Below, in pieces: positions 1 to 64,000 of a DNA stretch of 64,000 bases (position 1 is its first letter; each line of letters starts with the position of its first letter). The notes beneath the pieces are model-generated. The model saw only the letters and a program-made list of their open reading frames with translations. It made no database searches and was not told where the DNA came from. Made by a program: the position numbers and the translations under genes. Source of the stretch: Tabrizicola sp. TH137 (GTDB taxonomy: Bacteria; Pseudomonadota; Alphaproteobacteria; Rhodobacterales; Rhodobacteraceae). The stretch is taken from contig NZ_PKRQ01000004.1 in the NCBI RefSeq assembly GCF_002855575.1, forward strand, positions 248,001-312,000, written 5' to 3'.

Positions 1-581
1 AGAACGTGGACGGCTCCACCGGCTACTACTCCATCGGCTTCGCCCGCGCCGACTCTGGCATCACCTCCATCGAAGATGCCAAGGGCAAGGTCTTCGCCTT
101 CGCCGACCCGAACTCCACCTCCGGATATCTGGTGCCGGGCGCGGAACTGATCGCAACCTATGGCCCGCTGGAGGACTACTTCGCCGAAGTGAAGATGTCG
201 GGCGGCCATGAACAGTCCATCGTCGGCGTCCATAACGGCGACTTCGACGCCGCCGTGTCCTGGGCCGATGGCCTGGGCAACTGGGAAGACGGCTACAATT
301 CGGGCGCCTTCCGCCGCGCCGCCGATGCGGGCCTCGTGGACATGAACAACCTCGTCGAAATCTGGCGCTCCAAGATGATCCCCGAAGGCCCGATGGTCAT
401 CCGCTCGGCCCTGCCGCAGGACGTGAAGGACAAGGTCACCCAGCTCACCGCCGACCTGTGGGAAACCGATCCGGAATGCGCCTACAACGTCGCCGCCGGC
501 GATGCGAAGGATTTCGTCCCGGTGGACATCTCCGCCTATGAAGGCGTGCTCGCCGCGCGCAAGCTTCAGGAAGGCATGTAA
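1..581 (+). CDS. phnD: PhnD phosphonate ABC transporter substrate-binding protein (3' part)
   Basis: This is the C-terminal ~193 residues of a periplasmic phosphonate-binding protein. The reading frame is open at the left edge, so the start and signal peptide lie outside the window. Visible family features are the segment TGYYSIGFARADSGI, the FADPNSTSGYLVPGAEL block typical of the PhnD/PBP2 ligand-binding lobe, and GGHEQSIVGVHNGDFDAA, which resembles the phosphonate/phosphite-binding helix region. It is followed at once by a strong hairpin plus T-run and then two phnE permease genes, the usual phnCDEE order. phnC would be expected just upstream, outside the window. Identification is firm from motifs and context; the ligand range (alkylphosphonate or 2-aminoethylphosphonate) cannot be told. 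Confidence 0.95.
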   Translation, partial: NVDGSTGYYSIGFARADSGITSIEDAKGKVFAFADPNSTSGYLVPGAELIATYGPLEDYFAEVKMSGGHEQSIVGVHNGDFDAAVSWADGLGNWEDGYNSGAFRRAADAGLVDMNNLVEIWRSKMIPEGPMVIRSALPQDVKDKVTQLTADLWETDPECAYNVAAGDAKDFVPVDISAYEGVLAARKLQEGM

Positions 582-597
582 GCCTTTACACCGCAAA

Positions 598-633
598 GCC
601 GGGCTGCCCATCGGGCGGCCCGGCCCTTTTTTT
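598..633 (+). terminator. Intrinsic terminator/attenuator between phnD and phnE
   Basis: A 12-bp stem (598-609 with 613-624, one G-U pair, 3-nt loop) is followed by CC and a run of seven T (627-633). It starts 17 bases after the phnD stop and ends 10 bases before the phnE start. It has the form of a rho-independent terminator inside an operon. A likely role is partial termination, or 3'-end protection that leaves more phnD mRNA than permease mRNA, as seen in many binding-protein operons. Confidence 0.85.
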
Positions 634-642
634 GGGGGCCTC

Positions 643-1521
643 ATGGTAGATATCGCATTCGGGCCGGAACCGGGAAAACGTCCCGATCTTTCCGTTTCCA
701 ACACCCGTTATCTGGAAATGGTCCGCCGCAAGCGCATGTATGGCGGCATCCTTCTGGTCTTCTTCATCGCCCTCACCGCCGCAGGCTGGATGCTGGCCGA
801 AGAGCGCAACGCGGGCGATTTCTGGTCCGGCCTGCCGCAGGTCATCGACTTCCCGGCCGAGGTTCTGACCGAAGCCTGGATGAACCGCGCCAACATCGCC
901 GGATATGCCTGGGAACATTTCCCCGCCCTGATCGAGACGATCAACATCGCCGCCGTCGCCACCCTTGTCGGCGCGCTGGCCGCCATGGCCCTGTCGCTGC
1001 TGGCCACCCGTGGCCTTGCCCGCTGGCCCCGCCTCATCCCGGTCTTCCGCCGCACGATGGATGCGCTCCGCGCCATCCCCGAAATCGTGATCGCGCTGGT
1101 CCTGATCTATATCCTCGGCGGCGGCCCCGTCCCCGCCGTCATCGCCATCGCCCTTCATACGGGCGGCGCACTGGGCAAGCTCTTCTCCGAAGTCGCTGAA
1201 AACGCGGACACAAAACCCATCGAGGGCCTCGCCTCCGTCGGCGCTACGTGGTCACAGCGCATGTGGCTGGGCGTCATCCCGCAGGTGGCGCCGAACTGGC
1301 TCTCCTATGCCCTCCTGCGGTTCGAGATCAACGTCCGCGCCAGCGCCATCCTCGGCTTCGTCGGCGAAGGCGGGATCGGGCATGACCTCAAGGTCGCGAT
1401 GCAATGGGGCCAGGGCCGCTATGATCAGGTCGTCGCGATCTTCCTGCTCCTCTTCATCACCATCGTCGTGATCGACCAGATCTCCGACCATTTCCGCCAC
1501 AAGCTGGTCAAGGGACACTGA
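643..1521 (+). CDS. phnE: PhnE phosphonate ABC transporter permease (first copy)
   Basis: Inner-membrane permease of the phosphonate importer, 292 residues. The ATG at 643 is chosen because it follows a GGGGG ribosome-binding stretch and gives the usual PhnE length; the frame is open upstream to 502 but that part overlaps phnD. A cytoplasmic N-terminus is followed by a first membrane helix at about residues 33-52. The BPD_transp_1 domain lies in the C-terminal two thirds, with an EAA-like loop GLASVGATWSQRMWLGVIPQ for contact with the ATPase PhnC. It is paired with the next gene, a second PhnE three bases downstream, so the channel is probably a heterodimer. Confidence 0.93.
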   Translation: MVDIAFGPEPGKRPDLSVSNTRYLEMVRRKRMYGGILLVFFIALTAAGWMLAEERNAGDFWSGLPQVIDFPAEVLTEAWMNRANIAGYAWEHFPALIETINIAAVATLVGALAAMALSLLATRGLARWPRLIPVFRRTMDALRAIPEIVIALVLIYILGGGPVPAVIAIALHTGGALGKLFSEVAENADTKPIEGLASVGATWSQRMWLGVIPQVAPNWLSYALLRFEINVRASAILGFVGEGGIGHDLKVAMQWGQGRYDQVVAIFLLLFITIVVIDQISDHFRHKLVKGH

Positions 1522-1524
1522 CCC

Positions 1525-2850
1525 ATGACGATGACCCTCACCGATCCCGCGCTGGCCGAAACCATCCTCCAGAAACTCCGCCGCAAGCGCCGCATCGCGC
1601 TGGCCGTTCCGGCCGTGATCCTCGCTTACCTGATCTATGCCGCGATCAGCTTCGACATCGCGAACCTCGTGCAGCGCGCGCGTTTCGACAATGCCGCGAT
1701 CCTTCTGTCCGACTTCTGGTCGCACAAGACCCATGTCACCCGCGACAACCGGTCGGGCAACGTCACCATCGCCATCGAGGGCGAAGCGAAAGGCACCTAC
1801 CCCGAGGGCATGTTGCCCGACTGGGTCACCATCGCCGATGGGGTCACCACGATCGACCTCGGCAATGGCCACCTCATCACCTATGACGATGCCGGGGCCC
1901 GCTATGACGTGCCGGGATACGGCCTGATCGACATCCGCTCCGAAGGCGGCCGTCCGGTCATGACCGCGCCGCAACCCATCCCCGACTGGATCAGCGTGTC
2001 GCAGAACCGCATCGGCGTCACCACCGATGCCGGACGCTTCAGCTATTCCCGCTCGAAGGTGGAAACCTTCAAATACCATCCGGGGTGGGAATTGTGGTTC
2101 TTCACCCTCGACAGCCCCTTCTACGGCAAGTCCTTCCTCGAACTCGTCACCCTCGCCACCGTCGGCGAACGGGTGGACGCCGCCCGCTCCAACCTCGGCT
2201 ACATGGTCGGCGAATTCTGGACCAACCGCATGTGGCGGCACGGCGATGTGGCCTGGGCCATCTTCGAGACGATGCTCATGGCCTTCCTCGGCACCTTCGC
2301 CGCCGCCATCGTGGCCCTGCCCCTCTCCTTCATCGCCGCGCGCAACTTCATGCCGCTGGGCATCTTCCGCGGCACGATCCGGCGCATCTTCGATTTCGTC
2401 CGCGGCGTGGACGGGCTGATCTGGACGATCATCCTCTCCCGCGCCTTCGGGCCGGGGCCGATGACCGGGGCCATCGCCATCGCCATCACAGATGCGGGCA
2501 GCTTCGGCAAGACCTTCTCCGAAGCGCTGGAAAACATCGACGAGAAACAGGTCGAAGGCATCCGCTCCACCGGCGCCAATGCCACACAACGCGCCCGTTT
2601 CGGCGTGATCCCGCAACTCATGCCGGTGATCCTCGCACAGGTGCTCTACTACCTCGAATCGAACACCCGCAGCGCCACCATCATCGGTGCCATCGTCGGC
2701 GGCGGCATCGGCCTGTTGCTGACACAGGCCATCATCACCCAGAAGGACTGGGAGGAAGTGGCCTATTACATGGTCCTCATCGTCCTCATGGTCATGCTGA
2801 TGGACGCCTTCTCGGGCTGGCTGCGGCGCAAGCTCATCAAGGGCGAATGA
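1525..2850 (+). CDS. phnE: PhnE phosphonate ABC transporter permease (second copy, long form)
   Basis: Second permease subunit, 441 residues, much longer than a standard ~270-residue PhnE. After an initial helix at about residues 24-46 there is a ~190-residue hydrophilic segment (about 50-240, containing WVTIADGVTTIDLGNG and PIPDWISVSQNRIGV). By topology it should be extracytoplasmic. The BPD_transp_1 domain then follows, with the EAA-like loop GIRSTGANATQRARFGVIPQ and a C-terminus (WLRRKLIKGE) matching that of the first PhnE. It begins three bases after phnE1 and its stop overlaps the next start as ATGA. The extra domain may help dock PhnD; that is inference. Confidence 0.92.
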   Translation: MTMTLTDPALAETILQKLRRKRRIALAVPAVILAYLIYAAISFDIANLVQRARFDNAAILLSDFWSHKTHVTRDNRSGNVTIAIEGEAKGTYPEGMLPDWVTIADGVTTIDLGNGHLITYDDAGARYDVPGYGLIDIRSEGGRPVMTAPQPIPDWISVSQNRIGVTTDAGRFSYSRSKVETFKYHPGWELWFFTLDSPFYGKSFLELVTLATVGERVDAARSNLGYMVGEFWTNRMWRHGDVAWAIFETMLMAFLGTFAAAIVALPLSFIAARNFMPLGIFRGTIRRIFDFVRGVDGLIWTIILSRAFGPGPMTGAIAIAITDAGSFGKTFSEALENIDEKQVEGIRSTGANATQRARFGVIPQLMPVILAQVLYYLESNTRSATIIGAIVGGGIGLLLTQAIITQKDWEEVAYYMVLIVLMVMLMDAFSGWLRRKLIKGE

Positions 2851-3473
2851 CCAGAATGCCCAAGCTTTCCCCCGACACGCCCTTCCTGCACCCCGATGTG
2901 CAAGCCGTGAACTGCACCTTCGGCGCCTATGTCGAAATCGGGCAGGGCTCACGCCTCCAGAACACGACCTTCGAGGATTACGCCTATTGCGACCGGCTTG
3001 CCGACATCGCCAACACGACCGTCGGCCGCTTCTCCAACATCGCCGCGCTGACGCGGATCGGGCCGACGGATCACCCCTTCACCCATGCCGCGCAGCATCA
3101 TTTCCTCTACCGCTCCAGCTACTACTGGGATGATGTGACGGATGACCCGCACTTCTTCGCCGCCCGCGCCGCTCGTCGCACCACCTTGGGCGCGGATTGC
3201 TGGATCGGCCATGGCGCCATCATCAAACCCGAGGTGACGGTGGGCATCGGCGCCATCGTCGCCTCCGGCGCCGTCGTCACCCGCGACGTGGCCCCCTTCG
3301 CCATCGTGGCGGGCGTCCCTGCCGCGCCCATCCGCAGCCGCTTCACCCCGCAGGTGATCGACCGGCTCTTGGCCCTGTCCTGGTGGAACTGGGATCACAC
3401 CCGCCTGCGCGCGGCGCTGGCCGATTTCCGCAATCTGAAGGCGGAAGAGTTCCTGGAACGCTACGGCGGCTAA
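2847..3473 (+). CDS. Phosphonate-locus acyltransferase, left-handed beta-helix (hexapeptide repeat) family
   Basis: A 208-residue protein with hexapeptide-repeat turns (VNCTFGAYVEIGQGSRL; ADIANTTVGRFSNIAAL; GADCWIGHGAIIKPEVTVGI) and the hallmark end VASGAVVTRDVAPFAIVAGV. This is the XAT/chloramphenicol-acetyltransferase-like fold. Members located in phn operons form the recognised 'phosphonate metabolism, hexapeptide transferase' family, probably acylating an aminophosphonate or intermediate as PhnO (a GNAT) does in E. coli. The catalytic His is probably within DHPFTHAAQHH at about residues 74-84. The start overlaps the phnE2 stop (ATGA); an in-frame ATG at 2856 is possible. It is convergent with the phnM-like gene, four bases apart. 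Confidence 0.85.
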   Translation: MTRMPKLSPDTPFLHPDVQAVNCTFGAYVEIGQGSRLQNTTFEDYAYCDRLADIANTTVGRFSNIAALTRIGPTDHPFTHAAQHHFLYRSSYYWDDVTDDPHFFAARAARRTTLGADCWIGHGAIIKPEVTVGIGAIVASGAVVTRDVAPFAIVAGVPAAPIRSRFTPQVIDRLLALSWWNWDHTRLRAALADFRNLKAEEFLERYGG

Positions 3474-3477
3474 GATC

Positions 3478-4671
3478 CTATTCCGCCGCCATCCGCACCG
3501 CCCGGCCTACTGAGGCCAGCCGCGCCGCCGCCTCGCCCGACAGATGCGCCACGCGCCCGCCGGCCAGCACCATCTCGATGGCCCGCGTCTCCTGATGCAC
3601 GGCCACCAGATCGGCACGCAGGCCCGCGGCCACCTCCCCCCGGTCCACCAGACCCAGCACCCGCGCCGGTCCGCTCGACACCAGCCGCCAGGCCGCAGGC
3701 AGCGCCATCACCCCCTGATCCACCAGCGCCCAGACCGCCAGCGGCAAGGCCGGGATGTGGTAATCCGACACAAGCGCATCGCACAGCCCTTCGCGGATCA
3801 GGTCCACCGCCGCGATATTCCCGGCCTGCGACCCGCCGCGCACCACATTGGGCGCCCCCATCACCACCGGATCGCCCGCCGCGCGCGCCGCCGCCGCCGC
3901 CCGGCGCGAGGTCGGGAATTCCGCCACTTTCGCCCCGATCATGCGGTAAACCTCGCGCGTTTCGGCATCCGGATCGTCATGGCTGCCATAGGTCACGCCC
4001 AGCCGATCAAAGGCCGAAGCCAGCATGCACAACGCCCGTGGCACATCCCGCGCCCGCGTCCGCGCCGCCTCCATCCGCGTCAGAAGCTGCACCTCCGTCA
4101 ACCCCGCCTTGCGCGCCCAATCGGCAAAACGGGCGGGATTGCCGCGATGCATCTGGAACCCTTCCTCCAGATGATCGTTGAAGATGACATAGCCCACACG
4201 GAACCGCTCCACCGCCGCGATCAGGCGCGATGCGGCCTCCACGAGATGCGTCTCGGCCCGGATCTGCACCCGCAGATCGACCACCGCCCCCTCGCGATGG
4301 CGCAACACGGCCTCCATAAGCGCCTCGGCATGATCCGGCCCGCGAAAGCCTCCCTCCCAGCTCCAGCTTTGCGCCAGAAAGGCCGTCGTCACCCCGTTCG
4401 CCGCCGCTTCCCGCTCGGTCGCCGCCAGGGCGGCAGGCAGGGGGAAAGGTGCCGTCGGGCGCGGAAAGACCTGCCGCTCGAATCCATCGCCATGCAGGTC
4501 CACGATCCCCGGCATCAGCCAATAGCCGCGCAGATCCACTTCCGGCAGGCCGGTCGCCTCGACGACCTGCCCCATCGCCACACCGACCGGGCGGCAGACG
4601 AAACCGTCCTTGGTCAGGACATCGGCACCGGTCAGGGAAAGGGCAGGCAGGAAAGACGGCATGGGGAACAC
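3478..4671 (-). CDS. phnM: PhnM-like amidohydrolase (divergent paralogue)
   Basis: A 397-residue member of the PhnM amidohydrolase family (RPnTP diphosphatase; canonical PhnM cleaves ribose-1-phosphonate 5-triphosphate to 5-phosphate and pyrophosphate). Family blocks are present: PGIVDLHGDGFER (metal-binding HxD), VIFNDHLEEG, GVTYGSHDDPDAETR, VVMGAPNVVRGGSQAGN and VSDYHIPAL. It differs from canonical PhnM at several: HGDGFER against HTDNLER, and NDHLEEG against MDHTPGQ. A second, canonical phnM lies at 11665. It is transcribed with or behind phnF (56 bp from the phnF stop). Its exact substrate is therefore uncertain; family membership is secure. Confidence 0.85.
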   Translation of the reverse strand: MFPMPSFLPALSLTGADVLTKDGFVCRPVGVAMGQVVEATGLPEVDLRGYWLMPGIVDLHGDGFERQVFPRPTAPFPLPAALAATEREAAANGVTTAFLAQSWSWEGGFRGPDHAEALMEAVLRHREGAVVDLRVQIRAETHLVEAASRLIAAVERFRVGYVIFNDHLEEGFQMHRGNPARFADWARKAGLTEVQLLTRMEAARTRARDVPRALCMLASAFDRLGVTYGSHDDPDAETREVYRMIGAKVAEFPTSRRAAAAARAAGDPVVMGAPNVVRGGSQAGNIAAVDLIREGLCDALVSDYHIPALPLAVWALVDQGVMALPAAWRLVSSGPARVLGLVDRGEVAAGLRADLVAVHQETRAIEMVLAGGRVAHLSGEAAARLASVGRAVRMAAE

Positions 4672-4726
4672 TCACGGGTTGCAATGGGCTGTGGATAACC
4701 GGGGCCTGCAACGGCGGTATGACAGG

Positions 4727-5437
4727 TCAGCCCCCGGCAACAGTCAAAGTCACGCGATCACCGGCAAACCAGGTGATGCCATATTCCACCGGCCGCCCCT
4801 CGCCATCGACATTCACCGCCACGCTGCGCAGCATCGGATCCCCCTCGCGGATGCGCAGCGCCAGCGCCTGCACGGGCTTGGCCGCCTTGGCCGTGATCCG
4901 CGTGCTTTCGCGCGTGTAATCCGCCACCCCACAGGCCGCCAGCGCCGCCGTCACCGATCCCGTCTCCGTAATCACCCGCGGCAGATCGGGCAAAGGCCCG
5001 GCCGGAAAGATCGACCGGAACAGCGCGATCGGCTGGCCATCCGCCATCGACACGCCCTCCACCACATGCACCGCGTCCCCCGCTGCGATCCGCAACTGCG
5101 CGGCCTCTTCGGCATCGGCGGGGCGCGTCTCGATCCGCGTCAGATTGCGCGATGGCGTCATCCCCGCCGCCGTCACTGCCTGATGGAACCGCACCCGACG
5201 GCCCAGCGGATATTCCGCCGCCCGCCCCGTCACGAAAACCCCCGCCCCGCGCCGCGCATGGACCAATCCCCGCGCCGCCATATCGGCCAGCGCATGGCGC
5301 ACCGTATGCCGGTTCACCCCGAAGCGTGCCGAAAGCTCCGCCTCCGTCGGCAGCCGCCCGCCCGGCGGAAAATGCCCCCGCCCGATCTCGGCCTCCAAGG
5401 CCGCCGCAATCTCGCGCCACAGCGCCGAACGGGCCAT
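4727..5437 (-). CDS. phnF: PhnF, GntR/HutC-family repressor of the phosphonate operon
   Basis: A 236-residue regulator. The N-terminal winged helix-turn-helix (about 1-70) has the GntR signature FPPGGRLPTEAELSARFGVN followed by RHTVRHALADMAARGLV. The C-terminal UTRA effector domain (about 90-230) includes GDAVHVVEGVSMADGQPIAL and REGDPMLRSVAVNVDGEGR. The start at 5437 (MARSALW) is preferred because the HTH begins there; the frame is open further upstream but would cross the divergent phnG promoter. It is divergent from phnG with a 90-bp intergenic region holding the likely operator. It is probably derepressed by a phosphonate or intermediate. Confidence 0.93.
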   Translation of the reverse strand: MARSALWREIAAALEAEIGRGHFPPGGRLPTEAELSARFGVNRHTVRHALADMAARGLVHARRGAGVFVTGRAAEYPLGRRVRFHQAVTAAGMTPSRNLTRIETRPADAEEAAQLRIAAGDAVHVVEGVSMADGQPIALFRSIFPAGPLPDLPRVITETGSVTAALAACGVADYTRESTRITAKAAKPVQALALRIREGDPMLRSVAVNVDGEGRPVEYGITWFAGDRVTLTVAGG

Positions 5438-5448
5438 GCCTCCCCCTT

Positions 5449-5467
5449 CTGTCACACAAGTTTCACC
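5449..5467. promoter_or_regulatory. Pho-box-like direct repeat in the phnF-phnG intergenic region
   Basis: CTGTCACACAAGTTTCACC contains TGTCAC (5450) and TTTCAC (5461) exactly 11 bp apart. The PhoB box of enterobacteria and rhizobia is a direct repeat of CTGTCAT-like heptamers with this spacing. The second half-site is imperfect. It sits 13-30 bp from the phnF start, so it could serve either divergent promoter. A similar arrangement occurs before the second phnM at 11589. Confidence 0.4.
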
Positions 5468-5507
5468 AAAGCGTCGTGGCACCGACTCGCTGGCTGGTGT
5501 ATGGAAT

Positions 5508-5523
5508 TTGTATAGTTGTATAG
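5508..5523. promoter_or_regulatory. Candidate PhnF operator: tandem TTGTATAG repeat
   Basis: Two abutting copies of TTGTATAG (5508-5515 and 5516-5523) end four bases before the phnG ATG. HutC/PhnF-type GntR repressors commonly bind GT-N-TA-N-AC-like sequences, which share the GTATA core. The AT-rich octamers stand out in a GC-rich region and overlap the expected promoter and ribosome-loading zone. They fit a repression site but could also include a -10 element (TATAGT). Assignment to PhnF is inference. Confidence 0.4.
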
Positions 5524-5527
5524 GATC

Positions 5528-5998
5528 ATGGACAAGTCCCCCCAGATGTCTAGCCCCCTCCCCACGCAGATGGCCCGCCCCGACTGGCTCGGCCTGCTCG
5601 CCCGGTCCAGACCCGCACATCTGGCCGCGCTGATGCCCGACCCCCTGCCCGACCACCACCTGCTCCGCGCCCCGGAAATCGGTGCCGTGATGCTGCGTGG
5701 TCGGGCAGGGGCAACCGGCGCGCCCTTCAATCTGGGCGAGATGACGGTCACCCGCTGCTCGCTGCGCCTGTCCTGCGGCACCGTGGGGCATGGCTATGTG
5801 CAGGGCCGCGACAAGGCGCACGCCCTGCGCGCCGCCGCGCTCGATGCCCTGCTGCAAACAGCGGCAGGCGAAAAGCTTCAGTCCCGTATCCTCAGCCCCC
5901 TCGCAAAGGCCGAGGCAGAGGCCCGCCAGACCCGTGCCGCCAAGGCCGCCGCCACCAAGGTGGAATTCTTCACCCTCGTCCGCGGAGAAGACGCATGA
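5528..5998 (+). CDS. phnG: PhnG, C-P lyase core complex subunit
   Basis: A 156-residue C-P lyase subunit (RPnTP synthesis: transfer of methylphosphonate onto ATP, as part of the PhnGHI(L) assembly). Recognisable are LLARSRPAHLAAL near the N-terminus, GEMTVTRCSLRL, and GHGYVQGRDKAHALRAAALDALLQ, the PhnG signature block. The ATG at 5528 (MDKSPQM) is preferred; TTG at 5516 or ATG at 5546 are alternatives, and the first would lie inside the proposed operator. The stop overlaps the phnH start as ATGA, so translation is coupled. Confidence 0.95.
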   Translation: MDKSPQMSSPLPTQMARPDWLGLLARSRPAHLAALMPDPLPDHHLLRAPEIGAVMLRGRAGATGAPFNLGEMTVTRCSLRLSCGTVGHGYVQGRDKAHALRAAALDALLQTAAGEKLQSRILSPLAKAEAEARQTRAAKAAATKVEFFTLVRGEDA

Positions 5999-6567
5999 TC
6001 GCGCCCGACACCCTCTCCGGCGGCCTCGCCGATCCGGCAACCGATGCCGCCCGCGCCTTCCGCGCCTGCCTGACCGCGCTCTCGCGCCCCGGCACCATCG
6101 TCACCTTGCGCGGGGCCGAACCGCCCGCCCCCCTCTCCATCGCGGCGGGAACCCTGCTTCTGACGCTGCTCGACGGCACTACCCCCGTCTTCCTCGCCCC
6201 GTCGCATGACACGCCCGCCCTGCGCGACTGGATCACCTTCCATTGCAGCGCCCCCTTCGCCCCGGCAGAAGAGGCAAGTTTCGCGCTTGGCACATGGGCC
6301 TCTCTCCAGCCCGTCACCCGCTTCGCCATCGGTCAGCCCGACTACCCAGACCGCGCCTGCACCCTGATCGTGGAATGCGACGCCCTCACCCATGACGGCC
6401 CCCGTCTGCGCGGCCCCGGCATAAAGGGCAGCGCGCGCCTCTCTCTGCCCGACACCGCCGTCTTCCAGGCCAATCGCGCGCTCTTCCCGCTGGGCTTCGA
6501 TGCCTTCCTCACGGCAGGCGACCGGCTCGCCGGCCTGCCCCGGTCCACCATCGTGGAGGATGTCTGA
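5995..6567 (+). CDS. phnH: PhnH, C-P lyase core complex subunit
   Basis: A 190-residue PhnH. The family opening (GGLADPATDAARAFRACL) is followed by LSRPGTIVTL and the C-terminal FPLGFDAFLTAGDRLAGLPR block that is diagnostic of PhnH. With PhnG, PhnI and PhnJ it builds the core complex that converts the phosphonate and ATP into ribose-1-phosphonate 5-triphosphate. It overlaps phnG by ATGA and phnI by TGATG. Length and motifs are normal for the family. Confidence 0.95.
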   Translation: MIAPDTLSGGLADPATDAARAFRACLTALSRPGTIVTLRGAEPPAPLSIAAGTLLLTLLDGTTPVFLAPSHDTPALRDWITFHCSAPFAPAEEASFALGTWASLQPVTRFAIGQPDYPDRACTLIVECDALTHDGPRLRGPGIKGSARLSLPDTAVFQANRALFPLGFDAFLTAGDRLAGLPRSTIVEDV

Positions 6568-7649
6568 TGTATGTCGCCGTCAAGGGTGGCGAACGCGCCA
6601 TCGACAACGCACACGCCTTCCTCGCCGAAGAACGCCGGGGAGATCCGTCCATCGCCGAGATCGGCACCGACCAGATCCGCGAACAACTCCGCCTCGCCGT
6701 CAACCGCGTGATGGCCGAAGGCTCCCTCTACGACCCAGACCTCGCCGCGCTGGCGATCAAGCAGGCGCGCGGCGATCTGATCGAGGCGGTCTTCCTGATC
6801 CGCGCCTATCGCACCACCCTGCCCCGCCTCGGCCATGCGAAACCGGTGGAAACCGCGCAGATGGCCGTCACCCGCCGCATCAGCGCCACCTTCAAGGATG
6901 CGCCGGGGGGCCAGATCCTTGGCCCCACCTTCGACTACACCCATCGCCTGCTCGACTTCACCCTGATGGCGAATGGCGAGGCGCCCTCCGCCCCGCAGGC
7001 CATCACAAAAGCGGCCCCCGTCCCGCATATCACCACCTTCCTCGGTCGCGACGGCCTGATCGAAGAGGCCCGCCCCGACGACACCCCGCCCCCCGATCTG
7101 ACGCGCCAGCCGATGGAACTGCCCGCCTCCCGCGCCACGCGCCTTCAGGCCATCACGCGCGGCGATGAAGGCTTCATCCTCTCGCTCGCCTATTCCACCC
7201 AGCGCGGCTATGGCCGCACCCATGCCTTCGTGGGCGAGTTGCGCATCGGGCTGGTCGAGGTGGAGATGGACATTCCCGAACTCGGCTTCACCATCTGCAT
7301 CGGCGAGGTGGAGTTGACGGAATGCGAAACCGTCAACCAGTTCAAGGGATCAAGGACCGAACCCCCGCAATTCACCCGCGGCTACGGCCTGACCTTCGGC
7401 CAGAATGAACGCAAATCCATCGCCATGAGCCTTGTTGACCGCGCGCTGCGCTGGAAGGAACTGGGCGAGGATTTCACCGGCGCCCCCGCGCAGGATGAAG
7501 AATTCGTCCTGATGCATGCCGACAATGTGCAGGCGACGGGCTTTCTGGAACATATCAAGCTGCCGCATTATGTGGATTTCCAGTCCGAACTGGAACTGAT
7601 CCGCAAGCTGCGGGCCGAGGCGATGGCACAGAAGGAGGCGGCGGAATGA
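6567..7649 (+). CDS. phnI: PhnI, C-P lyase nucleosidase/core subunit
   Basis: A 360-residue PhnI, beginning with the family signature MYVAVKGGERAID and with LAVNRVMAEGSLYDPDLAALAIKQ soon after. In E. coli, PhnI with PhnG, PhnH and PhnL displaces adenine from ATP with the phosphonate. Later blocks include GDEGFILSLAYSTQRGYGRT, GFTICIGEVELTECETVNQF and the C-terminal FVLMHADNVQATGFLEHIKL. The start overlaps the phnH stop. Downstream there are 328 bp before phnJ, occupied by a gene on the opposite strand, which is unusual inside this operon. Confidence 0.96.
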   Translation: MYVAVKGGERAIDNAHAFLAEERRGDPSIAEIGTDQIREQLRLAVNRVMAEGSLYDPDLAALAIKQARGDLIEAVFLIRAYRTTLPRLGHAKPVETAQMAVTRRISATFKDAPGGQILGPTFDYTHRLLDFTLMANGEAPSAPQAITKAAPVPHITTFLGRDGLIEEARPDDTPPPDLTRQPMELPASRATRLQAITRGDEGFILSLAYSTQRGYGRTHAFVGELRIGLVEVEMDIPELGFTICIGEVELTECETVNQFKGSRTEPPQFTRGYGLTFGQNERKSIAMSLVDRALRWKELGEDFTGAPAQDEEFVLMHADNVQATGFLEHIKLPHYVDFQSELELIRKLRAEAMAQKEAAE

Positions 7650-7654
7650 CCGGC

Positions 7655-7927
7655 TCAGTCGCGGCGCCGATCCTCAGCCGGGGATCCCATCTGCTCATGC
7701 AGCGCGCGTCGCTCGCGGTCATGTTCCAGTGCCTTGTCCTGCATCTGGAACAGACCCAGCCGACTGCGCGTGTCGATCAGAAATCCTCCAGGGCCAACCA
7801 TCCACTTCGGCGCGAAGCGCATAAGCAGCGCCCGTCCCAGCCAGACCAGCACCGCCGCCCCGCCGAACAGCAAGCCGAACCCGAAAAGCGGGTTCTCTTC
7901 GGTGACACGCAGAAACGCTTCCCACAT
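7655..7927 (-). CDS. Small single-pass membrane protein embedded antisense between phnI and phnJ
   Basis: A 90-residue protein of no family I recognise. Residues about 14-36 (PLFGFGLLFGGAAVLVWLGR) form one clear membrane helix, followed by a basic stretch and a charged C-terminal tail (ALEHDRERRALHEQM, probably helical). A strong ribosome-binding site (GAGGAAGGAG on the minus strand) lies about eight bases before the ATG, and third codon positions are mostly G/C, so it looks truly coding. It is transcribed against phnI and phnJ and fills almost the whole gap. Function unknown; it could affect the phn transcript through antisense transcription. Confidence 0.65.
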   Translation of the reverse strand: MWEAFLRVTEENPLFGFGLLFGGAAVLVWLGRALLMRFAPKWMVGPGGFLIDTRSRLGLFQMQDKALEHDRERRALHEQMGSPAEDRRRD

Positions 7928-7977
7928 CGCGCGCTCTCCTTCCTCGGCAGATCGTCGCGCAGGACTGAGGCATCAAG

Positions 7978-8853
7978 ATGACCGACTACAACTTCGCCTA
8001 TCTCGACGAACAGACCAAACGGATGATCCGCCGCGCCATCCTGAAAGGCGTGGCCGTCCCCGGCTATCAGGTCCCCTTCGCCAGCCGCGAAATGCCCATG
8101 CCTTACGGCTGGGGCACCGGCGGCGTGCAGGTCACCGCCGCCTGCCTCACCCCCGAAGACCGGCTCAAGGTCATAGACCAGGGCGCCGATGACACGACCA
8201 ATGCCGTCTCCATCCGCAAGTTCTTCCAGCGCACCGCCGGCGTCGCCACGACCGAGGCAACCGCCGAGGCGACGCTGATTCAGACCCGCCACCGCATTCC
8301 CGAACAACCACTCACCCAAGACCAGATCCTCGTCTATCAGGTCCCGATCCCCGAACCGCTCCGCTTCCTCGAACCGCGCGAAACCGAGACGCGCAAGATG
8401 CACGAGCTGGAGGAATACGGTCTCATGCATGTCAAACTCTACGAAGACATCGCCCGCCACGGCCATATCGCCACCGCCTATGCCTATCCCGTGAAGGTGG
8501 AAGGGCGTTACGTCATGGACCCCTCGCCCATCCCGAAATTCGACAACCCCAAACTCTCGGACAGCCCCGCCCTGCAACTCTTCGGCGCGGGCCGCGAACA
8601 GCGCATCTACGCCGTCCCCCCCTATACCCATGTCGTCAGCCTCGATTTCGAAGATCACCCGTTCGAGGCGTCGAAGGCCCCGCATGACTGCGATCTCTGC
8701 GGCGCCTCCGACAGCTATCTCGACGAGGTCATCACCGATGACCGGGGCAGCCGCATGTATGTCTGTTCCGACACCGACCATTGCCGCAGCCGCCGCGCGG
8801 CGGGCTTCATCGGGCGCCTCGGCACCCCCTTCGCGACGGAGGCCGCGGAATGA
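7978..8853 (+). CDS. phnJ: PhnJ, radical-SAM C-P lyase
   Basis: A 291-residue catalytic subunit that cleaves the C-P bond of ribose-1-phosphonate 5-phosphate, releasing the alkane and ribose 1,2-cyclic phosphate 5-phosphate. The four conserved cysteines are present at 238, 241, 263 and 269, in the spacing C-X2-C-X21-C-X5-C. This is the same spacing as in E. coli PhnJ, where three hold the 4Fe-4S cluster and the last carries the thiyl radical. The N-terminus has NFAYLDEQTKRMIRRA. The stop overlaps the phnK start as ATGA. A weak GAGG ribosome-binding site precedes the start. Confidence 0.97.
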   Translation: MTDYNFAYLDEQTKRMIRRAILKGVAVPGYQVPFASREMPMPYGWGTGGVQVTAACLTPEDRLKVIDQGADDTTNAVSIRKFFQRTAGVATTEATAEATLIQTRHRIPEQPLTQDQILVYQVPIPEPLRFLEPRETETRKMHELEEYGLMHVKLYEDIARHGHIATAYAYPVKVEGRYVMDPSPIPKFDNPKLSDSPALQLFGAGREQRIYAVPPYTHVVSLDFEDHPFEASKAPHDCDLCGASDSYLDEVITDDRGSRMYVCSDTDHCRSRRAAGFIGRLGTPFATEAAE

Positions 8854-9644
8854 CCCTCATGCAACCCGTCGCCCTCGACACCCCGCTCCTCGCCGTCCGG
8901 GGCCTGACCAAACGCTACGGCCCCCGCATCGGCTGCGCCGACATCTCCTTCGACCTCTGGCCGGGCGAGGTGCTGGGCATCGTCGGTGAAAGCGGCTCGG
9001 GCAAATCCACCCTCCTCTCCTGCCTCGCCGGCCATTTGCGGCCTGACGAGGGTGAGGTGATCTTCGCCACCGAGGACGGCCCCCGCGACGTCCTCCAGAT
9101 GGCCGAGGCCGAACGCCGCCGCCTCGCCCGCAGCGACTGGGCCTTCGTCCACCAGAACCCGCGTGACGGGCTGCGCATGGGCGTCACCGCAGGCGGCAAT
9201 GTCGGCGAACGCCTGATGGCCGTCGGCGCCCGCCATTATGGCGACATCCGCGCACGCGCCACCGATTGGCTGGGAAGGGTCGAAATCGCCGTCGAACGTA
9301 TCGACGACCGCCCCTCCGCCTTTTCTGGCGGGATGCAGCAGCGCCTCCAGATCGCGCGCAACCTCGTCACCGGCCCGCGCCTCGTCTTCATGGACGAACC
9401 GACCGGCGGTCTGGATGTCAGCGTGCAGGCCCGCCTCCTCGACCTGCTGCGGGGCCTCGTCCGCGAGATGGGCCTTTCGGCCATCATCGTGACTCATGAC
9501 CTTGCCGTCGTCCGCCTTCTGGCCGATCGCCTGATGGTCATGAAATCCGGTCGCGTCGTGGAACAGGGCCTGACCGATCAGGTGCTGGACGATCCGCAGC
9601 ATGCCTATACCCAGCTTCTCGTCTCCTCCGTCCTTCAGGTCTGA
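8850..9644 (+). CDS. phnK: PhnK, ABC-type ATPase of the C-P lyase complex
   Basis: A 264-residue ATP-binding-cassette protein that docks onto PhnJ in the C-P lyase complex. Walker A is GESGSGKST (about residues 46-54), the signature motif is [11 protein letters not shown], Walker B is [12 protein letters not shown], and the switch His is in VTHDLAV. The start (ATGA overlap with phnJ) is preferred over internal Met codons. Length and the adjacent phnL are typical. It is not a transporter ATPase despite the homology; this is established for E. coli PhnK. Confidence 0.95.
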
Positions 9645-9648
9645 TCCG

Positions 9649-10341
9649 ATGATCCGCGTCTCGAACCTTTCCAAGAACTTCACCCTGCACAATCAGGGCG
9701 GCACCGTCCTGCCCGTGATGCGCGGGGCCGACCTCACCGTGATGCCGGGCGAATGCGTCGGCCTCATCGGGGCCTCCGGCGCGGGGAAATCCACGCTGAT
9801 GCGGATGATCTGGGGCAACTACCTTGCCGCCTCGGGCAGCATCATGGTGGGCGACCTTGATGTCGTGCAGGCCGAACCGCGCCAGATCATCGCGCTGCGC
9901 CGCGCCACGCTGGGCTATGTCAGCCAGTTCCTGCGCGTCGTCCCGCGCGTGCCAACGCTCGACGTTGTGGCCGAACCGCTCCTCGTCCTCGGCACGCCGC
10001 AGGATCAGGCCCGCGCCCGCGCCGCCGACCTGCTCTCGCGCCTCAACATCCCCGAACGGCTCTGGTCCCTCTCGCCCACCACCTTCTCGGGCGGCGAACA
10101 GCAGCGCGTGAACATCGCGCGCGGCTTCGCCCATCCCTACCCGGCCCTCCTTCTTGACGAACCCACGGCCAGCCTCGATGCCGCCAACCGCGCCGTCGTC
10201 CTGTCGCTGATCCAGGAGGCAAAGGCGCGCGGCGCGGCCATCCTCGGCATCTTCCATGACGAAGCCGCCCGCGCGCAGGTCTGCGACCGCTTTGTCGATG
10301 TGGGCAGCTTCACCCCGAAACCGCAGGGGGCCGCCGCATGA
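9649..10341 (+). CDS. phnL: PhnL, ABC-type ATPase of the C-P lyase complex
   Basis: A 230-residue ABC protein beginning [18 protein letters not shown]. Walker A is GASGAGKST, the signature is [14 protein letters not shown], and Walker B is [12 protein letters not shown]. PhnL works with PhnGHI in making the phosphonate nucleotide and binds above PhnK in known complexes. The start lies four bases after the phnK stop. Its stop overlaps phnN as ATGA. Family assignment is clear from [13 protein letters not shown] and from operon order. Confidence 0.95.
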
Positions 10342-10895
10342 CGGCCAACGCTCAGCCGGGCCGCCTCTTCGCCGTCGTCGGCCCTTCCGGCGCGGGCAAG
10401 GACACGCTGATCGCTGCCGCCCGCGCCGCGCGGCCCGATCTGGTGATCGTCCGCCGTGTCATCACCCGCCCCTCCGAACTGGGCGGAGAGGATTTCGACG
10501 GCGTGACCGAGGCCGATTTCGCCGCCCGCAAGGCGCGGGGCGATTTCGCGCTGGACTGGCGCGCGCATGGCCTGCGCTATGGCCTGCCCGCCGCCCAGAT
10601 CGCCGAACGCCACAAGGGGCGCGATGTCCTCTTCAACGGCTCCCGCGCCGCGCTGGACCCGGCGGCGCAGATGTTCCCCAACCTGACCGTGATCCGCGTC
10701 ACCGCGCCCTCTTCGGTGCTGATGGACCGCCTCCTCGCCCGTGGCCGCGAAAGCCGCGAAGATATCGCCGCCCGCCTGCAACGGCCCAGTTTCGACCTGC
10801 CCGCCAACCTGCATGTGATCGACGTGCTGAACGACGGCCCCGTCGAACAGGGCGTCGCCCGGTTCCTCACGGCCCTTCAGCCGGTCAGCGCGTGA
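10338..10895 (+). CDS. phnN: PhnN, ribose 1,5-bisphosphate phosphokinase
   Basis: A 185-residue P-loop kinase that phosphorylates ribose 1,5-bisphosphate to PRPP, the last C-P lyase salvage step. Walker A is GPSGAGKDT, followed by [20 protein letters not shown], which resembles the guanylate-kinase-like lid. The substrate loop [15 protein letters not shown] and the segment [13 protein letters not shown] are typical of PhnN. It overlaps phnL by ATGA. Its last 19 bases overlap the convergent DUF1045 gene. Confidence 0.95.
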
Positions 10896-11566
10896 CGCGA
10901 CAGCAGATGGAACCGACCCGCCCCATCCTCGCCGAACAGGCACAGATCCGCGATCACGAAGGGGCGCGGCAACACCGGTGCGAAATGCGCGGCCAAAGCC
11001 GCCGCCACCGGCCCCGCCACCCCATCCGCCAGCCGATCCGTCAGCGTCAGATGGAACCGGAATTCCTCCATCACGTAAGGATAACCCCAGCGCGCCAGCA
11101 ATTCCCGCTGCCGGGGCGACAACCGCTCAGGCCGCCGCCGCGCGATTTCGGCCTCGGTCAGGGGCGCGCGCAGGTGATCCGTTCCCTCCACCACCGCCGC
11201 GCCCAACTCCAGCAGCGCCGCCTCGCACCCCTCGGGCGTCAGCGCAAGGAAGCCTTGCAGGTTCTCCAGCACCAGCCCGTCACAAACCACAGGCCCCAAC
11301 CGCGCAGCCAGCGCCGCCACAGCGCCCTCCACCGCGCCACGGTCCAACCCCTCGGCAGGCCGGAACGGCGCGCGGATCGTGCCATGGAACCCGTATTTCC
11401 GCGGATCGGCGGTGATATCGCCCAGACCATCGGGCAATCCCTCCGGCACCGGGCCGGACAGCGCCGCACCCGCCACCGCATCCCAACCCAGCCACTCCGC
11501 CGCGCGGGTGGCGAACTCGCCCTCGGCGGGCGCGTAATAGACGGCAAATCGCTTCATCTGGTCCAT
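10877..11566 (-). CDS. DUF1045 phosphonate-operon protein, 2H phosphoesterase fold
   Basis: A 229-residue protein with two HxT-type motifs, FHGTI (about residue 60) and FHLTL (about 170), characteristic of the 2H phosphoesterase superfamily. DUF1045 members are found almost always in phn loci. A plausible role is hydrolysis of the ribosyl 1,2-cyclic phosphate that PhnJ produces, replacing PhnP, since no phnP is seen here. That is inference. ATG at 11566 (MDQMKRF) or 11557 (MKRF) could be the start. It is convergent with phnN and overlaps its 3' end by 19 bases; it is divergent from the second phnM. Confidence 0.88.
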   Translation of the reverse strand: MDQMKRFAVYYAPAEGEFATRAAEWLGWDAVAGAALSGPVPEGLPDGLGDITADPRKYGFHGTIRAPFRPAEGLDRGAVEGAVAALAARLGPVVCDGLVLENLQGFLALTPEGCEAALLELGAAVVEGTDHLRAPLTEAEIARRRPERLSPRQRELLARWGYPYVMEEFRFHLTLTDRLADGVAGPVAAALAAHFAPVLPRPFVIADLCLFGEDGAGRFHLLSRHALTG

Positions 11567-11588
11567 GCCCGCCTGCCTAGCCCCGCTT

Positions 11589-11606
11589 TGTCACATGGAT
11601 GTGACG
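11589..11606. promoter_or_regulatory. Pho-box-like / palindromic site before the second phnM
   Basis: The sequence GTCACATGGATGTGAC (11590-11605) is a perfect 7-bp inverted repeat with a 2-bp centre. It can also be read as TGTCAC and TGTGAC starting 11 bp apart, the spacing of a PhoB box. It lies between the divergent DUF1045 and phnM genes, 60 bp before the phnM start. The same TGTCAC half-site occurs at 5450 in the other divergent phn promoter region. Confidence 0.4.
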
Positions 11607-11664
11607 CGGCCATGCCACGGCACCCCACCGGACCCTTCTCCGCACCACAGGACCCATCTGCACC

Positions 11665-12810
11665 ATGACCGACGAAACCCTCCTTTCCAACGCCACGCTC
11701 ATCCTGCCCGATGCCACGATCACCGGCACGATCCGCCTCTCCGGCGGCACCATCGCCGATATCGCAGAAGGCGCGGGCGTGGCGAAAGGGGCCATCGACT
11801 GCGGCGGCGATCTGGTCATGCCGGGGCTGATCGAACTCCATACCGACAACCTCGAACGCCATATCGAACCCCGGCCAAAGGTGGACTGGCCCCATGCCGC
11901 CGCCATCCTCGCCCATGATGCGGAACTGGCTTCCGTCGGCATCACCACCGTCTTCGATGCGCTGCGCGTGGGCTCCGTCATCTCCAACGCCAAGGCGAAT
12001 TACGGCGAATATGCCCGCGCCCTGGCCGATGAGATCCTCGACCTGCGCGCGTCACAGGCGCTGCGTATCAGCCATTTCCTCCACCTGCGCGCCGAAGTCT
12101 GTTCCGAAACCCTGACGGAAGAGCTTGCCAAATTCGGCCCCGAAGACAGCGTCGGCATCGTCAGCCTGATGGACCATACCCCCGGCCAGCGCCAGTTCCG
12201 CGACCTCACGCAACTGCGGAAATATGTCTGCGGCAAGCACGGCATCTCCGAAGCCGAATTCGAAGATCACATTGCCGCGCAGAAATCCCTTTCCGCCCGC
12301 CTCGGCGCAGAACACGAAGCCGCCGCCGTCGCCGCCGCCCGCCGCTATGGCGCGGTGCTGGCCAGCCATGACGACACCGATCCCGACCACGTCGCCCGCT
12401 CGGCCACCCATGGCGCGCATTTCGCCGAATTCCCCACCACGCCCGAGGCCGCACAGGCCTGCCGCGACCACGGCATCGCCATCATGATGGGCGCGCCGAA
12501 CCTGATCCGGGGCGGCAGCCATTCCGGCAATGTCGCCGCACAGGCCTTGGCCGAAGACGGGCTGCTCGACATCCTGTCGTCGGATTACGTGCCCTCCTCG
12601 CTCCTGACCGGCGCGCTGCAACTGGGCGATCTCTGGGGCGATATGGCGCGCGGCGTGGCCACCGTCACCGCCGCCCCTGCCGCCGCCGCCGGGCTGCCCG
12701 ACCGGGGCCGTCTCGCTCTCGGTGCGCGGGCCGATGTGATCCGCGTCACCCGCATCGGCCCCGCCGCCGCCCTGCGCGGCGTCTGGGTGCAGGGAAAGCG
12801 CGTCTCCTGA
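11665..12810 (+). CDS. phnM: PhnM, alpha-D-ribose 1-methylphosphonate 5-triphosphate diphosphatase
   Basis: A 381-residue canonical PhnM. Metal-binding motif PGLIELHTDNLERH (about 51-64), SLMDHTPGQRQFRD (about 166-179), LASHDDTDPDH (about 230), AEFPTTPEAA, MGAPNLIRGGSHSGN and LSSDYVPSSLL are all present. It hydrolyses ribose-1-phosphonate 5-triphosphate to the 5-phosphate plus pyrophosphate before PhnJ acts. It stands alone in its transcription unit, divergent from DUF1045. The paralogue at 3478 has altered active-site blocks, so this copy is the likely enzyme of the C-P lyase pathway. Confidence 0.95.
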   Translation: MTDETLLSNATLILPDATITGTIRLSGGTIADIAEGAGVAKGAIDCGGDLVMPGLIELHTDNLERHIEPRPKVDWPHAAAILAHDAELASVGITTVFDALRVGSVISNAKANYGEYARALADEILDLRASQALRISHFLHLRAEVCSETLTEELAKFGPEDSVGIVSLMDHTPGQRQFRDLTQLRKYVCGKHGISEAEFEDHIAAQKSLSARLGAEHEAAAVAAARRYGAVLASHDDTDPDHVARSATHGAHFAEFPTTPEAAQACRDHGIAIMMGAPNLIRGGSHSGNVAAQALAEDGLLDILSSDYVPSSLLTGALQLGDLWGDMARGVATVTAAPAAAAGLPDRGRLALGARADVIRVTRIGPAAALRGVWVQGKRVS

Positions 12811-12856
12811 CGGAATAGACACGCCCCTTCCACCGTTGTCCTCGGCAAAGCCTTGC

Positions 12857-12882
12857 CCCCGGCGCTGTCCTTCGCGCCGGGG
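12857..12882 (+). terminator. GC-rich hairpin after phnM
   Basis: A perfect 9-bp stem (CCCCGGCGC at 12857-12865 with GCGCCGGGG at 12874-12882, 8-nt loop) lies 46 bases after the phnM stop and 29 before the subtilase start. No T-run follows, so it may be a weak or rho-assisted terminator or an mRNA 3'-end structure. Confidence 0.45.
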
Positions 12883-12911
12883 CGCATTACATTTCCGGAC
12901 AGGGCCGCATC

Positions 12912-14264
12912 ATGACCATTCGCCACCTCACCACCACCGTCCTTGTCGCCAGCCTGCTCTGGCCGTTGATCGACACCCCCGTATCCCAGCTTCCGGGCAC
13001 GGCCTTCGCACAGGATGACGATGACAATGGGGGCGGTTCCGATGACGGCGGCGGCGGTGGCTTCGGCAATGGCGGCGACTCCGACGATCGCCGCACCCCG
13101 CGCCGCCAGCCCCGCGCCACCCCGGCCGCTGCCGCCCCCCCGCCTCTCGCCGCGCCGGAGGAGGTCGTGGTCACCGACCTCTCCCCCGAAAGCCTCGCGC
13201 AATTGCAGACCGAAGGCTTCATCCTTCTGGCGCAGGACGATCTCGCCGCACTGGGCCGCAGCGTGCAGCGCCTTGGCATCCCGCCCGGCCTCGCGCTTCA
13301 GGATGCGCGCGACCGGGTCCGCGCCCTGCCCGAGGGCGAGGATGCCGATCTCAACCATTTCTACCGTCCTGACAACGCCGAAGCCGTCCCCTGCGATCAC
13401 GCCAACTGCCCGGCCTTCTCGCTCGTCGGATGGCCCACCGCACGGTCGCCGGAATGCCGCGTCACCCTGCCCATCGGCATCATCGACACCGGCGTGAACC
13501 CTGACCACGACATCATCGCCCCCGCCGCCGTTGAAGTCCTTCGCCTCACCCCGCCCGATGCCGAACCTTCGGCCGAGGTGCATGGCACCGCCGTCGCCTC
13601 CCTTCTCGTCGGCGCACCGGGCAGCCGCGTGCCGGGGCTGGTGCCAGAGGCAAAGCTCATCGCCGTCGATGCCTTCATTCGGGAGGGGGCGGACGAACGC
13701 GCCGATGTCGCGGCGCTCCTGCGCGGGATCGACCTTCTGGCCCAGCGCGGCGTGCGGGTGATGAACCTCTCGCTTTCCGGCCCCCCCAATACCGTGCTGG
13801 CCGAGGCATTGGACAGCCTGCAAGGCCCCGAAGGCGTGGTCATCATCGCCGCCGCCGGAAATGCCGGCCCCGGCGCCCCACCCGCCTTTCCCGCCGCTCA
13901 TCCCGGCGTCATCGCCGTGACCGCCGTCGATGCCCGCGGCCGCATCTACCGCGCCGCCCAGCGCGGCAGCCATCTCGACCTTGCCGCCCCCGGCGTGAAC
14001 CTGCTCGCCGCCACCTCCATTCGCGGCGCGCGCGGGCAAAGCGGCACCTCCTATGCCGCGCCCTTCGTCACCGCCGCCGCCGCGATCCTTCTGTCGCGCG
14101 ACCCGACGCTGACCCCCGCCGCCATCGCCGAACGGCTGCGCGGCACCGCACGCGACCTCGGCGCCGCCGGTCCGGATGAGGTTTACGGGGCCGGTCTCCT
14201 CGACAGCTCCACCCTCTGCGCGGCCCCCCTCCTGCCCGCCGCCGCCGAACCCGCCATCGACTGA
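12912..14264 (+). CDS. Secreted S8 (subtilisin-like) serine peptidase
   Basis: A 450-residue precursor. It has a signal peptide (about 1-33, cleavage near AFA-QDD), then a low-complexity Asp/Gly-rich stretch (34-60) and a Pro/Ala linker (61-85). A possible propeptide region follows, then the S8 catalytic domain: Asp192 (GIIDTGVN), His224 (VHGTAVASLL), oxyanion Asn317 (AAGNAG) and Ser380 (SGTSYAAPF). All triad residues are intact. It is convergent with a small Asp/Gly-rich secreted protein and an ECF sigma/anti-sigma pair, suggesting an envelope-stress or regulated-proteolysis module. The substrate is unknown. Confidence 0.92.
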   Translation: MTIRHLTTTVLVASLLWPLIDTPVSQLPGTAFAQDDDDNGGGSDDGGGGGFGNGGDSDDRRTPRRQPRATPAAAAPPPLAAPEEVVVTDLSPESLAQLQTEGFILLAQDDLAALGRSVQRLGIPPGLALQDARDRVRALPEGEDADLNHFYRPDNAEAVPCDHANCPAFSLVGWPTARSPECRVTLPIGIIDTGVNPDHDIIAPAAVEVLRLTPPDAEPSAEVHGTAVASLLVGAPGSRVPGLVPEAKLIAVDAFIREGADERADVAALLRGIDLLAQRGVRVMNLSLSGPPNTVLAEALDSLQGPEGVVIIAAAGNAGPGAPPAFPAAHPGVIAVTAVDARGRIYRAAQRGSHLDLAAPGVNLLAATSIRGARGQSGTSYAAPFVTAAAAILLSRDPTLTPAAIAERLRGTARDLGAAGPDEVYGAGLLDSSTLCAAPLLPAAAEPAID

Positions 14265-14311
14265 CACCAGGGCAGGCCCCCGCAACCGGGGGCCATCCGC
14301 CGCGCAAAGAA

Positions 14312-14339
14312 GAACGCCGGTCCCGAAGGACCGGCGTTC
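14312..14339 (-). terminator. Terminator with UUCG-type tetraloop
   Basis: A perfect 12-bp stem (14312-14323 with 14328-14339) has a 4-nt loop that reads TTCG on the minus strand, closed by C-G. It is followed on the minus strand by TTCTTCTTT. It terminates the small secreted-protein gene and probably also slows the convergent subtilase transcript. Confidence 0.85.
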
Positions 14340-14362
14340 CCCTGCCACTGCTCGATCAGGTG

Positions 14363-14689
14363 TCAGCTGTTGCCGCCGTTGCCACCACCGCTGCTGCCGC
14401 CATTGCTGCCGCCGCCGTTGCGATCGTCATCGTCATTGTCGTCATCGCTGTTGCCGTCATCGCTGTTGCCGTCGCGGCTGCGGTCCCGGCTGTCGCCGCC
14501 ATTGCCGTTCAGCAGCACCATCATGTCCCGCTCGAGCTGTTGCAGGTCCAGGAACACCGGCTGCGCCTGCGCCAGATCGCGGGTCACCGCCGAGGCCGGC
14601 ATCGGCAGGGCGACGGGCATCGCCGCCTGCGCCGCCATCGGGGAAAGGGAAAGAAGGGCAATCGCCGTGGTCGTCTTGATCGGGTTCAT
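14363..14689 (-). CDS. Small secreted protein with Asp/Asn/Gly/Ser-rich tail
   Basis: A 108-residue protein of no recognised family. Signal peptide about 1-23 (MNPIKTTTAIALLSLSPMAA, cleavage near AQA-AMP). A short ordered part contains LAQAQPVFLDLQQLERDMMVLL, and the last ~45 residues are almost only Asp, Asn, Gly, Ser and Arg. The start at 14689 has a good AGGAG ribosome-binding site eight bases away. The acidic Gly-rich tail resembles residues 34-60 of the neighbouring subtilase. It could bind calcium or be a disordered protease partner or substrate; both are inference. It lies 101 bp downstream of the anti-sigma gene. Confidence 0.7.
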   Translation of the reverse strand: MNPIKTTTAIALLSLSPMAAQAAMPVALPMPASAVTRDLAQAQPVFLDLQQLERDMMVLLNGNGGDSRDRSRDGNSDDGNSDDDNDDDDRNGGGSNGGSSGGGNGGNS

Positions 14690-14790
14690 CTGCGTGTCTC
14701 CTGTCTTGGGGCCATCTGGCCGTTCCATGTCAAGACAACGCCCCCCGTCCCCTTCTATTCCCCGCCCCCGACGGCTTCACGCAGCCGTGA

Positions 14791-15534
14791 TCACCGTCCC
14801 CAGGTCCGGGCAATCGCGGCGGCCTCTTCCTCTGGCGTCAGGGCCAGCCCCGCGCCACGGGCATCCAGAAAGGACGACAGCCCCGCCACCTCCGTCCCTT
14901 CGGCGGCAACGAACCCGTCCGCCGCCGCCGTCTCCAGCACTTCCTGAAGCACAACCTCGACCTGCCAGCCCGCCCCTTCGCCCTGCGCCTGCGCCTCCAG
15001 ACAGACCAGCGCCAGTTCCATCTGCCCTGCCCCGCGGTCAAGCACCTCCACTTCGCGGCAATGCCCGCCCTCCACGGCAAAGCTCGCCAGAACCATCAGT
15101 TCCCGCCCATCCGGCAGGTCGGTCACAGCTCCCGACGGCATCAGGTCCAGCGCCTCGGCCAGTGCCGATCCGCCCATGACCGGGCCCAGCGCCAGCGCAG
15201 GCCCGTCCTGCGGCTGCAACAGCACGACCACCGCCGACAGGGCCGCCGCCAGCGCCAACCCCGCCGCCACCCCCACCGGGCGCAGCCGGAAGGGCAGGAT
15301 CTGCGCCCGCACCGCCGCCCCGTCGATCGTGTCGAGTATCGCATCCGGCACCCGCTCCGACGCAGGCGCGCCAAAGGCATCGGCCAGCGCGGCATTGGCC
15401 GCGAAAAGATCATCCACATAGGCCTGATCCGCCGGATGATCGGCCAGATGCAGAACCACCGCCGCCGCCTCTTCCGGCGTCAATTCGCCATCCACGAAGG
15501 CCGCCAGCTCTTCCTTGTCCATCGACGTCTTCAT
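14791..15534 (-). CDS. Anti-sigma factor (membrane-anchored)
   Basis: A 247-residue protein. The N-terminus (MDKEELAAFVDGELTPEEAAAV) has the anti-sigma helix pattern, followed by HLADHPADQ where zinc-binding anti-sigma factors have HxxxCxxC; the Cys residues are missing, so this is a zinc-less type. One membrane helix (VGVAAGLALAAALSAVVVLL, about 100-120) separates it from a ~125-residue extracytoplasmic sensor part. It is encoded 23 bases downstream of the ECF sigma gene, in the same operon. Partner assignment rests on position. Confidence 0.82.
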   Translation of the reverse strand: MKTSMDKEELAAFVDGELTPEEAAAVVLHLADHPADQAYVDDLFAANAALADAFGAPASERVPDAILDTIDGAAVRAQILPFRLRPVGVAAGLALAAALSAVVVLLQPQDGPALALGPVMGGSALAEALDLMPSGAVTDLPDGRELMVLASFAVEGGHCREVEVLDRGAGQMELALVCLEAQAQGEGAGWQVEVVLQEVLETAAADGFVAAEGTEVAGLSSFLDARGAGLALTPEEEAAAIARTWGR

Positions 15535-15557
15535 GCCCGCACCGCTCCCCGCACCCC

Positions 15558-16064
15558 TCATTGCCGCGGCCCCTGCGACAGACCCAGCCGCGGCAGCAGC
15601 GCCTCGCGCGCCCGCGACAGGCGGCTCATCACCGTGCCCACCGGCACATCCAGCACCTCCGCCGCCTCGCGATAGCTCAGCCCCTCGATGGCAACCAGCG
15701 CCAGCACGCTGCGCTGCGCCTCGGGCAGTTCCTCCATCGCCGCCCGCGTGCGGGCCAGCATCATGCGATCCTCGGGCAGGGCCGCCGCCTTGCCCTCGTC
15801 GCTCAGGGCCACCGTGTCGGGGTCCACCCGCGCGCCCTGCCGCTTCACCCGCCGATGATCGTCGATCCACAGCGTCTGGATGATCCGATACATCCAGCTG
15901 TCCATCCGCGTCCCCTCGCGGAACTGCGCCACATTGCGCAGCGCCTTCTCGCAGGCCGCCTGCACCAGATCATCCCCATCCTGCCGGTTCCCGGTCAGGG
16001 AATAGGCGAACCGCCGCAGCTTTGGCACAAGGGCCACAAGATCACGGCGAAATCTGTCGGTCAT
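15558..16064 (-). CDS. ECF-family RNA polymerase sigma factor
   Basis: A 168-residue group-4 sigma factor. Region 2 spans about residues 10-75 (LRRFAYSLTGNRQDGDDLVQ; ACEKALRNVAQF; DSWMYRIIQTLWIDDHRR). Region 4 spans about 105-160 (ELPEAQRSVLALVAIEGLSY; REAAEVLDVPVGTVMSRLSR). The start at 16064 (MTDRFRRD) is chosen because region 2 follows directly; the upstream in-frame part looks non-coding. It is co-transcribed with the anti-sigma factor and probably controls the adjacent secreted proteins; that target assignment is inference. Confidence 0.92.
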   Translation of the reverse strand: MTDRFRRDLVALVPKLRRFAYSLTGNRQDGDDLVQAACEKALRNVAQFREGTRMDSWMYRIIQTLWIDDHRRVKRQGARVDPDTVALSDEGKAAALPEDRMMLARTRAAMEELPEAQRSVLALVAIEGLSYREAAEVLDVPVGTVMSRLSRAREALLPRLGLSQGPRQ

Positions 16065-16139
16065 CGGCACATCCTTCGGTTGTCCTGCCACTCCGACAGG
16101 ACAACGCGACAAGGGCAAGCTTTATTCCAAAGCCCGCCC

Positions 16140-17039
16140 TCAGACGGCACGCCAAGCCGTCTGGATGTATGCCGCCGTCATCAGGTCAAGATGAGCCCCG
16201 CCGCCATTCTTCGCGATGGTGATCTCATCCTCCGACCGCCGCACATAGATCGCCGGATCGTCGTAGTAATCCGCCACGACATCGGCTTCCGTGATCGCGC
16301 CGGACTTCAGCGGCGCCATCAACTCGCCGATATGGTGCAGCGTGGTCGCCCGCGCATCGACAAAGACCCGCGCCCGCGCCATGGCCGCATCATCCACCTC
16401 ACGCATGTCGGGCCTGTAGGCCCCGATCAGGTCCAGATGCTGCCCCGGCTGCAACCAGTCCCCCTTGATCAGTGGCGCTGTCGCCATGGTCGCGGTGCAG
16501 ATCACATCAGCCGCCTTCACCGCCGCCTCCAGATCATCCGCCACCGGCAGACCCATCGCCTCGGCACTCGCGCGGCTGCGGCTCCAGACGGTGAACTCCG
16601 CCGCCGGAAAGACCGACGCATAGGCCTCCACCATCGACTGCGCCACCTTCCCCGCCCCCACCAGCAGGAACCGCCGCGCATCCTTCCGCGCCAGCCGCCG
16701 CGCCGCCAGCAGACTGTCGCCCGCCGTCTTCCACTTGGTCACAAGGTGGAAATCCACCAGCCCGGTCAATTCCCCCGTCACATCGTCAAACAGCGTCACC
16801 GCCCCGTTCACCGTCGGCTTGCCCCGTGCCACGTTCCCCGGCACCACTGTCGCCACCTTGACCAGCGCGCCCAGCCCATCAATCCAGGTCGCCCGGTCAA
16901 GGATCGTGTCCCCACCGCGATAGACGAACAGATCCTTGATATCGGGCTTCGGCAACCGATGCCCCGCCTCGAAGGCCGCCAGCAACCCGTCCCAGCGCAA
17001 CAGCCGCTCCGCCTCGAAAGGCACGAAATCCACGCTCAC
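16140..17039 (-). CDS. Ornithine cyclodeaminase/mu-crystallin family protein
   Basis: A 299-residue Rossmann-fold enzyme. Typical blocks are VKVATVVPGNVARGKPTVNG, FLLVGAGKVAQSMVEAY (dinucleotide-binding), VWSRSRASAEAMGL, DVICTATMATAPLI and LDLIGAYRPDMREVD. Family members deaminate ornithine to proline or act as reductases on imines or amino acids. The start is a GTG at 17039, overlapping the HAD gene stop (GTGA), so the two are translationally coupled. The exact substrate cannot be deduced. Confidence 0.88.
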   Translation of the reverse strand: MSVDFVPFEAERLLRWDGLLAAFEAGHRLPKPDIKDLFVYRGGDTILDRATWIDGLGALVKVATVVPGNVARGKPTVNGAVTLFDDVTGELTGLVDFHLVTKWKTAGDSLLAARRLARKDARRFLLVGAGKVAQSMVEAYASVFPAAEFTVWSRSRASAEAMGLPVADDLEAAVKAADVICTATMATAPLIKGDWLQPGQHLDLIGAYRPDMREVDDAAMARARVFVDARATTLHHIGELMAPLKSGAITEADVVADYYDDPAIYVRRSEDEITIAKNGGGAHLDLMTAAYIQTAWRAV

Positions 17040-17659
17040 AGCCCCGCCTCCGCCTTGGTCAATAATCCCGCCGCCACCAGCCGCGTCGCCCAACCCTGCC
17101 ATCCCTCGAACAGATGGGTCTGCCAGCCTCGCGCCGCCGCCGCCGCGATGTTCTCCGCCCGGTCATCGGTGAAGATCAGCCGCCCGGGCGCGATCCCGCA
17201 TTCGGCCTCCAGCGCCGCATAGATCGCCGGATCGGGCTTCATCACGCCCATCCGCCCGCTGACCCAGGCCCGATCAAACTCTGCCAGAAACGGCAGCCGC
17301 TCCACCGCCGCGTCAAAGGTCTCGCGCCCGAAATTCGTCAATGCAAAAGCCGGAACCCCCCGTTCCCGCAAGGCCCGCATCACCCGGATCGACCCCTCGA
17401 TGGGCGGATGCGCAATCTCGAACCACCGCTCACGCCACATCCTTATCTCTGGCCCCCAGTCGGGATGCGCCTCGGCCAGAGCCTCCACCGATGCGGCAAA
17501 GGGATCGCCCAGATCGACCCCCTCATTCATCCCCACCAGATCGACCTCGGCAAACAGCCGCCTGCGCCGCGCCTCCCCGATCACCCCGTCGTAGAACCGC
17601 TCCGGCTGCCATTCCAGCAGCACATTGCCGATGTCAAAGACCACCGCCTCTGGGATCAC
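17036..17659 (-). CDS. HAD-family hydrolase (YihX-like)
   Basis: A 207-residue HAD-IA phosphatase-like protein. Motif I is VVFDIGNVLLEW (nucleophile Asp9, second position Gly as in YihX-type proteins), motif II is ALTNF, motif III is the Lys of GVMKPDPAIY, and motif IV is IFTDDRAEN. It probably dephosphorylates a small sugar phosphate. Its 5' end overlaps the end of the DMT transporter gene by 26 bases, and its stop overlaps the ornithine cyclodeaminase start. Confidence 0.9.
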   Translation of the reverse strand: MIPEAVVFDIGNVLLEWQPERFYDGVIGEARRRRLFAEVDLVGMNEGVDLGDPFAASVEALAEAHPDWGPEIRMWRERWFEIAHPPIEGSIRVMRALRERGVPAFALTNFGRETFDAAVERLPFLAEFDRAWVSGRMGVMKPDPAIYAALEAECGIAPGRLIFTDDRAENIAAAAARGWQTHLFEGWQGWATRLVAAGLLTKAEAGL

Positions 17660-18602
17660 CCGTCACATCCTTCTTCCGGCGCACCGTCTCGCGCCACAGC
17701 GTATAAAGGCCCGCCCCGCAGATCAGCGCAATCCCGAAGGCCGCCGTAAGGTCGGGATAGGTTCCAAAGATCACCACCCCCCACAGGATGGCCAAGGGCA
17801 TCGCCGTATATTCAAACGGCGCCACCAGCGCCGCCTCCAGCATCCGATAGGCCTGGCTGACCATCAGCCCCCCGATGGCCACTGACAGCCCGGTCGCCAG
17901 AAACCACGGCCAATCCGCAACCGGCGGCCAGACCCATTGCCGGAACAGGAAGGCCAGCGAGGCATCGGAAGACCCCGCCAGATGCCCATCCCCCACCACA
18001 AGACCCATGGTCGAAGACACGAAGATGAACCCAAGCTGCACATAGAAGGACAGCGTCATCGCGCTTTCCGTATCCTTCATCCGCCGCGTCATCATATGGC
18101 TCGACGCATAGCAGAAGGCCGATATCAGCACGAGGATCGCCGCGGGCTGGATCACCCCCGCCCCCGGCCGCAGCATGACGACGACGCCCAGCATCCCCAC
18201 CGCCACCGCCGCCCATCGCCGCGGCCCCACCGCCTCGCCCAGCACCAGAACCGAAAGCACCGTCACCAAGAGCGGCGCCACGAAGGCAATCGCCACTGCA
18301 TCGGCCAGCGGCAGCGCCGCAAGGCCAAGGAAATAGCAGACATTCGACACCATGACGAAGGCAACCCGGATCAGATGATCCCGCCCCCGCACCGTCAGGA
18401 TCTGCCGGAAACCCGTGCCAGAGAAGTGCATCAATCCCAAGAGGAAGATCATCCCGATCCCCGCCCGGATCAGGATCACCTGATGCAGCGCATAGTCTCC
18501 CGACAGGAACTTGATCGCCACGTCGTTGACCGACAGCATCGCGCTGCCGCCAATCGCCAGAAGGATGCCGGTCAGCGTGGCCCGGCTGGAAATCTCGGTC
18601 AT
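17634..18602 (-). CDS. EamA/DMT-family transporter
   Basis: A 322-residue membrane protein with about ten hydrophobic helices in two EamA halves. Family marks include SVNDVAIKFLSG, YFLGLAALPLADAVAIAFVA and VLGEAVGPRRWAAVAVG in the first half, and YTAMPLAILWGVVIFG in the second. It likely exports an amino acid or metabolite. The ATG at 18602 (MTEISSRA) is preferred to an upstream in-frame Met at 18635. It is first in a tight run with HAD and ornithine cyclodeaminase genes. Confidence 0.88.
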   Translation of the reverse strand: MTEISSRATLTGILLAIGGSAMLSVNDVAIKFLSGDYALHQVILIRAGIGMIFLLGLMHFSGTGFRQILTVRGRDHLIRVAFVMVSNVCYFLGLAALPLADAVAIAFVAPLLVTVLSVLVLGEAVGPRRWAAVAVGMLGVVVMLRPGAGVIQPAAILVLISAFCYASSHMMTRRMKDTESAMTLSFYVQLGFIFVSSTMGLVVGDGHLAGSSDASLAFLFRQWVWPPVADWPWFLATGLSVAIGGLMVSQAYRMLEAALVAPFEYTAMPLAILWGVVIFGTYPDLTAAFGIALICGAGLYTLWRETVRRKKDVTGDPRGGGL

Positions 18603-18669
18603 GATGGGGGAAGGAAACCGCCGCGCTCCGGCCAAGTCTATCCCCGCCGCGACACGGGCATGGCGCAGA

Positions 18670-19125
18670 TCACCCGCCCGCCAGCGCGCCCCGCATCACC
18701 CGCTCCAGCGCCTCAAGGAACCGCGACCGGTCCGCCTTGGAAAAGGGCCGCCCGCCCCCCTGCCGGAAGGGATCGGCGCTGCGCAGATCGGCCATCAGGT
18801 CGCGCGTCGCCAGCACATTGCCGATGTTGCGGTCGGTCAGCACCTCGCCATTGTGCTTCACCACCACCGCACCGCCTGCGATCACCCGTGCCGCCAAGGG
18901 AATATCCCCCGTCACCACCACATCCCCCGGCCCGGCCTGATCCGCGATCCACTTGTCCGCCTCATCCGGCCCCGACGCCACGAAGACACTCTCCACCAAC
19001 GGATTGGCACTCGGCCGAATGCCCCCGTTCGACACCACGATCATCCGCACCCGATGCCGCACCGCCACGCGCTCGCATTCCTCCTTCACGGGGCAGGCAT
19101 CGGCATCCACGAACAGCCGCGCCAT
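18670..19125 (-). CDS. YaiI/YqxD (DUF188) family protein
   Basis: A 151-residue member of the DUF188 family, a PIN-like fold of uncertain function. The start [20 protein letters not shown] is the family signature with acidic residues of a nuclease-like site. [20 protein letters not shown] and [17 protein letters not shown] are also conserved. It lies two bases downstream of S-formylglutathione hydrolase on the same strand, so they are probably co-transcribed. Confidence 0.92.
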
Positions 19126-19127
19126 GG

Positions 19128-19958
19128 TCAGCCCATCAAGGCCTGCGCGTGAAAGGCGACATGCTCCTCCATGAAGGTGGAGACGAAGAAATAGCTGTGG
19201 TCATAGCCTTTCTGCATCCGGAACGCGCCACCCTGCCGCCGCGCCGCCATCGCCTCGGCCAGCGCCTCGGGCTTCAGCAAGTCAAGGAACTGGTCCTTCG
19301 TCCCCTGATCCACCAGCATCGGCCCGTCAAAGCCATAGCGCCGCATCATCAGCGTCGCGTCATAGCCCGCCCAGGCCGTCTCATCCGCCCCCAGATAGGC
19401 GGTGAACTGCTTGCGCCCCCAGTCGCTCGCCACCGGATTGCAGATCGGCGCAAAGGCCGAAACCGACCGGAACCGCCCCGGAAAGCTCATCGCGATGGTC
19501 AGCGCGCCATGCCCGCCCATCGAATGGCCGGTGATCGCCTGCGCGGCCTCGGCCAGGGGAAAGGCCGAAAACAGCACGTTCGGCAATTCATCCGTGATGT
19601 AATCCCACATCTGGTAATGCTGCGCCCAAGGGTCCTCGGAGGCGTTCACATAAAACCCCGCCCCCTGACCAAGGTCATAGGCCGGATCATTCGGCACCCC
19701 CTCCCCGCGCGGGGACGTGTCAGGAAACACCAGCGCAATCCCCGCCTCTGCGGCCCAGCGCTGCGCACCCGCCTTCACCATGGCATTCTCATGCGTGCAG
19801 GTCAGCCCCGACAGGAACCACAGCACCGGCACCGGCCCATCTTCGGCCTGTTCGGGCAGGAACAGCCCGAAGGTCATGTCGCAATCGCAGATGCCCGAGG
19901 GATGCGTATACACCCCCTGCACACCGCCAAAGGCCCGGCTTTCCGATACGGTCTTCAT
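19128..19958 (-). CDS. fghA: S-formylglutathione hydrolase
   Basis: A 276-residue serine hydrolase (esterase D family) that converts S-formylglutathione to formate and glutathione in formaldehyde oxidation. The nucleophile elbow is [11 protein letters not shown]. The oxyanion region is [20 protein letters not shown], and the segment [14 protein letters not shown] is diagnostic of the family. The C-terminal [19 protein letters not shown] carries the catalytic His. The partner formaldehyde dehydrogenase (adhI/flhA) is not in the window. Confidence 0.95.
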
Positions 19959-20020
19959 CGCTCACCTCGCATTCTTGCGGCAAAGCTTTCACGCCACCGG
20001 GACGGATGCAACCGTCCAAG

Positions 20021-20130
20021 GCGAAGTCTGACGCAGACTTCGCGCCGATTTCTGCACGCAGAAATCCGGCCCAAGGTCAGGCCCCGGAATTTGCGTCAAA
20101 TTCCGCCGCAGTTTGTGCGTCACAAACTGC
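20021..20130. repeat. Array of four consecutive perfect short inverted repeats
   Basis: Four hairpins lie head to tail in the map-fghA gap: 20021-20043 (10-bp stem), 20047-20066 (9-bp), 20085-20105 (9-bp) and 20108-20130 (10-bp). Three have a 3-nt loop CGT or ACG and the second a 2-nt loop. Stems differ in sequence but each is built around a GCGTC/GACGC-like centre. The array ends one base before the map stop codon on the minus strand. It may act in map mRNA 3' processing or be a REP-like element. Confidence 0.8.
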
Positions 20131-20131
20131 C

Positions 20132-20959
20132 TTACTGCGTCGGATGGAACTTGCCAGCGGGCGAGGCGGTGAAGATCTGGCAACCCGTCGCCGTCACCCC
20201 CACCGAATGCTCGAACTGCGCCGACAGCGACTTGTCCCGCGTGATCGCCGTCCAGTCATCGGCCAGAACCTTCGTCTCCGGCCGCCCCAGATTCACCATC
20301 GGCTCGATGGTGAAGAACATGCCTTCCTCCAGCACCGGCCCGCTGCCCGGCCGCCCGTAATGCAGCACATTCGGCGGTGCGTGGAACACGCGGCCCAGCC
20401 CATGGCCGCAGAAATCGCGCACCACGCTCATCCGCTGGCTTTCGACATAGCTCTGGATCGCATGGCCGATATCGCCGAAGGTGTTCCCCGGCTTCACCGC
20501 CGCAATCCCGCGCAGCAGCGCCTCATGCGTCACGTTGATCAGACGCTGCGCGAAAGGCTTCGCCGTCCCGGCCACATACATCCGGCTCGAATCCCCGAAC
20601 CAGCCATCCACCACCACCGTCACATCGACATTCAGGATATCCGCCGCCTGCAAGACGTCGCTGCTGCGCCCTGGAATCTTCGCCCCCGGAATGCCGTGGC
20701 AGACCACATGGTTCACGCTGATACAGGACGCATGGCGATAGCCCTTGTAGCCGATCGTCGCCGACACCACGCCCCGCCGCGCCACCTCTTCGGTGATGAA
20801 GGCATCAATCTCGCCCGTCGTCGCCCCCGGCACGACCAGCGGGCCGACCATGTCGAGGATTTCGGCCGCCACGCGCCCGGCCTCGGCCATGCCCGCGAAA
20901 TCCGCATCCTCATAGATGCGGATACCGTCCTTCGTGATGCGCCCGCGCGTCTCGTCCAC
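20132..20959 (-). CDS. map: Type I methionine aminopeptidase
   Basis: A 275-residue enzyme that removes the N-terminal Met of new proteins. Conserved pieces are GYKGYRHASCISVNHVVCHG (His of the active site), DILNVDVTVVVDGWFGDSSR (metal Asp residues), FCGHGLGRVFHAPPNV (metal His) and EEGMFFTIEPMV (metal Glu). GTG at 20959 (VDETRGRITKDG) is taken as start because it fits homologues; a TTG at 20980 would add seven residues. The stop is followed at once by the four-hairpin array. Confidence 0.94.
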   Translation of the reverse strand: MDETRGRITKDGIRIYEDADFAGMAEAGRVAAEILDMVGPLVVPGATTGEIDAFITEEVARRGVVSATIGYKGYRHASCISVNHVVCHGIPGAKIPGRSSDVLQAADILNVDVTVVVDGWFGDSSRMYVAGTAKPFAQRLINVTHEALLRGIAAVKPGNTFGDIGHAIQSYVESQRMSVVRDFCGHGLGRVFHAPPNVLHYGRPGSGPVLEEGMFFTIEPMVNLGRPETKVLADDWTAITRDKSLSAQFEHSVGVTATGCQIFTASPAGKFHPTQ

Positions 20960-21085
20960 TGGCCGAACTTTCCCTTGCAACAGCGCCTAGATAGTCAAAC
21001 CCGCCCGCAAAGGCCAGACCTGCCCCTTTGAAACCTCCCGCCCTCGGCCTATACCCCTCGCAGTCCTGATGAACGGAGCCGCGAC

Positions 21086-21805
21086 ATGCCCAATCCCACC
21101 GCAGCCATGCTGGTGATCGGCGATGAAATCCTCTCGGGCCGGACCCGCGATTCGAACATGCATCACCTCGCCCAGCGCCTGACCGACCACGGCATCCGCC
21201 TGATGGAGGCGCGCGTCGTGGCCGACGACCATGACGCCATCGTGACCGCCGTCAACGATCTGCGCGCCCGGCATGACCATCTCTTCACCTCCGGCGGCAT
21301 CGGCCCCACCCATGACGACATCACCGCCGAAGCCATCGCCGCCGCCTTCGCCACCCCCATCACCCACCGCGCCGATGCCATGGCGCTCCTTCAGGCGCAT
21401 TACGACCGCGCCGGTCTCCCCTTCAACGAGGCGCGCCAGCGCATGGCCCGCATCCCCGATGGCGCGACCCTGATCGACAACCCGATCTCCACCGCCCCCG
21501 GCTTCACGCTGGGCAATGTCCATGTCATGGCCGGCGTCCCCTCGATCTTCGAGGCGATGCTTGCCGGCGTCCTGCCCACCCTGACGGGCGGCGCGCCGCT
21601 CCTGTCGCAATCCCACCGCGTCAACCGGGGCGAGGGCGAGATTGCAGGGGATTTCGCCGCCCTCGCCGCCGAATTCCCCGATCTCTCCATGGGCAGCTAT
21701 CCCTTCAACACCAACGGCGTCTATGGCACCAACCTCGTCATCCGCGGCACCGATCCCGCCCGGATCGACGCCGCCATGACCCGCCTCTGCGCGCTCTTCC
21801 CATGA
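21086..21805 (+). CDS. CinA-like competence/damage-inducible protein, molybdopterin-binding domain
   Basis: A 239-residue MoaB/MogA-fold protein, matching the N-terminal (COG1058) domain of CinA without the C-terminal nicotinamide-nucleotide deamidase domain. Marks are VIGDEILSGRTRDSNMHHLA, VADDHDAIVTAVN, FTSGGIGPTHDDITAEAIAA and FNTNGVYGTN. The single-domain form is common in alphaproteobacteria. Its stop overlaps the GNAT gene start (ATGA). A pyrophosphatase-type role on nucleotide cofactors is possible; not shown here. Confidence 0.9.
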   Translation: MPNPTAAMLVIGDEILSGRTRDSNMHHLAQRLTDHGIRLMEARVVADDHDAIVTAVNDLRARHDHLFTSGGIGPTHDDITAEAIAAAFATPITHRADAMALLQAHYDRAGLPFNEARQRMARIPDGATLIDNPISTAPGFTLGNVHVMAGVPSIFEAMLAGVLPTLTGGAPLLSQSHRVNRGEGEIAGDFAALAAEFPDLSMGSYPFNTNGVYGTNLVIRGTDPARIDAAMTRLCALFP

Positions 21806-22512
21806 CGCCCGCCCTCCTTGCAGAGGTGGCCGAGGCGACCTGGCCCCCCGCCGCGACCCATCGCCTCGGCCCCTGGCTCCTCCGCGAAGGCCGGGGCGGC
21901 GGCCAGCGCGTCTCCGCCGCCTCTCCCGCCGGCGACTGGACGCCCGACGACATCCCGCAGGCCGAGGCCGCCATGCAGGCCCTCGGCCAATCCCCCCTCT
22001 TCGTCATCCACCCCTGGGACAGCGCCCTCGATGCCGCCCTCGCCGCCCGCTGCTATGCCCATCACGACCCCGTCGTCGCCTATGCCGCCCCCACCGCCGC
22101 ACTGGCCGACCCGCCCCCCGCCTTCCTCACCAGCTTTCCGCATTGGCCCCCTCTCGCCGTGGCCGCGCAACTCTGGGCCGAAGGCGGAATCGGCCCCGGC
22201 CGCCTCGCCGTGATGGACCGGGTGCAAGGCCCGAAAACCGCCATCCTCGGCCGCACGGGCGACCGCGCCGCAGGCATCGCCTTCACGGCCATCCACGGCA
22301 ATGTTGCAATGCTTCACGCGCTCGAGGTCGCCCCCGACCAGCGCCGAAAAGGCTGCGCCCACAACATCTTGCGGGCCGCTGCCCTCTGGGCCCGCGATCA
22401 GGGCGCCGAGACGCTCACCCTTTTGGTGACTGAGCGGAACTTGGCCGCCCGCGCGCTCTATACTTTCCTGAACATGGCCGTTGTGGGACAGTATCACTAT
22501 CGAAAGAAGTGA
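21802..22512 (+). CDS. GNAT-family N-acetyltransferase
   Basis: A 236-residue protein whose C-terminal half carries the GNAT acetyl-CoA site: MLHALEVAPDQRRKGCAHNI (motif A, Q/RxxGxG/A variant) and TLLVTERNLAARALYTFLNM (motif B). The N-terminal half is less typical. It is translationally coupled to the CinA-like gene. Substrate unknown. Confidence 0.86.
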   Translation: MTPALLAEVAEATWPPAATHRLGPWLLREGRGGGQRVSAASPAGDWTPDDIPQAEAAMQALGQSPLFVIHPWDSALDAALAARCYAHHDPVVAYAAPTAALADPPPAFLTSFPHWPPLAVAAQLWAEGGIGPGRLAVMDRVQGPKTAILGRTGDRAAGIAFTAIHGNVAMLHALEVAPDQRRKGCAHNILRAAALWARDQGAETLTLLVTERNLAARALYTFLNMAVVGQYHYRKK

Positions 22513-22536
22513 GCCCCACTCAAAGGCCAAGAGCAG

Positions 22537-23553
22537 TTGACCGATCCGCGTCCGCACCTTCCGTCACGGCGTCGCCGCCGTGCCGCCTTGCCCGCCCTGC
22601 TGCTGGCCCTGCTGCCGCTGCCCGGCATGGTGCAGGCGCTGGACCTGCGCTTTCCCGCCCCGGCCACTGCCTCGGGCGAACGGCGCGAGGCGCTCACCTC
22701 CTACAACATCCCGACCGGCCCCTGGCAGGCGGGCAGCATCCCCGTCACCGCCGCCGAAGGCGTCTTTGACCAGACCGCCTGGAAAGTCGCGGCCCCCGGG
22801 ATGACCACGCTCCAGATCCTCGCCCCATTGCGCGAACAGATTGCCGAAACGGGCTTCACGACAGTCTTCGAATGCGAAACCACCGCCTGCGGCGGCTTCG
22901 ATTTCCGCTATGGAACCGACATCCTGCCCGAACCGCAGATGCATGTGGATCTCGGCGATTTCCGCTTTCTCGCCGCCCGCCGCGACAGCGCGCAGGGCAG
23001 CGACTGGCTCACCCTCATGGTCAGCCGCTCCGCCGATACCGGCTTCGTGCAGCTTACCACCATCGGCCCCGCGCCCATCGGCACGCCAGACCTGACCGTC
23101 TCCACGAAATCGCCCTTCGATCCCTCGGCCACGCCTACGGCCGCCCCTGTCACGGAAACCGCCGCCCCGGCGCCCCTCACGCCGCTGGCCGCCGCCCTCG
23201 CCACCGGCCAGCCCTTCGCGCTTGACGATCTCGTCTTCCCCTCGGGCCAATCCACCCTCGCCCCGGACGATTACGCCTCGCTCCGCGACCTTGCCGCATG
23301 GCTCGCCGCCAATCCCGCCGCCACGGTGGAACTCGTCGGCCATACCGATGCTTCGGGCCCGGCCGACGCCAATATCGCCCTCTCCCTCGCCCGCGCCGAT
23401 GCCACCCGCGCCGCGCTGGTCGCCCTCGGCGCCGATCCCGCCCGCCTGTCCACGCGCGGCGCAGGCCCCGCCGAACCGCGCGCCGACAATGCCACGCCCG
23501 AAGGCCGCGCCCAAAACAGAAGGGTCGAGGTCATCCTGACCTCGACCCGCTGA
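22537..23553 (+). CDS. OmpA-family outer-membrane/periplasmic protein
   Basis: A 338-residue precursor starting at TTG 22537 with an Arg-rich n-region and hydrophobic signal (about 1-32, ending MVQA-LDL). The middle part is unknown. The C-terminal OmpA domain (about 225-335) has the peptidoglycan-binding pattern FPSGQSTLAPDDYASLRDLA, VELVGHTDASGPADANIALS and GRAQNRRVEVIL. The last codons form a perfect 12-bp inverted repeat. It probably links the envelope to peptidoglycan. Confidence 0.88.
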   Translation: MTDPRPHLPSRRRRRAALPALLLALLPLPGMVQALDLRFPAPATASGERREALTSYNIPTGPWQAGSIPVTAAEGVFDQTAWKVAAPGMTTLQILAPLREQIAETGFTTVFECETTACGGFDFRYGTDILPEPQMHVDLGDFRFLAARRDSAQGSDWLTLMVSRSADTGFVQLTTIGPAPIGTPDLTVSTKSPFDPSATPTAAPVTETAAPAPLTPLAAALATGQPFALDDLVFPSGQSTLAPDDYASLRDLAAWLAANPAATVELVGHTDASGPADANIALSLARADATRAALVALGADPARLSTRGAGPAEPRADNATPEGRAQNRRVEVILTSTR

Positions 23554-23589
23554 CTCCCCCAGGAGTATCGGCCCCCCATTCGCATGGGG
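23522..23589. terminator. Two hairpins at the OmpA/LysR convergence
   Basis: A perfect 12-bp stem with 3-nt loop (23522-23533 with 23537-23548) lies inside the last codons of the OmpA-like gene, ending before its stop. A second stem, CCCCAT/ATGGGG with TCGC loop (23574-23589), lies between the two convergent stop codons. No long T-run follows. They are likely bidirectional terminators or 3'-end stabilisers. Confidence 0.55.
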
Positions 23590-23602
23590 AACCGGCGATT
23601 CC

Positions 23603-24508
23603 TCACCAGTTGTCGGGGCCCTTGTCCACCAACTGCTTGGCCAGAAAATCAATGAAGGCCCGCACCTTGGGCTGCGTGAACCGCCCCGGCGGATAGACGG
23701 CATAGATGCCCAGGCTTTCCGTCGGCAGGCCGGGAATGGCCTCTTCCACCAACCCCTGCCGCATTGCATCGGCATAAAGGAAGGACGGCAGATAAGCGAT
23801 GCCAAGCCCCGAAATCGCGGCATTCAGCAAGGACTGCCCGTCATTCACCGTCAACCAGCCGACCGACCGCACCTGACGCTTCTCGCCCGACGGCGCGGTG
23901 ATCTTCCACACATTGCCATTGGCCTGATTCGAATAGTGCAGCAGCTTGTGGTCGTTCAGATCGTCGATCTTCAGCGGCCGCCCATAGCGCTGGAAATAGG
24001 ACGGCGAGGCGATCATCCGCTTCGTCGTCTCCGTCAGCTTGCGGGCGCGCAGACTGGAATCCTCCAGCTCCCCGACCCGGATCGCCATGTCGAACCCTTC
24101 GCTGATCAGTTCCACATAGCGGTTGTTCAACACCATGTTCACCGTGATCTCGGGATATTCCAGCAGGAAATCCCCAAGGATCGGCGACAGCAGGTTCACC
24201 CCGAAATCCGTGGCCACGCTGATGCGCAGCAGGCCCGACGGGGCCGATTGCATGGATGTGACAAGGGCATCCGCCTCGCCCGCGTCATTCAGCACGCGGC
24301 GGGCGCGATCATAATAGGCAAGACCAATCTCGGTGGGCGACACCCGGCGCGTCGTCCGGTTCAGAAGACGGGCCCCCAACCGCGCCTCCAGAGCCGACAC
24401 ATGTTTCGACACCGCGGATTTCGAAATTCCCATCTTCTTGGCCGCGTCGGTGAAGCCGCCTTGATCCACCACAGTGGCGAAGGCTTCCATTTCCGTCAGT
24501 CGGTCCAT
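23603..24508 (-). CDS. LysR-family transcriptional regulator
   Basis: A 301-residue regulator. The N-terminal HTH (about 1-60) reads MDRLTEMEAFATVVDQGGFT, then AAKKMGISKSAVSKHVSALE. The effector domain (about 90-295) follows the LysR/PBP2 pattern with LRISVATDFGVNLLSPILGD and GLGIAYLPSFLYADAM. The start at 24508 has an AGAGGA ribosome-binding site; an in-frame region extends upstream but lies before the HTH and is not expected. The target is unknown; the nearest same-strand gene is fadH, 154 bp upstream. Confidence 0.92.
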   Translation of the reverse strand: MDRLTEMEAFATVVDQGGFTDAAKKMGISKSAVSKHVSALEARLGARLLNRTTRRVSPTEIGLAYYDRARRVLNDAGEADALVTSMQSAPSGLLRISVATDFGVNLLSPILGDFLLEYPEITVNMVLNNRYVELISEGFDMAIRVGELEDSSLRARKLTETTKRMIASPSYFQRYGRPLKIDDLNDHKLLHYSNQANGNVWKITAPSGEKRQVRSVGWLTVNDGQSLLNAAISGLGIAYLPSFLYADAMRQGLVEEAIPGLPTESLGIYAVYPPGRFTQPKVRAFIDFLAKQLVDKGPDNW

Positions 24509-24662
24509 TGTTGTCCTCTGGCAAGCTATGAGGTCGTGTCGCACAGGATTGACCGCGAAATCAGGCAGGATCGGGGCGCGGACGGGGCCGATCCGGGGTT
24601 TTCCTTGGGATCGTTGAAGGCAGGGAAACAGGACGCGCCACACCCTGCTTTTCAAGGCCGGG

Positions 24663-26666
24663 CTACAGCCGCGCCGCCAGCCGCGCGCCCTGATCTATGG
24701 CCCGTTTCGCATCCAGTTCGGCCGCCACATCCGCCCCCCCGATGACATGCGCCGCGATGCCCGCCGCGGCCAGCGCCTCGGCCAGCCCCCGCGCCGGTTC
24801 CTGCCCGGCGCAGAGCACCACCGAATCGACCGGAGTCAACTCCTCCACCCCGTCGCGCAACACCACCAGACCCTCCTCGATGATCCGGCGATAGCTGACG
24901 CCCCCGATCATCTTCACCCCTTTCGCCGCCAGCGCCGCGCGATGGATCCATCCCGTCGTCTTGCCCAGACCCCGCCCCGGCTTCTCGGCCTTGCGCTGCA
25001 ACAGCCAGACCTCGCGCGCCGCCGGTTCCGGCTCGGCCGCTACCAGCCCGCCCCGCACTTCTGCCGGATCGCCCACGCCCCATTCCTTTCGCCACAGCGC
25101 CGGGTCCAGCGTCGGGGACACCCCGCGATGCACCAGATACTCCGCCACGTCGAACCCGATGCCGCCCGCCCCAACGACCGCCACCCGCCGCCCCACCGGC
25201 GCGCCATTCAGCACGTCGATGTAACCCAGCGCCCGCTCCTGCCCCTCGATCCCCGGATCGCGCGGCGTCACCCCCGTCGCCACCACCACCTCGTCGAACC
25301 CGCGCAGATCCTCGACCGCCACCTCGGCCCCCAGCCGCAATTCCACCCCCGCCCGCGCGATCCGCGCCGCGAACCAGCGGACAAGCCCGTGGAACTCCTC
25401 CTTCCCCGGCACCTGCTTGGCCAGGTTCAACTGCCCCCCGATCCGGTCCGCCCGGTCGAACAGCACCACCCGATGCCCCCGCTCCGCCGCCACCGCCGCC
25501 GTCATCAACCCGGCAGGGCCAGCCCCCACCACGGCCACCGACTTCGCCACCGCGACGGGTTCATAGGTCAGTTCCACCTCATGGCAGGCGCGCGGGTTCA
25601 CGAGGCAACTCGTCAACTTGCCGCTGAACGTATGGTCCAGACAGGCCTGATTGCAGGCGATGCAGGGCGCGATTTCCTCGGCCCGTCCCGCCGCCGCCTT
25701 GGCCACGAAATCCGCATCCGCCAGAAAGGGCCGCGCCATGCTCACCATGTCGGCCATCCCCTCGGCCAGCAGCTTTTCCGCCACCTCCGGCGCGTTGATC
25801 CGGTTCGAGGTGATGACGGGTATCCCCACCTCCCCCCGCAGCCGCCCGGTCAGATGAGCAAAGGCCGCGCGGGGCACGGATGTCGCAATCGTCGGCACCC
25901 GCGCCTCATGCCAGCCGATCCCCGTATTCAGGATCGTGGCCCCTGCCGCCTCCACCGCACGGGCAAGCCGTGCGACTTCGTCCCAGGTGCTTCCATCCGG
26001 AACCAGATCAATCAGGCTGATGCGGTAGATCAGGATGAAATCCGCCCCCACCGCCGCCCGCACCTGCCGCACCACCTCCACCGGCAGGCGCATCCGGTTC
26101 TCGTAACTGCCGCCCCAGTCATCCGTCCGGCGGTTGGTATGGGTGACAAGGAACTGGTTCAGGAAATACCCCTCACTCCCCATCACCTCCACGCCGTCAT
26201 ACCCCGCCTCGCGCGCCCGCACCGCCGCCGTCACGATATCGGCGATCTGCTTTTCGATCCCCGCCGCATCCAGCTCGCGCGGCACGAAAGGCGAAATCGG
26301 CGACCGGATCGCGCTTGGCGCCACGCAGTCCTTGCCATAGGCATAGCGCCCCGCATGCAGGATCTGCATCGCGATCCGCCCGCCCGCGTCATGGACCCGG
26401 TCCGTCACCACCCGGTGATTGGCAATATCCTGCGCCGTGTACAGCCCCGCCGCCCCCGGAAAGACCCCGCCCTCGGCATTGGGCGCCATCCCCCCCGTCA
26501 CCATCAGGCCGACACCCCCCCGCGCCCGCGCCGCATAGAATTCCGCCACCCGGTTCCAGTCCCCGCGCTCCTCCAGCCCGGTATGCATCGACCCCATCAA
26601 CACGCGGTTCGTCAGAACCACATGCCCAAGGTCCAGCGGCGAAAGCAGATGCGGATATTCGGTCAT
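24663..26666 (-). CDS. fadH: NADPH-dependent 2,4-dienoyl-CoA reductase
   Basis: A 667-residue flavoenzyme of the old-yellow-enzyme/4Fe-4S family, which reduces 2,4-dienoyl-CoA in beta-oxidation of unsaturated fatty acids. The N-terminal TIM barrel (about 1-340) carries LGHVVLTNRVLMGSMHTGLE and GVEVMGSEGYFLNQF. The iron-sulfur Cys set is CIACNQACLDHTFSGKLTSC (C-X2-C-X3-C-X11-C). The FAD site is SVAVVGAGPAGLMTAAVAAE, and the NAD(P) site is RRVAVVGAGGIGFDVAEYL. Length equals E. coli FadH. Related dehydrogenases exist, so substrate is not certain. Confidence 0.9.
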   Translation of the reverse strand: MTEYPHLLSPLDLGHVVLTNRVLMGSMHTGLEERGDWNRVAEFYAARARGGVGLMVTGGMAPNAEGGVFPGAAGLYTAQDIANHRVVTDRVHDAGGRIAMQILHAGRYAYGKDCVAPSAIRSPISPFVPRELDAAGIEKQIADIVTAAVRAREAGYDGVEVMGSEGYFLNQFLVTHTNRRTDDWGGSYENRMRLPVEVVRQVRAAVGADFILIYRISLIDLVPDGSTWDEVARLARAVEAAGATILNTGIGWHEARVPTIATSVPRAAFAHLTGRLRGEVGIPVITSNRINAPEVAEKLLAEGMADMVSMARPFLADADFVAKAAAGRAEEIAPCIACNQACLDHTFSGKLTSCLVNPRACHEVELTYEPVAVAKSVAVVGAGPAGLMTAAVAAERGHRVVLFDRADRIGGQLNLAKQVPGKEEFHGLVRWFAARIARAGVELRLGAEVAVEDLRGFDEVVVATGVTPRDPGIEGQERALGYIDVLNGAPVGRRVAVVGAGGIGFDVAEYLVHRGVSPTLDPALWRKEWGVGDPAEVRGGLVAAEPEPAAREVWLLQRKAEKPGRGLGKTTGWIHRAALAAKGVKMIGGVSYRRIIEEGLVVLRDGVEELTPVDSVVLCAGQEPARGLAEALAAAGIAAHVIGGADVAAELDAKRAIDQGARLAARL

Positions 26667-26790
26667 GTCAGGGTCCTCCGGCCCGCGACACTGCCGCAGC
26701 CCCGCGCCCCTGTCACGGCCGACGCAACGTCATGGGCAAGGCGGCGCGCAAGAAACCCAGCGCCCCCACGAGGCCAGCGCCCCAGCTATC

Positions 26791-26811
26791 TTCATCTTGG
26801 CAAAAATGCTC
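26791..26811 (+). repeat. TTCATCTTGG dispersed element, copy 1 (short)
   Basis: TTCATCTTGGCAAAAATGCTC lies between fadH and the preceding minus-strand gene. It matches, with a few changes, four other intergenic copies at 29841, 36486, 37962 and 44840. The rest of the 192-bp gap shows no gene. Confidence 0.65.
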
Positions 26812-26858
26812 AAACTCCGACATCTGTCACGGGCAATGCCGGATCAGGGCTCGCGCCC

Positions 26859-27230
26859 TTAGCCCAGCGTCTCCACGCAATGCCGCCGGAACGCCCGCTT
26901 CAGCATGTCGAGTTCCGCCCGCAGAAGATCGACCTCCGCCCGCAGGTCATCCTCCATCGCCACCCCGGTGATGATGGTGAAATGCTGCAAGGTCTCCCCC
27001 GTGGCCCGGTTGCGGATCAGGAAGGTCTGCACCCCCTCGCCCAGCGCCTCCACCGGCACCGGTACGCGCACCGCCCATTCGCCCGGCCGATCCGGGATCG
27101 CCGTCACCGTCAGGCCCGGCACCTCTGCCTCCTGATGCCGCACCTCAAGCGACGGGGTATCCGTTCCCGACAGCACCCCTTCCCAGATCCCGGCCCGGAT
27201 CCGCGTCTTGGTCAGCGTCACCCCATCCAT
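26859..27230 (-). CDS. Hypothetical protein, possibly beta-rich with C-terminal helix
   Basis: A 123-residue protein I do not recognise. It begins MDGVTLTKTRIRAGIWEGVL. The middle part is strand-rich with PDRPGEWAVRVPVPVEAL, and there is a C-terminal amphipathic helix (DDLRAEVDLLRAELDMLKR) that could form a coiled coil. No signal peptide or membrane segment is seen. It follows the next gene by 10 bases and is probably co-transcribed with it. Confidence 0.65.
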   Translation of the reverse strand: MDGVTLTKTRIRAGIWEGVLSGTDTPSLEVRHQEAEVPGLTVTAIPDRPGEWAVRVPVPVEALGEGVQTFLIRNRATGETLQHFTIITGVAMEDDLRAEVDLLRAELDMLKRAFRRHCVETLG

Positions 27231-27240
27231 CGCCGCCCCC

Positions 27241-28032
27241 TCACAGTTCCGCCCGAGGGCGACGGCTCACCGTCACGTCGCGCAGGATGATCTGGTTCAT
27301 CTCCGGTCCCTCGAAGATCAGGTCGATCCACAGCTTCTCGATCCGCTTCTCGTTGATCTTCGTGTAGGTCAGGTCGAATTCCACCATCACCTCTTCCGCC
27401 CCCAGCGGCAGTTCCAGCACCATCTGCTCCACATTCGGCCCGTATTTCACGTTCAGCCGCGCAAAGATCTCCAGCGGCTTCTCCAGTTCCACGATCACGT
27501 CCAGCCGGATCAGGTGGCGCAGCTTCAACCCCCGCGCCGCCTCTTCCGGCAGGTCGATCACCAGCGACAGGAAGGACCCGTCAAAGCGGAACACATCCAT
27601 GCGAAAGCCGAAGGGCGCCACGTCGCTTTCCCGCGCATTGCGGATCTGCCGCACCGTCAGCTCGCTCACCCGGCAATCGTGAAAGACCGTCGCCCCCTCG
27701 CAGAACACCATCCGGTTCGGCACCGAGGCCTGCCCCGGCACCGGCATCGGCCCCCGCCACAGATCGGGCCGCCAGGCCCAGTCCGTGCCCAGCGGCTTTC
27801 GAAAGGCATTCGACCCGATCACCGGCAAGGCCAGCCGATGCTCTGCCTGATGGATCACCCGGTCCAGATGACGCCGCATCGCCCGCGCCCGGCCGCGCCA
27901 GCCGCGCAGCGTTTCCAGATCGGCGTTCGGAGCCGCCTCTGCGATCTCCTCCCACCGTCGCAGCACCCGGCGCTGCAACAGCCTGTCCAGAACCCCGTCC
28001 AGCTTCCCTACCATCTCCGTCCCGAACCGCAC
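27241..28032 (-). CDS. Hypothetical protein, probably DUF6478-like
   Basis: A 263-residue soluble protein. The N-terminal ~70 residues are helical and basic (RRWEEIAEAAPNADLETLRG; WRGRARAMRRHLDRVIHQAE). The remaining part is strand-rich with DWAWRPDLWRGPMPVPGQAS, VFCEGATVFHDCRVSELTVR and LNVKYGPNVEQMVLELPLG. It resembles an uncharacterised family widespread in Rhodobacteraceae; the DUF number is from memory and not certain. It forms a two-gene unit with the downstream hypothetical gene. Function unknown. Confidence 0.72.
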   Translation of the reverse strand: MRFGTEMVGKLDGVLDRLLQRRVLRRWEEIAEAAPNADLETLRGWRGRARAMRRHLDRVIHQAEHRLALPVIGSNAFRKPLGTDWAWRPDLWRGPMPVPGQASVPNRMVFCEGATVFHDCRVSELTVRQIRNARESDVAPFGFRMDVFRFDGSFLSLVIDLPEEAARGLKLRHLIRLDVIVELEKPLEIFARLNVKYGPNVEQMVLELPLGAEEVMVEFDLTYTKINEKRIEKLWIDLIFEGPEMNQIILRDVTVSRRPRAEL

Positions 28033-28142
28033 TGCACCACCCGCGCCCCTCCGGCACGCACATCCCTATCTATTGCGTGAATGCCCGCTTCGCGCCACTC
28101 CATTTCGCGTCAAAAGCAAACTTCCCCGCTCCGGCGCAACCC

Positions 28143-28727
28143 TCAGCCCGCATTCGCCCGGCGCAGCGCCGCCACCGCCGCCTCCACCAGCGCCCGCCCC
28201 TTCCCCTCGGCCAGCGCCTCCCCATCGGGGCGCGAGGCCGAGACCGTGACCAGCCGCCCCCGGATGCCCGTCACCGCGCGCCAGTAATCCCCCACCGCCC
28301 GGTCGCGCACATGCAACAGGAACGCTTCCCCCGAACCGACGGCTTCCAGCACCACCACATCGCCCGCCCGTCCCTCGCGGCTCAGCGCCGCGCGCCCCTC
28401 GGCCGAGGTGAAATAGGCCGCCAGCCCCGCCCCGCCCGCCGTCATCGCCCCGGCCGATCCCGCAGGCCCCACCGACAGCGTCAGAACCGCCGGTTCCGCC
28501 GTGCTCGCCGCGGAACAGCGCCCCATCAGGACCACCGCCCCGTCGCCGCTGCGCCGCCCGGCCCCCGGCGCAAGGCAATAGCCCGCGGGTGCCGCCGCGA
28601 TCAGCGCCCCGTCCAGCAGCGCAACCGACCGCAACCCGCCCCCTGTCGTCACGCAACCCGCCAGGAACAGCCCCGCCGCCAGCAGGACTGCCCGTCCGCC
28701 CCGCCCGACCAGCCTTCGCCCGCTCAC
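28143..28727 (-). CDS. Putative lipoprotein
   Basis: A 194-residue protein with a lipoprotein signal: basic start (SGRRLVGRGGR), hydrophobic core and lipobox LAGC, with the Cys at residue 25. The mature part has ALIAAAPAGYCLAPGAGRRS, a Cys-containing VVLMGRC and a helical C-terminus (GRALVEAAVAALRRANA). GTG at 28727 is chosen to give a normal signal length; GTG at 28736 or 28739 are alternatives. No family recognised. It is divergent from the M23 peptidase gene. Confidence 0.65.
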   Translation of the reverse strand: MSGRRLVGRGGRAVLLAAGLFLAGCVTTGGGLRSVALLDGALIAAAPAGYCLAPGAGRRSGDGAVVLMGRCSAASTAEPAVLTLSVGPAGSAGAMTAGGAGLAAYFTSAEGRAALSREGRAGDVVVLEAVGSGEAFLLHVRDRAVGDYWRAVTGIRGRLVTVSASRPDGEALAEGKGRALVEAAVAALRRANAG

Positions 28728-28902
28728 CCTGTCCACCACGCCCGCACTCCCCGGCCCTCCGCGCGGCCTCGCCCGTCCGCCCCGGCTGGATAACGCCCGC
28801 CCCGCCCCGCGTCCACCACCCGCACTGCCGCGCCCGGCCGCACAGCCATTGCATCCTCCCGGCCGAACCGCTTCACTCGCCCCCAGCAACCCGCAGGACC
28901 CG

Positions 28903-29826
28903 ATGACCCAAAGCCCTTCCACCCCGACCGGCTCCCCGGCCAGAACCCTCGCCGCCGCCCTCTCCGGCCAGCCCGACCTCTACGCCGCGCTGCATCAGGC
29001 GGCCGCGCGGCTCAAGGTGGCCCCGCCCATCCCCGACCTCATCGCCGCCTGCGATCCCGCCACGGCCGCCCGCCTGGCGGCTGTCGATGCGGGCCTCCTC
29101 GCTGCCATTTCCCGCCATGCCATCACCGGCACGGCCATCCCCGGCGCGGCGCGGCTCCGTGCCGCCCTCGCCACCGCCGATCTCCACCCGCTTTTCCTCC
29201 CCGATCCGGCCCTGGGTGCCACCATGGCCCTTCCCACGCGCGGGGAACGCGCCGACATGCCCGCCTTTTCCGACCCGGTCTTCGATCCCTGGTTCGCGCG
29301 CCATCAGGCGGCAGGCATCCGCTACGGCCTCGGCCTTTACGGCGAAAACCGCACCGTCTATGCCACCCCGCAATTCGCCGATGCCGCCTCGCCGGAACGC
29401 CGCACCATCCATCTCGGCATCGACGTCTTCGCCCCGGCAACCACCCCCGTCCACGCCCCCCTGCCGGGCCGGGTGAAACACCTCACCTACAATGCCGACC
29501 CGCTCGATTACGGCCATACGCTGATCCTCGAACACGACCTGGGCGGAACCCGCTTCTTCACCCTCTACGGCCATCTCGCCGCCACCCTGCCCGGCCTGCA
29601 CCCGACCGGAACGGTCGCCGCAGGCCAGATCATCGCCCATCTCGGCGACTGGCCCGAAAACGGCGGCTGGGCGCCCCATCTCCATGTCCAGATCATCACC
29701 GACCTTCTTGCCACCGAGGGCAATTTCTTCGGCGTCGGCCATGCCAGCCTGATGGACATCTGGTCCGAAATCAGCCCCGACGCCAATCTCCTGATGCGCC
29801 TGCCCCCGCACAGTTTCACAGCCTGA
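28903..29826 (+). CDS. M23-family metallopeptidase-domain protein
   Basis: A 307-residue protein. The C-terminal LytM/M23 domain (about 170-285) has zinc-site residues in HLGIDVFAP (His and Asp), the YGHL motif, and HLHVQ (HxH). All are intact, so a peptidoglycan or peptide hydrolase is plausible. The N-terminal ~110 residues are Ala-rich and helical without a clear signal peptide, so location is uncertain. A TTCATCTTGG repeat element starts 15 bases after the stop. Confidence 0.85.
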   Translation: MTQSPSTPTGSPARTLAAALSGQPDLYAALHQAAARLKVAPPIPDLIAACDPATAARLAAVDAGLLAAISRHAITGTAIPGAARLRAALATADLHPLFLPDPALGATMALPTRGERADMPAFSDPVFDPWFARHQAAGIRYGLGLYGENRTVYATPQFADAASPERRTIHLGIDVFAPATTPVHAPLPGRVKHLTYNADPLDYGHTLILEHDLGGTRFFTLYGHLAATLPGLHPTGTVAAGQIIAHLGDWPENGGWAPHLHVQIITDLLATEGNFFGVGHASLMDIWSEISPDANLLMRLPPHSFTA

Positions 29827-29840
29827 GCGGAGACTTCCCC

Positions 29841-30023
29841 TTCATCTTGGTCCCAAATACTCTCAGGGGGTGAGGCCGAAGGCCGAGGGGGCGGAACGCC
29901 CCCCCTGAAAACGCCCCCTGACCCGGAGGCGAAGCGCGCCAGCGCGCAGCCGACAGGAAAGACCCGCGGCGGCACGCCGCACAATTCGATCACCGGGCGG
30001 CACGCCGCTCCGCCAGATCACCG
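29841..30023. repeat. TTCATCTTGG dispersed element, copy 2 (long form, ~180 bp)
   Basis: A GC-rich intergenic element starting TTCATCTTGGTCCCAAATAC and ending near GCTCCGCCAGATCACCG. Its blocks (CTCAGGGGGTGA, GAGGGGGCGGAACGCCCCC, GGAGGCGAAGCGCG, CGCAGCCGACAGGAAAG, GGCGGCACGCCGCTCCGCC) recur in the same order at 37962-38118. It contains internal inverted repeats. It occupies most of the 295-bp gap between the M23 gene and accD. Confidence 0.75.
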
Positions 30024-30121
30024 CCCGCCGCCCATCCCGCCCCTGCCCGATTGCATTTCCCACCCCCCCGGCTTATCTCTGCCACCCATCCGCCGGACCC
30101 GCGCATAAAGGCCAAGCCCGC

Positions 30122-31015
30122 ATGAACTGGATCTCCAACTACGTCCGCCCCAAGATCAACTCGCTCTTCTCCCGCCGGGAAGTGCCTGAAAATCTTTGGA
30201 CGAAGTGCCCCGAATGCGGGACCATGCTCTTCCACCGCGAGCTTGCCGCCAATCTGAACGTCTGCACCTCCTGCGACCATCACATGGCGATCAGCCCGCG
30301 CGACCGCTTCACCGCCCTCTTCGACGGCGGCATCTTCACCGAGGTGAAGGTGCCGGAACCCGTCACCGATCCCCTGCATTTCCGCGACCAGAAGAAATAT
30401 CCCGAACGCCTCAAGGCCGCACAGAAGGCCACGGGCGAGAAAGAGGCGATGCTCGTCGCCGAAGGCGAAATCGCCAAGACGCCCATCGTCGCCGTCGCAC
30501 AGGATTTCTCCTTCATGGCGGGCTCCATGGGCATGTATGTGGGCAATGCCATCCTCGCCGCCGCCGAACGCGCGGTGAAGATGAAACGCCCCCTCGTCCT
30601 CTTCTCCGCCGCAGGCGGCGCACGCATGCAGGAAGGCATCCTCTCGCTGATGCAGATGCCCCGCACCACCGTCGCCGTGCAGATGCTGAAAGAGGCGCGG
30701 CTTCCCTATATCGTCGTCCTCACCCATCCCACCACGGGCGGTGTGACGGCCTCCTACGCCATGCTGGGCGATGTCCAGATCGCCGAACCCAACGCGCTCA
30801 TCTGCTTCGCCGGTCCCCGCGTCATCGAACAGACGATCCGCGAGAAACTCCCCGAAGGCTTCCAGCGCGCCGAATACCTGCTCGATCACGGCATGCTCGA
30901 CCGCGTCACCCACCGCAAGGACCTGCGCGAGGAACTGGTCACCATCCTCCGCATGCTCACGAACCAGCCCCCGGCGATCAAGGGCGAGTTGACTGCACAA
31001 GCCATCGAAGCCTGA
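30122..31015 (+). CDS. accD: AccD, acetyl-CoA carboxylase carboxyltransferase subunit beta
   Basis: A 297-residue subunit that, with AccA, transfers carboxyl from biotin to acetyl-CoA in the first step of fatty-acid synthesis. The zinc ribbon is Cys29, Cys32, Cys48 and Cys51 (CPECG...CTSCDHH). The carboxyltransferase domain has [39 protein letters not shown] and [17 protein letters not shown]. It is followed one base later by folC, the common accD-folC pair. Confidence 0.97.
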
Positions 31016-31016
31016 C

Positions 31017-32288
31017 GTGACCACCCTTCCCTCCGACGTCTTGCTCGACCGGATGATGACCCTTCACCCCAAGGTCATCGACCTGACGCTCGACCGCGTC
31101 CACCGCCTGCTTGGCCTCCTCGGCAACCCGGAACGGGCGATTCCCCCGGCCATCCACATTGCAGGCACCAACGGCAAGGGCAGCACGCAGGCCATGATCC
31201 GCGCCGGGCTGGAACAGGCGGGGAAAAAGGTCCACGCCTATACCTCCCCCCACCTTGCCCGCTTCCATGAACGCATCCGCCTCGCCGGGGCGCTGATCGA
31301 GGAACCCGCCCTCGCCGCCCTGCTCGATGAATGCGTGGCCAAGAACGGCCCGGACGAGATCACCTTCTTCGAAATCACCACCTGCGCCGCTTTCCTGGCC
31401 TTCGCCCGCACCCCGGCCGACTGGACGCTTCTCGAAGTCGGCCTCGGCGGCCGCCTCGACGCCACCAATGTCATCACGCCGTGCCTGTCGATCATCACCC
31501 CCGTCTCGATGGATCATGAATCCTTCCTCGGCGACACGCTGGCCAAGATCGCCTCCGAAAAGGCAGGCATCATCAAGCGCGGCATCCCCGTCATCCTAGG
31601 CCCCCAGACGGATGAGGGGCTTCAGGTCATGGAAGCCACCGCCGCCCGCCTCGGCGCCCCCATCCTCGCCCATGGCCAGCACTGGCAGGCATGGGAAGAA
31701 CGCGGTCGCCTGATCTATCAGGATGAAAACGGCCTTCTCGACCTTCCCCTCCCCAATCTGCCCGGCCCGCATCAGATCCAGAACGCCGGTGCCGCGATCA
31801 CCGCGCTGCGCATCCTCGGCCACGACGAGGCCGCCTGCGAGGCCGCCGTCACCCGCGCCGAATGGCCCGCAAGGATGCAGCGCCTGCGCCGCGGCCCCCT
31901 GATCGACCTCGCGCCCAAGGCCGAGCTTTGGCTCGACGGCGGCCATAACCCTGCCGGGGGCGAGGCCGTTGCCGCCACCCTCTCCCGCATGCCCGCCCGC
32001 GAAACCCATCTCGTCTGCGGGATGCTGAACACCAAGGACGTGACGGGCTACATGCGCCCCCTCGCCCCCCATGTCACGCGCCTCCACGCCGTCTCCATCC
32101 CCGGCGAGAAGAACACCCTCCCGGCCGAGGCCACCCGCGACGCCGCCCGCAGCGCTGGGATCGACGCCACCGCCGCCCCCTCCGTTGCCGAAGCCGTCGC
32201 CGCCATCGCAGCCACAAACCCCGAAGCCCGCATCCTCATCTGCGGCTCCCTTTACCTCGCAGGCGCGATCCTGCGGGAAAACGGCTGA
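31017..32288 (+). CDS. folC: FolC, bifunctional folylpolyglutamate/dihydrofolate synthase
   Basis: A 423-residue Mur-ligase-type enzyme adding glutamate to (dihydro)folate. The P-loop is GTNGKGST (residues 50-57), followed by YTSPHLARFHERIRLAG, EVGLGGRLDATNVI, TPVSMDHESFLGDTLAKIAS and LWLDGGHNPAGG. The start is GTG at 31017, one base after the accD stop, so it is probably translated by coupling. Length is normal. Confidence 0.96.
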   Translation: MTTLPSDVLLDRMMTLHPKVIDLTLDRVHRLLGLLGNPERAIPPAIHIAGTNGKGSTQAMIRAGLEQAGKKVHAYTSPHLARFHERIRLAGALIEEPALAALLDECVAKNGPDEITFFEITTCAAFLAFARTPADWTLLEVGLGGRLDATNVITPCLSIITPVSMDHESFLGDTLAKIASEKAGIIKRGIPVILGPQTDEGLQVMEATAARLGAPILAHGQHWQAWEERGRLIYQDENGLLDLPLPNLPGPHQIQNAGAAITALRILGHDEAACEAAVTRAEWPARMQRLRRGPLIDLAPKAELWLDGGHNPAGGEAVAATLSRMPARETHLVCGMLNTKDVTGYMRPLAPHVTRLHAVSIPGEKNTLPAEATRDAARSAGIDATAAPSVAEAVAAIAATNPEARILICGSLYLAGAILRENG

Positions 32289-32321
32289 TAAAGTCGAAAC
32301 GATAACCGAACTTCCGTGCGG

Positions 32322-32939
32322 TTATACCCCATACCGCGCCATGAACATCGCCACCGCTCCGTTCACCACCCGCGCCACGTCGCGCGGGGCGGTGGTCGCG
32401 CCGATGCCAAAGATGGCCCGGTCATGCAGATCGGCCTTGCACAGTTGCGCGAACTGATCCGCCGCAAGGTCCAGATCGTCGATCCGCAACTCGCCCCGCG
32501 CCGCGGCCTTGGCCAGAAACCGCACCAGCCGCGCCCGCACCAGTTCCGGCCCGCTTTCATAAAAGGCCGTCCCCAGCGCCGGAAACCGGTCGCTTTCCGC
32601 CACGCACATGCGGAACATCCGCTGCCCGAAATCCGACTGGGCAAAGGCCACGATCCGCTCGCCCGCCAGATGCAGCGCCTGCGCGACCGGCACATCCTCC
32701 CCGATCAGGGCCTCCGCCTCATCCGCCGCACGGCGGCATTCGGCCTTGGCCACTTCCATGAACAACAGCCGCTTGTCCGGGAAATAGCTGTAAAGCGTCG
32801 CCTTGCTCACCCCTGCCGCGCGGGCAATGTCATCGACCGAGGCCCCCTCGAACCCGTCGCGCAGAAAGATGTCGCGCGCGCCCGCCAGCACCTGATCGAA
32901 CTTGCGCCCGCGCCGGATCGTCTGGCTTTCGTCGCCCAT
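32322..32939 (-). CDS. TetR/AcrR-family transcriptional regulator
   Basis: A 205-residue regulator. HTH (about 15-60): GARDIFLRDGFEGASVDDIA, then RAAGVSKATLYSYFPDKRLL, which is the TetR signature. The C-terminal ligand domain is unremarkable. It lies 49 bp downstream of the NlpC/P60 gene on the same strand. It is convergent with folC; a 7-bp inverted repeat (ATAACCG/CGGTTAT, 32302-32325) covers its stop codon and may serve as a weak terminator. Confidence 0.9.
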   Translation of the reverse strand: MGDESQTIRRGRKFDQVLAGARDIFLRDGFEGASVDDIARAAGVSKATLYSYFPDKRLLFMEVAKAECRRAADEAEALIGEDVPVAQALHLAGERIVAFAQSDFGQRMFRMCVAESDRFPALGTAFYESGPELVRARLVRFLAKAAARGELRIDDLDLAADQFAQLCKADLHDRAIFGIGATTAPRDVARVVNGAVAMFMARYGV

Positions 32940-32988
32940 CCATCCACCCCTTGAAGACCGCGACCTTAGCGCGCGCCCTGCACAGCCG

Positions 32989-33807
32989 TCAAACCCGCCG
33001 CCGCCCCGTCACGTCCCCGCCGCCCTGTGCCGCGATCCGGGCCATGGCCGCCTCCAGCCCCTCGATCCGCACATCCATGCTGTGGCCATTGGCATGGATG
33101 ATCCGCGCCGCATCCACCATCATCGCCACATGCCCCTTCCAGAAGACCAGATCGCCCCGCCTCAGGGCCGCGCCCGGCGCAACCTCGGCACCCATCGCAG
33201 CCTGCATGTCGCTATCCCCCGGACAGGCCCGCCCGCAGGCAAGGAAGGCCGCCTGCACCAGCCCGGAACAATCCACCCCCGCCGCACTGTTTCCACCCCA
33301 CAGATAGGGCGCACCAAGGAAAAGCTCTGCCACCGCCACCGGATCGTGGAACCCGTCCCCGATCCGGCGCAGATGCATGGCCGGAACGAAACCGCCCGCC
33401 GCTTCGGCCCATTTCGCATCCCCCCCCGTCACCGCAAGCCGCGCCCCAAAGGGCAGGGCCGCCTTCTCGCGCGCCTGCACCCGCGGCTCGGGGTAAAGAT
33501 GCGTCCCGCGCACGGCCACCCAATGGGTGGCAACCATCTCCGGTCCGACCTCCGCCTCCGCCAGCCAGCCGCAATAGCCATCCTTGCCCATCTGTACGAA
33601 GACATGGCCCGCCCGCCGCTCCACCACCACCAGCGGCTCACCCATCGCGACCTGCCGATCCCGCGCCCCCCCCGGCGCGGCGCAAAGATCGGCCAGCGGC
33701 ACTGCCACCGCCCCCGCCTCGCCCGCGACAAAAGCATCGGCCGCCACGCGCCCGCGCAGCGCCTCCAGCGCCACGCGGCCCGAGAACGGGGTAAGCCGCC
33801 GATCCAT
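32989..33807 (-). CDS. NlpC/P60 (C40) family peptidase with SH3-like domains
   Basis: A 272-residue cell-wall endopeptidase. The N-terminal part has two SH3-like segments (VVVERRAGHVFVQMGKDGYC; ATHWVAVRGTHLYPEP). The C-terminal C40 domain has the catalytic Cys in GVDCSGLVQAAF, His in WKGHVAMMVD, and a third residue in IIHANGH. No signal peptide is seen, which is common for this family in the group. The start overlaps the leucyl aminopeptidase stop (ATGA), so the two are coupled. Confidence 0.9.
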   Translation of the reverse strand: MDRRLTPFSGRVALEALRGRVAADAFVAGEAGAVAVPLADLCAAPGGARDRQVAMGEPLVVVERRAGHVFVQMGKDGYCGWLAEAEVGPEMVATHWVAVRGTHLYPEPRVQAREKAALPFGARLAVTGGDAKWAEAAGGFVPAMHLRRIGDGFHDPVAVAELFLGAPYLWGGNSAAGVDCSGLVQAAFLACGRACPGDSDMQAAMGAEVAPGAALRRGDLVFWKGHVAMMVDAARIIHANGHSMDVRIEGLEAAMARIAAQGGGDVTGRRRV

Positions 33808-35216
33808 CACAGCCCCAGCATCCCCGGCAACCCGCACAGCACCGCCCGCGCCCCCTGCCCGACCCCGCCCTTCGGCCGCGCCGGCGCCTCGGTCGGCGTA
33901 TGGCCATAGATGTCGAAATGCACATAGCGCGGATGGTCGGCAAAGCGCCGCAGGAACAGCGCCGCCGTGATCGACCCGGCAAAGCCGAAGCCCGGCGCAT
34001 TGTCCAGATCGGCAATCCCCGGCTCGATCACGCTTTCATAGGCATCGTGGAAGGGCAGCCGCCAGACCGGATCGCAGCCCTCCGCCGCCCCCGCCTCCAG
34101 CGCCGCCACCAGCCCGGCATCGTCGCAGTAATAGGGCGCAAGGTCAGGCCCCACCGCCACCCGCGCCGCGCCCGTCAGCGTCGCCATAGAGACCAGCAGG
34201 TCGCAAGGCTCCTCCACCGCCCAGGCCAGCGCATCGCCAAGGATCAGCCGCCCCTCGGCATCGGTGTCGTTCACCTCCACCGTCAAACCCTTGCGACTGG
34301 TCAGAATGTCCTTGGGCTTCAGCGCATTGCCCGCAACCACATTCTCCACCGCCGGCACGATCACCCGCAGCCGGACCGGCAACTGCAACTCCATGATCAT
34401 CTGCGCCAGCCCCATCACCGTGGCCGCGCCCCCCATGTCCTTCTTCATCAGGCTCATGCCGTTCGACGGCTTCAGGTTCAGCCCCCCGGTATCAAAGCAG
34501 ACCCCCTTGCCCACCAGCGTCAGCGCAGGCCCCGCCGCACCCCAGCGCATCTCCATGATCCGCGGCGCGCGCGGGCTCGCCCGTCCCACGGCATGGACCA
34601 TGGGGAATCCCTGCTCCAGCAGGTCCTCCCCCCGCACCACCGACACTGCCGCCCCATGCCGCCCGGCCAGCGCGACAAACGCCGCCTCCAACTCCCCCGG
34701 CCCCATGTCCTGCGCGGGCGTATTGATCAGGTCGCGCGTCAGATACTCCCCCCGCGCCATCGCCATGATCCGCGCCGCCTCCACCCCCGCCGGGCAGACC
34801 AGCCGCGCCAGCCCCGCCTCCTTCGGCTTGCGATAGCTGCCAAAGCGATAGGCCGACAAAAGCCAGCCCAGCGCCACCTCCGCCCGCTCGACCCGCGTCA
34901 GATCCCCCTCGATCCGCCAATCGCCTGCGGGCAGACCCGCCACCGCCTTGACCAGGCCGAACCGCAGCCGCCGCCGGGCCGCGGCCGTGCCATAGCCCGC
35001 CACCGCCCCCACAACCGCGCCCTCCGGCCCCGGCAGCAGACGCAGCTCGCCCAGATCGCCCTTGAACCCTGTCGCCGTCAGCCAGGCCGCCGCCACCGCC
35101 CCCAGCCGCGCCGCCAGATCGGCCAGCCCGTCAGGCGTCACGATGTAGAGAGGCCGTGCCACCGCCCCAGGATCGGCAAAGGCGGGGGTCAGCAGCGGGT
35201 AATCAAGATCGGCCAT
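33807..35216 (-). CDS. Leucyl aminopeptidase family (M17) protein
   Basis: A 469-residue cytosolic aminopeptidase. The two-metal site motifs are VGKGVCFDTGGLNLKPSNGM, LMKKDMGGAATVMGL and NDTDAEGRLILGDAL (the M17 signature). The start at 35216 (MADLDYPL) has an AAGGA ribosome-binding site; an in-frame Met at 35240 is less likely. It is translationally coupled to an NlpC/P60 peptidase, suggesting joint turnover of wall peptides; that is inference. Confidence 0.93.
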   Translation of the reverse strand: MADLDYPLLTPAFADPGAVARPLYIVTPDGLADLAARLGAVAAAWLTATGFKGDLGELRLLPGPEGAVVGAVAGYGTAAARRRLRFGLVKAVAGLPAGDWRIEGDLTRVERAEVALGWLLSAYRFGSYRKPKEAGLARLVCPAGVEAARIMAMARGEYLTRDLINTPAQDMGPGELEAAFVALAGRHGAAVSVVRGEDLLEQGFPMVHAVGRASPRAPRIMEMRWGAAGPALTLVGKGVCFDTGGLNLKPSNGMSLMKKDMGGAATVMGLAQMIMELQLPVRLRVIVPAVENVVAGNALKPKDILTSRKGLTVEVNDTDAEGRLILGDALAWAVEEPCDLLVSMATLTGAARVAVGPDLAPYYCDDAGLVAALEAGAAEGCDPVWRLPFHDAYESVIEPGIADLDNAPGFGFAGSITAALFLRRFADHPRYVHFDIYGHTPTEAPARPKGGVGQGARAVLCGLPGMLGL

Positions 35217-35296
35217 GGTCAGGGTTCCTTCGGATCGCATGCCGCGACCCTACACCCCACCGCGCCCCCCGCAACCCCCGGCAGGCAGCCCGGGCC

Positions 35297-35656
35297 TCAG
35301 GGCCGCACCAGCGATTGCTCCGCCACCCGCATCAGACGGGCCCAGACCGCCGCAAAGGCCGTCGCATCCCCGCGCAACAGCACCGCCCGCGCATCCGCCG
35401 CAACCTGGGCCAGGCTCACCATGCCCACGCCCCCGGCCAGCGCCTCCATGCGCTTCAACCCGCGCGGCAACGATCCCAGCTCATGCCGGTCCACCTGCGC
35501 CGCCATCACCGTCACGGCAATGGCCAGTTCACCCACCGCCCGCGATACCAGCTTGGCCCCCGGGTCCGGCCCCAGACGGTCGAAGATCGCAAGGATCGCT
35601 GCCTCGTTCTCGTCCACCTGCTCGCGCAGATGCAACTGCACCACACTCTCGGACAT
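35297..35656 (-). CDS. Hypothetical helical protein
   Basis: A 119-residue, all-helical, soluble protein (SVVQLHLREQVDENEAAILA; RAVGELAIAVTVMAAQVDRH; RGLKRMEALAGGVGMVSLAQ). The four-helix look recalls a histidine-phosphotransfer domain, but there is no suitably placed phospho-acceptor His, so I do not name it so. It stands alone, 80 bp upstream of the leucyl aminopeptidase start on the same strand. Confidence 0.65.
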   Translation of the reverse strand: MSESVVQLHLREQVDENEAAILAIFDRLGPDPGAKLVSRAVGELAIAVTVMAAQVDRHELGSLPRGLKRMEALAGGVGMVSLAQVAADARAVLLRGDATAFAAVWARLMRVAEQSLVRP

Positions 35657-35699
35657 GCCACCCCCTGGAACCTGTCACACCCGGGCAACAGCATGAATC

Positions 35700-35801
35700 G
35701 TGCCACTGAAGGAAAGGTTTTCGCTCTCGCAAATAAACACTCGAATTTTCCTATACTTCGCCCTAGGAAGGCAGCGAAGACCCCCGCACAGGGATGCCCC
35801 G
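35700..35801 (+). promoter_or_regulatory. AT-rich promoter region of the carbonic anhydrase gene
   Basis: A markedly AT-rich stretch between the divergent hypothetical gene and the carbonic anhydrase gene. It contains TATACT at 35752-35757, a good -10 match about 45 bp before the start codon. I see no clear -35 hexamer. This supports a dedicated promoter here. Confidence 0.3.
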
Positions 35802-36449
35802 ATGCAGCAGGCCCGGCCCCTTCCCGCCTATCTGATCAGCCGCTTCCAGGGCTGGCGGGCGACCACCTATCAGGACAACAAGGCCTGGTATCGCCGCCTT
35901 GCCGAAAGCGGCCAGCATCCCCGCGCCATGGTCATCTCCTGCTGCGACTCGCGCGTGCATGTGACCTCCATCTTCGGCGCGGACGAAGGCGAATTCTTCA
36001 TCCACCGCAATGTCGCCAATCTCGTCCCGCCCTATAACCCGGATGGCGAATACCACGGCACCTCGGCGGCGGTGGAATATGCCGTCACCTCGCTCGGCGT
36101 CGCCCATATCGTGGTCCTGGGCCATTCCAACTGCGGCGGGGTCAAGGGCTGCCATGACATGTGCTCGGGCCACGCCCCCGCACTGGAAGAGAAATCCTCC
36201 TTCGTCGGCCGCTGGATGGATATCCTCCGCCCCGGCTACGAACGGGTCCGCGCCACCGCCCCTGCCGATCCCCTGCGCGCCCTGGAAAAGGAAGCCGTCC
36301 TCGTCAGCCTCGAAAACCTGATGACCTTCCCCTTCGTCCGAACCGCGGTCGAGGATGACCGCCTCACCCTCCACGGCCTCTGGACGGATACGGGCGAAGG
36401 CGGGCTGGAACAGTTCGACCCCGCCCGCGGCGGTTTCGTCCCCGTCTGA
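35802..36449 (+). CDS. Beta-class carbonic anhydrase
   Basis: A 215-residue enzyme interconverting CO2 and bicarbonate. Zinc ligands and catalytic dyad are in CCDSR (Cys47, Asp49, Arg51) and LGHSNCGGV (His108, Cys111). The start at 35802 (MQQARPLPAY) gives the usual length. It is followed on the same strand by an SbtA-type bicarbonate permease and an SbtB-type PII protein, which indicates a role in inorganic-carbon supply. A short TTCATCTTGG element lies between it and sbtA. Confidence 0.94.
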   Translation: MQQARPLPAYLISRFQGWRATTYQDNKAWYRRLAESGQHPRAMVISCCDSRVHVTSIFGADEGEFFIHRNVANLVPPYNPDGEYHGTSAAVEYAVTSLGVAHIVVLGHSNCGGVKGCHDMCSGHAPALEEKSSFVGRWMDILRPGYERVRATAPADPLRALEKEAVLVSLENLMTFPFVRTAVEDDRLTLHGLWTDTGEGGLEQFDPARGGFVPV

Positions 36450-36485
36450 CGGGTGGCGCAGATCGACAGAACCCGCCCCTGCCGC

Positions 36486-36506
36486 TTCATCTTGGCCCAA
36501 ATACTC
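36486..36506 (+). repeat. TTCATCTTGG dispersed element, copy 3 (short)
   Basis: TTCATCTTGGCCCAAATACTC, 37 bases after the carbonic anhydrase stop. It is a short form lacking the GC-rich extension found at 29841 and 37962. The rest of the 193-bp gap to sbtA shows no gene. Confidence 0.7.
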
Positions 36507-36642
36507 ATCTTCCACCGCCACCCTGCGCAAAGGGCAGGCCGCTCGCGCCGGAAACAAGGCCGGCGACGCCGCCCATGACGCAACACCTTCACAGCGCCGT
36601 GAACGGCGCTATCTTCGCCGCCAGCCAACAGGGGAACCCGTC

Positions 36643-37623
36643 ATGCAAGATATCCTGACGCTGGCAGGTGCAAACCTGCTGACGCCCATGATCCTGTGCT
36701 TCGCGCTGGGCCTCGCCGCCGCGCTGGCACGGTCGGAACTCTCGGTCCCCGAGGCCGCCGCCAAGGCGCTGTCGATCTACCTTCTCTTCGCCATCGGCTT
36801 CAAGGGCGGGGTCTCGGTCGCCGATCACGGTCTGGACGGCAGCCTGATCGCCGCCCTCGTCGCCGGGGTGATCCTCTCCTTCGCCCTGCCCTTCGCGGCC
36901 TTCGCGCTCCTGAAAGCCCTCACCCGCCTTTCCGTCACCGATGCCGCCGCCGTCGCCGCCCATTACGGCTCCATCTCCATCGTGACCTTCGTCACCGCCA
37001 CCTCCGTCCTGCAATCGCAAGGCATCGCCGCCGAAGGCTACATGGTCGCCGTCGCCGCCGCGATGGAGGCCCCGGCCATCATTTCCGCCCTCTTCATCGT
37101 CTCCCGCGCCGGCGGCCGCGCCGAAGGCATGGATGCAGAGCTCTGGCGCGAAATCCTCCTCAACGGCTCCATCGTCCTTCTCGTCGGCTCCTTCGCCATC
37201 GGCCTCATCACCGGGGCCGAAGGGATGGCCCGGATCGAAAGCTTCATCGTCTCGCCCTTCCAGGGGGTGCTCTGCCTCTTCCTCCTCGACATGGGCCTTG
37301 TCGCGGGGCGCGGCCTCCGCGGCGCGCGCGGCGTCCTCACCGCAGGCACGCTGGCCTTCGGCATCCTGATGCCCATCCTCGGCGCGGCGGCAGGCCTTGC
37401 CGCGGCCCTCGCCCTGGGCCTTTCCCCCGGCGGCACCGCGCTCATGATGACGCTCGCCGCCTCCGCCTCCTATATCGCCGTCCCCGCCGCCATGCGCGTG
37501 GCCCTGCCCGAGGCGAACCCCTCGATCTACCTCACCCTCTCGCTGGGGATCACCTTCCCCTTCAACCTCACCCTCGGCATCCCGGCCTATGTCGCCGTGG
37601 CCACCGCCCTCACCGGAGGCTGA
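36643..37623 (+). CDS. sbtA: SbtA-like sodium-dependent bicarbonate permease
   Basis: A 326-residue membrane protein with about ten helices in two inverted halves, matching the SbtA family (Na+/HCO3- symporter). Recognisable pieces are LSIYLLFAIGFKGGVSVADH, VAAHYGSISIVTFVTATSVL, AMEAPAIISALFIVSRAGGR, LNGSIVLLVGSFAIGLITG and SASYIAVPAAMRVALPEANP. The gene directly downstream encodes its PII-like partner, as in cyanobacterial sbtAB. The carbonic anhydrase upstream supports the assignment. Whether the host fixes CO2 cannot be seen here. Confidence 0.88.
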   Translation: MQDILTLAGANLLTPMILCFALGLAAALARSELSVPEAAAKALSIYLLFAIGFKGGVSVADHGLDGSLIAALVAGVILSFALPFAAFALLKALTRLSVTDAAAVAAHYGSISIVTFVTATSVLQSQGIAAEGYMVAVAAAMEAPAIISALFIVSRAGGRAEGMDAELWREILLNGSIVLLVGSFAIGLITGAEGMARIESFIVSPFQGVLCLFLLDMGLVAGRGLRGARGVLTAGTLAFGILMPILGAAAGLAAALALGLSPGGTALMMTLAASASYIAVPAAMRVALPEANPSIYLTLSLGITFPFNLTLGIPAYVAVATALTGG

Positions 37624-37624
37624 C

Positions 37625-37933
37625 ATGCAAACCCATCAGGCAAAGCGCGTCGAAATCATCATCGAGGCCCCGATGGAAAACCGCCTGACCGATGCCCTCA
37701 CCCGCGCGGGCGTCACCGGCTTCACCGTCCTGCCCGTCCTCGGCGGCTCCGGTCGCTCCGGCCGCTGGACGCGCGAAGGCCAGGTCGGCCGCGCGGGCAT
37801 GGTGGCGGTCATCTGCCTCATCCGCCCCGAACGGCTCGACACCCTGCTCGAGGCCGCCTTCACCGTGGTCGAACGCCATATCGGCGTGGTCAGCGTCACC
37901 GACACCCAGGTCCTCCGCGCCGAACGCTTCTGA
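37625..37933 (+). CDS. sbtB: SbtB-like PII-family signalling protein
   Basis: A 102-residue PII-superfamily protein: VEIIIEAPMENRLTDALTRA as first beta-alpha unit, a T-loop-like GGSGRSGRWTREGQVG, then VAVICLIRPERLDTLLEAAF and GVVSVTDTQVLRAERF. Cyanobacterial SbtB binds adenyl nucleotides (cAMP, AMP, ADP) and controls SbtA. The Cys-containing C-terminal R-loop (CGPEGC) of some SbtB proteins is missing. The start is one base after the sbtA stop. Confidence 0.85.
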   Translation: MQTHQAKRVEIIIEAPMENRLTDALTRAGVTGFTVLPVLGGSGRSGRWTREGQVGRAGMVAVICLIRPERLDTLLEAAFTVVERHIGVVSVTDTQVLRAERF

Positions 37934-37961
37934 AATAAACCCGCCGCAAGAGGCCTGCCCC

Positions 37962-38118
37962 TTCATCTTGGCGAAAAATACTCTCAGGGGGTGAATGGCC
38001 GCGCGGGAACCGCGCGGACAGAGGGGGCGGAACGCCCCCTGAACGCGGAGGCGAAGCGCGGCACGCGCGCAGCCGACAGGAAAGCCGCGCGGCGGCACGC
38101 CGCTCCGCCAGATCACCG
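37962..38118. repeat. TTCATCTTGG dispersed element, copy 4 (long form, ~157 bp)
   Basis: It starts TTCATCTTGGCGAAAAATAC 29 bases after the sbtB stop and shares ordered blocks with copy 2 at 29841. It ends GCTCCGCCAGATCACCG. Its right end overlaps the stop codon of the TetR gene on the minus strand, so the repeat supplies that stop. It holds inverted repeats such as CCGCGCGG and GGGGGCGGAACGCCCCC. Confidence 0.75.
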
Positions 38119-38694
38119 ATGGATGGAAGACAATCGCTCCAGCGCCGCGCCGACCCGCGCCCCGTCCCGCCGCAGCGACAGCCCGGCATAATCCCCTGCC
38201 ACCGCCAGCGCCTCCACCCCGGCGATCAGCACCGCATTCACCGCTGCCGCATCCGCCCCCTCGGGCGCAGCCAGCCCCGTCTCGGCCTTGGCGCGCTGGA
38301 ACCACTCGCGCAGAACCGCCGCCCGCGCCGCCCGAAACGGCGCCGCCGCCGCCTCCGGTGCCGCCAGCGCCACCCGCGCCGCCTCACGCGCCAGCGCGTC
38401 CTCCGCCAGATGCGCCGCCAGCGCCCGCAGCAGCCGCGCCACCAGCGCGGCATAATCCGCCACAGGGTCCCGCAGCACCCCCTGCAAAGCGACAGCCATC
38501 GCCCGTCCCGATTCCGCCCCCATGGCCGCCAGCAGCCCCTCCTCGCCCTCGAAATAGCGATAGATCAGCTTCTTGTCGCAGCCTGCCGCGCGCGCCACGG
38601 CATTGACGCCGAATCCCGGCAAACCGGCCTGCGCCAGCACGCCAAATCCGGCTGCAACGATCCTTGCCTCCGTCTCCTGCCGGTCCTTGCTCAT
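38113..38694 (-). CDS. TetR/AcrR-family transcriptional regulator
   Basis: A 193-residue repressor. HTH about 8-55: ARIVAAGFGVLAQAGLPGFG, then NAVARAAGCDKKLIYRYFEG. The remainder is Ala-rich helices of the ligand domain. The start at 38694 (MSKDRQETE) is chosen because the HTH follows. It is divergent from a membrane-protein gene, and two GTGACAT-containing sites lie between them, so autoregulation and control of that gene are likely. Confidence 0.9.
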   Translation of the reverse strand: MSKDRQETEARIVAAGFGVLAQAGLPGFGVNAVARAAGCDKKLIYRYFEGEEGLLAAMGAESGRAMAVALQGVLRDPVADYAALVARLLRALAAHLAEDALAREAARVALAAPEAAAAPFRAARAAVLREWFQRAKAETGLAAPEGADAAAVNAVLIAGVEALAVAGDYAGLSLRRDGARVGAALERLSSIHR

Positions 38695-38697
38695 CTT

Positions 38698-38766
38698 GTG
38701 TCCCCTATCGGTGACATTTTCCTTGCGCGACTCGCCCAAGGCCCTTATGTCACCATTCAGTGACAT
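38698..38766. promoter_or_regulatory. Pair of candidate TetR operators
   Basis: Site 1 (38747-38766) is ATGTCAC-CATTCA-GTGACAT, a perfect 7-bp inverted repeat just before the membrane-protein gene. Site 2 (38698-38717) is GTGTCCC-CTATCG-GTGACAT, the same layout with two mismatches, immediately before the TetR start. The sites are 49 bp apart. Position and symmetry fit binding by the adjacent TetR protein. Confidence 0.7.
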
Positions 38767-38779
38767 CATGGAGACCCCG

Positions 38780-39451
38780 ATGACCCAGGTCAACCCCACC
38801 CGCGCCCTTGGCGCCGGGCTGATCGCGCTCGCGCTCGCCTTCAACCTGCCCTATGCCCGCCTCGCCGCCACCTTCGACTATCCCGGCATCCTGCGCCAAC
38901 CGCCCGAGACGATCCTTGCCGCGCTGGCCGCAGGCGGCCCCCCCCTCATCGCCACATGGTATGCCTTCGCCGCCTGTGCCCTGATCTTCGCCCCCCTCGC
39001 CATGGCGCAGGCGCTGGGTCAGGGCCGGGCGCAGCATGCGCCCGCCCTGGCCAGCGCCGCCGCCATCGCCGGGGCCTTTGCAGGTGTGCTTCAGGCGATG
39101 GGCCTCTTGCGCTGGGTACTCGTCCTGCCGCAGCTTGCCACCCTGCCCGATGCCACCGCCAGCTTCACCGCGCTCCATGCCTTCGGCGGCGCAGTGATCG
39201 GCGAACATCTGGGCCAGCTCGCCACCGCCTGCCATGTGGGCCTCATGGCCGCAATCCACCGCCGCGAAGGCCGCCGCGCCCTCGCCTGGACCGGCACCGC
39301 CACCGCCGCCCTCATCACGACGGGCAGTTTCGAAACCCCTGCCCTCGCCCTCGGCCTGCCAGGTGACCCATTCGCCCTGACGGCCATCGGCGGTTACCTG
39401 GCCCTGACACTCTGGCTGATCCTTGCCGGACTCTCCCTCCTGAGGCGCTAA
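38780..39451 (+). CDS. Multi-pass membrane protein, DUF4386-like
   Basis: A 223-residue protein with about six hydrophobic helices (GAGLIALALAFNLPYARLAA; WYAFAACALIFAPLAMAQAL; LGQLATACHVGLMAAIH; YLALTLWLILAGLSLL). The segment FDYPGILRQPPETILAALAA resembles DUF4386 proteins; I am moderately sure of that. The start at 38780 (MTQVNPTR) has a GGAG site; ATG at 38768 is the alternative. Probably repressed by the divergent TetR. Role unknown. Confidence 0.72.
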   Translation: MTQVNPTRALGAGLIALALAFNLPYARLAATFDYPGILRQPPETILAALAAGGPPLIATWYAFAACALIFAPLAMAQALGQGRAQHAPALASAAAIAGAFAGVLQAMGLLRWVLVLPQLATLPDATASFTALHAFGGAVIGEHLGQLATACHVGLMAAIHRREGRRALAWTGTATAALITTGSFETPALALGLPGDPFALTAIGGYLALTLWLILAGLSLLRR

Positions 39452-39471
39452 CCCCGCCCCCGCAACGCAGA

Positions 39472-39500
39472 ACGCCCGGCGCTCACAGGCGACCGGGCGT
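39472..39500. terminator. Hairpin between convergent genes
   Basis: ACGCCCGG (39472-39479) pairs perfectly with CCGGGCGT (39493-39500) over a 13-nt loop. It lies between the convergent membrane-protein gene and the small 60-residue gene. No T-run, so termination strength is doubtful. Confidence 0.4.
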
Positions 39501-39525
39501 CGGTGTCGAACCAGATCGGTGGCGC

Positions 39526-39708
39526 TCACGCCGCCATCTGCACCTTCGATGCACGCATGGCCTTCCGCGACCGGATCAACATGGCCTGCGCCGCGAAATC
39601 GTCGCGGAACAGGGCCTGCAATTCGGCCCGGGCCAAAGTGCGCGGCGCAGTGATCCCGTCCTCATCGGCGGACGTCTTCAGGATCGTTTCGACAAGAACC
39701 TTGAACAT
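39526..39708 (-). CDS. Small hypothetical protein
   Basis: A 60-residue protein, MFKVLVETILKTSADEDGIT followed by a helix (TLARAELQALFRDDFAAQAM) and a basic end. No membrane segment or family recognised. The start at 39708 has a GGGGG ribosome-binding stretch at seven bases. Frame use and codon pattern look coding, but size makes this uncertain. Confidence 0.5.
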   Translation of the reverse strand: MFKVLVETILKTSADEDGITAPRTLARAELQALFRDDFAAQAMLIRSRKAMRASKVQMAA

Positions 39709-40033
39709 GTGACAACCCCCAGGCTGGTCTTTGTTTGATGCTCCCAAGAAAGGCCATCGCCCGCGCCGTCTCAATCCAACTTTGGCCTCATTCCCCGCCA
39801 CGGGCGGATGCGGCCAATACCTTGGCAGGGGGGGCGACCCCTCCCTTCGGCAAGGGGGCCGTCCATCCCGCAAACCGCCCCGACCGGTACCATCCCTGCC
39901 GTCCCCCGCCCCCGATCCGCCTCCCGGCCCGGCGCCATCGCCCGATTCGGCCCCGCAACCACCGCCAACATGCCACCGGAACGGAAAAGCCCCGCCGGGG
40001 GTGGGGCTCTCCAGTCCGTCAGGGCGGGCAGGC
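39709..40033. other. Gene-free stretch between the small protein gene and asd
   Basis: About 325 bp with no convincing reading frame. It contains G-rich runs (near 39826 and 39853) and, at its right end, the asd terminator. I see no repeat copy here. Confidence 0.5.
39985..40008 (-). terminator. Terminator of asd
   Basis: On the minus strand AGCCCC...GGGGCT (40008-40003 with 39993-39988, 9-nt loop) is followed by TTTT (39988-39985). It starts 26 bases after the asd stop. A fair rho-independent terminator. Confidence 0.65.
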
Positions 40034-41056
40034 TCAGCCTTTCTTCAGGCAGCGGTTCCCCAGAACTTCGGCGATCTGCACCGCGTTCAGCGCCGCCCCC
40101 TTGCGCAGGTTGTCGGACACGCACCACAAGTTCAGCCCGTTCTCTATGGTGCTGTCCTGCCGGATGCGGCTGACATAGGTCGCATATTCGCCCACACATT
40201 CGATGGGCGTGATGTAGCCACCCGCCTCGCGCTTATCCACCACCAGCACGCCGGGGGCCTCGCGCAGGATGTCGGTCGCCTCTTCCCAGTCGAGGAACTC
40301 CTCGAACTCGATGTTGATCGCTTCCGAATGGCCCACGAAGACCGGCACCCGCACGCAGGTCGCCGTCACCTTGATCTTCGGATCGAGGATCTTCTTCGTC
40401 TCGGCCACCATCTTCCATTCTTCCTTGGTCTCGCCCGAGTCCAGGAAGACGTCGATATGCGGAATGACGTTGAAGGCGATCTGCTTCGGATAGACTTTCG
40501 GCGCCACTTCCTGCCCCGGCACGAAGATGCCCTTGGTCTGGTTCCACAGTTCGTCCATTGCCTCCTTGCCGGTGCCCGACACGGATTGATAGGTGGCCAC
40601 GACCACCCGCTTGATCCGCGCCCGGTCATGCAGCGGCTTCAGCGCCACCACCATCTGCGCGGTGGAACAGTTCGGGTTCGCGATGATGTTCTTGTTCTTG
40701 TAGCGGACCACGTCATCCGCATTCACTTCCGGCACGATCAGCGGAATGTCGGGGTCATAGCGATAGAGCGACGAATTGTCGATCACCACGCAGCCCTGCG
40801 ACGCCGCCTTGGGCGCATAGACCTTCGTCGCGTCCGACCCGATGGCAAACAGCGCGATATCCCAGCCCGTGAAATCGAACGTGTCGAGGTCCTGGGTCTT
40901 CAAAGTTCGGTCGCCGAAGCTGACTTCCGTGCCCAGCGATTTGCGCGACGCCAGCGCCGCGATCTCATCGACCGGAAACTCGCGTTCCGCGAGGATGTTC
41001 AGCATTTCCTTGCCAACGTTGCCCGTGGCACCGACGACTACGACCTTGTAGCCCAT
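40034..41056 (-). CDS. asd: Aspartate-semialdehyde dehydrogenase
   Basis: A 340-residue enzyme reducing aspartyl phosphate to aspartate semialdehyde (lysine, threonine, methionine and diaminopimelate route). The NADP site is VVVVGATGNVGKEMLNILAE. The active-site Cys130 is in ANPNCSTAQMVVAL, and SVSGTGKEAMDELW and HIDVFLDSGETKEEWKM are family blocks. ATG at 41056 lies seven bases after AGGAG; an ATG directly before it (41059) is closer and less likely. Confidence 0.96.
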   Translation of the reverse strand: MGYKVVVVGATGNVGKEMLNILAEREFPVDEIAALASRKSLGTEVSFGDRTLKTQDLDTFDFTGWDIALFAIGSDATKVYAPKAASQGCVVIDNSSLYRYDPDIPLIVPEVNADDVVRYKNKNIIANPNCSTAQMVVALKPLHDRARIKRVVVATYQSVSGTGKEAMDELWNQTKGIFVPGQEVAPKVYPKQIAFNVIPHIDVFLDSGETKEEWKMVAETKKILDPKIKVTATCVRVPVFVGHSEAINIEFEEFLDWEEATDILREAPGVLVVDKREAGGYITPIECVGEYATYVSRIRQDSTIENGLNLWCVSDNLRKGAALNAVQIAEVLGNRCLKKG

Positions 41057-41155
41057 CATGGATCTCCTTTTCCCGTCCCCCTGACACAGGGACGGGGCCG
41101 CATACCCCAAGCGGCGCAGGGGGAAAAGCGGATTCCGCCGCGCGACGCCAATCCG

Positions 41156-42325
41156 TCAATCGGTGCGGTCGCGCGAGAACAGATAGATCCCCATCCCCAC
41201 CGTCAGCGTGACGGCGAAGAAGGCAAAGATGCCCTGATAGGGCAGCACCGCCGCCCCCCCTTCCAGCGCGCCATGAATGCGCCCCGTCGCCACCTGCGCC
41301 AATCCCACCGCCCCGATCCCGAACAGGTTCAACAGCGTCACCCCCCGCCCCATCAGATGCGGCGGAAAGAACGCCCGCCCATGCGCCACCACCATCGGGA
41401 AGGACGCGCCAAAGAACCCGATCCCGGCAAACAGCGCCAGCGTCACCCAGCCCCCCGCCCCCGGCCAAAGGATCAACCCGGCAAGGCAGGCCAGCACCCC
41501 GAGGTTCCCCCCGAAGATCAGCCATTTCCGCGTTCCCAGCACCCGGTCCAGCGGCCCATAGGCAAAGTTCCCCAGAACCATCGCCCCGCCCATCACCAGC
41601 GTCGCCACCCCGATCGCCGCCGCATCCGCCCCGAAGACATCCGCATAGTAAGGCCCCACCCACAGCCCCCGCAGCCCCGCAGCCGGCGCATAGCAGACCA
41701 CCATCATCGCCATCACCGGCCACAGCGCCCGCATCCGCAACAGGTCCAGCGTCGATCCCTGCCCCGCCCCCTCCGCCCGCGGCGGATCGCGCACCACGAG
41801 GGCCAGCGCCACCGCCACCAGCAGCGTGCCCCCCGCCACGCCCCACAGCGTCTCCCGCCAGCCAAAGGCCTCCACCGCCGCCGCCAGGGGCAGGCTCGAC
41901 GCGATATTGCCCACCGACCCGATCCCGATCATCAGCCCTGCCAGCGTGCCAAAGACCGCCGCCGGATAGATCCGCGCAAAGATGTAATAGGACGACACCA
42001 GAACCGGCGCGCAGCCCGCCCCGATCAGGGCCATGGCAATGGTCACCGCCCCCGGCCCCTGCGCCATGGCAAAGACCGCCGCCCCCGCCGCCGCGATCCC
42101 CAGCCCGACCGATGCCGTCACCCGCGGCCCCACCCGATCCAACGCTGACCCGATCGGCAATTGCGCCAGCGCAAAGACCAGAAACAGCAGCCCCGAAGCC
42201 GCCGCCAGATCCTCCGCCCCCGCCCCGATCTCCGCCTCCAGCACCGGCGCCAGCACCGCCAGAAAGGCCCGGTAGAACTGGCTCAGCACATAAGCGGCCA
42301 CCAGCGCCGCAATCCCCGCAATCAT
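41156..42325 (-). CDS. MFS transporter
   Basis: A 389-residue protein with about twelve helices and the MFS loop motif LPIGSALDRVGPRVTASVGL between helices 2 and 3. FYRAFLAVLAPVLEAEIG opens the first half. Substrate unknown. The start at 42325 (MIAGIAALVAAY) follows GGAGGAA; an upstream in-frame Met at 42418 would add an unlikely Gly-rich leader. It is divergent from the DUF4424 gene. Confidence 0.85.
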   Translation of the reverse strand: MIAGIAALVAAYVLSQFYRAFLAVLAPVLEAEIGAGAEDLAAASGLLFLVFALAQLPIGSALDRVGPRVTASVGLGIAAAGAAVFAMAQGPGAVTIAMALIGAGCAPVLVSSYYIFARIYPAAVFGTLAGLMIGIGSVGNIASSLPLAAAVEAFGWRETLWGVAGGTLLVAVALALVVRDPPRAEGAGQGSTLDLLRMRALWPVMAMMVVCYAPAAGLRGLWVGPYYADVFGADAAAIGVATLVMGGAMVLGNFAYGPLDRVLGTRKWLIFGGNLGVLACLAGLILWPGAGGWVTLALFAGIGFFGASFPMVVAHGRAFFPPHLMGRGVTLLNLFGIGAVGLAQVATGRIHGALEGGAAVLPYQGIFAFFAVTLTVGMGIYLFSRDRTD

Positions 42326-42445
42326 TCTGAGAGTTCCTCCATCCCGGCCCGCACCCTGCCAATCCCGCCGCGCGACCGCAACCCCAGACCCTTGCCAGCC
42401 GCCCCCGCCCAAGGGCATCCTTCCCCCATCGTCAGGAGTTGCCCC

Positions 42446-43495
42446 ATGTTCCGTGCCCCCACCGCCACCGCCCTCGCCATCTCCCTCTCCCTCCTCCTCG
42501 CCTCACCCGTCCCCGCCAATGACGGCTTCGGCGGCCTCTCCGCCACCGGCCTCCACTTCGCCCAGACCGATGCCATCGCGATGGAGACGGAAGACCTCTT
42601 CATCTCCCCCGACCGAATCCGCGTCACCTATACCTTCCGCAACCTCACCGATGCCGATGTGACGGGCGAGGTGATCTTCCCCCTCCCCCCCATCTCGCTT
42701 CAGGCGCTGATGACCTCGGATTTCAACATCCACGACGGCGACCGCGACAACCTCGTGAACTTCACCGCCACCGTCGATGGCCAACCCGTCCCCGTCACCA
42801 TCGACCGCATCGCCGTGATCGAACCGCCCTGGGATGACACCCGCCCCCTCTCCGCCCAATACGACACGCCCGGAACCGACGTCACCGCCGCCCTCCGCGC
42901 CGCCAACATCCCCCTCACCATCGACATCAAAAGCCTGACCGACGCCCTCTTCGCCAAGACCCCCGCCGAACGCACAGCCCTCACCGCCGCAGGCCTTGCC
43001 GAATTCTACGACGGCGATCCCGCACAGGGCATGCCCGCCGAAGTCTGGCCCCTCTGGTCCATCGTCCTGCGCCACCACTGGACGCAGACCTTCCCGGCAG
43101 GCCAGACCCTGACCATCGCCCATGAATATGAAAACCGCCCGCCCGGCGGCCTCTTCTACTGGCAGCACCCGGCCGAGGAAGGCTGGGCCAGCGACTACGC
43201 CACCCGCTACTGCATCGACGAATCCACCTCACGCGGCCTCGCCAAACGCCTCGCCCCCAGCGATGGCATGGGCATCGCCTATAACATCGCCTATGTCCTC
43301 AGAACCGCGAATTCCTGGGCAGGCCCCATCGGCGACTTCCGCCTCACGCTCGACAAGGGGGCGCCGGAGAACATCCTCTCCCTCTGCGCCGACGGGGTGG
43401 AAAAGACCGGGCCGACGACCTTCGAAATCCGCAAACAGGACTTCACCCCCGACCGCGACCTCGAAATCCTGATCGTCACCCCGCCACCGGGTTAG
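42446..43495 (+). CDS. DUF4424 family secreted protein
   Basis: A 349-residue precursor with signal peptide (about 1-25, cleavage near VPA-NDG). The DUF4424 pattern is clear: NDGFGGLSATGLHFAQTDAI, MEDLFISPDRIRVTYTFRN-like start, FPLPPISLQALMTSDFNIHD, and GLFYWQHPAEEGWASDYATRY-type middle. It is periplasmic, beta-rich, function unknown. Its last four bases overlap the convergent MFS gene. Confidence 0.87.
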   Translation: MFRAPTATALAISLSLLLASPVPANDGFGGLSATGLHFAQTDAIAMETEDLFISPDRIRVTYTFRNLTDADVTGEVIFPLPPISLQALMTSDFNIHDGDRDNLVNFTATVDGQPVPVTIDRIAVIEPPWDDTRPLSAQYDTPGTDVTAALRAANIPLTIDIKSLTDALFAKTPAERTALTAAGLAEFYDGDPAQGMPAEVWPLWSIVLRHHWTQTFPAGQTLTIAHEYENRPPGGLFYWQHPAEEGWASDYATRYCIDESTSRGLAKRLAPSDGMGIAYNIAYVLRTANSWAGPIGDFRLTLDKGAPENILSLCADGVEKTGPTTFEIRKQDFTPDRDLEILIVTPPPG

Positions 43496-44733
43496 GCGGC
43501 GGCGGCAACCGGCCCCCGCGTCTCGCGCACCGGCAGATGGACGATGGCCGAAAACGCCCCCACCCCCACGCCGATCCACCAGACCAGCGTATAGCCCCCG
43601 GTGATGTCATACATCATCCCCCCCAGCCACACGCCAAGGAACCCGCCGATCTGGTGGCTCAGGAACACCACGCCATAAAGCGTGCCCATGTAGCGCAGCC
43701 CGTAAAGATGCGCGACGAGGCCACTGGTCAGCGGCACGGTCGCCAGCCACAGCGCCCCCATCACGGCGGAAAAGATCAGCACGCTCTCCGGCGTGATCGG
43801 CAGCAGGATGAACACCGCCGCCGCAACCGTCCGCCCCGTATAGATTCCCGCCAGCAGATACTTCTTCGTGTAGCGCTTGCCTAACCACCCGGCGAGGATG
43901 GTGCCTGCGATGTTGAACAGCCCGATGGTCGCAATCGACACCGCACCCAGCGCGGATGTCGTCGTGATCCCCATCCCCGCGATCATCCCGCCGGGGTCAA
44001 TCGGCCCGCACAGCTCCGTCACGAAGGCCGGGAAATGCGCCGTGATGAAGGCAAGCTGATAGCCGCAGGAAAAGAACCCAAGGAAGATCAGCGTATAGGA
44101 CGGGTCCTTGAAGGCGCGCTTCAGCACCACCCCCATGCTCTCTTCCAGCTCCGCCTTCGTCGCCACCTTGGGCGACCGGATGAAAGGCAGCGCAAACAGC
44201 GATGACAGGATCACCACCGCAAAGATCAGGAACACGTCCTGCCAGCTATAGGATTGCAGCAGGAACTCCGCCACCGGCGCGCCGATCACCTGCCCCGCCG
44301 ATCCCGCCGCCGTGGCAATGCCCAGCGCCATCGACCGGTTCTCGGCACTGGCCGCCCGCCCCACGATGGCCAGCACCACGCCGAACCCCGTCCCGGCGAT
44401 CCCGAACCCCACGAGGATCTCCAGCACCTGCATCTGCCCCGGCGTGATCGCCCAGGCCGAAAGCACCAGCCCCGCCGCATACATCAAGGCCCCCGCCACG
44501 ATGGCCTTGCGGTCCCCGAACCGCTCCGCCACCGCGCCGAACAGCGGCTGCCCGATCCCCCAGGCCAGGTTCTGGATGGCGATGGCCAGCGAAAACTCCG
44601 CCCGCGCCCAGCCGAACTCCTCGGCAATCGGGATCTGGAACACCCCGAAACTCGCCCGGATGGCAAAACCCAGCATCAGGATGAAACAGCCCGCGATCAG
44701 GACCGGGGTCATCAGGGGCGCGCTGCGCGTCAT
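43492..44733 (-). CDS. MFS transporter (oxalate/formate-antiporter-like subgroup)
   Basis: A 413-residue MFS protein with about twelve helices: ASFGVFQIPIAEEFGWARAE, QPLFGAVAERFGDRKAIVAG, MALGIATAAGSAGQVIGAPV, and HLYGLRYMGTLYGVVFLSHQ near the C-terminus. The last block and GGFLGVWLGG are common in monocarboxylate/oxalate-type MFS proteins. The exact substrate is not known. Convergent with DUF4424 with a 4-bp overlap. Confidence 0.87.
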   Translation of the reverse strand: MTRSAPLMTPVLIAGCFILMLGFAIRASFGVFQIPIAEEFGWARAEFSLAIAIQNLAWGIGQPLFGAVAERFGDRKAIVAGALMYAAGLVLSAWAITPGQMQVLEILVGFGIAGTGFGVVLAIVGRAASAENRSMALGIATAAGSAGQVIGAPVAEFLLQSYSWQDVFLIFAVVILSSLFALPFIRSPKVATKAELEESMGVVLKRAFKDPSYTLIFLGFFSCGYQLAFITAHFPAFVTELCGPIDPGGMIAGMGITTTSALGAVSIATIGLFNIAGTILAGWLGKRYTKKYLLAGIYTGRTVAAAVFILLPITPESVLIFSAVMGALWLATVPLTSGLVAHLYGLRYMGTLYGVVFLSHQIGGFLGVWLGGMMYDITGGYTLVWWIGVGVGAFSAIVHLPVRETRGPVAAAA

Positions 44734-44839
44734 GCGGGATACCTCGCTCTTGCCCCCACCTTCTCCGCCCGTGACGACCCAAGGTCAAATGCGGAATTGT
44801 GATGCAGACAATCCGCCCAGCCTTCCCCGCCCCCACCCC

Positions 44840-44891
44840 TTCATCTTGGCGGGAAATACTCCACGGGGGTCCGGGGGTGTGAAACCCCCGG
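44840..44891 (+). repeat. TTCATCTTGG dispersed element, copy 5, with GC hairpin
   Basis: TTCATCTTGGCGGGAAATAC is followed by CCACGGGGGT and then the inverted repeat CCGGGGG-TGTGAAA-CCCCCGG. The core matches copies 1-4; the hairpin replaces the longer GC-rich block of copies 2 and 4. Confidence 0.7.
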
Positions 44892-44970
44892 TCCCGCATC
44901 CGGCCACCCGCGCCACGCCGGAATACGGCCCCTGCCGGATCACCCCTTTCCCGAACCTCACCAAGGCGCC

Positions 44971-45141
44971 CGCAGCGTGGCCACAATTTGCGGCACAGTT
45001 TACGGCACAGGTTACGGCCTCCCCGCCACAGCCCCCTTTCCCCTCCCGCGTTCCAGCGGCGCTTAATTCTTCCGCAACCCACCACCCGCAGCGTGGCCAC
45101 AGTTTGCGGCACAGAATGCGGCACACCCTGCGGCACAGCCG
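44971..45141. repeat. Two copies of a GTGGCCAC / GCGGCACA 12-bp-period repeat
   Basis: Copy 1 (44971-45020) and copy 2 (45087-45141) both begin CGCAGCGTGGCCACA and continue with units of the type NNTGCGGCACAN repeated every 12 bp (three in copy 2, three degenerate in copy 1). GTGGCCAC is itself an 8-bp palindrome. A third, inverted copy lies at 61528-61571 inside a gene. Confidence 0.75.
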
Positions 45142-45217
45142 TTTTCGCCCTTCCCCCTGTCCAAAGCCCCCCCAAGCCGCTATCGCTGAAGGCAGGAAGT
45201 CATCCACAGGGGGGCGC

Positions 45218-46825
45218 ATGTCGGGGCAGGATTGGTGGAAAGGGGCCGTCACCTATCAGGTCTATCCCCGCAGCTTTCAGGACAGCAATGGCGACGGGAT
45301 CGGCGATATCCCCGGCATCACCGCCCGCCTTCCCCATATCGCAGACCTCGGCGTCGATGCCATCTGGCTCTCGCCCATCTTCACCTCGCCCATGCGCGAC
45401 ATGGGCTATGACGTCAGCGATTACACCGATATCGACCCCACTTTCGGCACCCTTCAGGACTTCGATGCGCTCATCCAGCGGGCCCATGACCTCGGCCTGA
45501 AAATCATTATCGACCAAGTGCTTAGCCATTGCTCGGACCAGCACCCCTTCTTCACCGAAAGCCGCGCCAGCCGCGACAACCCGCGCGCAGACTGGTTCGT
45601 CTGGGCCGACCCGAAAAAGGACGGCACGCCCCCCACCAACTGGCTCTCCGTCTTCGGCGGCAGCGCCTGGACATGGGATGCACGGCGCAAGCAGTACTAT
45701 CTTCACAACTTCCTGTCAGAACAGCCCGACTTCAACTTCCACAACCCGGCGGTGCAGGACTGGCACCTCGCCAACATGCGCTTCTGGCTCGACCGCGGCG
45801 TGGACGGCTTCCGCTTCGACACCGCCAACTATTTCTTCCACGACCCGCAACTGCGCGACAATCCTGCCGACTTCCGCGAAAAATCACGCCCCGACGGCAA
45901 TCCCTACGAGATGCAGTATCACCTGTTCGACAAGAACCGCCCCGAAACGACAGGCTGGATGGAACGCATCCGCAGCCTTCTCGACAGCTATGACGCACGC
46001 GCCTCGGTCGGAGAAGTGGGCGACAGCCACCACGCCATCCGCCTGATGGGCGAATACACCGGCCCCAAACGCCTGCACCAGTGCTATAGTTTCGAGATGA
46101 TGGGGCCCGACTACGCCCCCGCCGCCTTCCGCCGCAAGATCGAGGATTTCTTCGCCGGCGCCCCGCACGGCTGGCCGATGTGGGCCTTCTCCAACCACGA
46201 CGTGCCGCGCCACGTCACCCGCTGGGCGCGCCACGGCACCTCGCAGGATGCCTTGGCGAAACAGGCGGCCGCCCTCATCCTCTCCTTCGAAGGCTCCGTC
46301 TGCCTCTGGCAGGGCGAAGAACTCGGCCAGACCGACACCGACCTTGCCTTCCACGAACTCACCGATCCCCAAGGGATCGCCTTCTGGCCCGAACCCGTGG
46401 GGCGCGACAACACCCGCACCCCGATGGTCTGGGATGACGGCGCGCAAGGGGGCTTCACCACCGGCACCCCGTGGCTGCCCGTGAAACCCCCGCAACGCGC
46501 CCGCAACGCGGCCGCGCAGGCGCAAGACACTGATTCCGTTATGAATTTTTATAGGTTAATGCTTCGTTACCGCCGCGCCTCGGCAGAGCTGCGCCGAGGC
46601 CGCACCCGCTTCCTCGACCTGCCCGATCCAGTTCTGGCCTTCACGCGGGGCGATGGCCTGGCCTGCCTCTTCAACCTGTCACCCGCCGAAACCATCATAA
46701 AGATCAGGGGCTTGGCAGAGCTTACTGGCCCCTCGCTCGCCGCCCGCCTCGACGGCGAAACCCTCACCCTCGGCCCCAATGGCGTGGCCTTCGCATCGAC
46801 GAAAGGCCCGGTGGAGGCGCTCTAA
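45218..46825 (+). CDS. aglA: GH13 alpha-glucosidase
   Basis: A 535-residue glycoside hydrolase of the oligo-1,6-glucosidase/AglA type, releasing glucose from alpha-glucosides. WWKGAVTYQVYPRSFQDSNG opens the barrel. Catalytic residues are Asp201 (GFRFDTAN), Glu266 (GEVGD) and Asp328 (SNHDVPR). DQVLSHCSDQHPFFTESRAS is the AglA-type substrate region. Codons 439-451 use several very rare codons. It faces the GH42 gene, and their stop codons share a hairpin loop. It belongs functionally to the sugar locus on its right. Confidence 0.92.
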   Translation: MSGQDWWKGAVTYQVYPRSFQDSNGDGIGDIPGITARLPHIADLGVDAIWLSPIFTSPMRDMGYDVSDYTDIDPTFGTLQDFDALIQRAHDLGLKIIIDQVLSHCSDQHPFFTESRASRDNPRADWFVWADPKKDGTPPTNWLSVFGGSAWTWDARRKQYYLHNFLSEQPDFNFHNPAVQDWHLANMRFWLDRGVDGFRFDTANYFFHDPQLRDNPADFREKSRPDGNPYEMQYHLFDKNRPETTGWMERIRSLLDSYDARASVGEVGDSHHAIRLMGEYTGPKRLHQCYSFEMMGPDYAPAAFRRKIEDFFAGAPHGWPMWAFSNHDVPRHVTRWARHGTSQDALAKQAAALILSFEGSVCLWQGEELGQTDTDLAFHELTDPQGIAFWPEPVGRDNTRTPMVWDDGAQGGFTTGTPWLPVKPPQRARNAAAQAQDTDSVMNFYRLMLRYRRASAELRRGRTRFLDLPDPVLAFTRGDGLACLFNLSPAETIIKIRGLAELTGPSLAARLDGETLTLGPNGVAFASTKGPVEAL

Positions 46826-46834
46826 AGCGCCTCC
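46813..46834. terminator. Perfect hairpin covering both convergent stop codons
   Basis: GGAGGCGCT (46813-46821) pairs with AGCGCCTCC (46826-46834) around a CTAA loop. The loop contains TAA of aglA (46823-46825) and, on the other strand, TAG of the GH42 gene (46824-46822). Each arm encodes Glu-Ala-Leu at the end of its protein. It probably works as a bidirectional terminator, though no T-run is present. Confidence 0.6.
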
Positions 46835-48723
46835 CAATGCACCCCGGCGGGCGGAATCACCACCCCGCCCCATTCCACCGGAACCGGGTTGTAGTTGAAC
46901 CAGAAGCGGTGCGTGTCGGTATCCCGCCGCCGCAGCCCCTCGGGCAGGACCTCTACCGAAATCCCCTGCCTCTCGCACAGCGCCGTCAGCATCCGGTCCA
47001 GCACCGCATCCTCCGGCCAACCGCCCAGATAATGCAGGCCACCGCTGCGGATCAGCGCAGGCCAGCCATCCGCCGCCCGCTCCACCACCTCGGCCCCGGT
47101 CTCGATTTTCTCGCGCCAATGCAACAGGTTACCGCCACCCTCCAGCGGCACCGGCACATCCGGCGGCAGGCTTTCCACCCGCGCCACCACGGCATCCAGC
47201 CCCGGCAGATTGGGCGGAAGCGGGACAGGCGTCGCAAACTCCACCGTCTTGGCATTGCTGCGCGGCCCGATCAGCGCCGCCCCCTTGAAGGCTTTCAACG
47301 CCCCGAGGAAAGCATCCGAAAGCGTCGCCACCCCCGGTGCAAGAACCAGCCTGTAGCCCGACAGGTCCGCCACATCCGGCGGCACGATATCCACGTTCAA
47401 CCCAAGCCGGCGCAGACCCCGGTAGAAGGCAAAGACCAGCCGGAAATAGTCGAAATCCCGCCCCTGCGGCTGCGTCTGCCACGCCCAGGCGCTGGCATAG
47501 TCGAACACCAGCGCCACATCCGCCCGCGCCGTCCCCACATCGGGCATCGCGGCCAGTTCCTGCGCCACTTTCCCCGCCTCTTCAAAGGCTTGCGCAGGCG
47601 CAGAGTCGGGCCTCAACAACCCCGCATGCATCTGCTCCTGCGCAAACGGCGCCTGCCGCCAGCGGAAATAGCACACGGCTTCCGCCCCATGAGCAAAGGC
47701 CTCCCAGGCCCAAAGCCGCGCCATGCCGGGCAGCGGATCGGCATTCCACGGGGCCCAGTTCACCGGCCCCGGCTGCTGCTCCATAATCCACCACCGCCCG
47801 CGCCCGACGGCCCGGTAAAGGTCGTGGTGGAAGGCCTGAAAATCCGGGTCCCCCTGCCGCACGAAGCGCCGCTTGTGCTCGGCGCTCACCTCCAGCCGAT
47901 CCGACAGGAAGCCCAGCGGATAGGCATCCCAAGACGCGATATCAAGGTCTGCCCCCACCGCGAAATGGTCGAACTCCGTGATCCTTCCCATATAGTTATG
48001 GGCAATCGGCGCGGCCGAGAATTTGCGGATGATCTGCGTCTGCACCCGGTTGAACTCCGCCACCTCGTCACTGGCGAACCGCCGGAACGCCATGGTATGC
48101 GACGGGTTCGCCTCGGTCACCGTCAGGTTGGGAAGCCCCACCTCGTCAAAGCTGGAATACTCCATCGACCAGAAGACATTACCCCAGGCCCGGTTCAACG
48201 CCTGCGGGCTCTGATACCGCTGCGCCAGCCATTCGCGGAAGGCAGTCTTTGCCGCCTCGGAATAGCTCAGCACCGTATCGTGGCAGCCATATTCATTATC
48301 CGTCTGCCACGCCGCCACATGCGGGTTCCGCCCATAGCGCTGCGCCAGTTCCGTCACGATCCGCGCGCATTCGGTCCGATAGCCGCGATGCGAAAAACAG
48401 TAATGCCGCCGCGATCCGAACCCCCGCGGCCGCCCTTGCGCATCCACCGCCAGCATGTCGGGGTGGCGGTCCAGCATCCAGCGCGGCGGCGTCGCCGTGG
48501 GCGTCCCCAGCACCACCTTCAGCCCCGCCCCGCCCAGCACGGCAATCGCCCGATCCAGCCAGTCCCAATCAAATCGCCCCGGCTCGGGTTCCATCCGGCT
48601 CCAGGCGAATTCGCCGATGCGAACCCATGTCAGACCCAGCGCCGCCATGCGCGCGGCATCTTCGGCCCATTTCTCTTCCGGCCAGTGTTCGGGATAGTAG
48701 CAGACGCCAAGCGTGCGTTTCAC
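46822..48723 (-). CDS. GH42 beta-galactosidase
   Basis: A 633-residue enzyme hydrolysing terminal beta-galactosides. GVCYYPEHWPEEKWAEDAAR and GTPTATPPRWMLDRHPDML are typical. The acid/base is Glu144 (TDNEYGCHD) and the nucleophile Glu315 (IMEQQPGPVNW). The trimerisation and C-terminal domains are present, so it is full length. It starts with GTG overlapping the SMP-30 gene stop (GTGA) and is the last gene of the eight-gene operon. No signal peptide, so it acts on imported sugar. Confidence 0.94.
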   Translation of the reverse strand: MKRTLGVCYYPEHWPEEKWAEDAARMAALGLTWVRIGEFAWSRMEPEPGRFDWDWLDRAIAVLGGAGLKVVLGTPTATPPRWMLDRHPDMLAVDAQGRPRGFGSRRHYCFSHRGYRTECARIVTELAQRYGRNPHVAAWQTDNEYGCHDTVLSYSEAAKTAFREWLAQRYQSPQALNRAWGNVFWSMEYSSFDEVGLPNLTVTEANPSHTMAFRRFASDEVAEFNRVQTQIIRKFSAAPIAHNYMGRITEFDHFAVGADLDIASWDAYPLGFLSDRLEVSAEHKRRFVRQGDPDFQAFHHDLYRAVGRGRWWIMEQQPGPVNWAPWNADPLPGMARLWAWEAFAHGAEAVCYFRWRQAPFAQEQMHAGLLRPDSAPAQAFEEAGKVAQELAAMPDVGTARADVALVFDYASAWAWQTQPQGRDFDYFRLVFAFYRGLRRLGLNVDIVPPDVADLSGYRLVLAPGVATLSDAFLGALKAFKGAALIGPRSNAKTVEFATPVPLPPNLPGLDAVVARVESLPPDVPVPLEGGGNLLHWREKIETGAEVVERAADGWPALIRSGGLHYLGGWPEDAVLDRMLTALCERQGISVEVLPEGLRRRDTDTHRFWFNYNPVPVEWGGVVIPPAGVHWEAL

Positions 48724-49577
48724 AAGATCACCTGTGGTTCGGGCAGTCCGGGGCCAAGCCCCTGAACTGCAAAAGTCTTCCCGGCTTCGGGATCGGCGGC
48801 CAGCGCCGCCGCATCCATGCCCTCGCGGGCCGAGGTGCAGAAGAGCGTCGCCAACCCCTCCCCCCCGAAAGCCGGGCAGGATGTCTGCGAAGCCCCCATC
48901 GGTACAGCCTTGAGGAACCGCCCATCAGGGCCATAGCAAGCCACCCGCCCCGCCCCCCATTGCGCATTCCACAGGTTGCCTTCCGCATCCACCACAGCGC
49001 CGTCGGGCAGAATGCCCTCTGCGCTCAGGTCGATGAAAGTCTCCGGCGCACCCATAGGCCAGCCGTCCGCGTCCAGCGCCACCTTCTGGATCCGGTGGGT
49101 CAGCGTGTCCGAAAAATGCGCGAACCGGCCATCAGGGCTGAAGCAGATCGAATTCGGAATGGTCAGCCCGGTGAAAATCCGGCGCATCTCGCCCCGATAC
49201 CACCGCCAGATCGACCCGCGCCCGGGGTCATCCCCGCCCCGCTTGCCCATCGTCCCGATCCAGAACCCGCCCTGCCGATCCGCCCGCCCGTCATTGGATC
49301 GCGTGCCGGGATCATCTGCCTCAAGCTCTGCAACCGTCTCGATTTCCTCGGTTTCCAGATCGAACAGGAACAGATCCCGCTCTCCCGCAATCAGCAGCAC
49401 GTCGCGGCTGACCCATCCGGCGGCCGAAACCAGTTCGACGAATGACCAGGACCGCGCCTCGCCGTCCTCAACCGAGTGCAGCTTTTTCCCAAGGATATCA
49501 AACCAGAAGAACTGCCGCCGCAGCGGATGCCAGAAGGCCCCCTCGCCCAATTCGCAGACGCGACTGTCAAAGATCAT
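48720..49577 (-). CDS. SMP-30/gluconolactonase family protein (probable galactonolactonase)
   Basis: A 285-residue six-bladed propeller lactonase. Metal-site residues lie in [10 protein letters not shown] (Glu), [19 protein letters not shown] (Asn/Asp), [20 protein letters not shown] (Asn) and [19 protein letters not shown] (Asp). In this operon it most likely opens D-galactono-1,4-lactone, the step before dehydration in the De Ley-Doudoroff route. It overlaps dgoA (ATGA) and GH42 (GTGA). Substrate is inferred from neighbours. Confidence 0.87.
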
Positions 49578-50182
49578 GCCAGCGCCTCGTCATAGGCCGC
49601 CACGATCCGCGCCGCCCTCGCGGCAACCTCGGCCACCGATAGCCCCGGCGTATAAAGCGCCGTGCCGATCCCGAAACCGTTCACCCCGGCCTTGATCCAC
49701 TGGCCAAAGTTTTCCGCCCCAGCCCCTCCCACCGCATAGACCTGACACGCCTTCGGCAAGACCGCACGGATCGCCTTCACCCCGTCCGGCCCGATCAGGC
49801 TGGCGGGAAAAATCTTCAACCCGTCCGCCCCGGCCTTCAGCGCGGCAAAGCATTCCGTCGGCGTCATCACGCCCGGCCAGCTTTGCATGCCCCGCGCCTT
49901 GGTCGCGGAGATCACCTCCGCGTCGCAATTGGGCGACACGATCAGCCGCCCGCCGGCATCGGCCACTTCCGCCACATCCGCCACGGTCAGCACCGTGCCG
50001 GCCCCGATCACCGCATGTTCGCCCAGCGCCCTGACCATCGCCGCGATGGAGGTCATCGGATGCGGGCTGTTCAGCGGTACCTCGATCCATGTGATCCCGG
50101 CCTTCACCAACTGTTCAGCCATCGGCACGGCCTCCTCCGGGGTGATCCCCCGCAGGATCGCGATGATCTTCCGCTCCGTCAT
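49574..50182 (-). CDS. dgoA: 2-dehydro-3-deoxy-6-phosphogalactonate aldolase
   Basis: A 202-residue KDPG/KDPGal-type class I aldolase cleaving KDPGal to pyruvate and glyceraldehyde 3-phosphate. [44 protein letters not shown] and the Schiff-base Lys in [18 protein letters not shown] are present. The KDPGal (rather than KDPG) reading rests on SPNCDAEVI and the adjacent dgoK. The start at 50182 overlaps the dgoK stop (ATGA). Confidence 0.94.
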
Positions 50183-51075
50183 GCGTTCACCCTCGCCCGT
50201 GTCACGCCCAACCCGGCAAGGACGGCATCGCCCCCCTTCACCAACCGCGCCTCGACACCCAGCCCTTTCAGCGCCCTCGCGTAAGAGGCCGAAATCCCTT
50301 CCGATCCGACAATCACCACCGCCTGACCCAGCCAATAGGGCCGGGCCGCCGCCAGTTCCATCCCGATCAGAAGCCCCGACAGCCGCGCCCGCGCCGATGT
50401 CGGGGCAAGCCCGGCGATCAACCCCTCCGCCCGGATGCCGAAGAGCTTCGCCCCGATCCGTTCCGGTCGCGCCAGCGCATCCGATACCCCGGCATCAAAG
50501 GCTGCATCATCCCAGCCCTCGCCCTGCATCCCGTGCCGCAGGACCGAGGCCTGCGACAGCAGGGCAAACATTTCGCCTGTCATGAAGGTCTGGAAGCTGA
50601 CCACTTCCCCAGCACTCAGATGCGCCCATTTGGAATGGGTGCCGGGCAGGCAGACCACCCCGTCAAAGCCAGGCAGCAAAGCCAGCGCCCCGGCGATCTG
50701 CGTCTCTTCCCCGCGCATCACATCGGCCGGACTGCCCTGCTTCAATCCCGGCACCAGCCGCACCCGGATCCGCGTGTCCCGTGTCGGCACGGTGACAAGG
50801 CTGCCCGAATCCAGAGGCGTGCAGGGAACGGCCCGATAGGGCGCCTCGTGCCAGCCTTGGCGGCTGCCCACCATCCCGCAGGCGATCACCTCGGTCACGC
50901 GACCCTCGGGCAGCCAAGGCCCGATCAGGCGCAGCAGCGCCGGTTCGAACCCATCCCGATCCAGCCGCCCCATGCCGTCTTCCGACGATGCCTGCGCCAC
51001 CACACCTTCGCGCGCCATGGCGAAGGCGCGCAGGTTGGTCGTGCCCCAGTCGACCGCGATCCATTCCACCGTCAT
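50179..51075 (-). CDS. dgoK: 2-dehydro-3-deoxygalactonokinase
   Basis: A 298-residue sugar-acid kinase phosphorylating KDGal to KDPGal. It starts [20 protein letters not shown] (phosphate-1 loop), and contains [40 protein letters not shown], and [20 protein letters not shown], all typical of DgoK. It is translationally coupled to dgoA and lies 27 bp downstream of the alpha-galactosidase gene. Confidence 0.94.
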
Positions 51076-51102
51076 CGTTTCGCCTTCCCTCAGGACCGCC
51101 CG

Positions 51103-53181
51103 TCAGAGCCGCTCGCCTTCAATCACCCAGATCGTTGCCGGCCATGCCACAGGCAGCAACACGCCCCGCTGCATCAGCGCTTGGCCTGACAGCGTCAACC
51201 CCCCGGATTTGAACGCATTCGGTCCGCGCGACTGCGGCGGTGCATCTTCCGGGTTCACCAGACGCAGCCGATAGGTCGCCCCCGCGTCCAGCCCCGTCAG
51301 GCGCAAAGGGCGCGGCAGGATCTGCACGCTCGTTGCCTCCTGCCCGGCAAACATGACAAATCGCCCGCCATCGGCCGCGATTTGCACCTCGGCGACCACA
51401 GCCGGATCGTCGCTGTCCAGCCGGTGGATCGTGCCCGCCATCATCCAGTCGCGATTGGCCTTCCACCAGCCTGTGACAGATTTCAGCGTCGCCGCCTCAT
51501 CCTCGGTCAGTGACCGCAGGTCCATCTCAAAGCCGAAATGCCGCTGCGCCGCCACCCAGGCGCGGAAGGACATGGGCAGAACCCGCCCCGCCGTATGGCT
51601 CCGCCGCGCCCCGACATGGCTGCCTGTCACCGCCGCGGGCAGGAACAGCGCCGCATCCTGCTGCATCCGCAGCCGCTCGATGCCGTCGATGCTGTCGGAC
51701 AGCCACACCCGCTGGGTATGGGCCAGAATGCCCGCATCTATGCGGCCACCGCCGCTGGCGCAGCTTTCGATCTCCACCCCGGGATGGGCCTTCCGCAGAG
51801 CCGCAAGCAATTCATAAATCCCGCGCGTCTGCGCGGCATCAACGACCGGCAGCAGGCGGTTGTGATCCCATTTGATGTAGTCGATGGGACATTCGCCCAG
51901 GATTTCGGATACCGCATTGAACAGATATTCGCGCACCTCGGGCTTCGCCAGGTCCAGCACCATCTGGTTGCGCCCTGCCACCTGATCCGCGGACCCCAGC
52001 CTCCAGTCCGGATGGGCGCGCATCAGATCACTGTCGGGGTTCACCATCTCGGGCTCGAACCAGAGGCCGAATGTCATGCCCAGCTTGTGGACATGCGCGA
52101 TCAACGGATGCAGACCATCGGGCCATTTCCGCCGGTCCACTGTCCAGTCGCCAAGGCTCGTTGTGTCATCGTCCCGCCGTCCGAACCAGCCGTCGTCCAG
52201 AACAAAGCGCTCCGCCCCCATGTCCGCCGCACGGTCGGCGATGGCGGCAAGGTCGGCGAGGTTGTGGTTGAAATAGATCGCTTCCCAGCAGTTGTAATGT
52301 ACCGGGCGCGGACGCGTCGGGTCGGGCCATGTCACCACCCGGTCGCGGATATCGCGCTGGAAGGTCGCGCCGATCCCGTTCAACCCCGCACCCGACCACA
52401 GCGCCAGAAGCTCTGCCGTCTGGAAATGCAGGCCGGGCTGCGTTTCTGCCCCCCAGGCATGGCCAAACTGGACCTGACGTCGCCCGTCGGGCAGTTCCTC
52501 CGCCACCATGCGATGCCCACCCGACCAGCCGTAGTGAAGAGCCCAGGCCGCGCCGCGGGCATTGGTCGCGCCTTGCCCGGCAAAGATGACATAGGGCGGG
52601 TGTTCATGACCCGACCGCCCCGTCCGCGCCTCGCGCAGGCGGATGCCCGGCGTCCAGGCCACGCGATTCAGGTGAAACTCCCGTGTCCATTTCCCGTGGA
52701 TATCAAGGATATCCCCTTCCTGCGGCGCAGGAAGAACCGGCGCAGCCAGCCAATGCAAGCGCACGGGATGCTTGGCATCCAGCAGGGTCTTCAGACCGAT
52801 CACTCCGGTCGGATAGGCGCGAAGGTCATGCGTCAGTCGCAGCCCCTCCGCCACGCTCACCAGACGCAGATGGCCAGGCTCCGCCTCGACCCGCTCAAAG
52901 GTGAAGGCGGGCAGCATCGGCGTTCCATCTGCCGCCGCCAGCACCAATCCCGGCTGCCCCTGGAAGGCACGCCCCGCCTCAGGACAGAGCGACAGCGCCG
53001 GCAAAGCATCCAGCATGCCCCCTGTCAGATCATGCCGCGCGGCGGCGGCCAGTTGTGCCAAGTCCTCATCTTCGGGCAGTCGCGCGCCCCACCAGATCAC
53101 TTCCGGGATACCCCCCGAGGTCGTCAGGGCGATGGTCTGCGCCTGATCCCCGGTTCCGGCATCCAGCCTGAATTCCGTCAC
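51103..53181 (-). CDS. GH36 alpha-galactosidase
   Basis: A 692-residue alpha-galactosidase (raffinose/melibiose type). The N-terminal beta-sandwich is followed by the barrel with YNCWEAIYFNHNLADLA, RFVLDDGWFGRRDDDT, and GLWFEPEMVNPDSDL. The nucleophile Asp is in YIKWDHNR, and the acid/base Asp in LSDSIDGIERL. CASGGGRIDAGILAHTQRVW is also diagnostic. The start is GTG at 53181, overlapping the permease stop (GTGA). It is cytoplasmic, hydrolysing imported oligosaccharide. Confidence 0.94.
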   Translation of the reverse strand: MTEFRLDAGTGDQAQTIALTTSGGIPEVIWWGARLPEDEDLAQLAAAARHDLTGGMLDALPALSLCPEAGRAFQGQPGLVLAAADGTPMLPAFTFERVEAEPGHLRLVSVAEGLRLTHDLRAYPTGVIGLKTLLDAKHPVRLHWLAAPVLPAPQEGDILDIHGKWTREFHLNRVAWTPGIRLREARTGRSGHEHPPYVIFAGQGATNARGAAWALHYGWSGGHRMVAEELPDGRRQVQFGHAWGAETQPGLHFQTAELLALWSGAGLNGIGATFQRDIRDRVVTWPDPTRPRPVHYNCWEAIYFNHNLADLAAIADRAADMGAERFVLDDGWFGRRDDDTTSLGDWTVDRRKWPDGLHPLIAHVHKLGMTFGLWFEPEMVNPDSDLMRAHPDWRLGSADQVAGRNQMVLDLAKPEVREYLFNAVSEILGECPIDYIKWDHNRLLPVVDAAQTRGIYELLAALRKAHPGVEIESCASGGGRIDAGILAHTQRVWLSDSIDGIERLRMQQDAALFLPAAVTGSHVGARRSHTAGRVLPMSFRAWVAAQRHFGFEMDLRSLTEDEAATLKSVTGWWKANRDWMMAGTIHRLDSDDPAVVAEVQIAADGGRFVMFAGQEATSVQILPRPLRLTGLDAGATYRLRLVNPEDAPPQSRGPNAFKSGGLTLSGQALMQRGVLLPVAWPATIWVIEGERL

Positions 53182-54023
53182 TTCACCGCCCCCAGTGTCA
53201 GACCCGCGATGAAATGCTTCTGCATCAGGAAGAACATCAGGACAGGCGGCAAGGCCGCAAGGATCGACCCCGCGCTGACAAGATGCCACTGCGCGATCCA
53301 CTGACCGTTCAGGGACGACAGACCCGCCGTGATCGGTTGGCTATCCACGCCCTGCGTCAGGACGGTCGCCCAGAAGAAATCGTTCCAGATGAAGGTGAAG
53401 ACCAGCACGCTCAGCGCCGCGATGGCGGGGCGCATCAGCGGCAGGACGATGAACCAGAAGATGCGCCACTCGGCCACACCTTCGACGCGCGCCGCCTCAA
53501 TCAATTCGTAAGGAAGTGCCTTGATAAAGTTACGCATGAACAACGTGCAAAAGCCGGTCTGAAAGGCGATGTGGAACAGCGCCAACCCATACCAGGTGTC
53601 ATACATCCCAAGGTTCAGCGTCATGTCGCGCACCGGAACCATCAGGATCTGGAACGGCACGAAGTTGCCGGCCACGAACATGAAGAAGACAAGGATATTG
53701 CCCCGGAACCCATAGACCGCCAGCGCGAAACCCGTCATCAGCGACAGGCCAACAGCCCCGATCACGGTGGGGATCGTCACCCAGAGCGAGTTCACCATGT
53801 ATTGCCCGATGGGCGTCTCGGTGAAGATGAAGATGTAGTTTTCCCAGGCGATGCCCGATGGCATGCCGAAATAGTTGCCCTGCGCCAGATCGGATGCCGG
53901 GCGCAACGAGGTGAGCGCCACGCCGAGCAGGGGAAAAAGCCAGATCAGAAGCGCGACAGGCAAAGCGATGGAGTAAAGCCACTGCACCGCAGGGCTGGAC
54001 TGCTGAATGGGACGAGGAAACAT
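53178..54023 (-). CDS. Carbohydrate ABC transporter permease (MalG type)
   Basis: A 281-residue inner-membrane subunit with about six helices. The EAA loop is ELIEAARVEGVAEWRIFWFI followed by VLPLMRPA. Typical of the MalG/LacG/AglG family: MFVAGNFVPFQILMVPVRDM and LGMYDTWYGLALFHIAFQTG. It works with the next permease, the binding protein and the ATPase at 57187 to import an oligosaccharide. It starts one base after the preceding permease stop. Confidence 0.93.
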   Translation of the reverse strand: MFPRPIQQSSPAVQWLYSIALPVALLIWLFPLLGVALTSLRPASDLAQGNYFGMPSGIAWENYIFIFTETPIGQYMVNSLWVTIPTVIGAVGLSLMTGFALAVYGFRGNILVFFMFVAGNFVPFQILMVPVRDMTLNLGMYDTWYGLALFHIAFQTGFCTLFMRNFIKALPYELIEAARVEGVAEWRIFWFIVLPLMRPAIAALSVLVFTFIWNDFFWATVLTQGVDSQPITAGLSSLNGQWIAQWHLVSAGSILAALPPVLMFFLMQKHFIAGLTLGAVK

Positions 54024-54024
54024 C

Positions 54025-54969
54025 TCAGCGCTCCTTCTCGTCGCGCCACATCTTCCAGATGAAGCCCGAAATGAAGATCATCATGATCGCGAAGAGGACG
54101 ACGGCGATGGCGGCGCCATAGCCCATGCGGAACCCGAACTCGCCCAGCGCCATCTCGAACATGTAATAGGACAGCACGCGCGACGAACCAAAAGGCCCAC
54201 CGGTCGTCATGATCGACACAAGGTCGAAACTGCGCAGCGCCCCGATAACCGTGACGATCACCGCGATGAAGGTGGCCGGGCGCAGTTGCGGCAGCACGAC
54301 ATACCACAGCATCCGCCAACCCTTGGCACCGTCCAGCCGCGCGGCCTCGATCTGATCGGGGGCGACATTGTTCAGACCGGTAAGGTACAGGATCATGACA
54401 TAGGCGATCTGGGGCCAAAGGCCTGCCGCGATGATCCCGAAGGTAACCAGGTCGGGGTCGGCAAGAATGGCGGTGCCGTCGCCCGTGACCCATTCGGTCA
54501 GCAGGTAGAACAACCCGAAATTCGGCGCATAGAACCAAGCAAAGATCAGGCCGACCACGACTTGAGAAATCACGAAGGGAAAGAAGAACAGCGACTTGTA
54601 CAGGCGGATACCCGTGACAGTCTGGTTCAGGAAGATGGCGATGAGCAGCCCCGCAGGCAGCGCAAGAAGATAGAGCGCCAGCCAGTAGAAGTTGTTCCAC
54701 AGGCTCGTCTCGAAGGCTGGGTCCCGGATCAGTTCGGCATAGTTCCCCATGCCGACAAAGGTTCCGGTGAATTCACCATCCTGATTGTACAGCCCGTTCC
54801 AGTCGTAGAACGACAGCGTGATGCTCTGCACGATGGGCCAGAGCACATAGACCGTGAACATGAAAAGCCCGGGCGCCATGAACAGCCAGGGGGCAAGGGC
54901 CCTTTGGTTCCAACGCCGTGCAGGCCGGTGACCTGCGTCAGCAGAATTCATATCCGTCGCTTGTGCCAT
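54025..54969 (-). CDS. Carbohydrate ABC transporter permease (MalF type)
   Basis: A 314-residue subunit with about six helices: LAPWLFMAPGLFMFTVYVLW first, then LALYLLALPAGLLIAIFLNQ. The EAA loop is QIEAARLDGAKGWRMLWYVV, followed by LPQLRP. It belongs to the MalF/LacF family and partners the permease downstream. A GC-rich hairpin separates it from the binding-protein gene. Confidence 0.93.
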   Translation of the reverse strand: MAQATDMNSADAGHRPARRWNQRALAPWLFMAPGLFMFTVYVLWPIVQSITLSFYDWNGLYNQDGEFTGTFVGMGNYAELIRDPAFETSLWNNFYWLALYLLALPAGLLIAIFLNQTVTGIRLYKSLFFFPFVISQVVVGLIFAWFYAPNFGLFYLLTEWVTGDGTAILADPDLVTFGIIAAGLWPQIAYVMILYLTGLNNVAPDQIEAARLDGAKGWRMLWYVVLPQLRPATFIAVIVTVIGALRSFDLVSIMTTGGPFGSSRVLSYYMFEMALGEFGFRMGYGAAIAVVLFAIMMIFISGFIWKMWRDEKER

Positions 54970-54993
54970 CTGCCTTCCCCCCCGGAACAGAAA

Positions 54994-55023
54994 GCGGGCG
55001 CCCCGGGTAAACGGGGCGCCCGC
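54994..55023 (-). terminator. Hairpin after the binding-protein gene
   Basis: A perfect 12-bp stem (54994-55005 with 55012-55023, loop GGTAAA on the plus strand) lies nine bases after the binding-protein stop. On the minus strand it is followed by TTTCTGTT, a weak T-run. It is placed like the phnD hairpin, for transcript protection or partial termination, so binding-protein mRNA exceeds permease mRNA. Confidence 0.75.
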
Positions 55024-55032
55024 GTTGTCAGA

Positions 55033-56286
55033 TCACTGCGGGTAGAGGCGCAGGCGCGTCTGTTCCAGCCGCTCCAGGATCGCTTCAAGCTGATCGGGCT
55101 GCACGAGGAACTGCTGGAAGCCTTCCATGCCGGCCTTCGCATATTCGGCATCCGCGTCGCGGTCCCAGAACTGTGCAATGCCGCCCGTCGCAGTGGACAG
55201 GGCCTGGAAGCCTGCCGACAGGAACGGATCGGCCGGATCAACCGTCGCGTTCTTGTTGGTGGGCAACTGACCCACAGCCGCATTCCACTTGGACTGCGCT
55301 TCGGCACTTGCCATGTAGGCAAGGAACGTCTTGGCATCCTCGGGATTCTGCGCCCCGCTGGTCAGGTGGACCGTGTCGGTCGGCGCTTCTTCGGCGCGGG
55401 CGATGCCGGGGGTGATTTCCGGGAACACCATGAAGCCGAGGTTGTCATTCGTCATCCCGCCTTCCTTGAAGACGCCGACGGCGAAGTTGCCCATCACGTA
55501 ATGGGCCGCCTTGTCCTGCACGAAGATCGCAGCAGCATCCTGCCAGTCGATCGCGGCATGATTTTCGGTCACGAAAGGCTGCAGTTTTGCGAATTCCGCA
55601 AAGACGGCGCGGGCTTCCGGCGAGGTCCAGGAAATCTTGCCGGCGGCCAGATCGCTGTGGAACTGATAGCCGTTGGTGCGCAGGCTGAGATAGTCGAAGA
55701 TACCCGCGACCGGCCACAGCGCGCTGGAACCAGTGGTCACGCAGTCAATCTCGGCCGCCTTGAACTTTTCGCAATTCGCCAGGAACTGCTCCCAGGTCAC
55801 GCCACCTTCGCCCGGAAGCTCCACACCTGCGGCGGCATAGGCGTCACGGTTGTAGTAGATGCCCCACTGGTAATAGGTGTAGGGAATGCCCCACTGCTTT
55901 CCATCAATGGTCATCGAAGGCAGCGAAGAGGCGAGCGCATCGGTCAGGCCTTCGGAAGCCCAGAGATCCGAGATGTCGGCAAAGAGACCGGCCTCGACGA
56001 AGGGACGCATGCGGTTCGCGGCATACCAGTTGGCCAGATCCGGGGGATCGGCGGTCAGGAAGTTGCGGATCGCGTTCTTGTAGGCCTCGTGATCGAAGTT
56101 GGTCAGTTGGATGTCGATCTCGGGGTTTGCGGCTTCGAAATCTGCGATCAAGGCTTCGGCTGCCGCCAACGGGATCGGATCGTAATCCGCATTCCATGTG
56201 ACAACGCGCTTGTCCTGCGCGATGGCCGATGTCGACAGCATCAACGCCGCCACCAGGGCCAAGGCGCCCGCTTTTCTATGGACCAT
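55033..56286 (-). CDS. Carbohydrate ABC transporter substrate-binding protein
   Basis: A 417-residue periplasmic family-1 solute-binding protein. Signal peptide about 1-23 (cleavage near AIA-QDK). Then VVTWNADYDPIPLAAAEALI, FEAANPEIDIQLTNFDHEAY, WGIPYTYYQWGIYYNRDAYA and FVQDKAAHYVMGNFAVGVFK. First gene of the galactoside operon, divergent from the IclR gene. The ligand is probably an alpha- or beta-galactoside; inferred from GH36 and GH42 in the operon. Confidence 0.93.
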   Translation of the reverse strand: MVHRKAGALALVAALMLSTSAIAQDKRVVTWNADYDPIPLAAAEALIADFEAANPEIDIQLTNFDHEAYKNAIRNFLTADPPDLANWYAANRMRPFVEAGLFADISDLWASEGLTDALASSLPSMTIDGKQWGIPYTYYQWGIYYNRDAYAAAGVELPGEGGVTWEQFLANCEKFKAAEIDCVTTGSSALWPVAGIFDYLSLRTNGYQFHSDLAAGKISWTSPEARAVFAEFAKLQPFVTENHAAIDWQDAAAIFVQDKAAHYVMGNFAVGVFKEGGMTNDNLGFMVFPEITPGIARAEEAPTDTVHLTSGAQNPEDAKTFLAYMASAEAQSKWNAAVGQLPTNKNATVDPADPFLSAGFQALSTATGGIAQFWDRDADAEYAKAGMEGFQQFLVQPDQLEAILERLEQTRLRLYPQ

Positions 56287-56302
56287 GGTTTCCTCCCGTT
56301 TG

Positions 56303-56319
56303 GTTCCATTATGTGAAAC
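56303..56319. promoter_or_regulatory. Candidate IclR operator
   Basis: GTTCCATTATGTGAAAC is an imperfect palindrome (GTTxCA-N5-TGxAAC, five of six pairs) in the AT-rich 101-bp gap between the divergent binding-protein and IclR genes, 17 bp before the binding-protein start. Location suits repression of the sugar operon. Binding by this IclR protein is inference. Confidence 0.45.
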
Positions 56320-56387
56320 TTAGTCTTGAATATTGAAAACTATGGTGCGTATCGTCTAGGCTGTCAACTGTAACGCGAGGGCGTGTG

Positions 56388-57170
56388 ATGTCGGCAGATC
56401 AGGGCGACGGGACAGTCGGAAAGGCGCTGGACGTGCTCGATATGGTGGCGGGTGCGGGGCGGCCTGTTCGGTTTACCGAATTGCTGGCGGATGCCGTCTA
56501 TCCCAAGGCCACGCTTTACCGGCTGATCCAGACGCTTACCCATCAGGGGATGCTGTCTTATGACCCGGACCGGCAGACCTACTCGCTTGGTGTCCGGCTT
56601 GTCCGACTGGCCCATGCTGCCTGGGCGACGTCATCGCTTGCGCCGATAGCGCGGCCCTATCTGGATGAATTGGCAGAAGAAACCGGTGAGACGATCCACT
56701 TGGCCCAACTCGACAACGGGCAGGTTCTCTATGTCGACAAGCGCAACGCGACCAAACCGGTAGAGATGTTCGCACAAGCCGGTAAGGTCGGCCCGGCCTA
56801 CTGCACGGGTGTAGGCAAGGCGATGCTGGCCTTCCTGCCCGACGAGGTGTTGGAACGCGCGCTCCAGCGGCAGAGCTTTCATCGATTCACACCTCACACG
56901 CTGGACTCGCCGGACAAGCTGAAGGCCGAGCTTCAGGCGATTCGGACCCGCGGCCATGCCTTCGACAGGGAAGAGCATGAACCGGGAATCATCTGCTGTG
57001 CCGTGCCCATCCTGACCCGGACCGGGCGGGTGATCGGGGCGCTGTCGGTCACATCGACAACGGCGCGCACGTCGCTTTCCGAACTGGAGGCGGGGGCGGA
57101 TCGCATCAAGGACACCGCGGCGCGGATCGCCGCAGAAGCGGAAAGCTGGCGCTTTCCGGAACAAGGTTAA
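56388..57170 (+). CDS. IclR-family transcriptional regulator
   Basis: A 260-residue regulator. Winged HTH about 10-65: [20 protein letters not shown], then [19 protein letters not shown]. The effector domain (about 80-250) includes [40 protein letters not shown] and [20 protein letters not shown], the IclR signature. ATG at 56388 lies seven bases after GAGG; GTG at 56385 is closer. It probably controls the divergent galactoside operon and the ATPase gene behind it. Confidence 0.93.
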
Positions 57171-57186
57171 TCAGGGAGGGGAAGAC

Positions 57187-58242
57187 ATGTCCGGGGTAAC
57201 GCTACAGAAGGTCGTGAAGCGATTTGGTGAGGCGCAGGTCATCCATGGGGTGGACCTGACGATCGAGGATGGCGAGTTCTGTGTCTTCGTCGGCCCTTCA
57301 GGTTGCGGGAAATCCACGCTGCTCCGGATGGTCGCGGGGCTGGAGGAAACCTCGGAAGGGTCGATCCGGATCGGCAGTCGCGACGTGACCAAGGCCGATC
57401 CTTCGGAACGCGGCGTGGCGATGGTCTTTCAAACCTATGCCCTTTATCCCCATATGACGGTTGCGGAAAACATGGGGTTCGGCCTGAAGATGACCGGCCA
57501 TCCGAAGGCCGAGATCGACCGCAATGTGGCCGAGGCCGCGCGCATCCTGAAACTGGACGAATTGCTGACACGGAAGCCCAAGGCGCTTTCGGGTGGCCAG
57601 CGGCAGCGCGTGGCGATCGGCCGGGCCATCGTGCGGGGGCCGGAAGTGTTTCTCTTCGACGAGCCGCTGTCGAACCTAGATGCCGAATTGCGGGTGGAGA
57701 TGCGGGTGGAAATCGCCCGCCTGCACCGCGAGATCGGCGCGACGATGATCTATGTGACGCATGACCAGGTGGAGGCGATGACTCTGGCCGACAAGATCGT
57801 CGTCCTTCGCAAAGGGAAGGTCGAGCAGGTTGGCAAGCCTTTGGAATTGTACCACAATCCCGACAACCGCTTTGTTGCGGGGTTCATCGGCAGTCCGGCG
57901 ATGAACTTTATCGCCGCGACGGTTGAACGGGCTGGCAGCGTGGCTGCGCCGGGGCTTTCGGCATCGGTCGCTGCGGGGGTCGCCTTGCCGGGAGCCGGGG
58001 CAAAGGTGGAGGTTGGTCTTCGTCCGCAGCATCTGCGGGTGACTGAGGGGCGCACCCACCGCGTGGAAATGACCGAGGCGCTTGGCGGCGTCAGCTATAT
58101 CCACGTCACGGGAGAGACAGGCGAGAAACTGGTGATCGAGGCTAAGGGCGATGTGATTCCGGCCATAGGCACGCAGATCGGCGTGGGGTTCGACGCCGCC
58201 GATGCGCTGTTCTTCAACGATTTGGGGCAACGCTTGCGCTGA
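57187..58242 (+). CDS. Carbohydrate ABC transporter ATP-binding protein (UgpC/MsmK type)
   Basis: A 351-residue ATPase. Walker A is GPSGCGKST (about 38-46), Q-loop [13 protein letters not shown], signature [16 protein letters not shown], Walker [16 protein letters not shown], and switch [19 protein letters not shown]. The C-terminal TOBE/OB part (about 240-351) is typical of sugar-type MalK proteins. It is separated from its permeases by the divergent promoter and lies 16 bp after IclR, so regulator and ATPase are co-transcribed. Confidence 0.94.
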
Positions 58243-58245
58243 TCC

Positions 58246-59148
58246 TCACGCGCCGAGATGCGGTTCGCCCCGTGACTCGGCCAGTTTCATCTGGCGCTGG
58301 CGTTCGCGGAAACGGGCGCGATCTTCTGGCGTGTAGTCGTCCTTGCAGGCCGGGCAGCAGACACCTTCCTCATAGGCAGGGTCTGCCATGCCTTCCGGTG
58401 TGACCGGGCGGCGGCAGGCCCCGCAGGACGACAGGTTGCCGGGCACGAGCCCGTGCCCGACAGAGACGCGCTGATCGAAGACGAAGCATTCCCCCTGCCA
58501 GAGAGATTGGTCCTTTGGCACCTCTTCAAGGTATTTCAGGATGCCACCCTTTAAATGGTAAACCTCTTCAACCCCTTGTTGTAAAAGGAAATTCGTAGAT
58601 TTCTCACAGCGGATGCCACCCGTGCAGAACATGGCGATCCGCTTGTTGTGAAAGCGGTCGCGGTTCGCCTTCCACCAGGCGGGGAACTGGCTGAAGCTGC
58701 GGGTGCCGGGATCGACGGCTCCGGCGAAAGTGCCGATGGCGACTTCGTATTCGTTTCGGGTGTCGATCACTGCGACATCGGGGGAGGAGATGAGGTCGTT
58801 CCAATCGGCCGCAGTGACGTAGTGACCGACCCGCGCCTTCGGGTCCACATCGGGTTCGCCCATCGTCACGATTTCGCGCTTCACCTTCACCTTCATCTTC
58901 CCGAAAGGCATCGTCGGGGCGTGGCTTTCCTTCCATTCCAGATCGGCGCATCCAGGCAATGTGCGGATATGGGCGAGAACCGTGTCGATTGCGGCGCGCG
59001 ATCCGGCGATTGTTCCGTTGATCCCTTCGCCCGCCAGCAGGAGCGAACCCTTCACGCCCTCAGCAAGACACAGGTCCAGAAGCGGCGCGCGCAGGGTGGC
59101 CGGATCGGGGAAACGAGCGAAATGATAGAGCGCGGCAACGGTCAGCAT
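58246..59148 (-). CDS. trhO: TrhO-type rhodanese, tRNA uridine(34) hydroxylase
   Basis: A 300-residue rhodanese-domain protein (YceA/TrhO) that forms 5-hydroxyuridine at tRNA position 34. The N-terminal domain has GVKGSLLLAGEGINGTIAGS and KVKREIVTMGEPDVDPKARV. The active-site loop is FCTGGIRCEKS with Cys175. A C-terminal CxxC pair (SCGACRRP and CCPAC) may hold zinc. The start at 59148 (MLTVAALYHFARF) suits the family; the frame is open upstream but crosses the pncA start. Confidence 0.92.
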   Translation of the reverse strand: MLTVAALYHFARFPDPATLRAPLLDLCLAEGVKGSLLLAGEGINGTIAGSRAAIDTVLAHIRTLPGCADLEWKESHAPTMPFGKMKVKVKREIVTMGEPDVDPKARVGHYVTAADWNDLISSPDVAVIDTRNEYEVAIGTFAGAVDPGTRSFSQFPAWWKANRDRFHNKRIAMFCTGGIRCEKSTNFLLQQGVEEVYHLKGGILKYLEEVPKDQSLWQGECFVFDQRVSVGHGLVPGNLSSCGACRRPVTPEGMADPAYEEGVCCPACKDDYTPEDRARFRERQRQMKLAESRGEPHLGA

Positions 59149-59251
59149 GCACTCCGGATGCACCCGTTTTCCTTCTGTTTCAAGCGGTTCCCATTGACGC
59201 AGGGACAGGGGTTTCCTAGGCAGGAGCATCGACCCTGCCGTGAGGTCCAAG

Positions 59252-59860
59252 ATGCGCCCCGCCGATGAAGCCCTGATCGTCATCGACATCCAGAACGATT
59301 TCTGCCCCGGCGGCGCGCTGGCCGTGGCGGATGGGGATAAAATCATCAATCGTGTCAATGGGTTGATGGATGAGTTCCCGAACGTCATCCTGACCCAGGA
59401 CTGGCATCCTGCCGACCATTCCTCTTTCGCGTCCAATCATCCGGGCCACTCACCCTTTGAAACCTTAACAATGTCTTACGGTCCGCAGACGCTCTGGCCC
59501 GATCATTGTGTGCAGGGCACGCCGGGCGCGGCCTTTCATCGCGACCTGCGCACCGATCCGGCCGATCTGATCATCCGGAAGGGATTTCGCGTCGCGATCG
59601 ACAGCTATTCCGCCTTTTTCGAGAATGACCGTAACACGACGACGGGCCTGAATGGTTACCTGAGCGCGCGGGGGATCACGGCTGTCACCTTCGTCGGTCT
59701 GGCGACGGATTACTGTGTCGCCTATTCGGCGCTGGATGCGGCGCGATTGGGACTGCGCGCGCGGGTTCTGCTGGGGGCCTGCCGGGGGATCGACCTTGGC
59801 GGGTCGCTGGCGCGGATGACCGAAGAGATGCGCGCGGCCGGCGTCGCACTGGAGGAGTGA
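59252..59860 (+). CDS. pncA: Nicotinamidase/pyrazinamidase
   Basis: A 202-residue isochorismatase-fold amidase converting nicotinamide to nicotinate. The catalytic triad is Asp12 ([12 protein letters not shown]), Lys110 (IIRKGF) and Cys155 ([12 protein letters not shown]). Metal residues are near Asp50 and His52 (TQDWHP) and His66. It is one base from pncB, so the pair forms an NAD salvage operon. ATG at 59252 has a GAGG site; ATG-like GTG at 59240 is an alternative. Confidence 0.95.
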
Positions 59861-59861
59861 C

Positions 59862-61151
59862 GTGGTCGATATCGCCACCCGTGTGCACAACCACAACTGG
59901 AAGATCGACCCGATCGTCCGGTCGCTGATCGACACCGATTTCTACAAGCTGCTGATGTGCCAGTCGATCTTTCGCAACAAGCCGGAGACGACGGTAACCT
60001 TCTCTCTCATCAACCGCAGCACATCGGTGCGGCTGGCCGAATTGATCGACGAAGGTGAATTGCGCGAGCAACTGGATCATGTCCGGTCGCTGTCGCTGTC
60101 GCGCGGGGAGAGCACCTGGCTGCGCGGGAACATGTTCTATGGCAAGCGCCAGATGTTTCGCCCCGATTTCATGGAATGGTTCGAGGCACTTAGACTGCCG
60201 CCCTATCATCTGGAAAAGCGGGATGGGCAGTATGAGCTGACCTTCGAAGGGTCTTGGCCCGAGGTCATGCTGTGGGAGATTCCGGCGCTGGCCGTGCTGA
60301 TGGAGTTGCGGTCGCGCGCGGTTCTGAAGGGGATGGGCAAGTTCGAGCTACAGGTGCTTTATGCCCGCGCCATGACCCGGCTGTGGGAAAAGATCGAGCG
60401 GTTGAAGGGTCTGGAAACACTGAGGATCGCGGATTTCGGGACGCGGCGGCGGCATTCCTTCCTGTGGCAGGACTGGTGCGTGCAGGCGATGCAGGAAGGG
60501 CTGGGCGCGACCTTCATCGGCACGTCGAATTGCGCCATCGCGCGCAAGCGGGACATCGAGGCGATCGGGACCAATGCGCATGAATTGCCCATGGTCTATT
60601 CGGCGCTGGCGGAAAGCGATGCGGAGCTGGCGCAGGCGCCCTATCAGGTGCTTGCCGACTGGCATGAAGAGCATGACGGGAACCTGCGGATCATCCTGCC
60701 GGATACTTATGGGACAGAAGGATTCCTGCGGAATGCGCCTGACTGGTTAACGACCTGGACCGGTATCCGCATCGACAGCGGCGATCCGGCCAAGGGAGCG
60801 GAAACGGCGATTCGCTGGTGGAAGGCGCGGGGCGAGGATCCGATGCAGAAGCTGGTGATCTTTTCCGATGGGCTGGATGTGGAAAAGATCGAGGAACTGC
60901 ATCGGCAGTTTCATGGCCGGGTCAAGGTGTCCTTCGGCTGGGGCACGATGCTGACCAATGATTTCAGGGGTTTGGCAGGGGACAGGCTGGCGCCGTTCAG
61001 CCTTGTCTGCAAGGCGGTTTCGGCCAATGGAAGGCCCACGGTGAAACTGTCGGACAACCCCAACAAGGCAATGGGGCCGGCGGCGGAAATCGAGCGCTAC
61101 AAGCGCGTTTTCGGGGTGGGGGCGCAGGCGGCGGTGGAGGTGGTGGTCTAG
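59862..61151 (+). CDS. pncB: Nicotinate phosphoribosyltransferase
   Basis: A 429-residue enzyme joining nicotinate and PRPP to nicotinate mononucleotide. [20 protein letters not shown] opens the family domain, followed by [38 protein letters not shown] (with the [12 protein letters not shown] segment) and the phosphate site [14 protein letters not shown]. It starts with GTG one base after the pncA stop, preceded by a strong GGAGGAG. Convergent with the kinase gene by a 4-bp overlap. Confidence 0.95.
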
Positions 61152-62083
61152 CCGAGGAGGCGGCGGATCACTGTGTCGGCGCGGGCGAGGTGGCTTTGGT
61201 GGATGGGATCGTCGGGCGCGAGGCGCGGGATCGTCCAGCCGACCGAGGCGAGGATGCGGGCCAGCGTGAAAAGTTCCACCTTTTCCGTATCTTGCGTCCC
61301 GTATCCGGCCATCAGCGCGTCGCGGAGGGCGTCGCGGGCGGGTTCGTACTGGTTCTGGGACAGGACCGTGCCCAGATCGTAGAGGCGGAAGCCGAAACCG
61401 CTGTCGTCGAAGTCGATGAGGGCGATATCCCCTTGGGATAAAAGCACATTTTCGCGCAGGACATCAGCGTGGATCAGGCCGAAATCGCCGTTTTCGGCGG
61501 CATGGGCCGTCATCATCGACTGTACCGCATTCCGTGCCGCAAACTGTGCAGAAAGTTGTGGCCACGCAGCGAACGGATGTTCCCAGAACCGGCCCCAGAG
61601 CGGGTTCTCTCCGACCAGCCCTTCAATATCCCATCGCGGGCGTTGGAAATCCGGCGGGAGGGAGAGCCCGTCGCTGGCCCGGTGCAGGCGGAGGAGCAGT
61701 TGCCCGAGGCGGAAGTGAAGGTCGATCTGGGCGGGGACGGGCTGCGGCAAGGGTTGGCCGGCCCTGCCGATCGGGTCGCCCTCCAGCCAGCGGATGGCAG
61801 AGGCGTGGCGGGTGGAGGAGAGTTGGGCCAGCAGCCCGCCATCGGGCAGAGGCAGCGGCGTGGGGACCGGAAGGCCGAGCGCGGCGAGTTCGGCGCACCA
61901 CCAGAGTTCCGAGCGGATCGCGGCTGCGTCCTGATAGCCGGGCCGATGCAGGCGCAGGGCGGCGCGGCGGCCATCCGGCAGGGTCATTTCGTAAACGGCG
62001 TTCTCGCGGGCGACGATCAGCCGACGGATCGTGCCGCGCCAGAGGGCGGCGGCCTCCTGCGCGTCGGGGCCGGGGTCAGTCAT
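61148..62083 (-). CDS. Phosphotransferase (APH/choline-kinase-like) family protein
   Basis: A 311-residue kinase-fold protein. The catalytic loop is [14 protein letters not shown], and the metal Asp is in [20 protein letters not shown]. The N-lobe has [20 protein letters not shown]. It likely phosphorylates a small alcohol or amino-alcohol, such as homoserine or a sugar; not determinable. Codons around residues 170-185 overlap a copy of a dispersed GTGGCCAC/GCGGCAC repeat. Its start overlaps the arfB stop by eight bases. Confidence 0.87.
61528..61571. repeat. GTGGCCAC / GCGGCACA repeat, copy 3 (inverted, inside a gene)
   Basis: Read on the minus strand it gives CGCTGCGTGGCCACAACTTT then CTGCACAGTTTGCGGCACGG. 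The order and 12-bp period match copies at 44971 and 45087. Here it encodes part of the kinase ([16 protein letters not shown]). Confidence 0.65.
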
Positions 62084-62501
62084 CCTCGCCCTCGACTCGA
62101 CCGCGCAGCGATTTCACCTCGCCGCGGACGGATTTCGCGGCGAGACGGCGGCGCTGGCTGCCGAGGGTGGGCTTGGTCGCGATGCGGCGCTTCGGGGCGA
62201 CGAGGGCCTGACGGATGAGGTCGGCGAGACGGTCGCGCGCAATCTCGCGGTTGCGGGCCTGACTGCGGGTTTCATCGACCTGAAGGACAATCGCGCCCTC
62301 TGTTGTCCAGCGCCGCCCGGCGAGACGTTTCAGCCGGGCCTTCACCGGGGCGGGCAGGTGGGGGGAACGCTCTGCCTCGAAGCGGAGTTCGACGGCGGTG
62401 GAGACCTTGTTCACATTCTGCCCGCCGGGGCCGGAGGCGCGCACGAACTGTTCGGAAAGTTCCCAATCGGCGATGGAGATGGTGTCGGTGATGCGCAGCA
62501 T
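62076..62501 (-). CDS. arfB: ArfB, alternative ribosome-rescue peptidyl-tRNA hydrolase
   Basis: A 141-residue rescue factor. The catalytic GGQ is at residues 26-28 (SGPGGQNVNKVST). The basic C-terminal tail that enters the empty mRNA channel is KPTLGSQRRRLAAKSVRGEV. It releases peptides from ribosomes stalled without a stop codon. Start at 62501 (MLRITDTISI). The ~250-bp upstream region holds a hairpin and a mini-ORF with a perfect Shine-Dalgarno, suggesting leader control. Confidence 0.94.
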   Translation of the reverse strand: MLRITDTISIADWELSEQFVRASGPGGQNVNKVSTAVELRFEAERSPHLPAPVKARLKRLAGRRWTTEGAIVLQVDETRSQARNREIARDRLADLIRQALVAPKRRIATKPTLGSQRRRLAAKSVRGEVKSLRGRVEGEDD

Positions 62502-62531
62502 GGCACGCTCGGGCAGTCGTGTTTCATAAGA

Positions 62532-62560
62532 GAAAGGGTCGCCTGGACGGCGACCCTTTC
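62532..62560. terminator. Strong hairpin in the arfB leader
   Basis: A perfect 12-bp stem GAAAGGGTCGCC/GGCGACCCTTTC with a 5-nt loop, 31 bases before the arfB start on the minus strand. On the minus strand it is followed by TCTTATG, a short T-containing stretch. It could terminate upstream transcripts (from the mini-ORF or transporter gene) or act as an attenuator for arfB. Confidence 0.65.
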
Positions 62561-62616
62561 CGAGATCCAAGGAGATGGGCCAGTTAGGTTTCAAGCCCAA
62601 TCAGGTAGACTGTCGA

Positions 62617-62634
62617 CTGAGGGGCTGCCCTCAG
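62617..62634. promoter_or_regulatory. Small hairpin at the mini-ORF stop codon
   Basis: CTGAGGG (62617-62623) pairs perfectly with CCCTCAG (62628-62634), with a 4-nt loop. On the minus strand the TGA of the mini-ORF (62633-62631) lies in its first arm. A ribosome ending there would keep it open. Confidence 0.5.
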
Positions 62635-62687
62635 AAAACGATCCTCCTGACTGTCCCGACACCTCTCTCCAATGTAGCTCTAGACAC
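62631..62687 (-). CDS. Putative 18-residue leader peptide with perfect extended Shine-Dalgarno
   Basis: On the minus strand AAAGGAGGTGATCCA (62702-62688) is followed directly by GTG (62687) and an 18-codon frame, MSRATLERGVGTVRRIVF, ending TGA. The 15-base segment is exactly complementary to the 3' end of 16S rRNA, far longer than other ribosome-binding sites here, and AGGAGG is seven bases from GTG. No family recognised. It precedes arfB by 130 bases and could be a ribosome-sensing leader or part of a small RNA. Whether it is translated is unknown. Confidence 0.4.
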   Translation of the reverse strand: MSRATLERGVGTVRRIVF

Positions 62688-62757
62688 TGGATCACCTCCT
62701 TTCAATGGGTTTCAGATAGGGGGAGGGTGACACAGATTTTGTGTTCGTCAACAGATT

Positions 62758-63381
62758 TCACGCAACCCTTGCCGTGAATCGGTGGATCGCAAAGCGAAAC
62801 GGCAACAATGCGAGCAGATCGACGGCGATCTTCACCAACCAGTCCGCAAAGCCCAGCGAAACCCAGAAAGGAACCTCTGGCCCGAAGCCCAGAAGGGCGG
62901 TCGGCTGCGCGGCCCAGGACACGTCATTGCCGGGTTCCAGAAGGGTGAGCGTGGTGGAGAAGGCGATGGAGAAGAAGATCGCCGTGTCGAGCGAGGAGCC
63001 GACGAAGGTGGAGATGAAGGGGGCCTGCCACCAGGCGCGGGCGCGGAGCCGGTCGAAGATCATCACGTCGATGAGCTGCGCGGTCAGGAAGGCGATGCCG
63101 GAGCCCAGCGCAACGCGCATCGTCACCAGAGGGCCGTATTCGCCGATGATCTGGGTGCCGATGGCCGAGCAGGCCAGGCCGGTGGCAAAGCCGGCATAGA
63201 CCACGCGGCGGGCGGCGGCGGCGCCTTCCAGCCGGTTGACGATGTCGGAGACGAGGAAGGCCAGCGGATAGGTGAAGGCACCCCAGGTAAGCCAGGTGCC
63301 GATGGGATACTGGACAAGGATGTTGGAGGCCACGACGACGATGGTCATGGCGAGGACGCCAAAGAGCGAGATGCGGGTCAT
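62758..63381 (-). CDS. Queuosine precursor transporter (YhhQ/VUT family)
   Basis: A 207-residue membrane protein with about six helices. VVVASNILVQYPIGTWLTWG, AFTYPLAFLVSDIVNRLEGA and GSGIAFLTAQLIDVMIFDRL are VUT marks, as is FISTFVGSSLDTAIFFSIAF. E. coli YhhQ imports preQ0/preQ1. I looked at the 88-bp upstream gap and see no clear preQ1 riboswitch. Confidence 0.92.
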   Translation of the reverse strand: MTRISLFGVLAMTIVVVASNILVQYPIGTWLTWGAFTYPLAFLVSDIVNRLEGAAAARRVVYAGFATGLACSAIGTQIIGEYGPLVTMRVALGSGIAFLTAQLIDVMIFDRLRARAWWQAPFISTFVGSSLDTAIFFSIAFSTTLTLLEPGNDVSWAAQPTALLGFGPEVPFWVSLGFADWLVKIAVDLLALLPFRFAIHRFTARVA

Positions 63382-63469
63382 GTCTGGTGTTCCGTTTTGA
63401 CAAGGTCGCGGAGACTTGGCCCCCCGCTGATCGGAGGACGCGGTCCCCTACGCCCCTGGGGCGGGCCTG

Positions 63470-64000
63470 TCAATCGTCCGTCGCCGTGCCAGCAATCGGG
63501 TCAGGTGGGGGAAGAATGCGGTATTCGACAATCTCGGTCGTCTGGAAGAAGTAGAAATTGTCATCCGAGATCATGGTGAGGCGCAGCGTGCCGTCCGGCG
63601 CGCGCCAGACCGAAATGCTTTCGAGATTGTCGTGCTGGCCCACGCTGCTTTGCAATTCGGTGCGTTCATCCGAAAGGCCGGTTTCGGAGAGGGCGAAGCT
63701 GCGGACGCGGGAGGCGAAGCCGGTTACGCCGTGGAATTCGCGTTCCAGAAGGTAGAAGCGGCCATCGGGGCCGATATCGGCGCCGACGGCAAGGAAGCCG
63801 CCGTCGCGGCGCAGCGAGAAGGGTTGATCCCAGCTGCCGTCGCGATAGCGCCAGATGGGAAAGGGGCGGGTCAGTTCGCCAGACCGTTCCGGCAGGGTGT
63901 AGAGCGTGCCATCAGGGCCGATGGCGAGGGCTTCGAGCGCGGAGTTGCGCTGCATCCGGGCGAATTCGCGTGGCGTGATGAGGTTGCGCGCCGGTCCGTC
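63470..64000 (-). CDS. Phytase-like esterase family protein (C-terminal part, truncated by window edge)
   Basis: The C-terminal ~176 residues of a propeller-type protein; the frame stays open to the right edge. Features fit the 'esterase-like activity of phytase' family: [73 protein letters not shown] and [20 protein letters not shown]. The start, and any signal peptide, are outside. Function of the family is poorly known. Confidence 0.85.

What the first reader, a model, noticed from the sequence alone, without database searches (positions are those of the whole stretch)
62532..62702. Ribosome-sensing leader candidate upstream of arfB
On the minus strand a 15-base Shine-Dalgarno that is the exact complement of the 16S 3' end (AAAGGAGGTGATCCA) drives an 18-codon frame whose stop lies in a hairpin. 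A second 12-bp hairpin follows before arfB. A site binding 30S subunits so tightly, ahead of a ribosome-rescue gene, could couple arfB expression to free or stalled ribosomes. On the plus strand the same bases copy the anti-Shine-Dalgarno, so a ribosome-titrating or mRNA-blocking small RNA is the alternative.
Basis: partly seen in the sequence, partly recalled or inferred. Interest (0 to 1): 0.62.

Follow-up and report, generated by a model that had tools for sequence, protein, structure and literature searches.

The report
Small RNA mirroring ribosome's 16S tail
A small RNA gene found in many groups of one large bacterial class carries a near-perfect match to the ribosome's mRNA-gripping tail and a tiny reading frame whose length is kept more strictly than its peptide, so it probably responds to ribosomes rather than making a useful protein.

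Summary
In detail: on the minus strand GAAAGGAGGTGATCC matches the whole single-stranded 16S tail and precedes an 18-codon GTG frame with its stop in a hairpin; a 12-bp hairpin lies 30 bases before arfB. But it is not simply arfB's leader. It looks like an autonomous small-RNA gene. A covariance model finds it in 180 of 198 family genomes; the 20-base core recurs in 69 of 385 class genomes; its distant kin is Rfam's Caulobacter sRNA CC2171 (34.3 bits, cut-off 75). qpt precedes it in 137 of 150 family loci and arfB follows in 120 of 146, but in the class-wide set 2 of 147 loci hold arfB, neither behind it. The frame is kept open and of fixed length (stop at codon 19 in 134 of 147; TGG 0 against 22 expected), its peptide weakly at most. 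The Sinorhizobium copy encodes 23 residues of pI 4.18, just as published for SEP1, the frame with the highest translation efficiency among 54. In the family a 3' anti-SD copy masks the SD. Best reading: a translated RNA gated by ribosome capture; output unknown.

The parts
62746..62751 (-). TTGACG, -35-like hexamer, 48 bases before the SD, six bases after the end of qpt
   Evidence: TTG at -47 to -49 is the commonest position in 147 family loci; whole motif TTGnnn-16..18-[TC]AnnnT in 122 of 147 against 7.0 in base shuffles. A consensus match, not a mapped start.
62724..62729 (-). CACCCT, -10-like hexamer (weak)
   Evidence: Fits the loose motif, with a stricter consensus, found no promoter here.
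62689..62703 (-). GAAAGGAGGTGATCC, Shine-Dalgarno spanning the whole single-stranded 16S tail
   Evidence: duplex with the tail -26.8 kcal/mol
62631..62687 (-). 18-codon frame, GTG start, TGA stop (MSRATLERGVGTVRRIVF)
   Evidence: frame and stop position conserved; peptide sequence weakly or not selected
62668..62691 (-). Start-codon hairpin (UCCA-UGU with ACA-UUGGA)
   Evidence: Helix 2: 97.5% of cells paired in 80 sequences; one-sided changes only
62617..62634 (-). 7-bp hairpin that holds the stop codon
   Evidence: fold; GGGCAGCCC-like letters recur in many but not all relatives; not in the consensus structure
62571..62577 (-). CAUCUCC, cis copy of the anti-SD that pairs with the SD core GGAGGUG (62693-62699)
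   Evidence: Helix 1: 98.9% of cells paired; C[AG][CT]CTCC in 116 of 143 family elements, 0 of 123 in the class-wide set
62532..62560 (-). 12-bp terminator-like hairpin, weak T tract
   Evidence: Helix 4: 9 of 11 pairs with two-sided changes. Not listed by the scan.
62076..62501 (-). arfB (neighbour, not needed by the element)
   Evidence: NF006718; position relative to the element
62758..63381 (-). qpt, queuosine precursor transporter (upstream neighbour)
   Evidence: TIGR00697, 87.2 bits, cut-off 50.95; upstream in 137 of 150 family loci

Best explanation
It is an autonomous small-RNA gene of about 170 nt, a probable divergent branch of the alphaproteobacterial RNA listed in Rfam as Caulobacter sRNA CC2171. 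Shown by comparison: a 5' part with a Shine-Dalgarno (SD) that matches the complete 16S tail, a short frame kept open and, in this family, of fixed length, a fold that in this family engages the SD and start codon, and a terminator-like end. Supported from print, identity inferred from length and pI: its Sinorhizobium relative is very efficiently translated. Inferred: the RNA is a ribosome-gated switch. While it is being made the SD is partly open and a 30S subunit can take it; once the 3' part is out, an unoccupied RNA closes by pairing the SD with its own anti-SD copy and the start codon in a hairpin. A ribosome that loads runs to the fixed stop and keeps the 3' part unpaired. The state, loaded or closed, would set the RNA's stability, its action on other RNAs, or leakage into the next gene; which of these is not known. 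The peptide itself is probably not the product that matters.
For: Near-universal in the family: 180 of 198 genomes; 147 of 149 good genomes of the order sample, all of the same family. In 147 loci the SD is nearly invariant and 47 of 57 changes at position 11 and all 11 at positions 13-14 keep a G-U pair with 16S. SD:16S -26.8 kcal/mol against -11.6 for AAGGAGGU. Frame: inner stops 3 of 147 against 68 and 70 in the other frames and 89 in shuffles; TGG at codon 19 0 against 22 expected. Translation: the S. meliloti copy gives a 23-residue peptide of pI 4.18, the length and pI printed for SEP1, which has the highest TE of 54 candidates and a Western signal (passages of PMC10117765). Whole-frame pN/pS 0.84, out of frame 0.73 and 0.74. 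Fold: 97.4% of cells paired, slid versions 37-60%; frame:3' pairing better within than between genomes (-16.5 against about -13.4; 102 of 114). SD core less paired before the anti-SD copy is made in 113 of 116. Promoter-like motif 122 of 147 (family) and 91 of 145 (class set).
Against: No expression data for this organism. Helices 1 and 2, the gate itself, change on one side only; two-sided change is mostly in the terminator. The anti-SD copy is absent from the class-wide set (0 of 123) and there the SD core is mostly unpaired in 85 of 123 minimum-energy folds, so SD masking is a family trait. In 27 of 143 family elements the copy was not found. The opening test is partly circular (it removes the partner), and even before the copy only 39 of 116 have 4 or more of 7 core bases free. 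16S pairing should beat the cis copy at equilibrium, so gating would have to be kinetic. Codons 2-13 show pN/pS 0.64 against 0.85 and 0.79 out of frame: some peptide constraint is possible. High TE of SEP1 speaks for open, busy RNA, not for a mostly closed one. The S. meliloti SD carries an extra base. No output is known.
Confidence: 0.5

Rival explanations
1. In this family it is, besides, a transcription attenuator for arfB: translation of the 18-codon frame decides whether the hairpin 62532-62560 stops transcription before arfB.
For: Same strand, arfB next in 120 of 146 loci; arfB starts a median of 49 nt after the terminator-like stem, 30 in the window; weak T tract in the window; fixed stop in a hairpin.
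Against: 20 family loci keep qpt and the element with no arfB in the stretch behind it; in the class-wide set arfB was not found behind the element, yet the plan of the element is kept; no run of special codons seen; several gaps before arfB hold -10-like letters (by eye, not tested).
Confidence: 0.18
2. It is a small mRNA for a functional peptide (microprotein); the strong SD simply gives high output.
For: Strong frame selection; codons 2-13 pN/pS 0.64 against 0.85 and 0.79 out of frame; related peptides within lineages; the probable S. meliloti relative SEP1 is made, with 1 mass-spectrometric match and a Western signal of the tagged form.
Against: Whole-frame pN/pS no lower than out-of-frame controls (0.84 against 0.73 and 0.74), codons 10-18 0.96; many conserved residues coincide with RNA helices; peptides unlike between lineages, 14-56 residues; SEP1 was found conserved only in Rhizobiaceae by protein search.
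Confidence: 0.18
3. It is a decoy or sponge: the SD either holds 30S subunits in a non-productive complex or soaks up small RNAs with anti-SD motifs (such as BbsR14 of Bartonella, passages of PMC7717549).
For: Affinity far above an ordinary SD; match to exactly the 16S tail; anti-SD small RNAs exist in the class.
Against: Needs neither an open frame nor a fixed stop; high TE of the probable relative SEP1 is not a non-productive complex; the match fits the 16S tail rather than the TTCCTCCTAA loops of BbsR14.
Confidence: 0.1
4. A plus-strand RNA that copies the anti-SD and blocks mRNAs.
For: The plus strand folds better than shuffles too (z -3.2).
Against: Promoter motif, open frame and terminator lie on the minus strand.
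Confidence: 0.02

Closest known systems
Rfam RF01867, Caulobacter sRNA CC2171
   Same: 22 identical bases in a row (GAAAGGAGGUGAUCCAGUGUCU), match over the full model 1-159, GC-rich terminal hairpin, same class. The frame start and the 16S match are visible in Rfam's consensus.
   Different: 34.3 bits against a cut-off of 75; the consensus helix of the early frame with the pre-terminator stretch is not formed here; instead SD:cis-anti-SD and a start-codon hairpin.
SEP1 of Sinorhizobium meliloti (PMC10117765, passages)
   Same: The element on S. meliloti record CP090106.1 encodes 23 residues of pI 4.18, the length and pI printed for SEP1; RF01867 matches it at 34.0 bits. 0 of 145 class-set peptides share 23 residues with pI below 4.5.
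   Different: Identity inferred, SEP1's letters were not in view. ATG start, one extra base in the SD, no arfB or qpt among the genes annotated beside it. The passages treat it as a small protein, not as this RNA family.
Leader-peptide RNAs such as rnTrpL/peTrpL of Sinorhizobium (same paper, passages)
   Same: Small RNA with a short translated frame.
   Different: rnTrpL is leaderless and tied to trpE; here the SD is hypertrophied and the downstream gene varies.
Extended-SD small ORFs and STAR elements of Staphylococcus aureus (PMC13009471, passages)
   Same: Intergenic short frames with extended SD that recruit ribosomes.
   Different: Another phylum; here one gene per genome as a rule, with a conserved fold.
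hok-type mRNAs whose 3' end masks the translation start (recalled, from no call)
   Same: 3' part of a short mRNA closes the initiation site once transcription is finished.
   Different: No toxin-like peptide and no antisense RNA noticed; neither was searched for systematically.

Membership tests
RF01867 CC2171 | Covariance score at or above the curated 75 bits | tested here: not met
   34.3 bits, E 8e-6; 18 of 20 relatives' loci match at E<=0.1, 28-43 bits. In the class 96 of 385 genomes at E<=0.01, 13 over the cut-off, scores from 91 bits down to the low twenties without a wide gap.
RF01867 CC2171 | End-to-end match with the invariant 5' block | tested here: met
   Model positions 1-159; 22 identical bases in a row
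RF01867 CC2171 | Consensus helix between early frame and pre-terminator stretch | tested here: not met
   Pairs marked non-standard in the alignment; in the class-wide set such pairing is supported by a swap test
RF01867 CC2171 | Terminal GC-rich hairpin | tested here: met
   terminator-like hairpin found in 186 of 194 elements with enough sequence (no shuffled control)
Leader / attenuator of arfB | Fixed linkage to arfB | tested here: not met
   120 of 146 in the family; 0 of 147 behind the element in the class-wide set, 2 elsewhere in the locus
Leader / attenuator of arfB | arfB output depends on translation of the frame | not testable with these tools
   Needs reporters
Microprotein gene | Purifying selection on the amino-acid sequence | tested here: inconclusive
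   Codons 2-18: 0.84 in frame, 0.73 and 0.74 out. Codons 2-13: 0.64 in, 0.85 and 0.79 out; codons 10-18: 0.96 in, 0.71 and 0.76 out. n = 134
Microprotein gene | Selection for an open frame with fixed stop | tested here: met
Published frame SEP1 | Same peptide sequence | not testable with these tools

The most novel reading that the evidence does not exclude
A class-wide gauge of free ribosomes that, in this family, carries both halves of the SD/anti-SD pair. With few free 30S subunits the RNA closes on itself. When 30S subunits are in excess they take the super-SD, and the released anti-SD copy (CACCUCC, CAUCUCC or CGCCUCC) is free to cover the SDs of other mRNAs, so that initiation is damped by the ribosomes' own abundance. 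In lineages without the copy the freed pre-terminator stretch would play that part on other targets.
Probability: 0.12. Interest if true: 0.87.

Novelty: new variant of a known kind. Interest (0 to 1): 0.65.

Why it matters
A gene kept in nearly every genome sampled of this family and found in many orders of Alphaproteobacteria is listed in Rfam only as a Caulobacter sRNA and, probably, in print as one Sinorhizobium small protein. Seen together they are one RNA with a translated frame behind an SD that copies the whole 16S tail, in a class where SDs are sparse (24.6% of Caulobacter coding sequences, passage of PMC4117421). If ribosomes gate it, it offers a direct handle on how bacteria sense free ribosomes; even if not, it shows a short frame held for its length more than for its peptide.

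Tried and rejected
arfB-specific leader as the whole story: rejected on synteny. Decayed 16S fragment: rejected, similarity to 16S stops at the tail (the base before the 15-mer is random in 147 loci) and the element recurs through the class. Plus-strand anti-SD RNA: no support. Ruegeria pomeroyi small-RNA tables (PMC4809877, passages): nothing assignable. 'CC2171' with Caulobacter gave 0 papers; RF01867 gave 2, whose passages are a table row of a predicted Mesorhizobium RNA and a note that the family gained one covarying pair; the defining Landt 2008 paper is not held (nothing read). Other searches (listings only unless a paper is named) showed no link of the frame or the 16S match to this RNA; that is the extent of my claim that the link is not in print. 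Second-best Rfam matches in the window (isrD, RsaE) are chance-level. The same check added the out-of-frame controls for parts of the frame and the opening test, which weaken two of my claims; I left the odds of the main reading at 0.5 because these and the SEP1 match pull in opposite ways, raised the microprotein rival a little and lowered the attenuator and decoy rivals a little. A similarity search of the element in plasmid records gave no match.

A YaiI/DUF188-like gene stands in 16 of 147 class-set loci, downstream in 14. tRNA scan and Rfam at gathering level: nothing in the window.

Rows dropped and biases: 151 distinct family loci; 4 with more than 4 mismatches to the SD were left out (L049 and L302 probably mislocated by my search; L266 and L300 have small indels in the spacer), but all 151 were used for synteny. 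Of those with at most 3 mismatches 143 had a terminator call; 80 of these went into alignment A1. Codon tests used the 134 elements with exactly 18 codons. Swap test: 114 of 143. Family loci came from a pattern search with up to 2 mismatches or DNA similarity, so SD conservation is biased upwards; the class-wide set was chosen by the SD itself and says nothing about SD conservation.

Full report
What was checked. AAAGGAGGTGATCCA occurs nowhere else in the assembly within one mismatch. A 16S 3' end ending in CTGGATCACCTCCTTTC is found in 229 plasmid records, 209 at >=99% identity, many of them alphaproteobacterial; the host's own 16S could not be read.

Conservation in the family. A DNA search of 198 genomes of the family found matches at E <= 1 in 183; its capped list shows roughly 150 genomes at E about 2e-5 or better. 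A covariance model built from 80 relatives finds the element in 180 of 198 genomes at E <= 0.01, 158 of 174 among the good assemblies, and misses 18; in the order sample it is found in 147 of 149 good genomes. All genomes listed in the latter are of the same family, the two samples overlap, and the sequences of the model are among those searched.

Class-wide relatives. The 20-base core AAAGGAGGTGATCCARTGTC occurs within one mismatch in 69 of 385 class genomes, with 0 in the reversed control. Rfam's CC2171 model matches the window element end to end at E 8e-6 but at 34.3 bits against a cut-off of 75, and matches 96 of 385 class genomes at E <= 0.01, 13 over the cut-off; of 14 control genomes two ring, Caulobacter vibrioides and Deinobacterium chartae, one over the cut-off. 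I call the window element a probable divergent branch of that RNA and do not file it as a member as curated.

Signs of an autonomous gene. In the family qpt lies upstream in 137 of 150 loci and arfB downstream in 120 of 146; 20 loci have qpt and the element and no arfB in the stretch held behind it. In the class-wide set arfB is found in 2 of 147 loci, both times upstream on the other strand, and a YaiI/DUF188-like gene follows in 14. A promoter-like motif at a distance of about 48 bases occurs in 122 of 147 family and 91 of 145 class-set loci, against 7.0 and 3.8 in base-shuffled controls; a stricter consensus found none in the window. A terminator-like hairpin follows the frame in 186 of 194 elements (without a shuffled control); in the family its stem shows two-sided changes at 9 of 11 pairs. 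arfB begins a median of 49 nt after it, so leakage into arfB is possible.

The SD is kept for 16S. Over 147 family loci, counting the 15-mer from 0, positions 1-10 are almost invariant. At position 11 the consensus A (90) is replaced by G in 47, which keeps a G-U pair with 16S, and by C or T in 10; at positions 13 and 14 all 11 changes keep pairing. The base before the 15-mer is random; the outermost G is lost in 16. These loci were found partly through this core, so the degree of conservation is an upper bound, and helices 1 and 2 may favour the same replacements.

The frame is translated; the peptide matters little or not. 134 of 147 family elements have exactly 18 codons, ending in TGA (61), TAG (49) or TAA (24); with A and G mixed freely at both positions 22 TGG would be expected and 0 are seen. 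An inner stop occurs in 3 of 147, against 68 and 70 in the other two frames and 89 after shuffling. pN/pS over codons 2-18 is 0.84, against 0.73 and 0.74 when the same bases are read out of frame. By parts the picture is mixed: codons 2-13 give 0.64 against 0.85 and 0.79 out of frame, codons 10-18 give 0.96 against 0.71 and 0.76, so weak constraint in the first part is possible. In the class-wide set 140 of 141 frames are 14-35 codons long with unlike peptides.

A published relative. The S. meliloti record CP090106.1 (labelled pSymB, 3.7 Mb) holds the element with an unannotated frame: CAACGAACAGAAAGGAAGGTGATCCAATGTCT..., one extra base in the SD, terminator-like end, RF01867 at 34.0 bits. The frame encodes 23 residues with pI 4.18. 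The paper on the S. meliloti small proteome describes SEP1 as 23 residues, pI 4.18, conserved in Rhizobiaceae, with the highest translation efficiency among 54 high-confidence candidates, one mass-spectrometric match, and a Western signal from a construct with only 15 nt upstream (passages of PMC10117765). Length and pI agree to the last digit; the sequence of SEP1 was not in view, so the identity is inferred, in my judgement very probable. An Azospirillum lipoferum plasmid holds an unannotated copy too (69.7 bits).

The fold. Consensus folding and pair counts give: SD core with C[AG][UC]CUCC (98.9% of cells paired; one-sided changes only), a start-codon hairpin (97.5%; one-sided only), a short helix between frame and 3' part (95.6%; 3 of 4 pairs with two-sided changes) and the terminator (97.1%). 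Overall 97.4% of cells pair against 94.3% after shuffling the 3' letters and 37-60% when slid; 71 cells change on both sides against 20. A further pairing between codons 10-15 and the stretch after the stop is supported by a swap test (-16.5 kcal/mol within genomes against about -13.4 between, better in 102 of 114). In the class-wide set the SD copy is missing (0 of 123) and the SD core is mostly unpaired in 85 of 123 folds, but the frame's start pairs with the stretch before the terminator better within than between genomes (-13.1 against about -10.4). So the common plan is that the 3' part engages the initiation region or the start of the frame, by lineage-specific means.

How it may work. 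SD:16S is worth -26.8 kcal/mol, SD:cis copy -14.6, and opening the SD in the finished window RNA costs 12.8; in folds of growing window transcripts of 60-120 nt 8 of 15 SD bases are unpaired, at 150 nt and beyond 4. Over 116 family elements the SD core has a median of 3 of 7 bases free before the anti-SD copy and 0 in the full RNA, more open before in 113; this is partly built into the test. It suits a kinetic gate: 30S subunits load while the RNA is young, unoccupied RNAs close. That the gate reports ribosome availability, and what it acts on, is inference. The neighbour arfB invites a link to ribosome rescue, but that linkage is a family trait.

Novelty. The RNA family is known by name, and one of its frames is very probably known as SEP1; I found no text that links the two, or that describes the match to the whole 16S tail, the spread through the class or the form seen here, in the searches, which cover open-licence papers only. 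Of the papers named I saw passages (PMC4117421, PMC10117765, PMC13009471, PMC7717549, PMC4809877, PMC5596092, PMC11701678) and nothing of Landt 2008.

Noticed in passing
L170 from 2620 downwards (minus), L062, L087, L091, L097, L103, L123, L192: In other lineages a YaiI/DUF188-like gene begins about 180-220 bases after the SD, as arfB does in the window's family; the family name is recalled, not tested by a profile.
   Followed up: partly
genome G185, C19:171010-171208 and C41:15045-15214: One family genome shows two strong matches to the element's model (E 4.9e-44 and 6.6e-36); most listed genomes show one strong match.
   Followed up: no
L112, L131, L137, L160, L161, L023, L086: A subgroup with frames beginning MSS/VSS/MSN shares an EQP motif near the end (GAGCAGCC in DNA), perhaps another RNA helix.
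   Followed up: no
window 61148-62083 (minus): APH-type phosphotransferase gene (PF01636) directly after arfB; its start overlaps arfB's end by eight bases.
   Followed up: no
L319 (CP090106.1): The record is labelled plasmid pSymB but is 3.7 Mb long, whereas the paper gives 1.68 Mb for pSymB and 3.66 Mb for the chromosome of strain 2011: probably a mislabelled chromosome.
   Followed up: no
L320 1180-1341: Behind the Azospirillum copy lies a stretch that matches many microRNA-precursor models on both strands below their cut-offs, presumably a long perfect inverted repeat.
   Followed up: no
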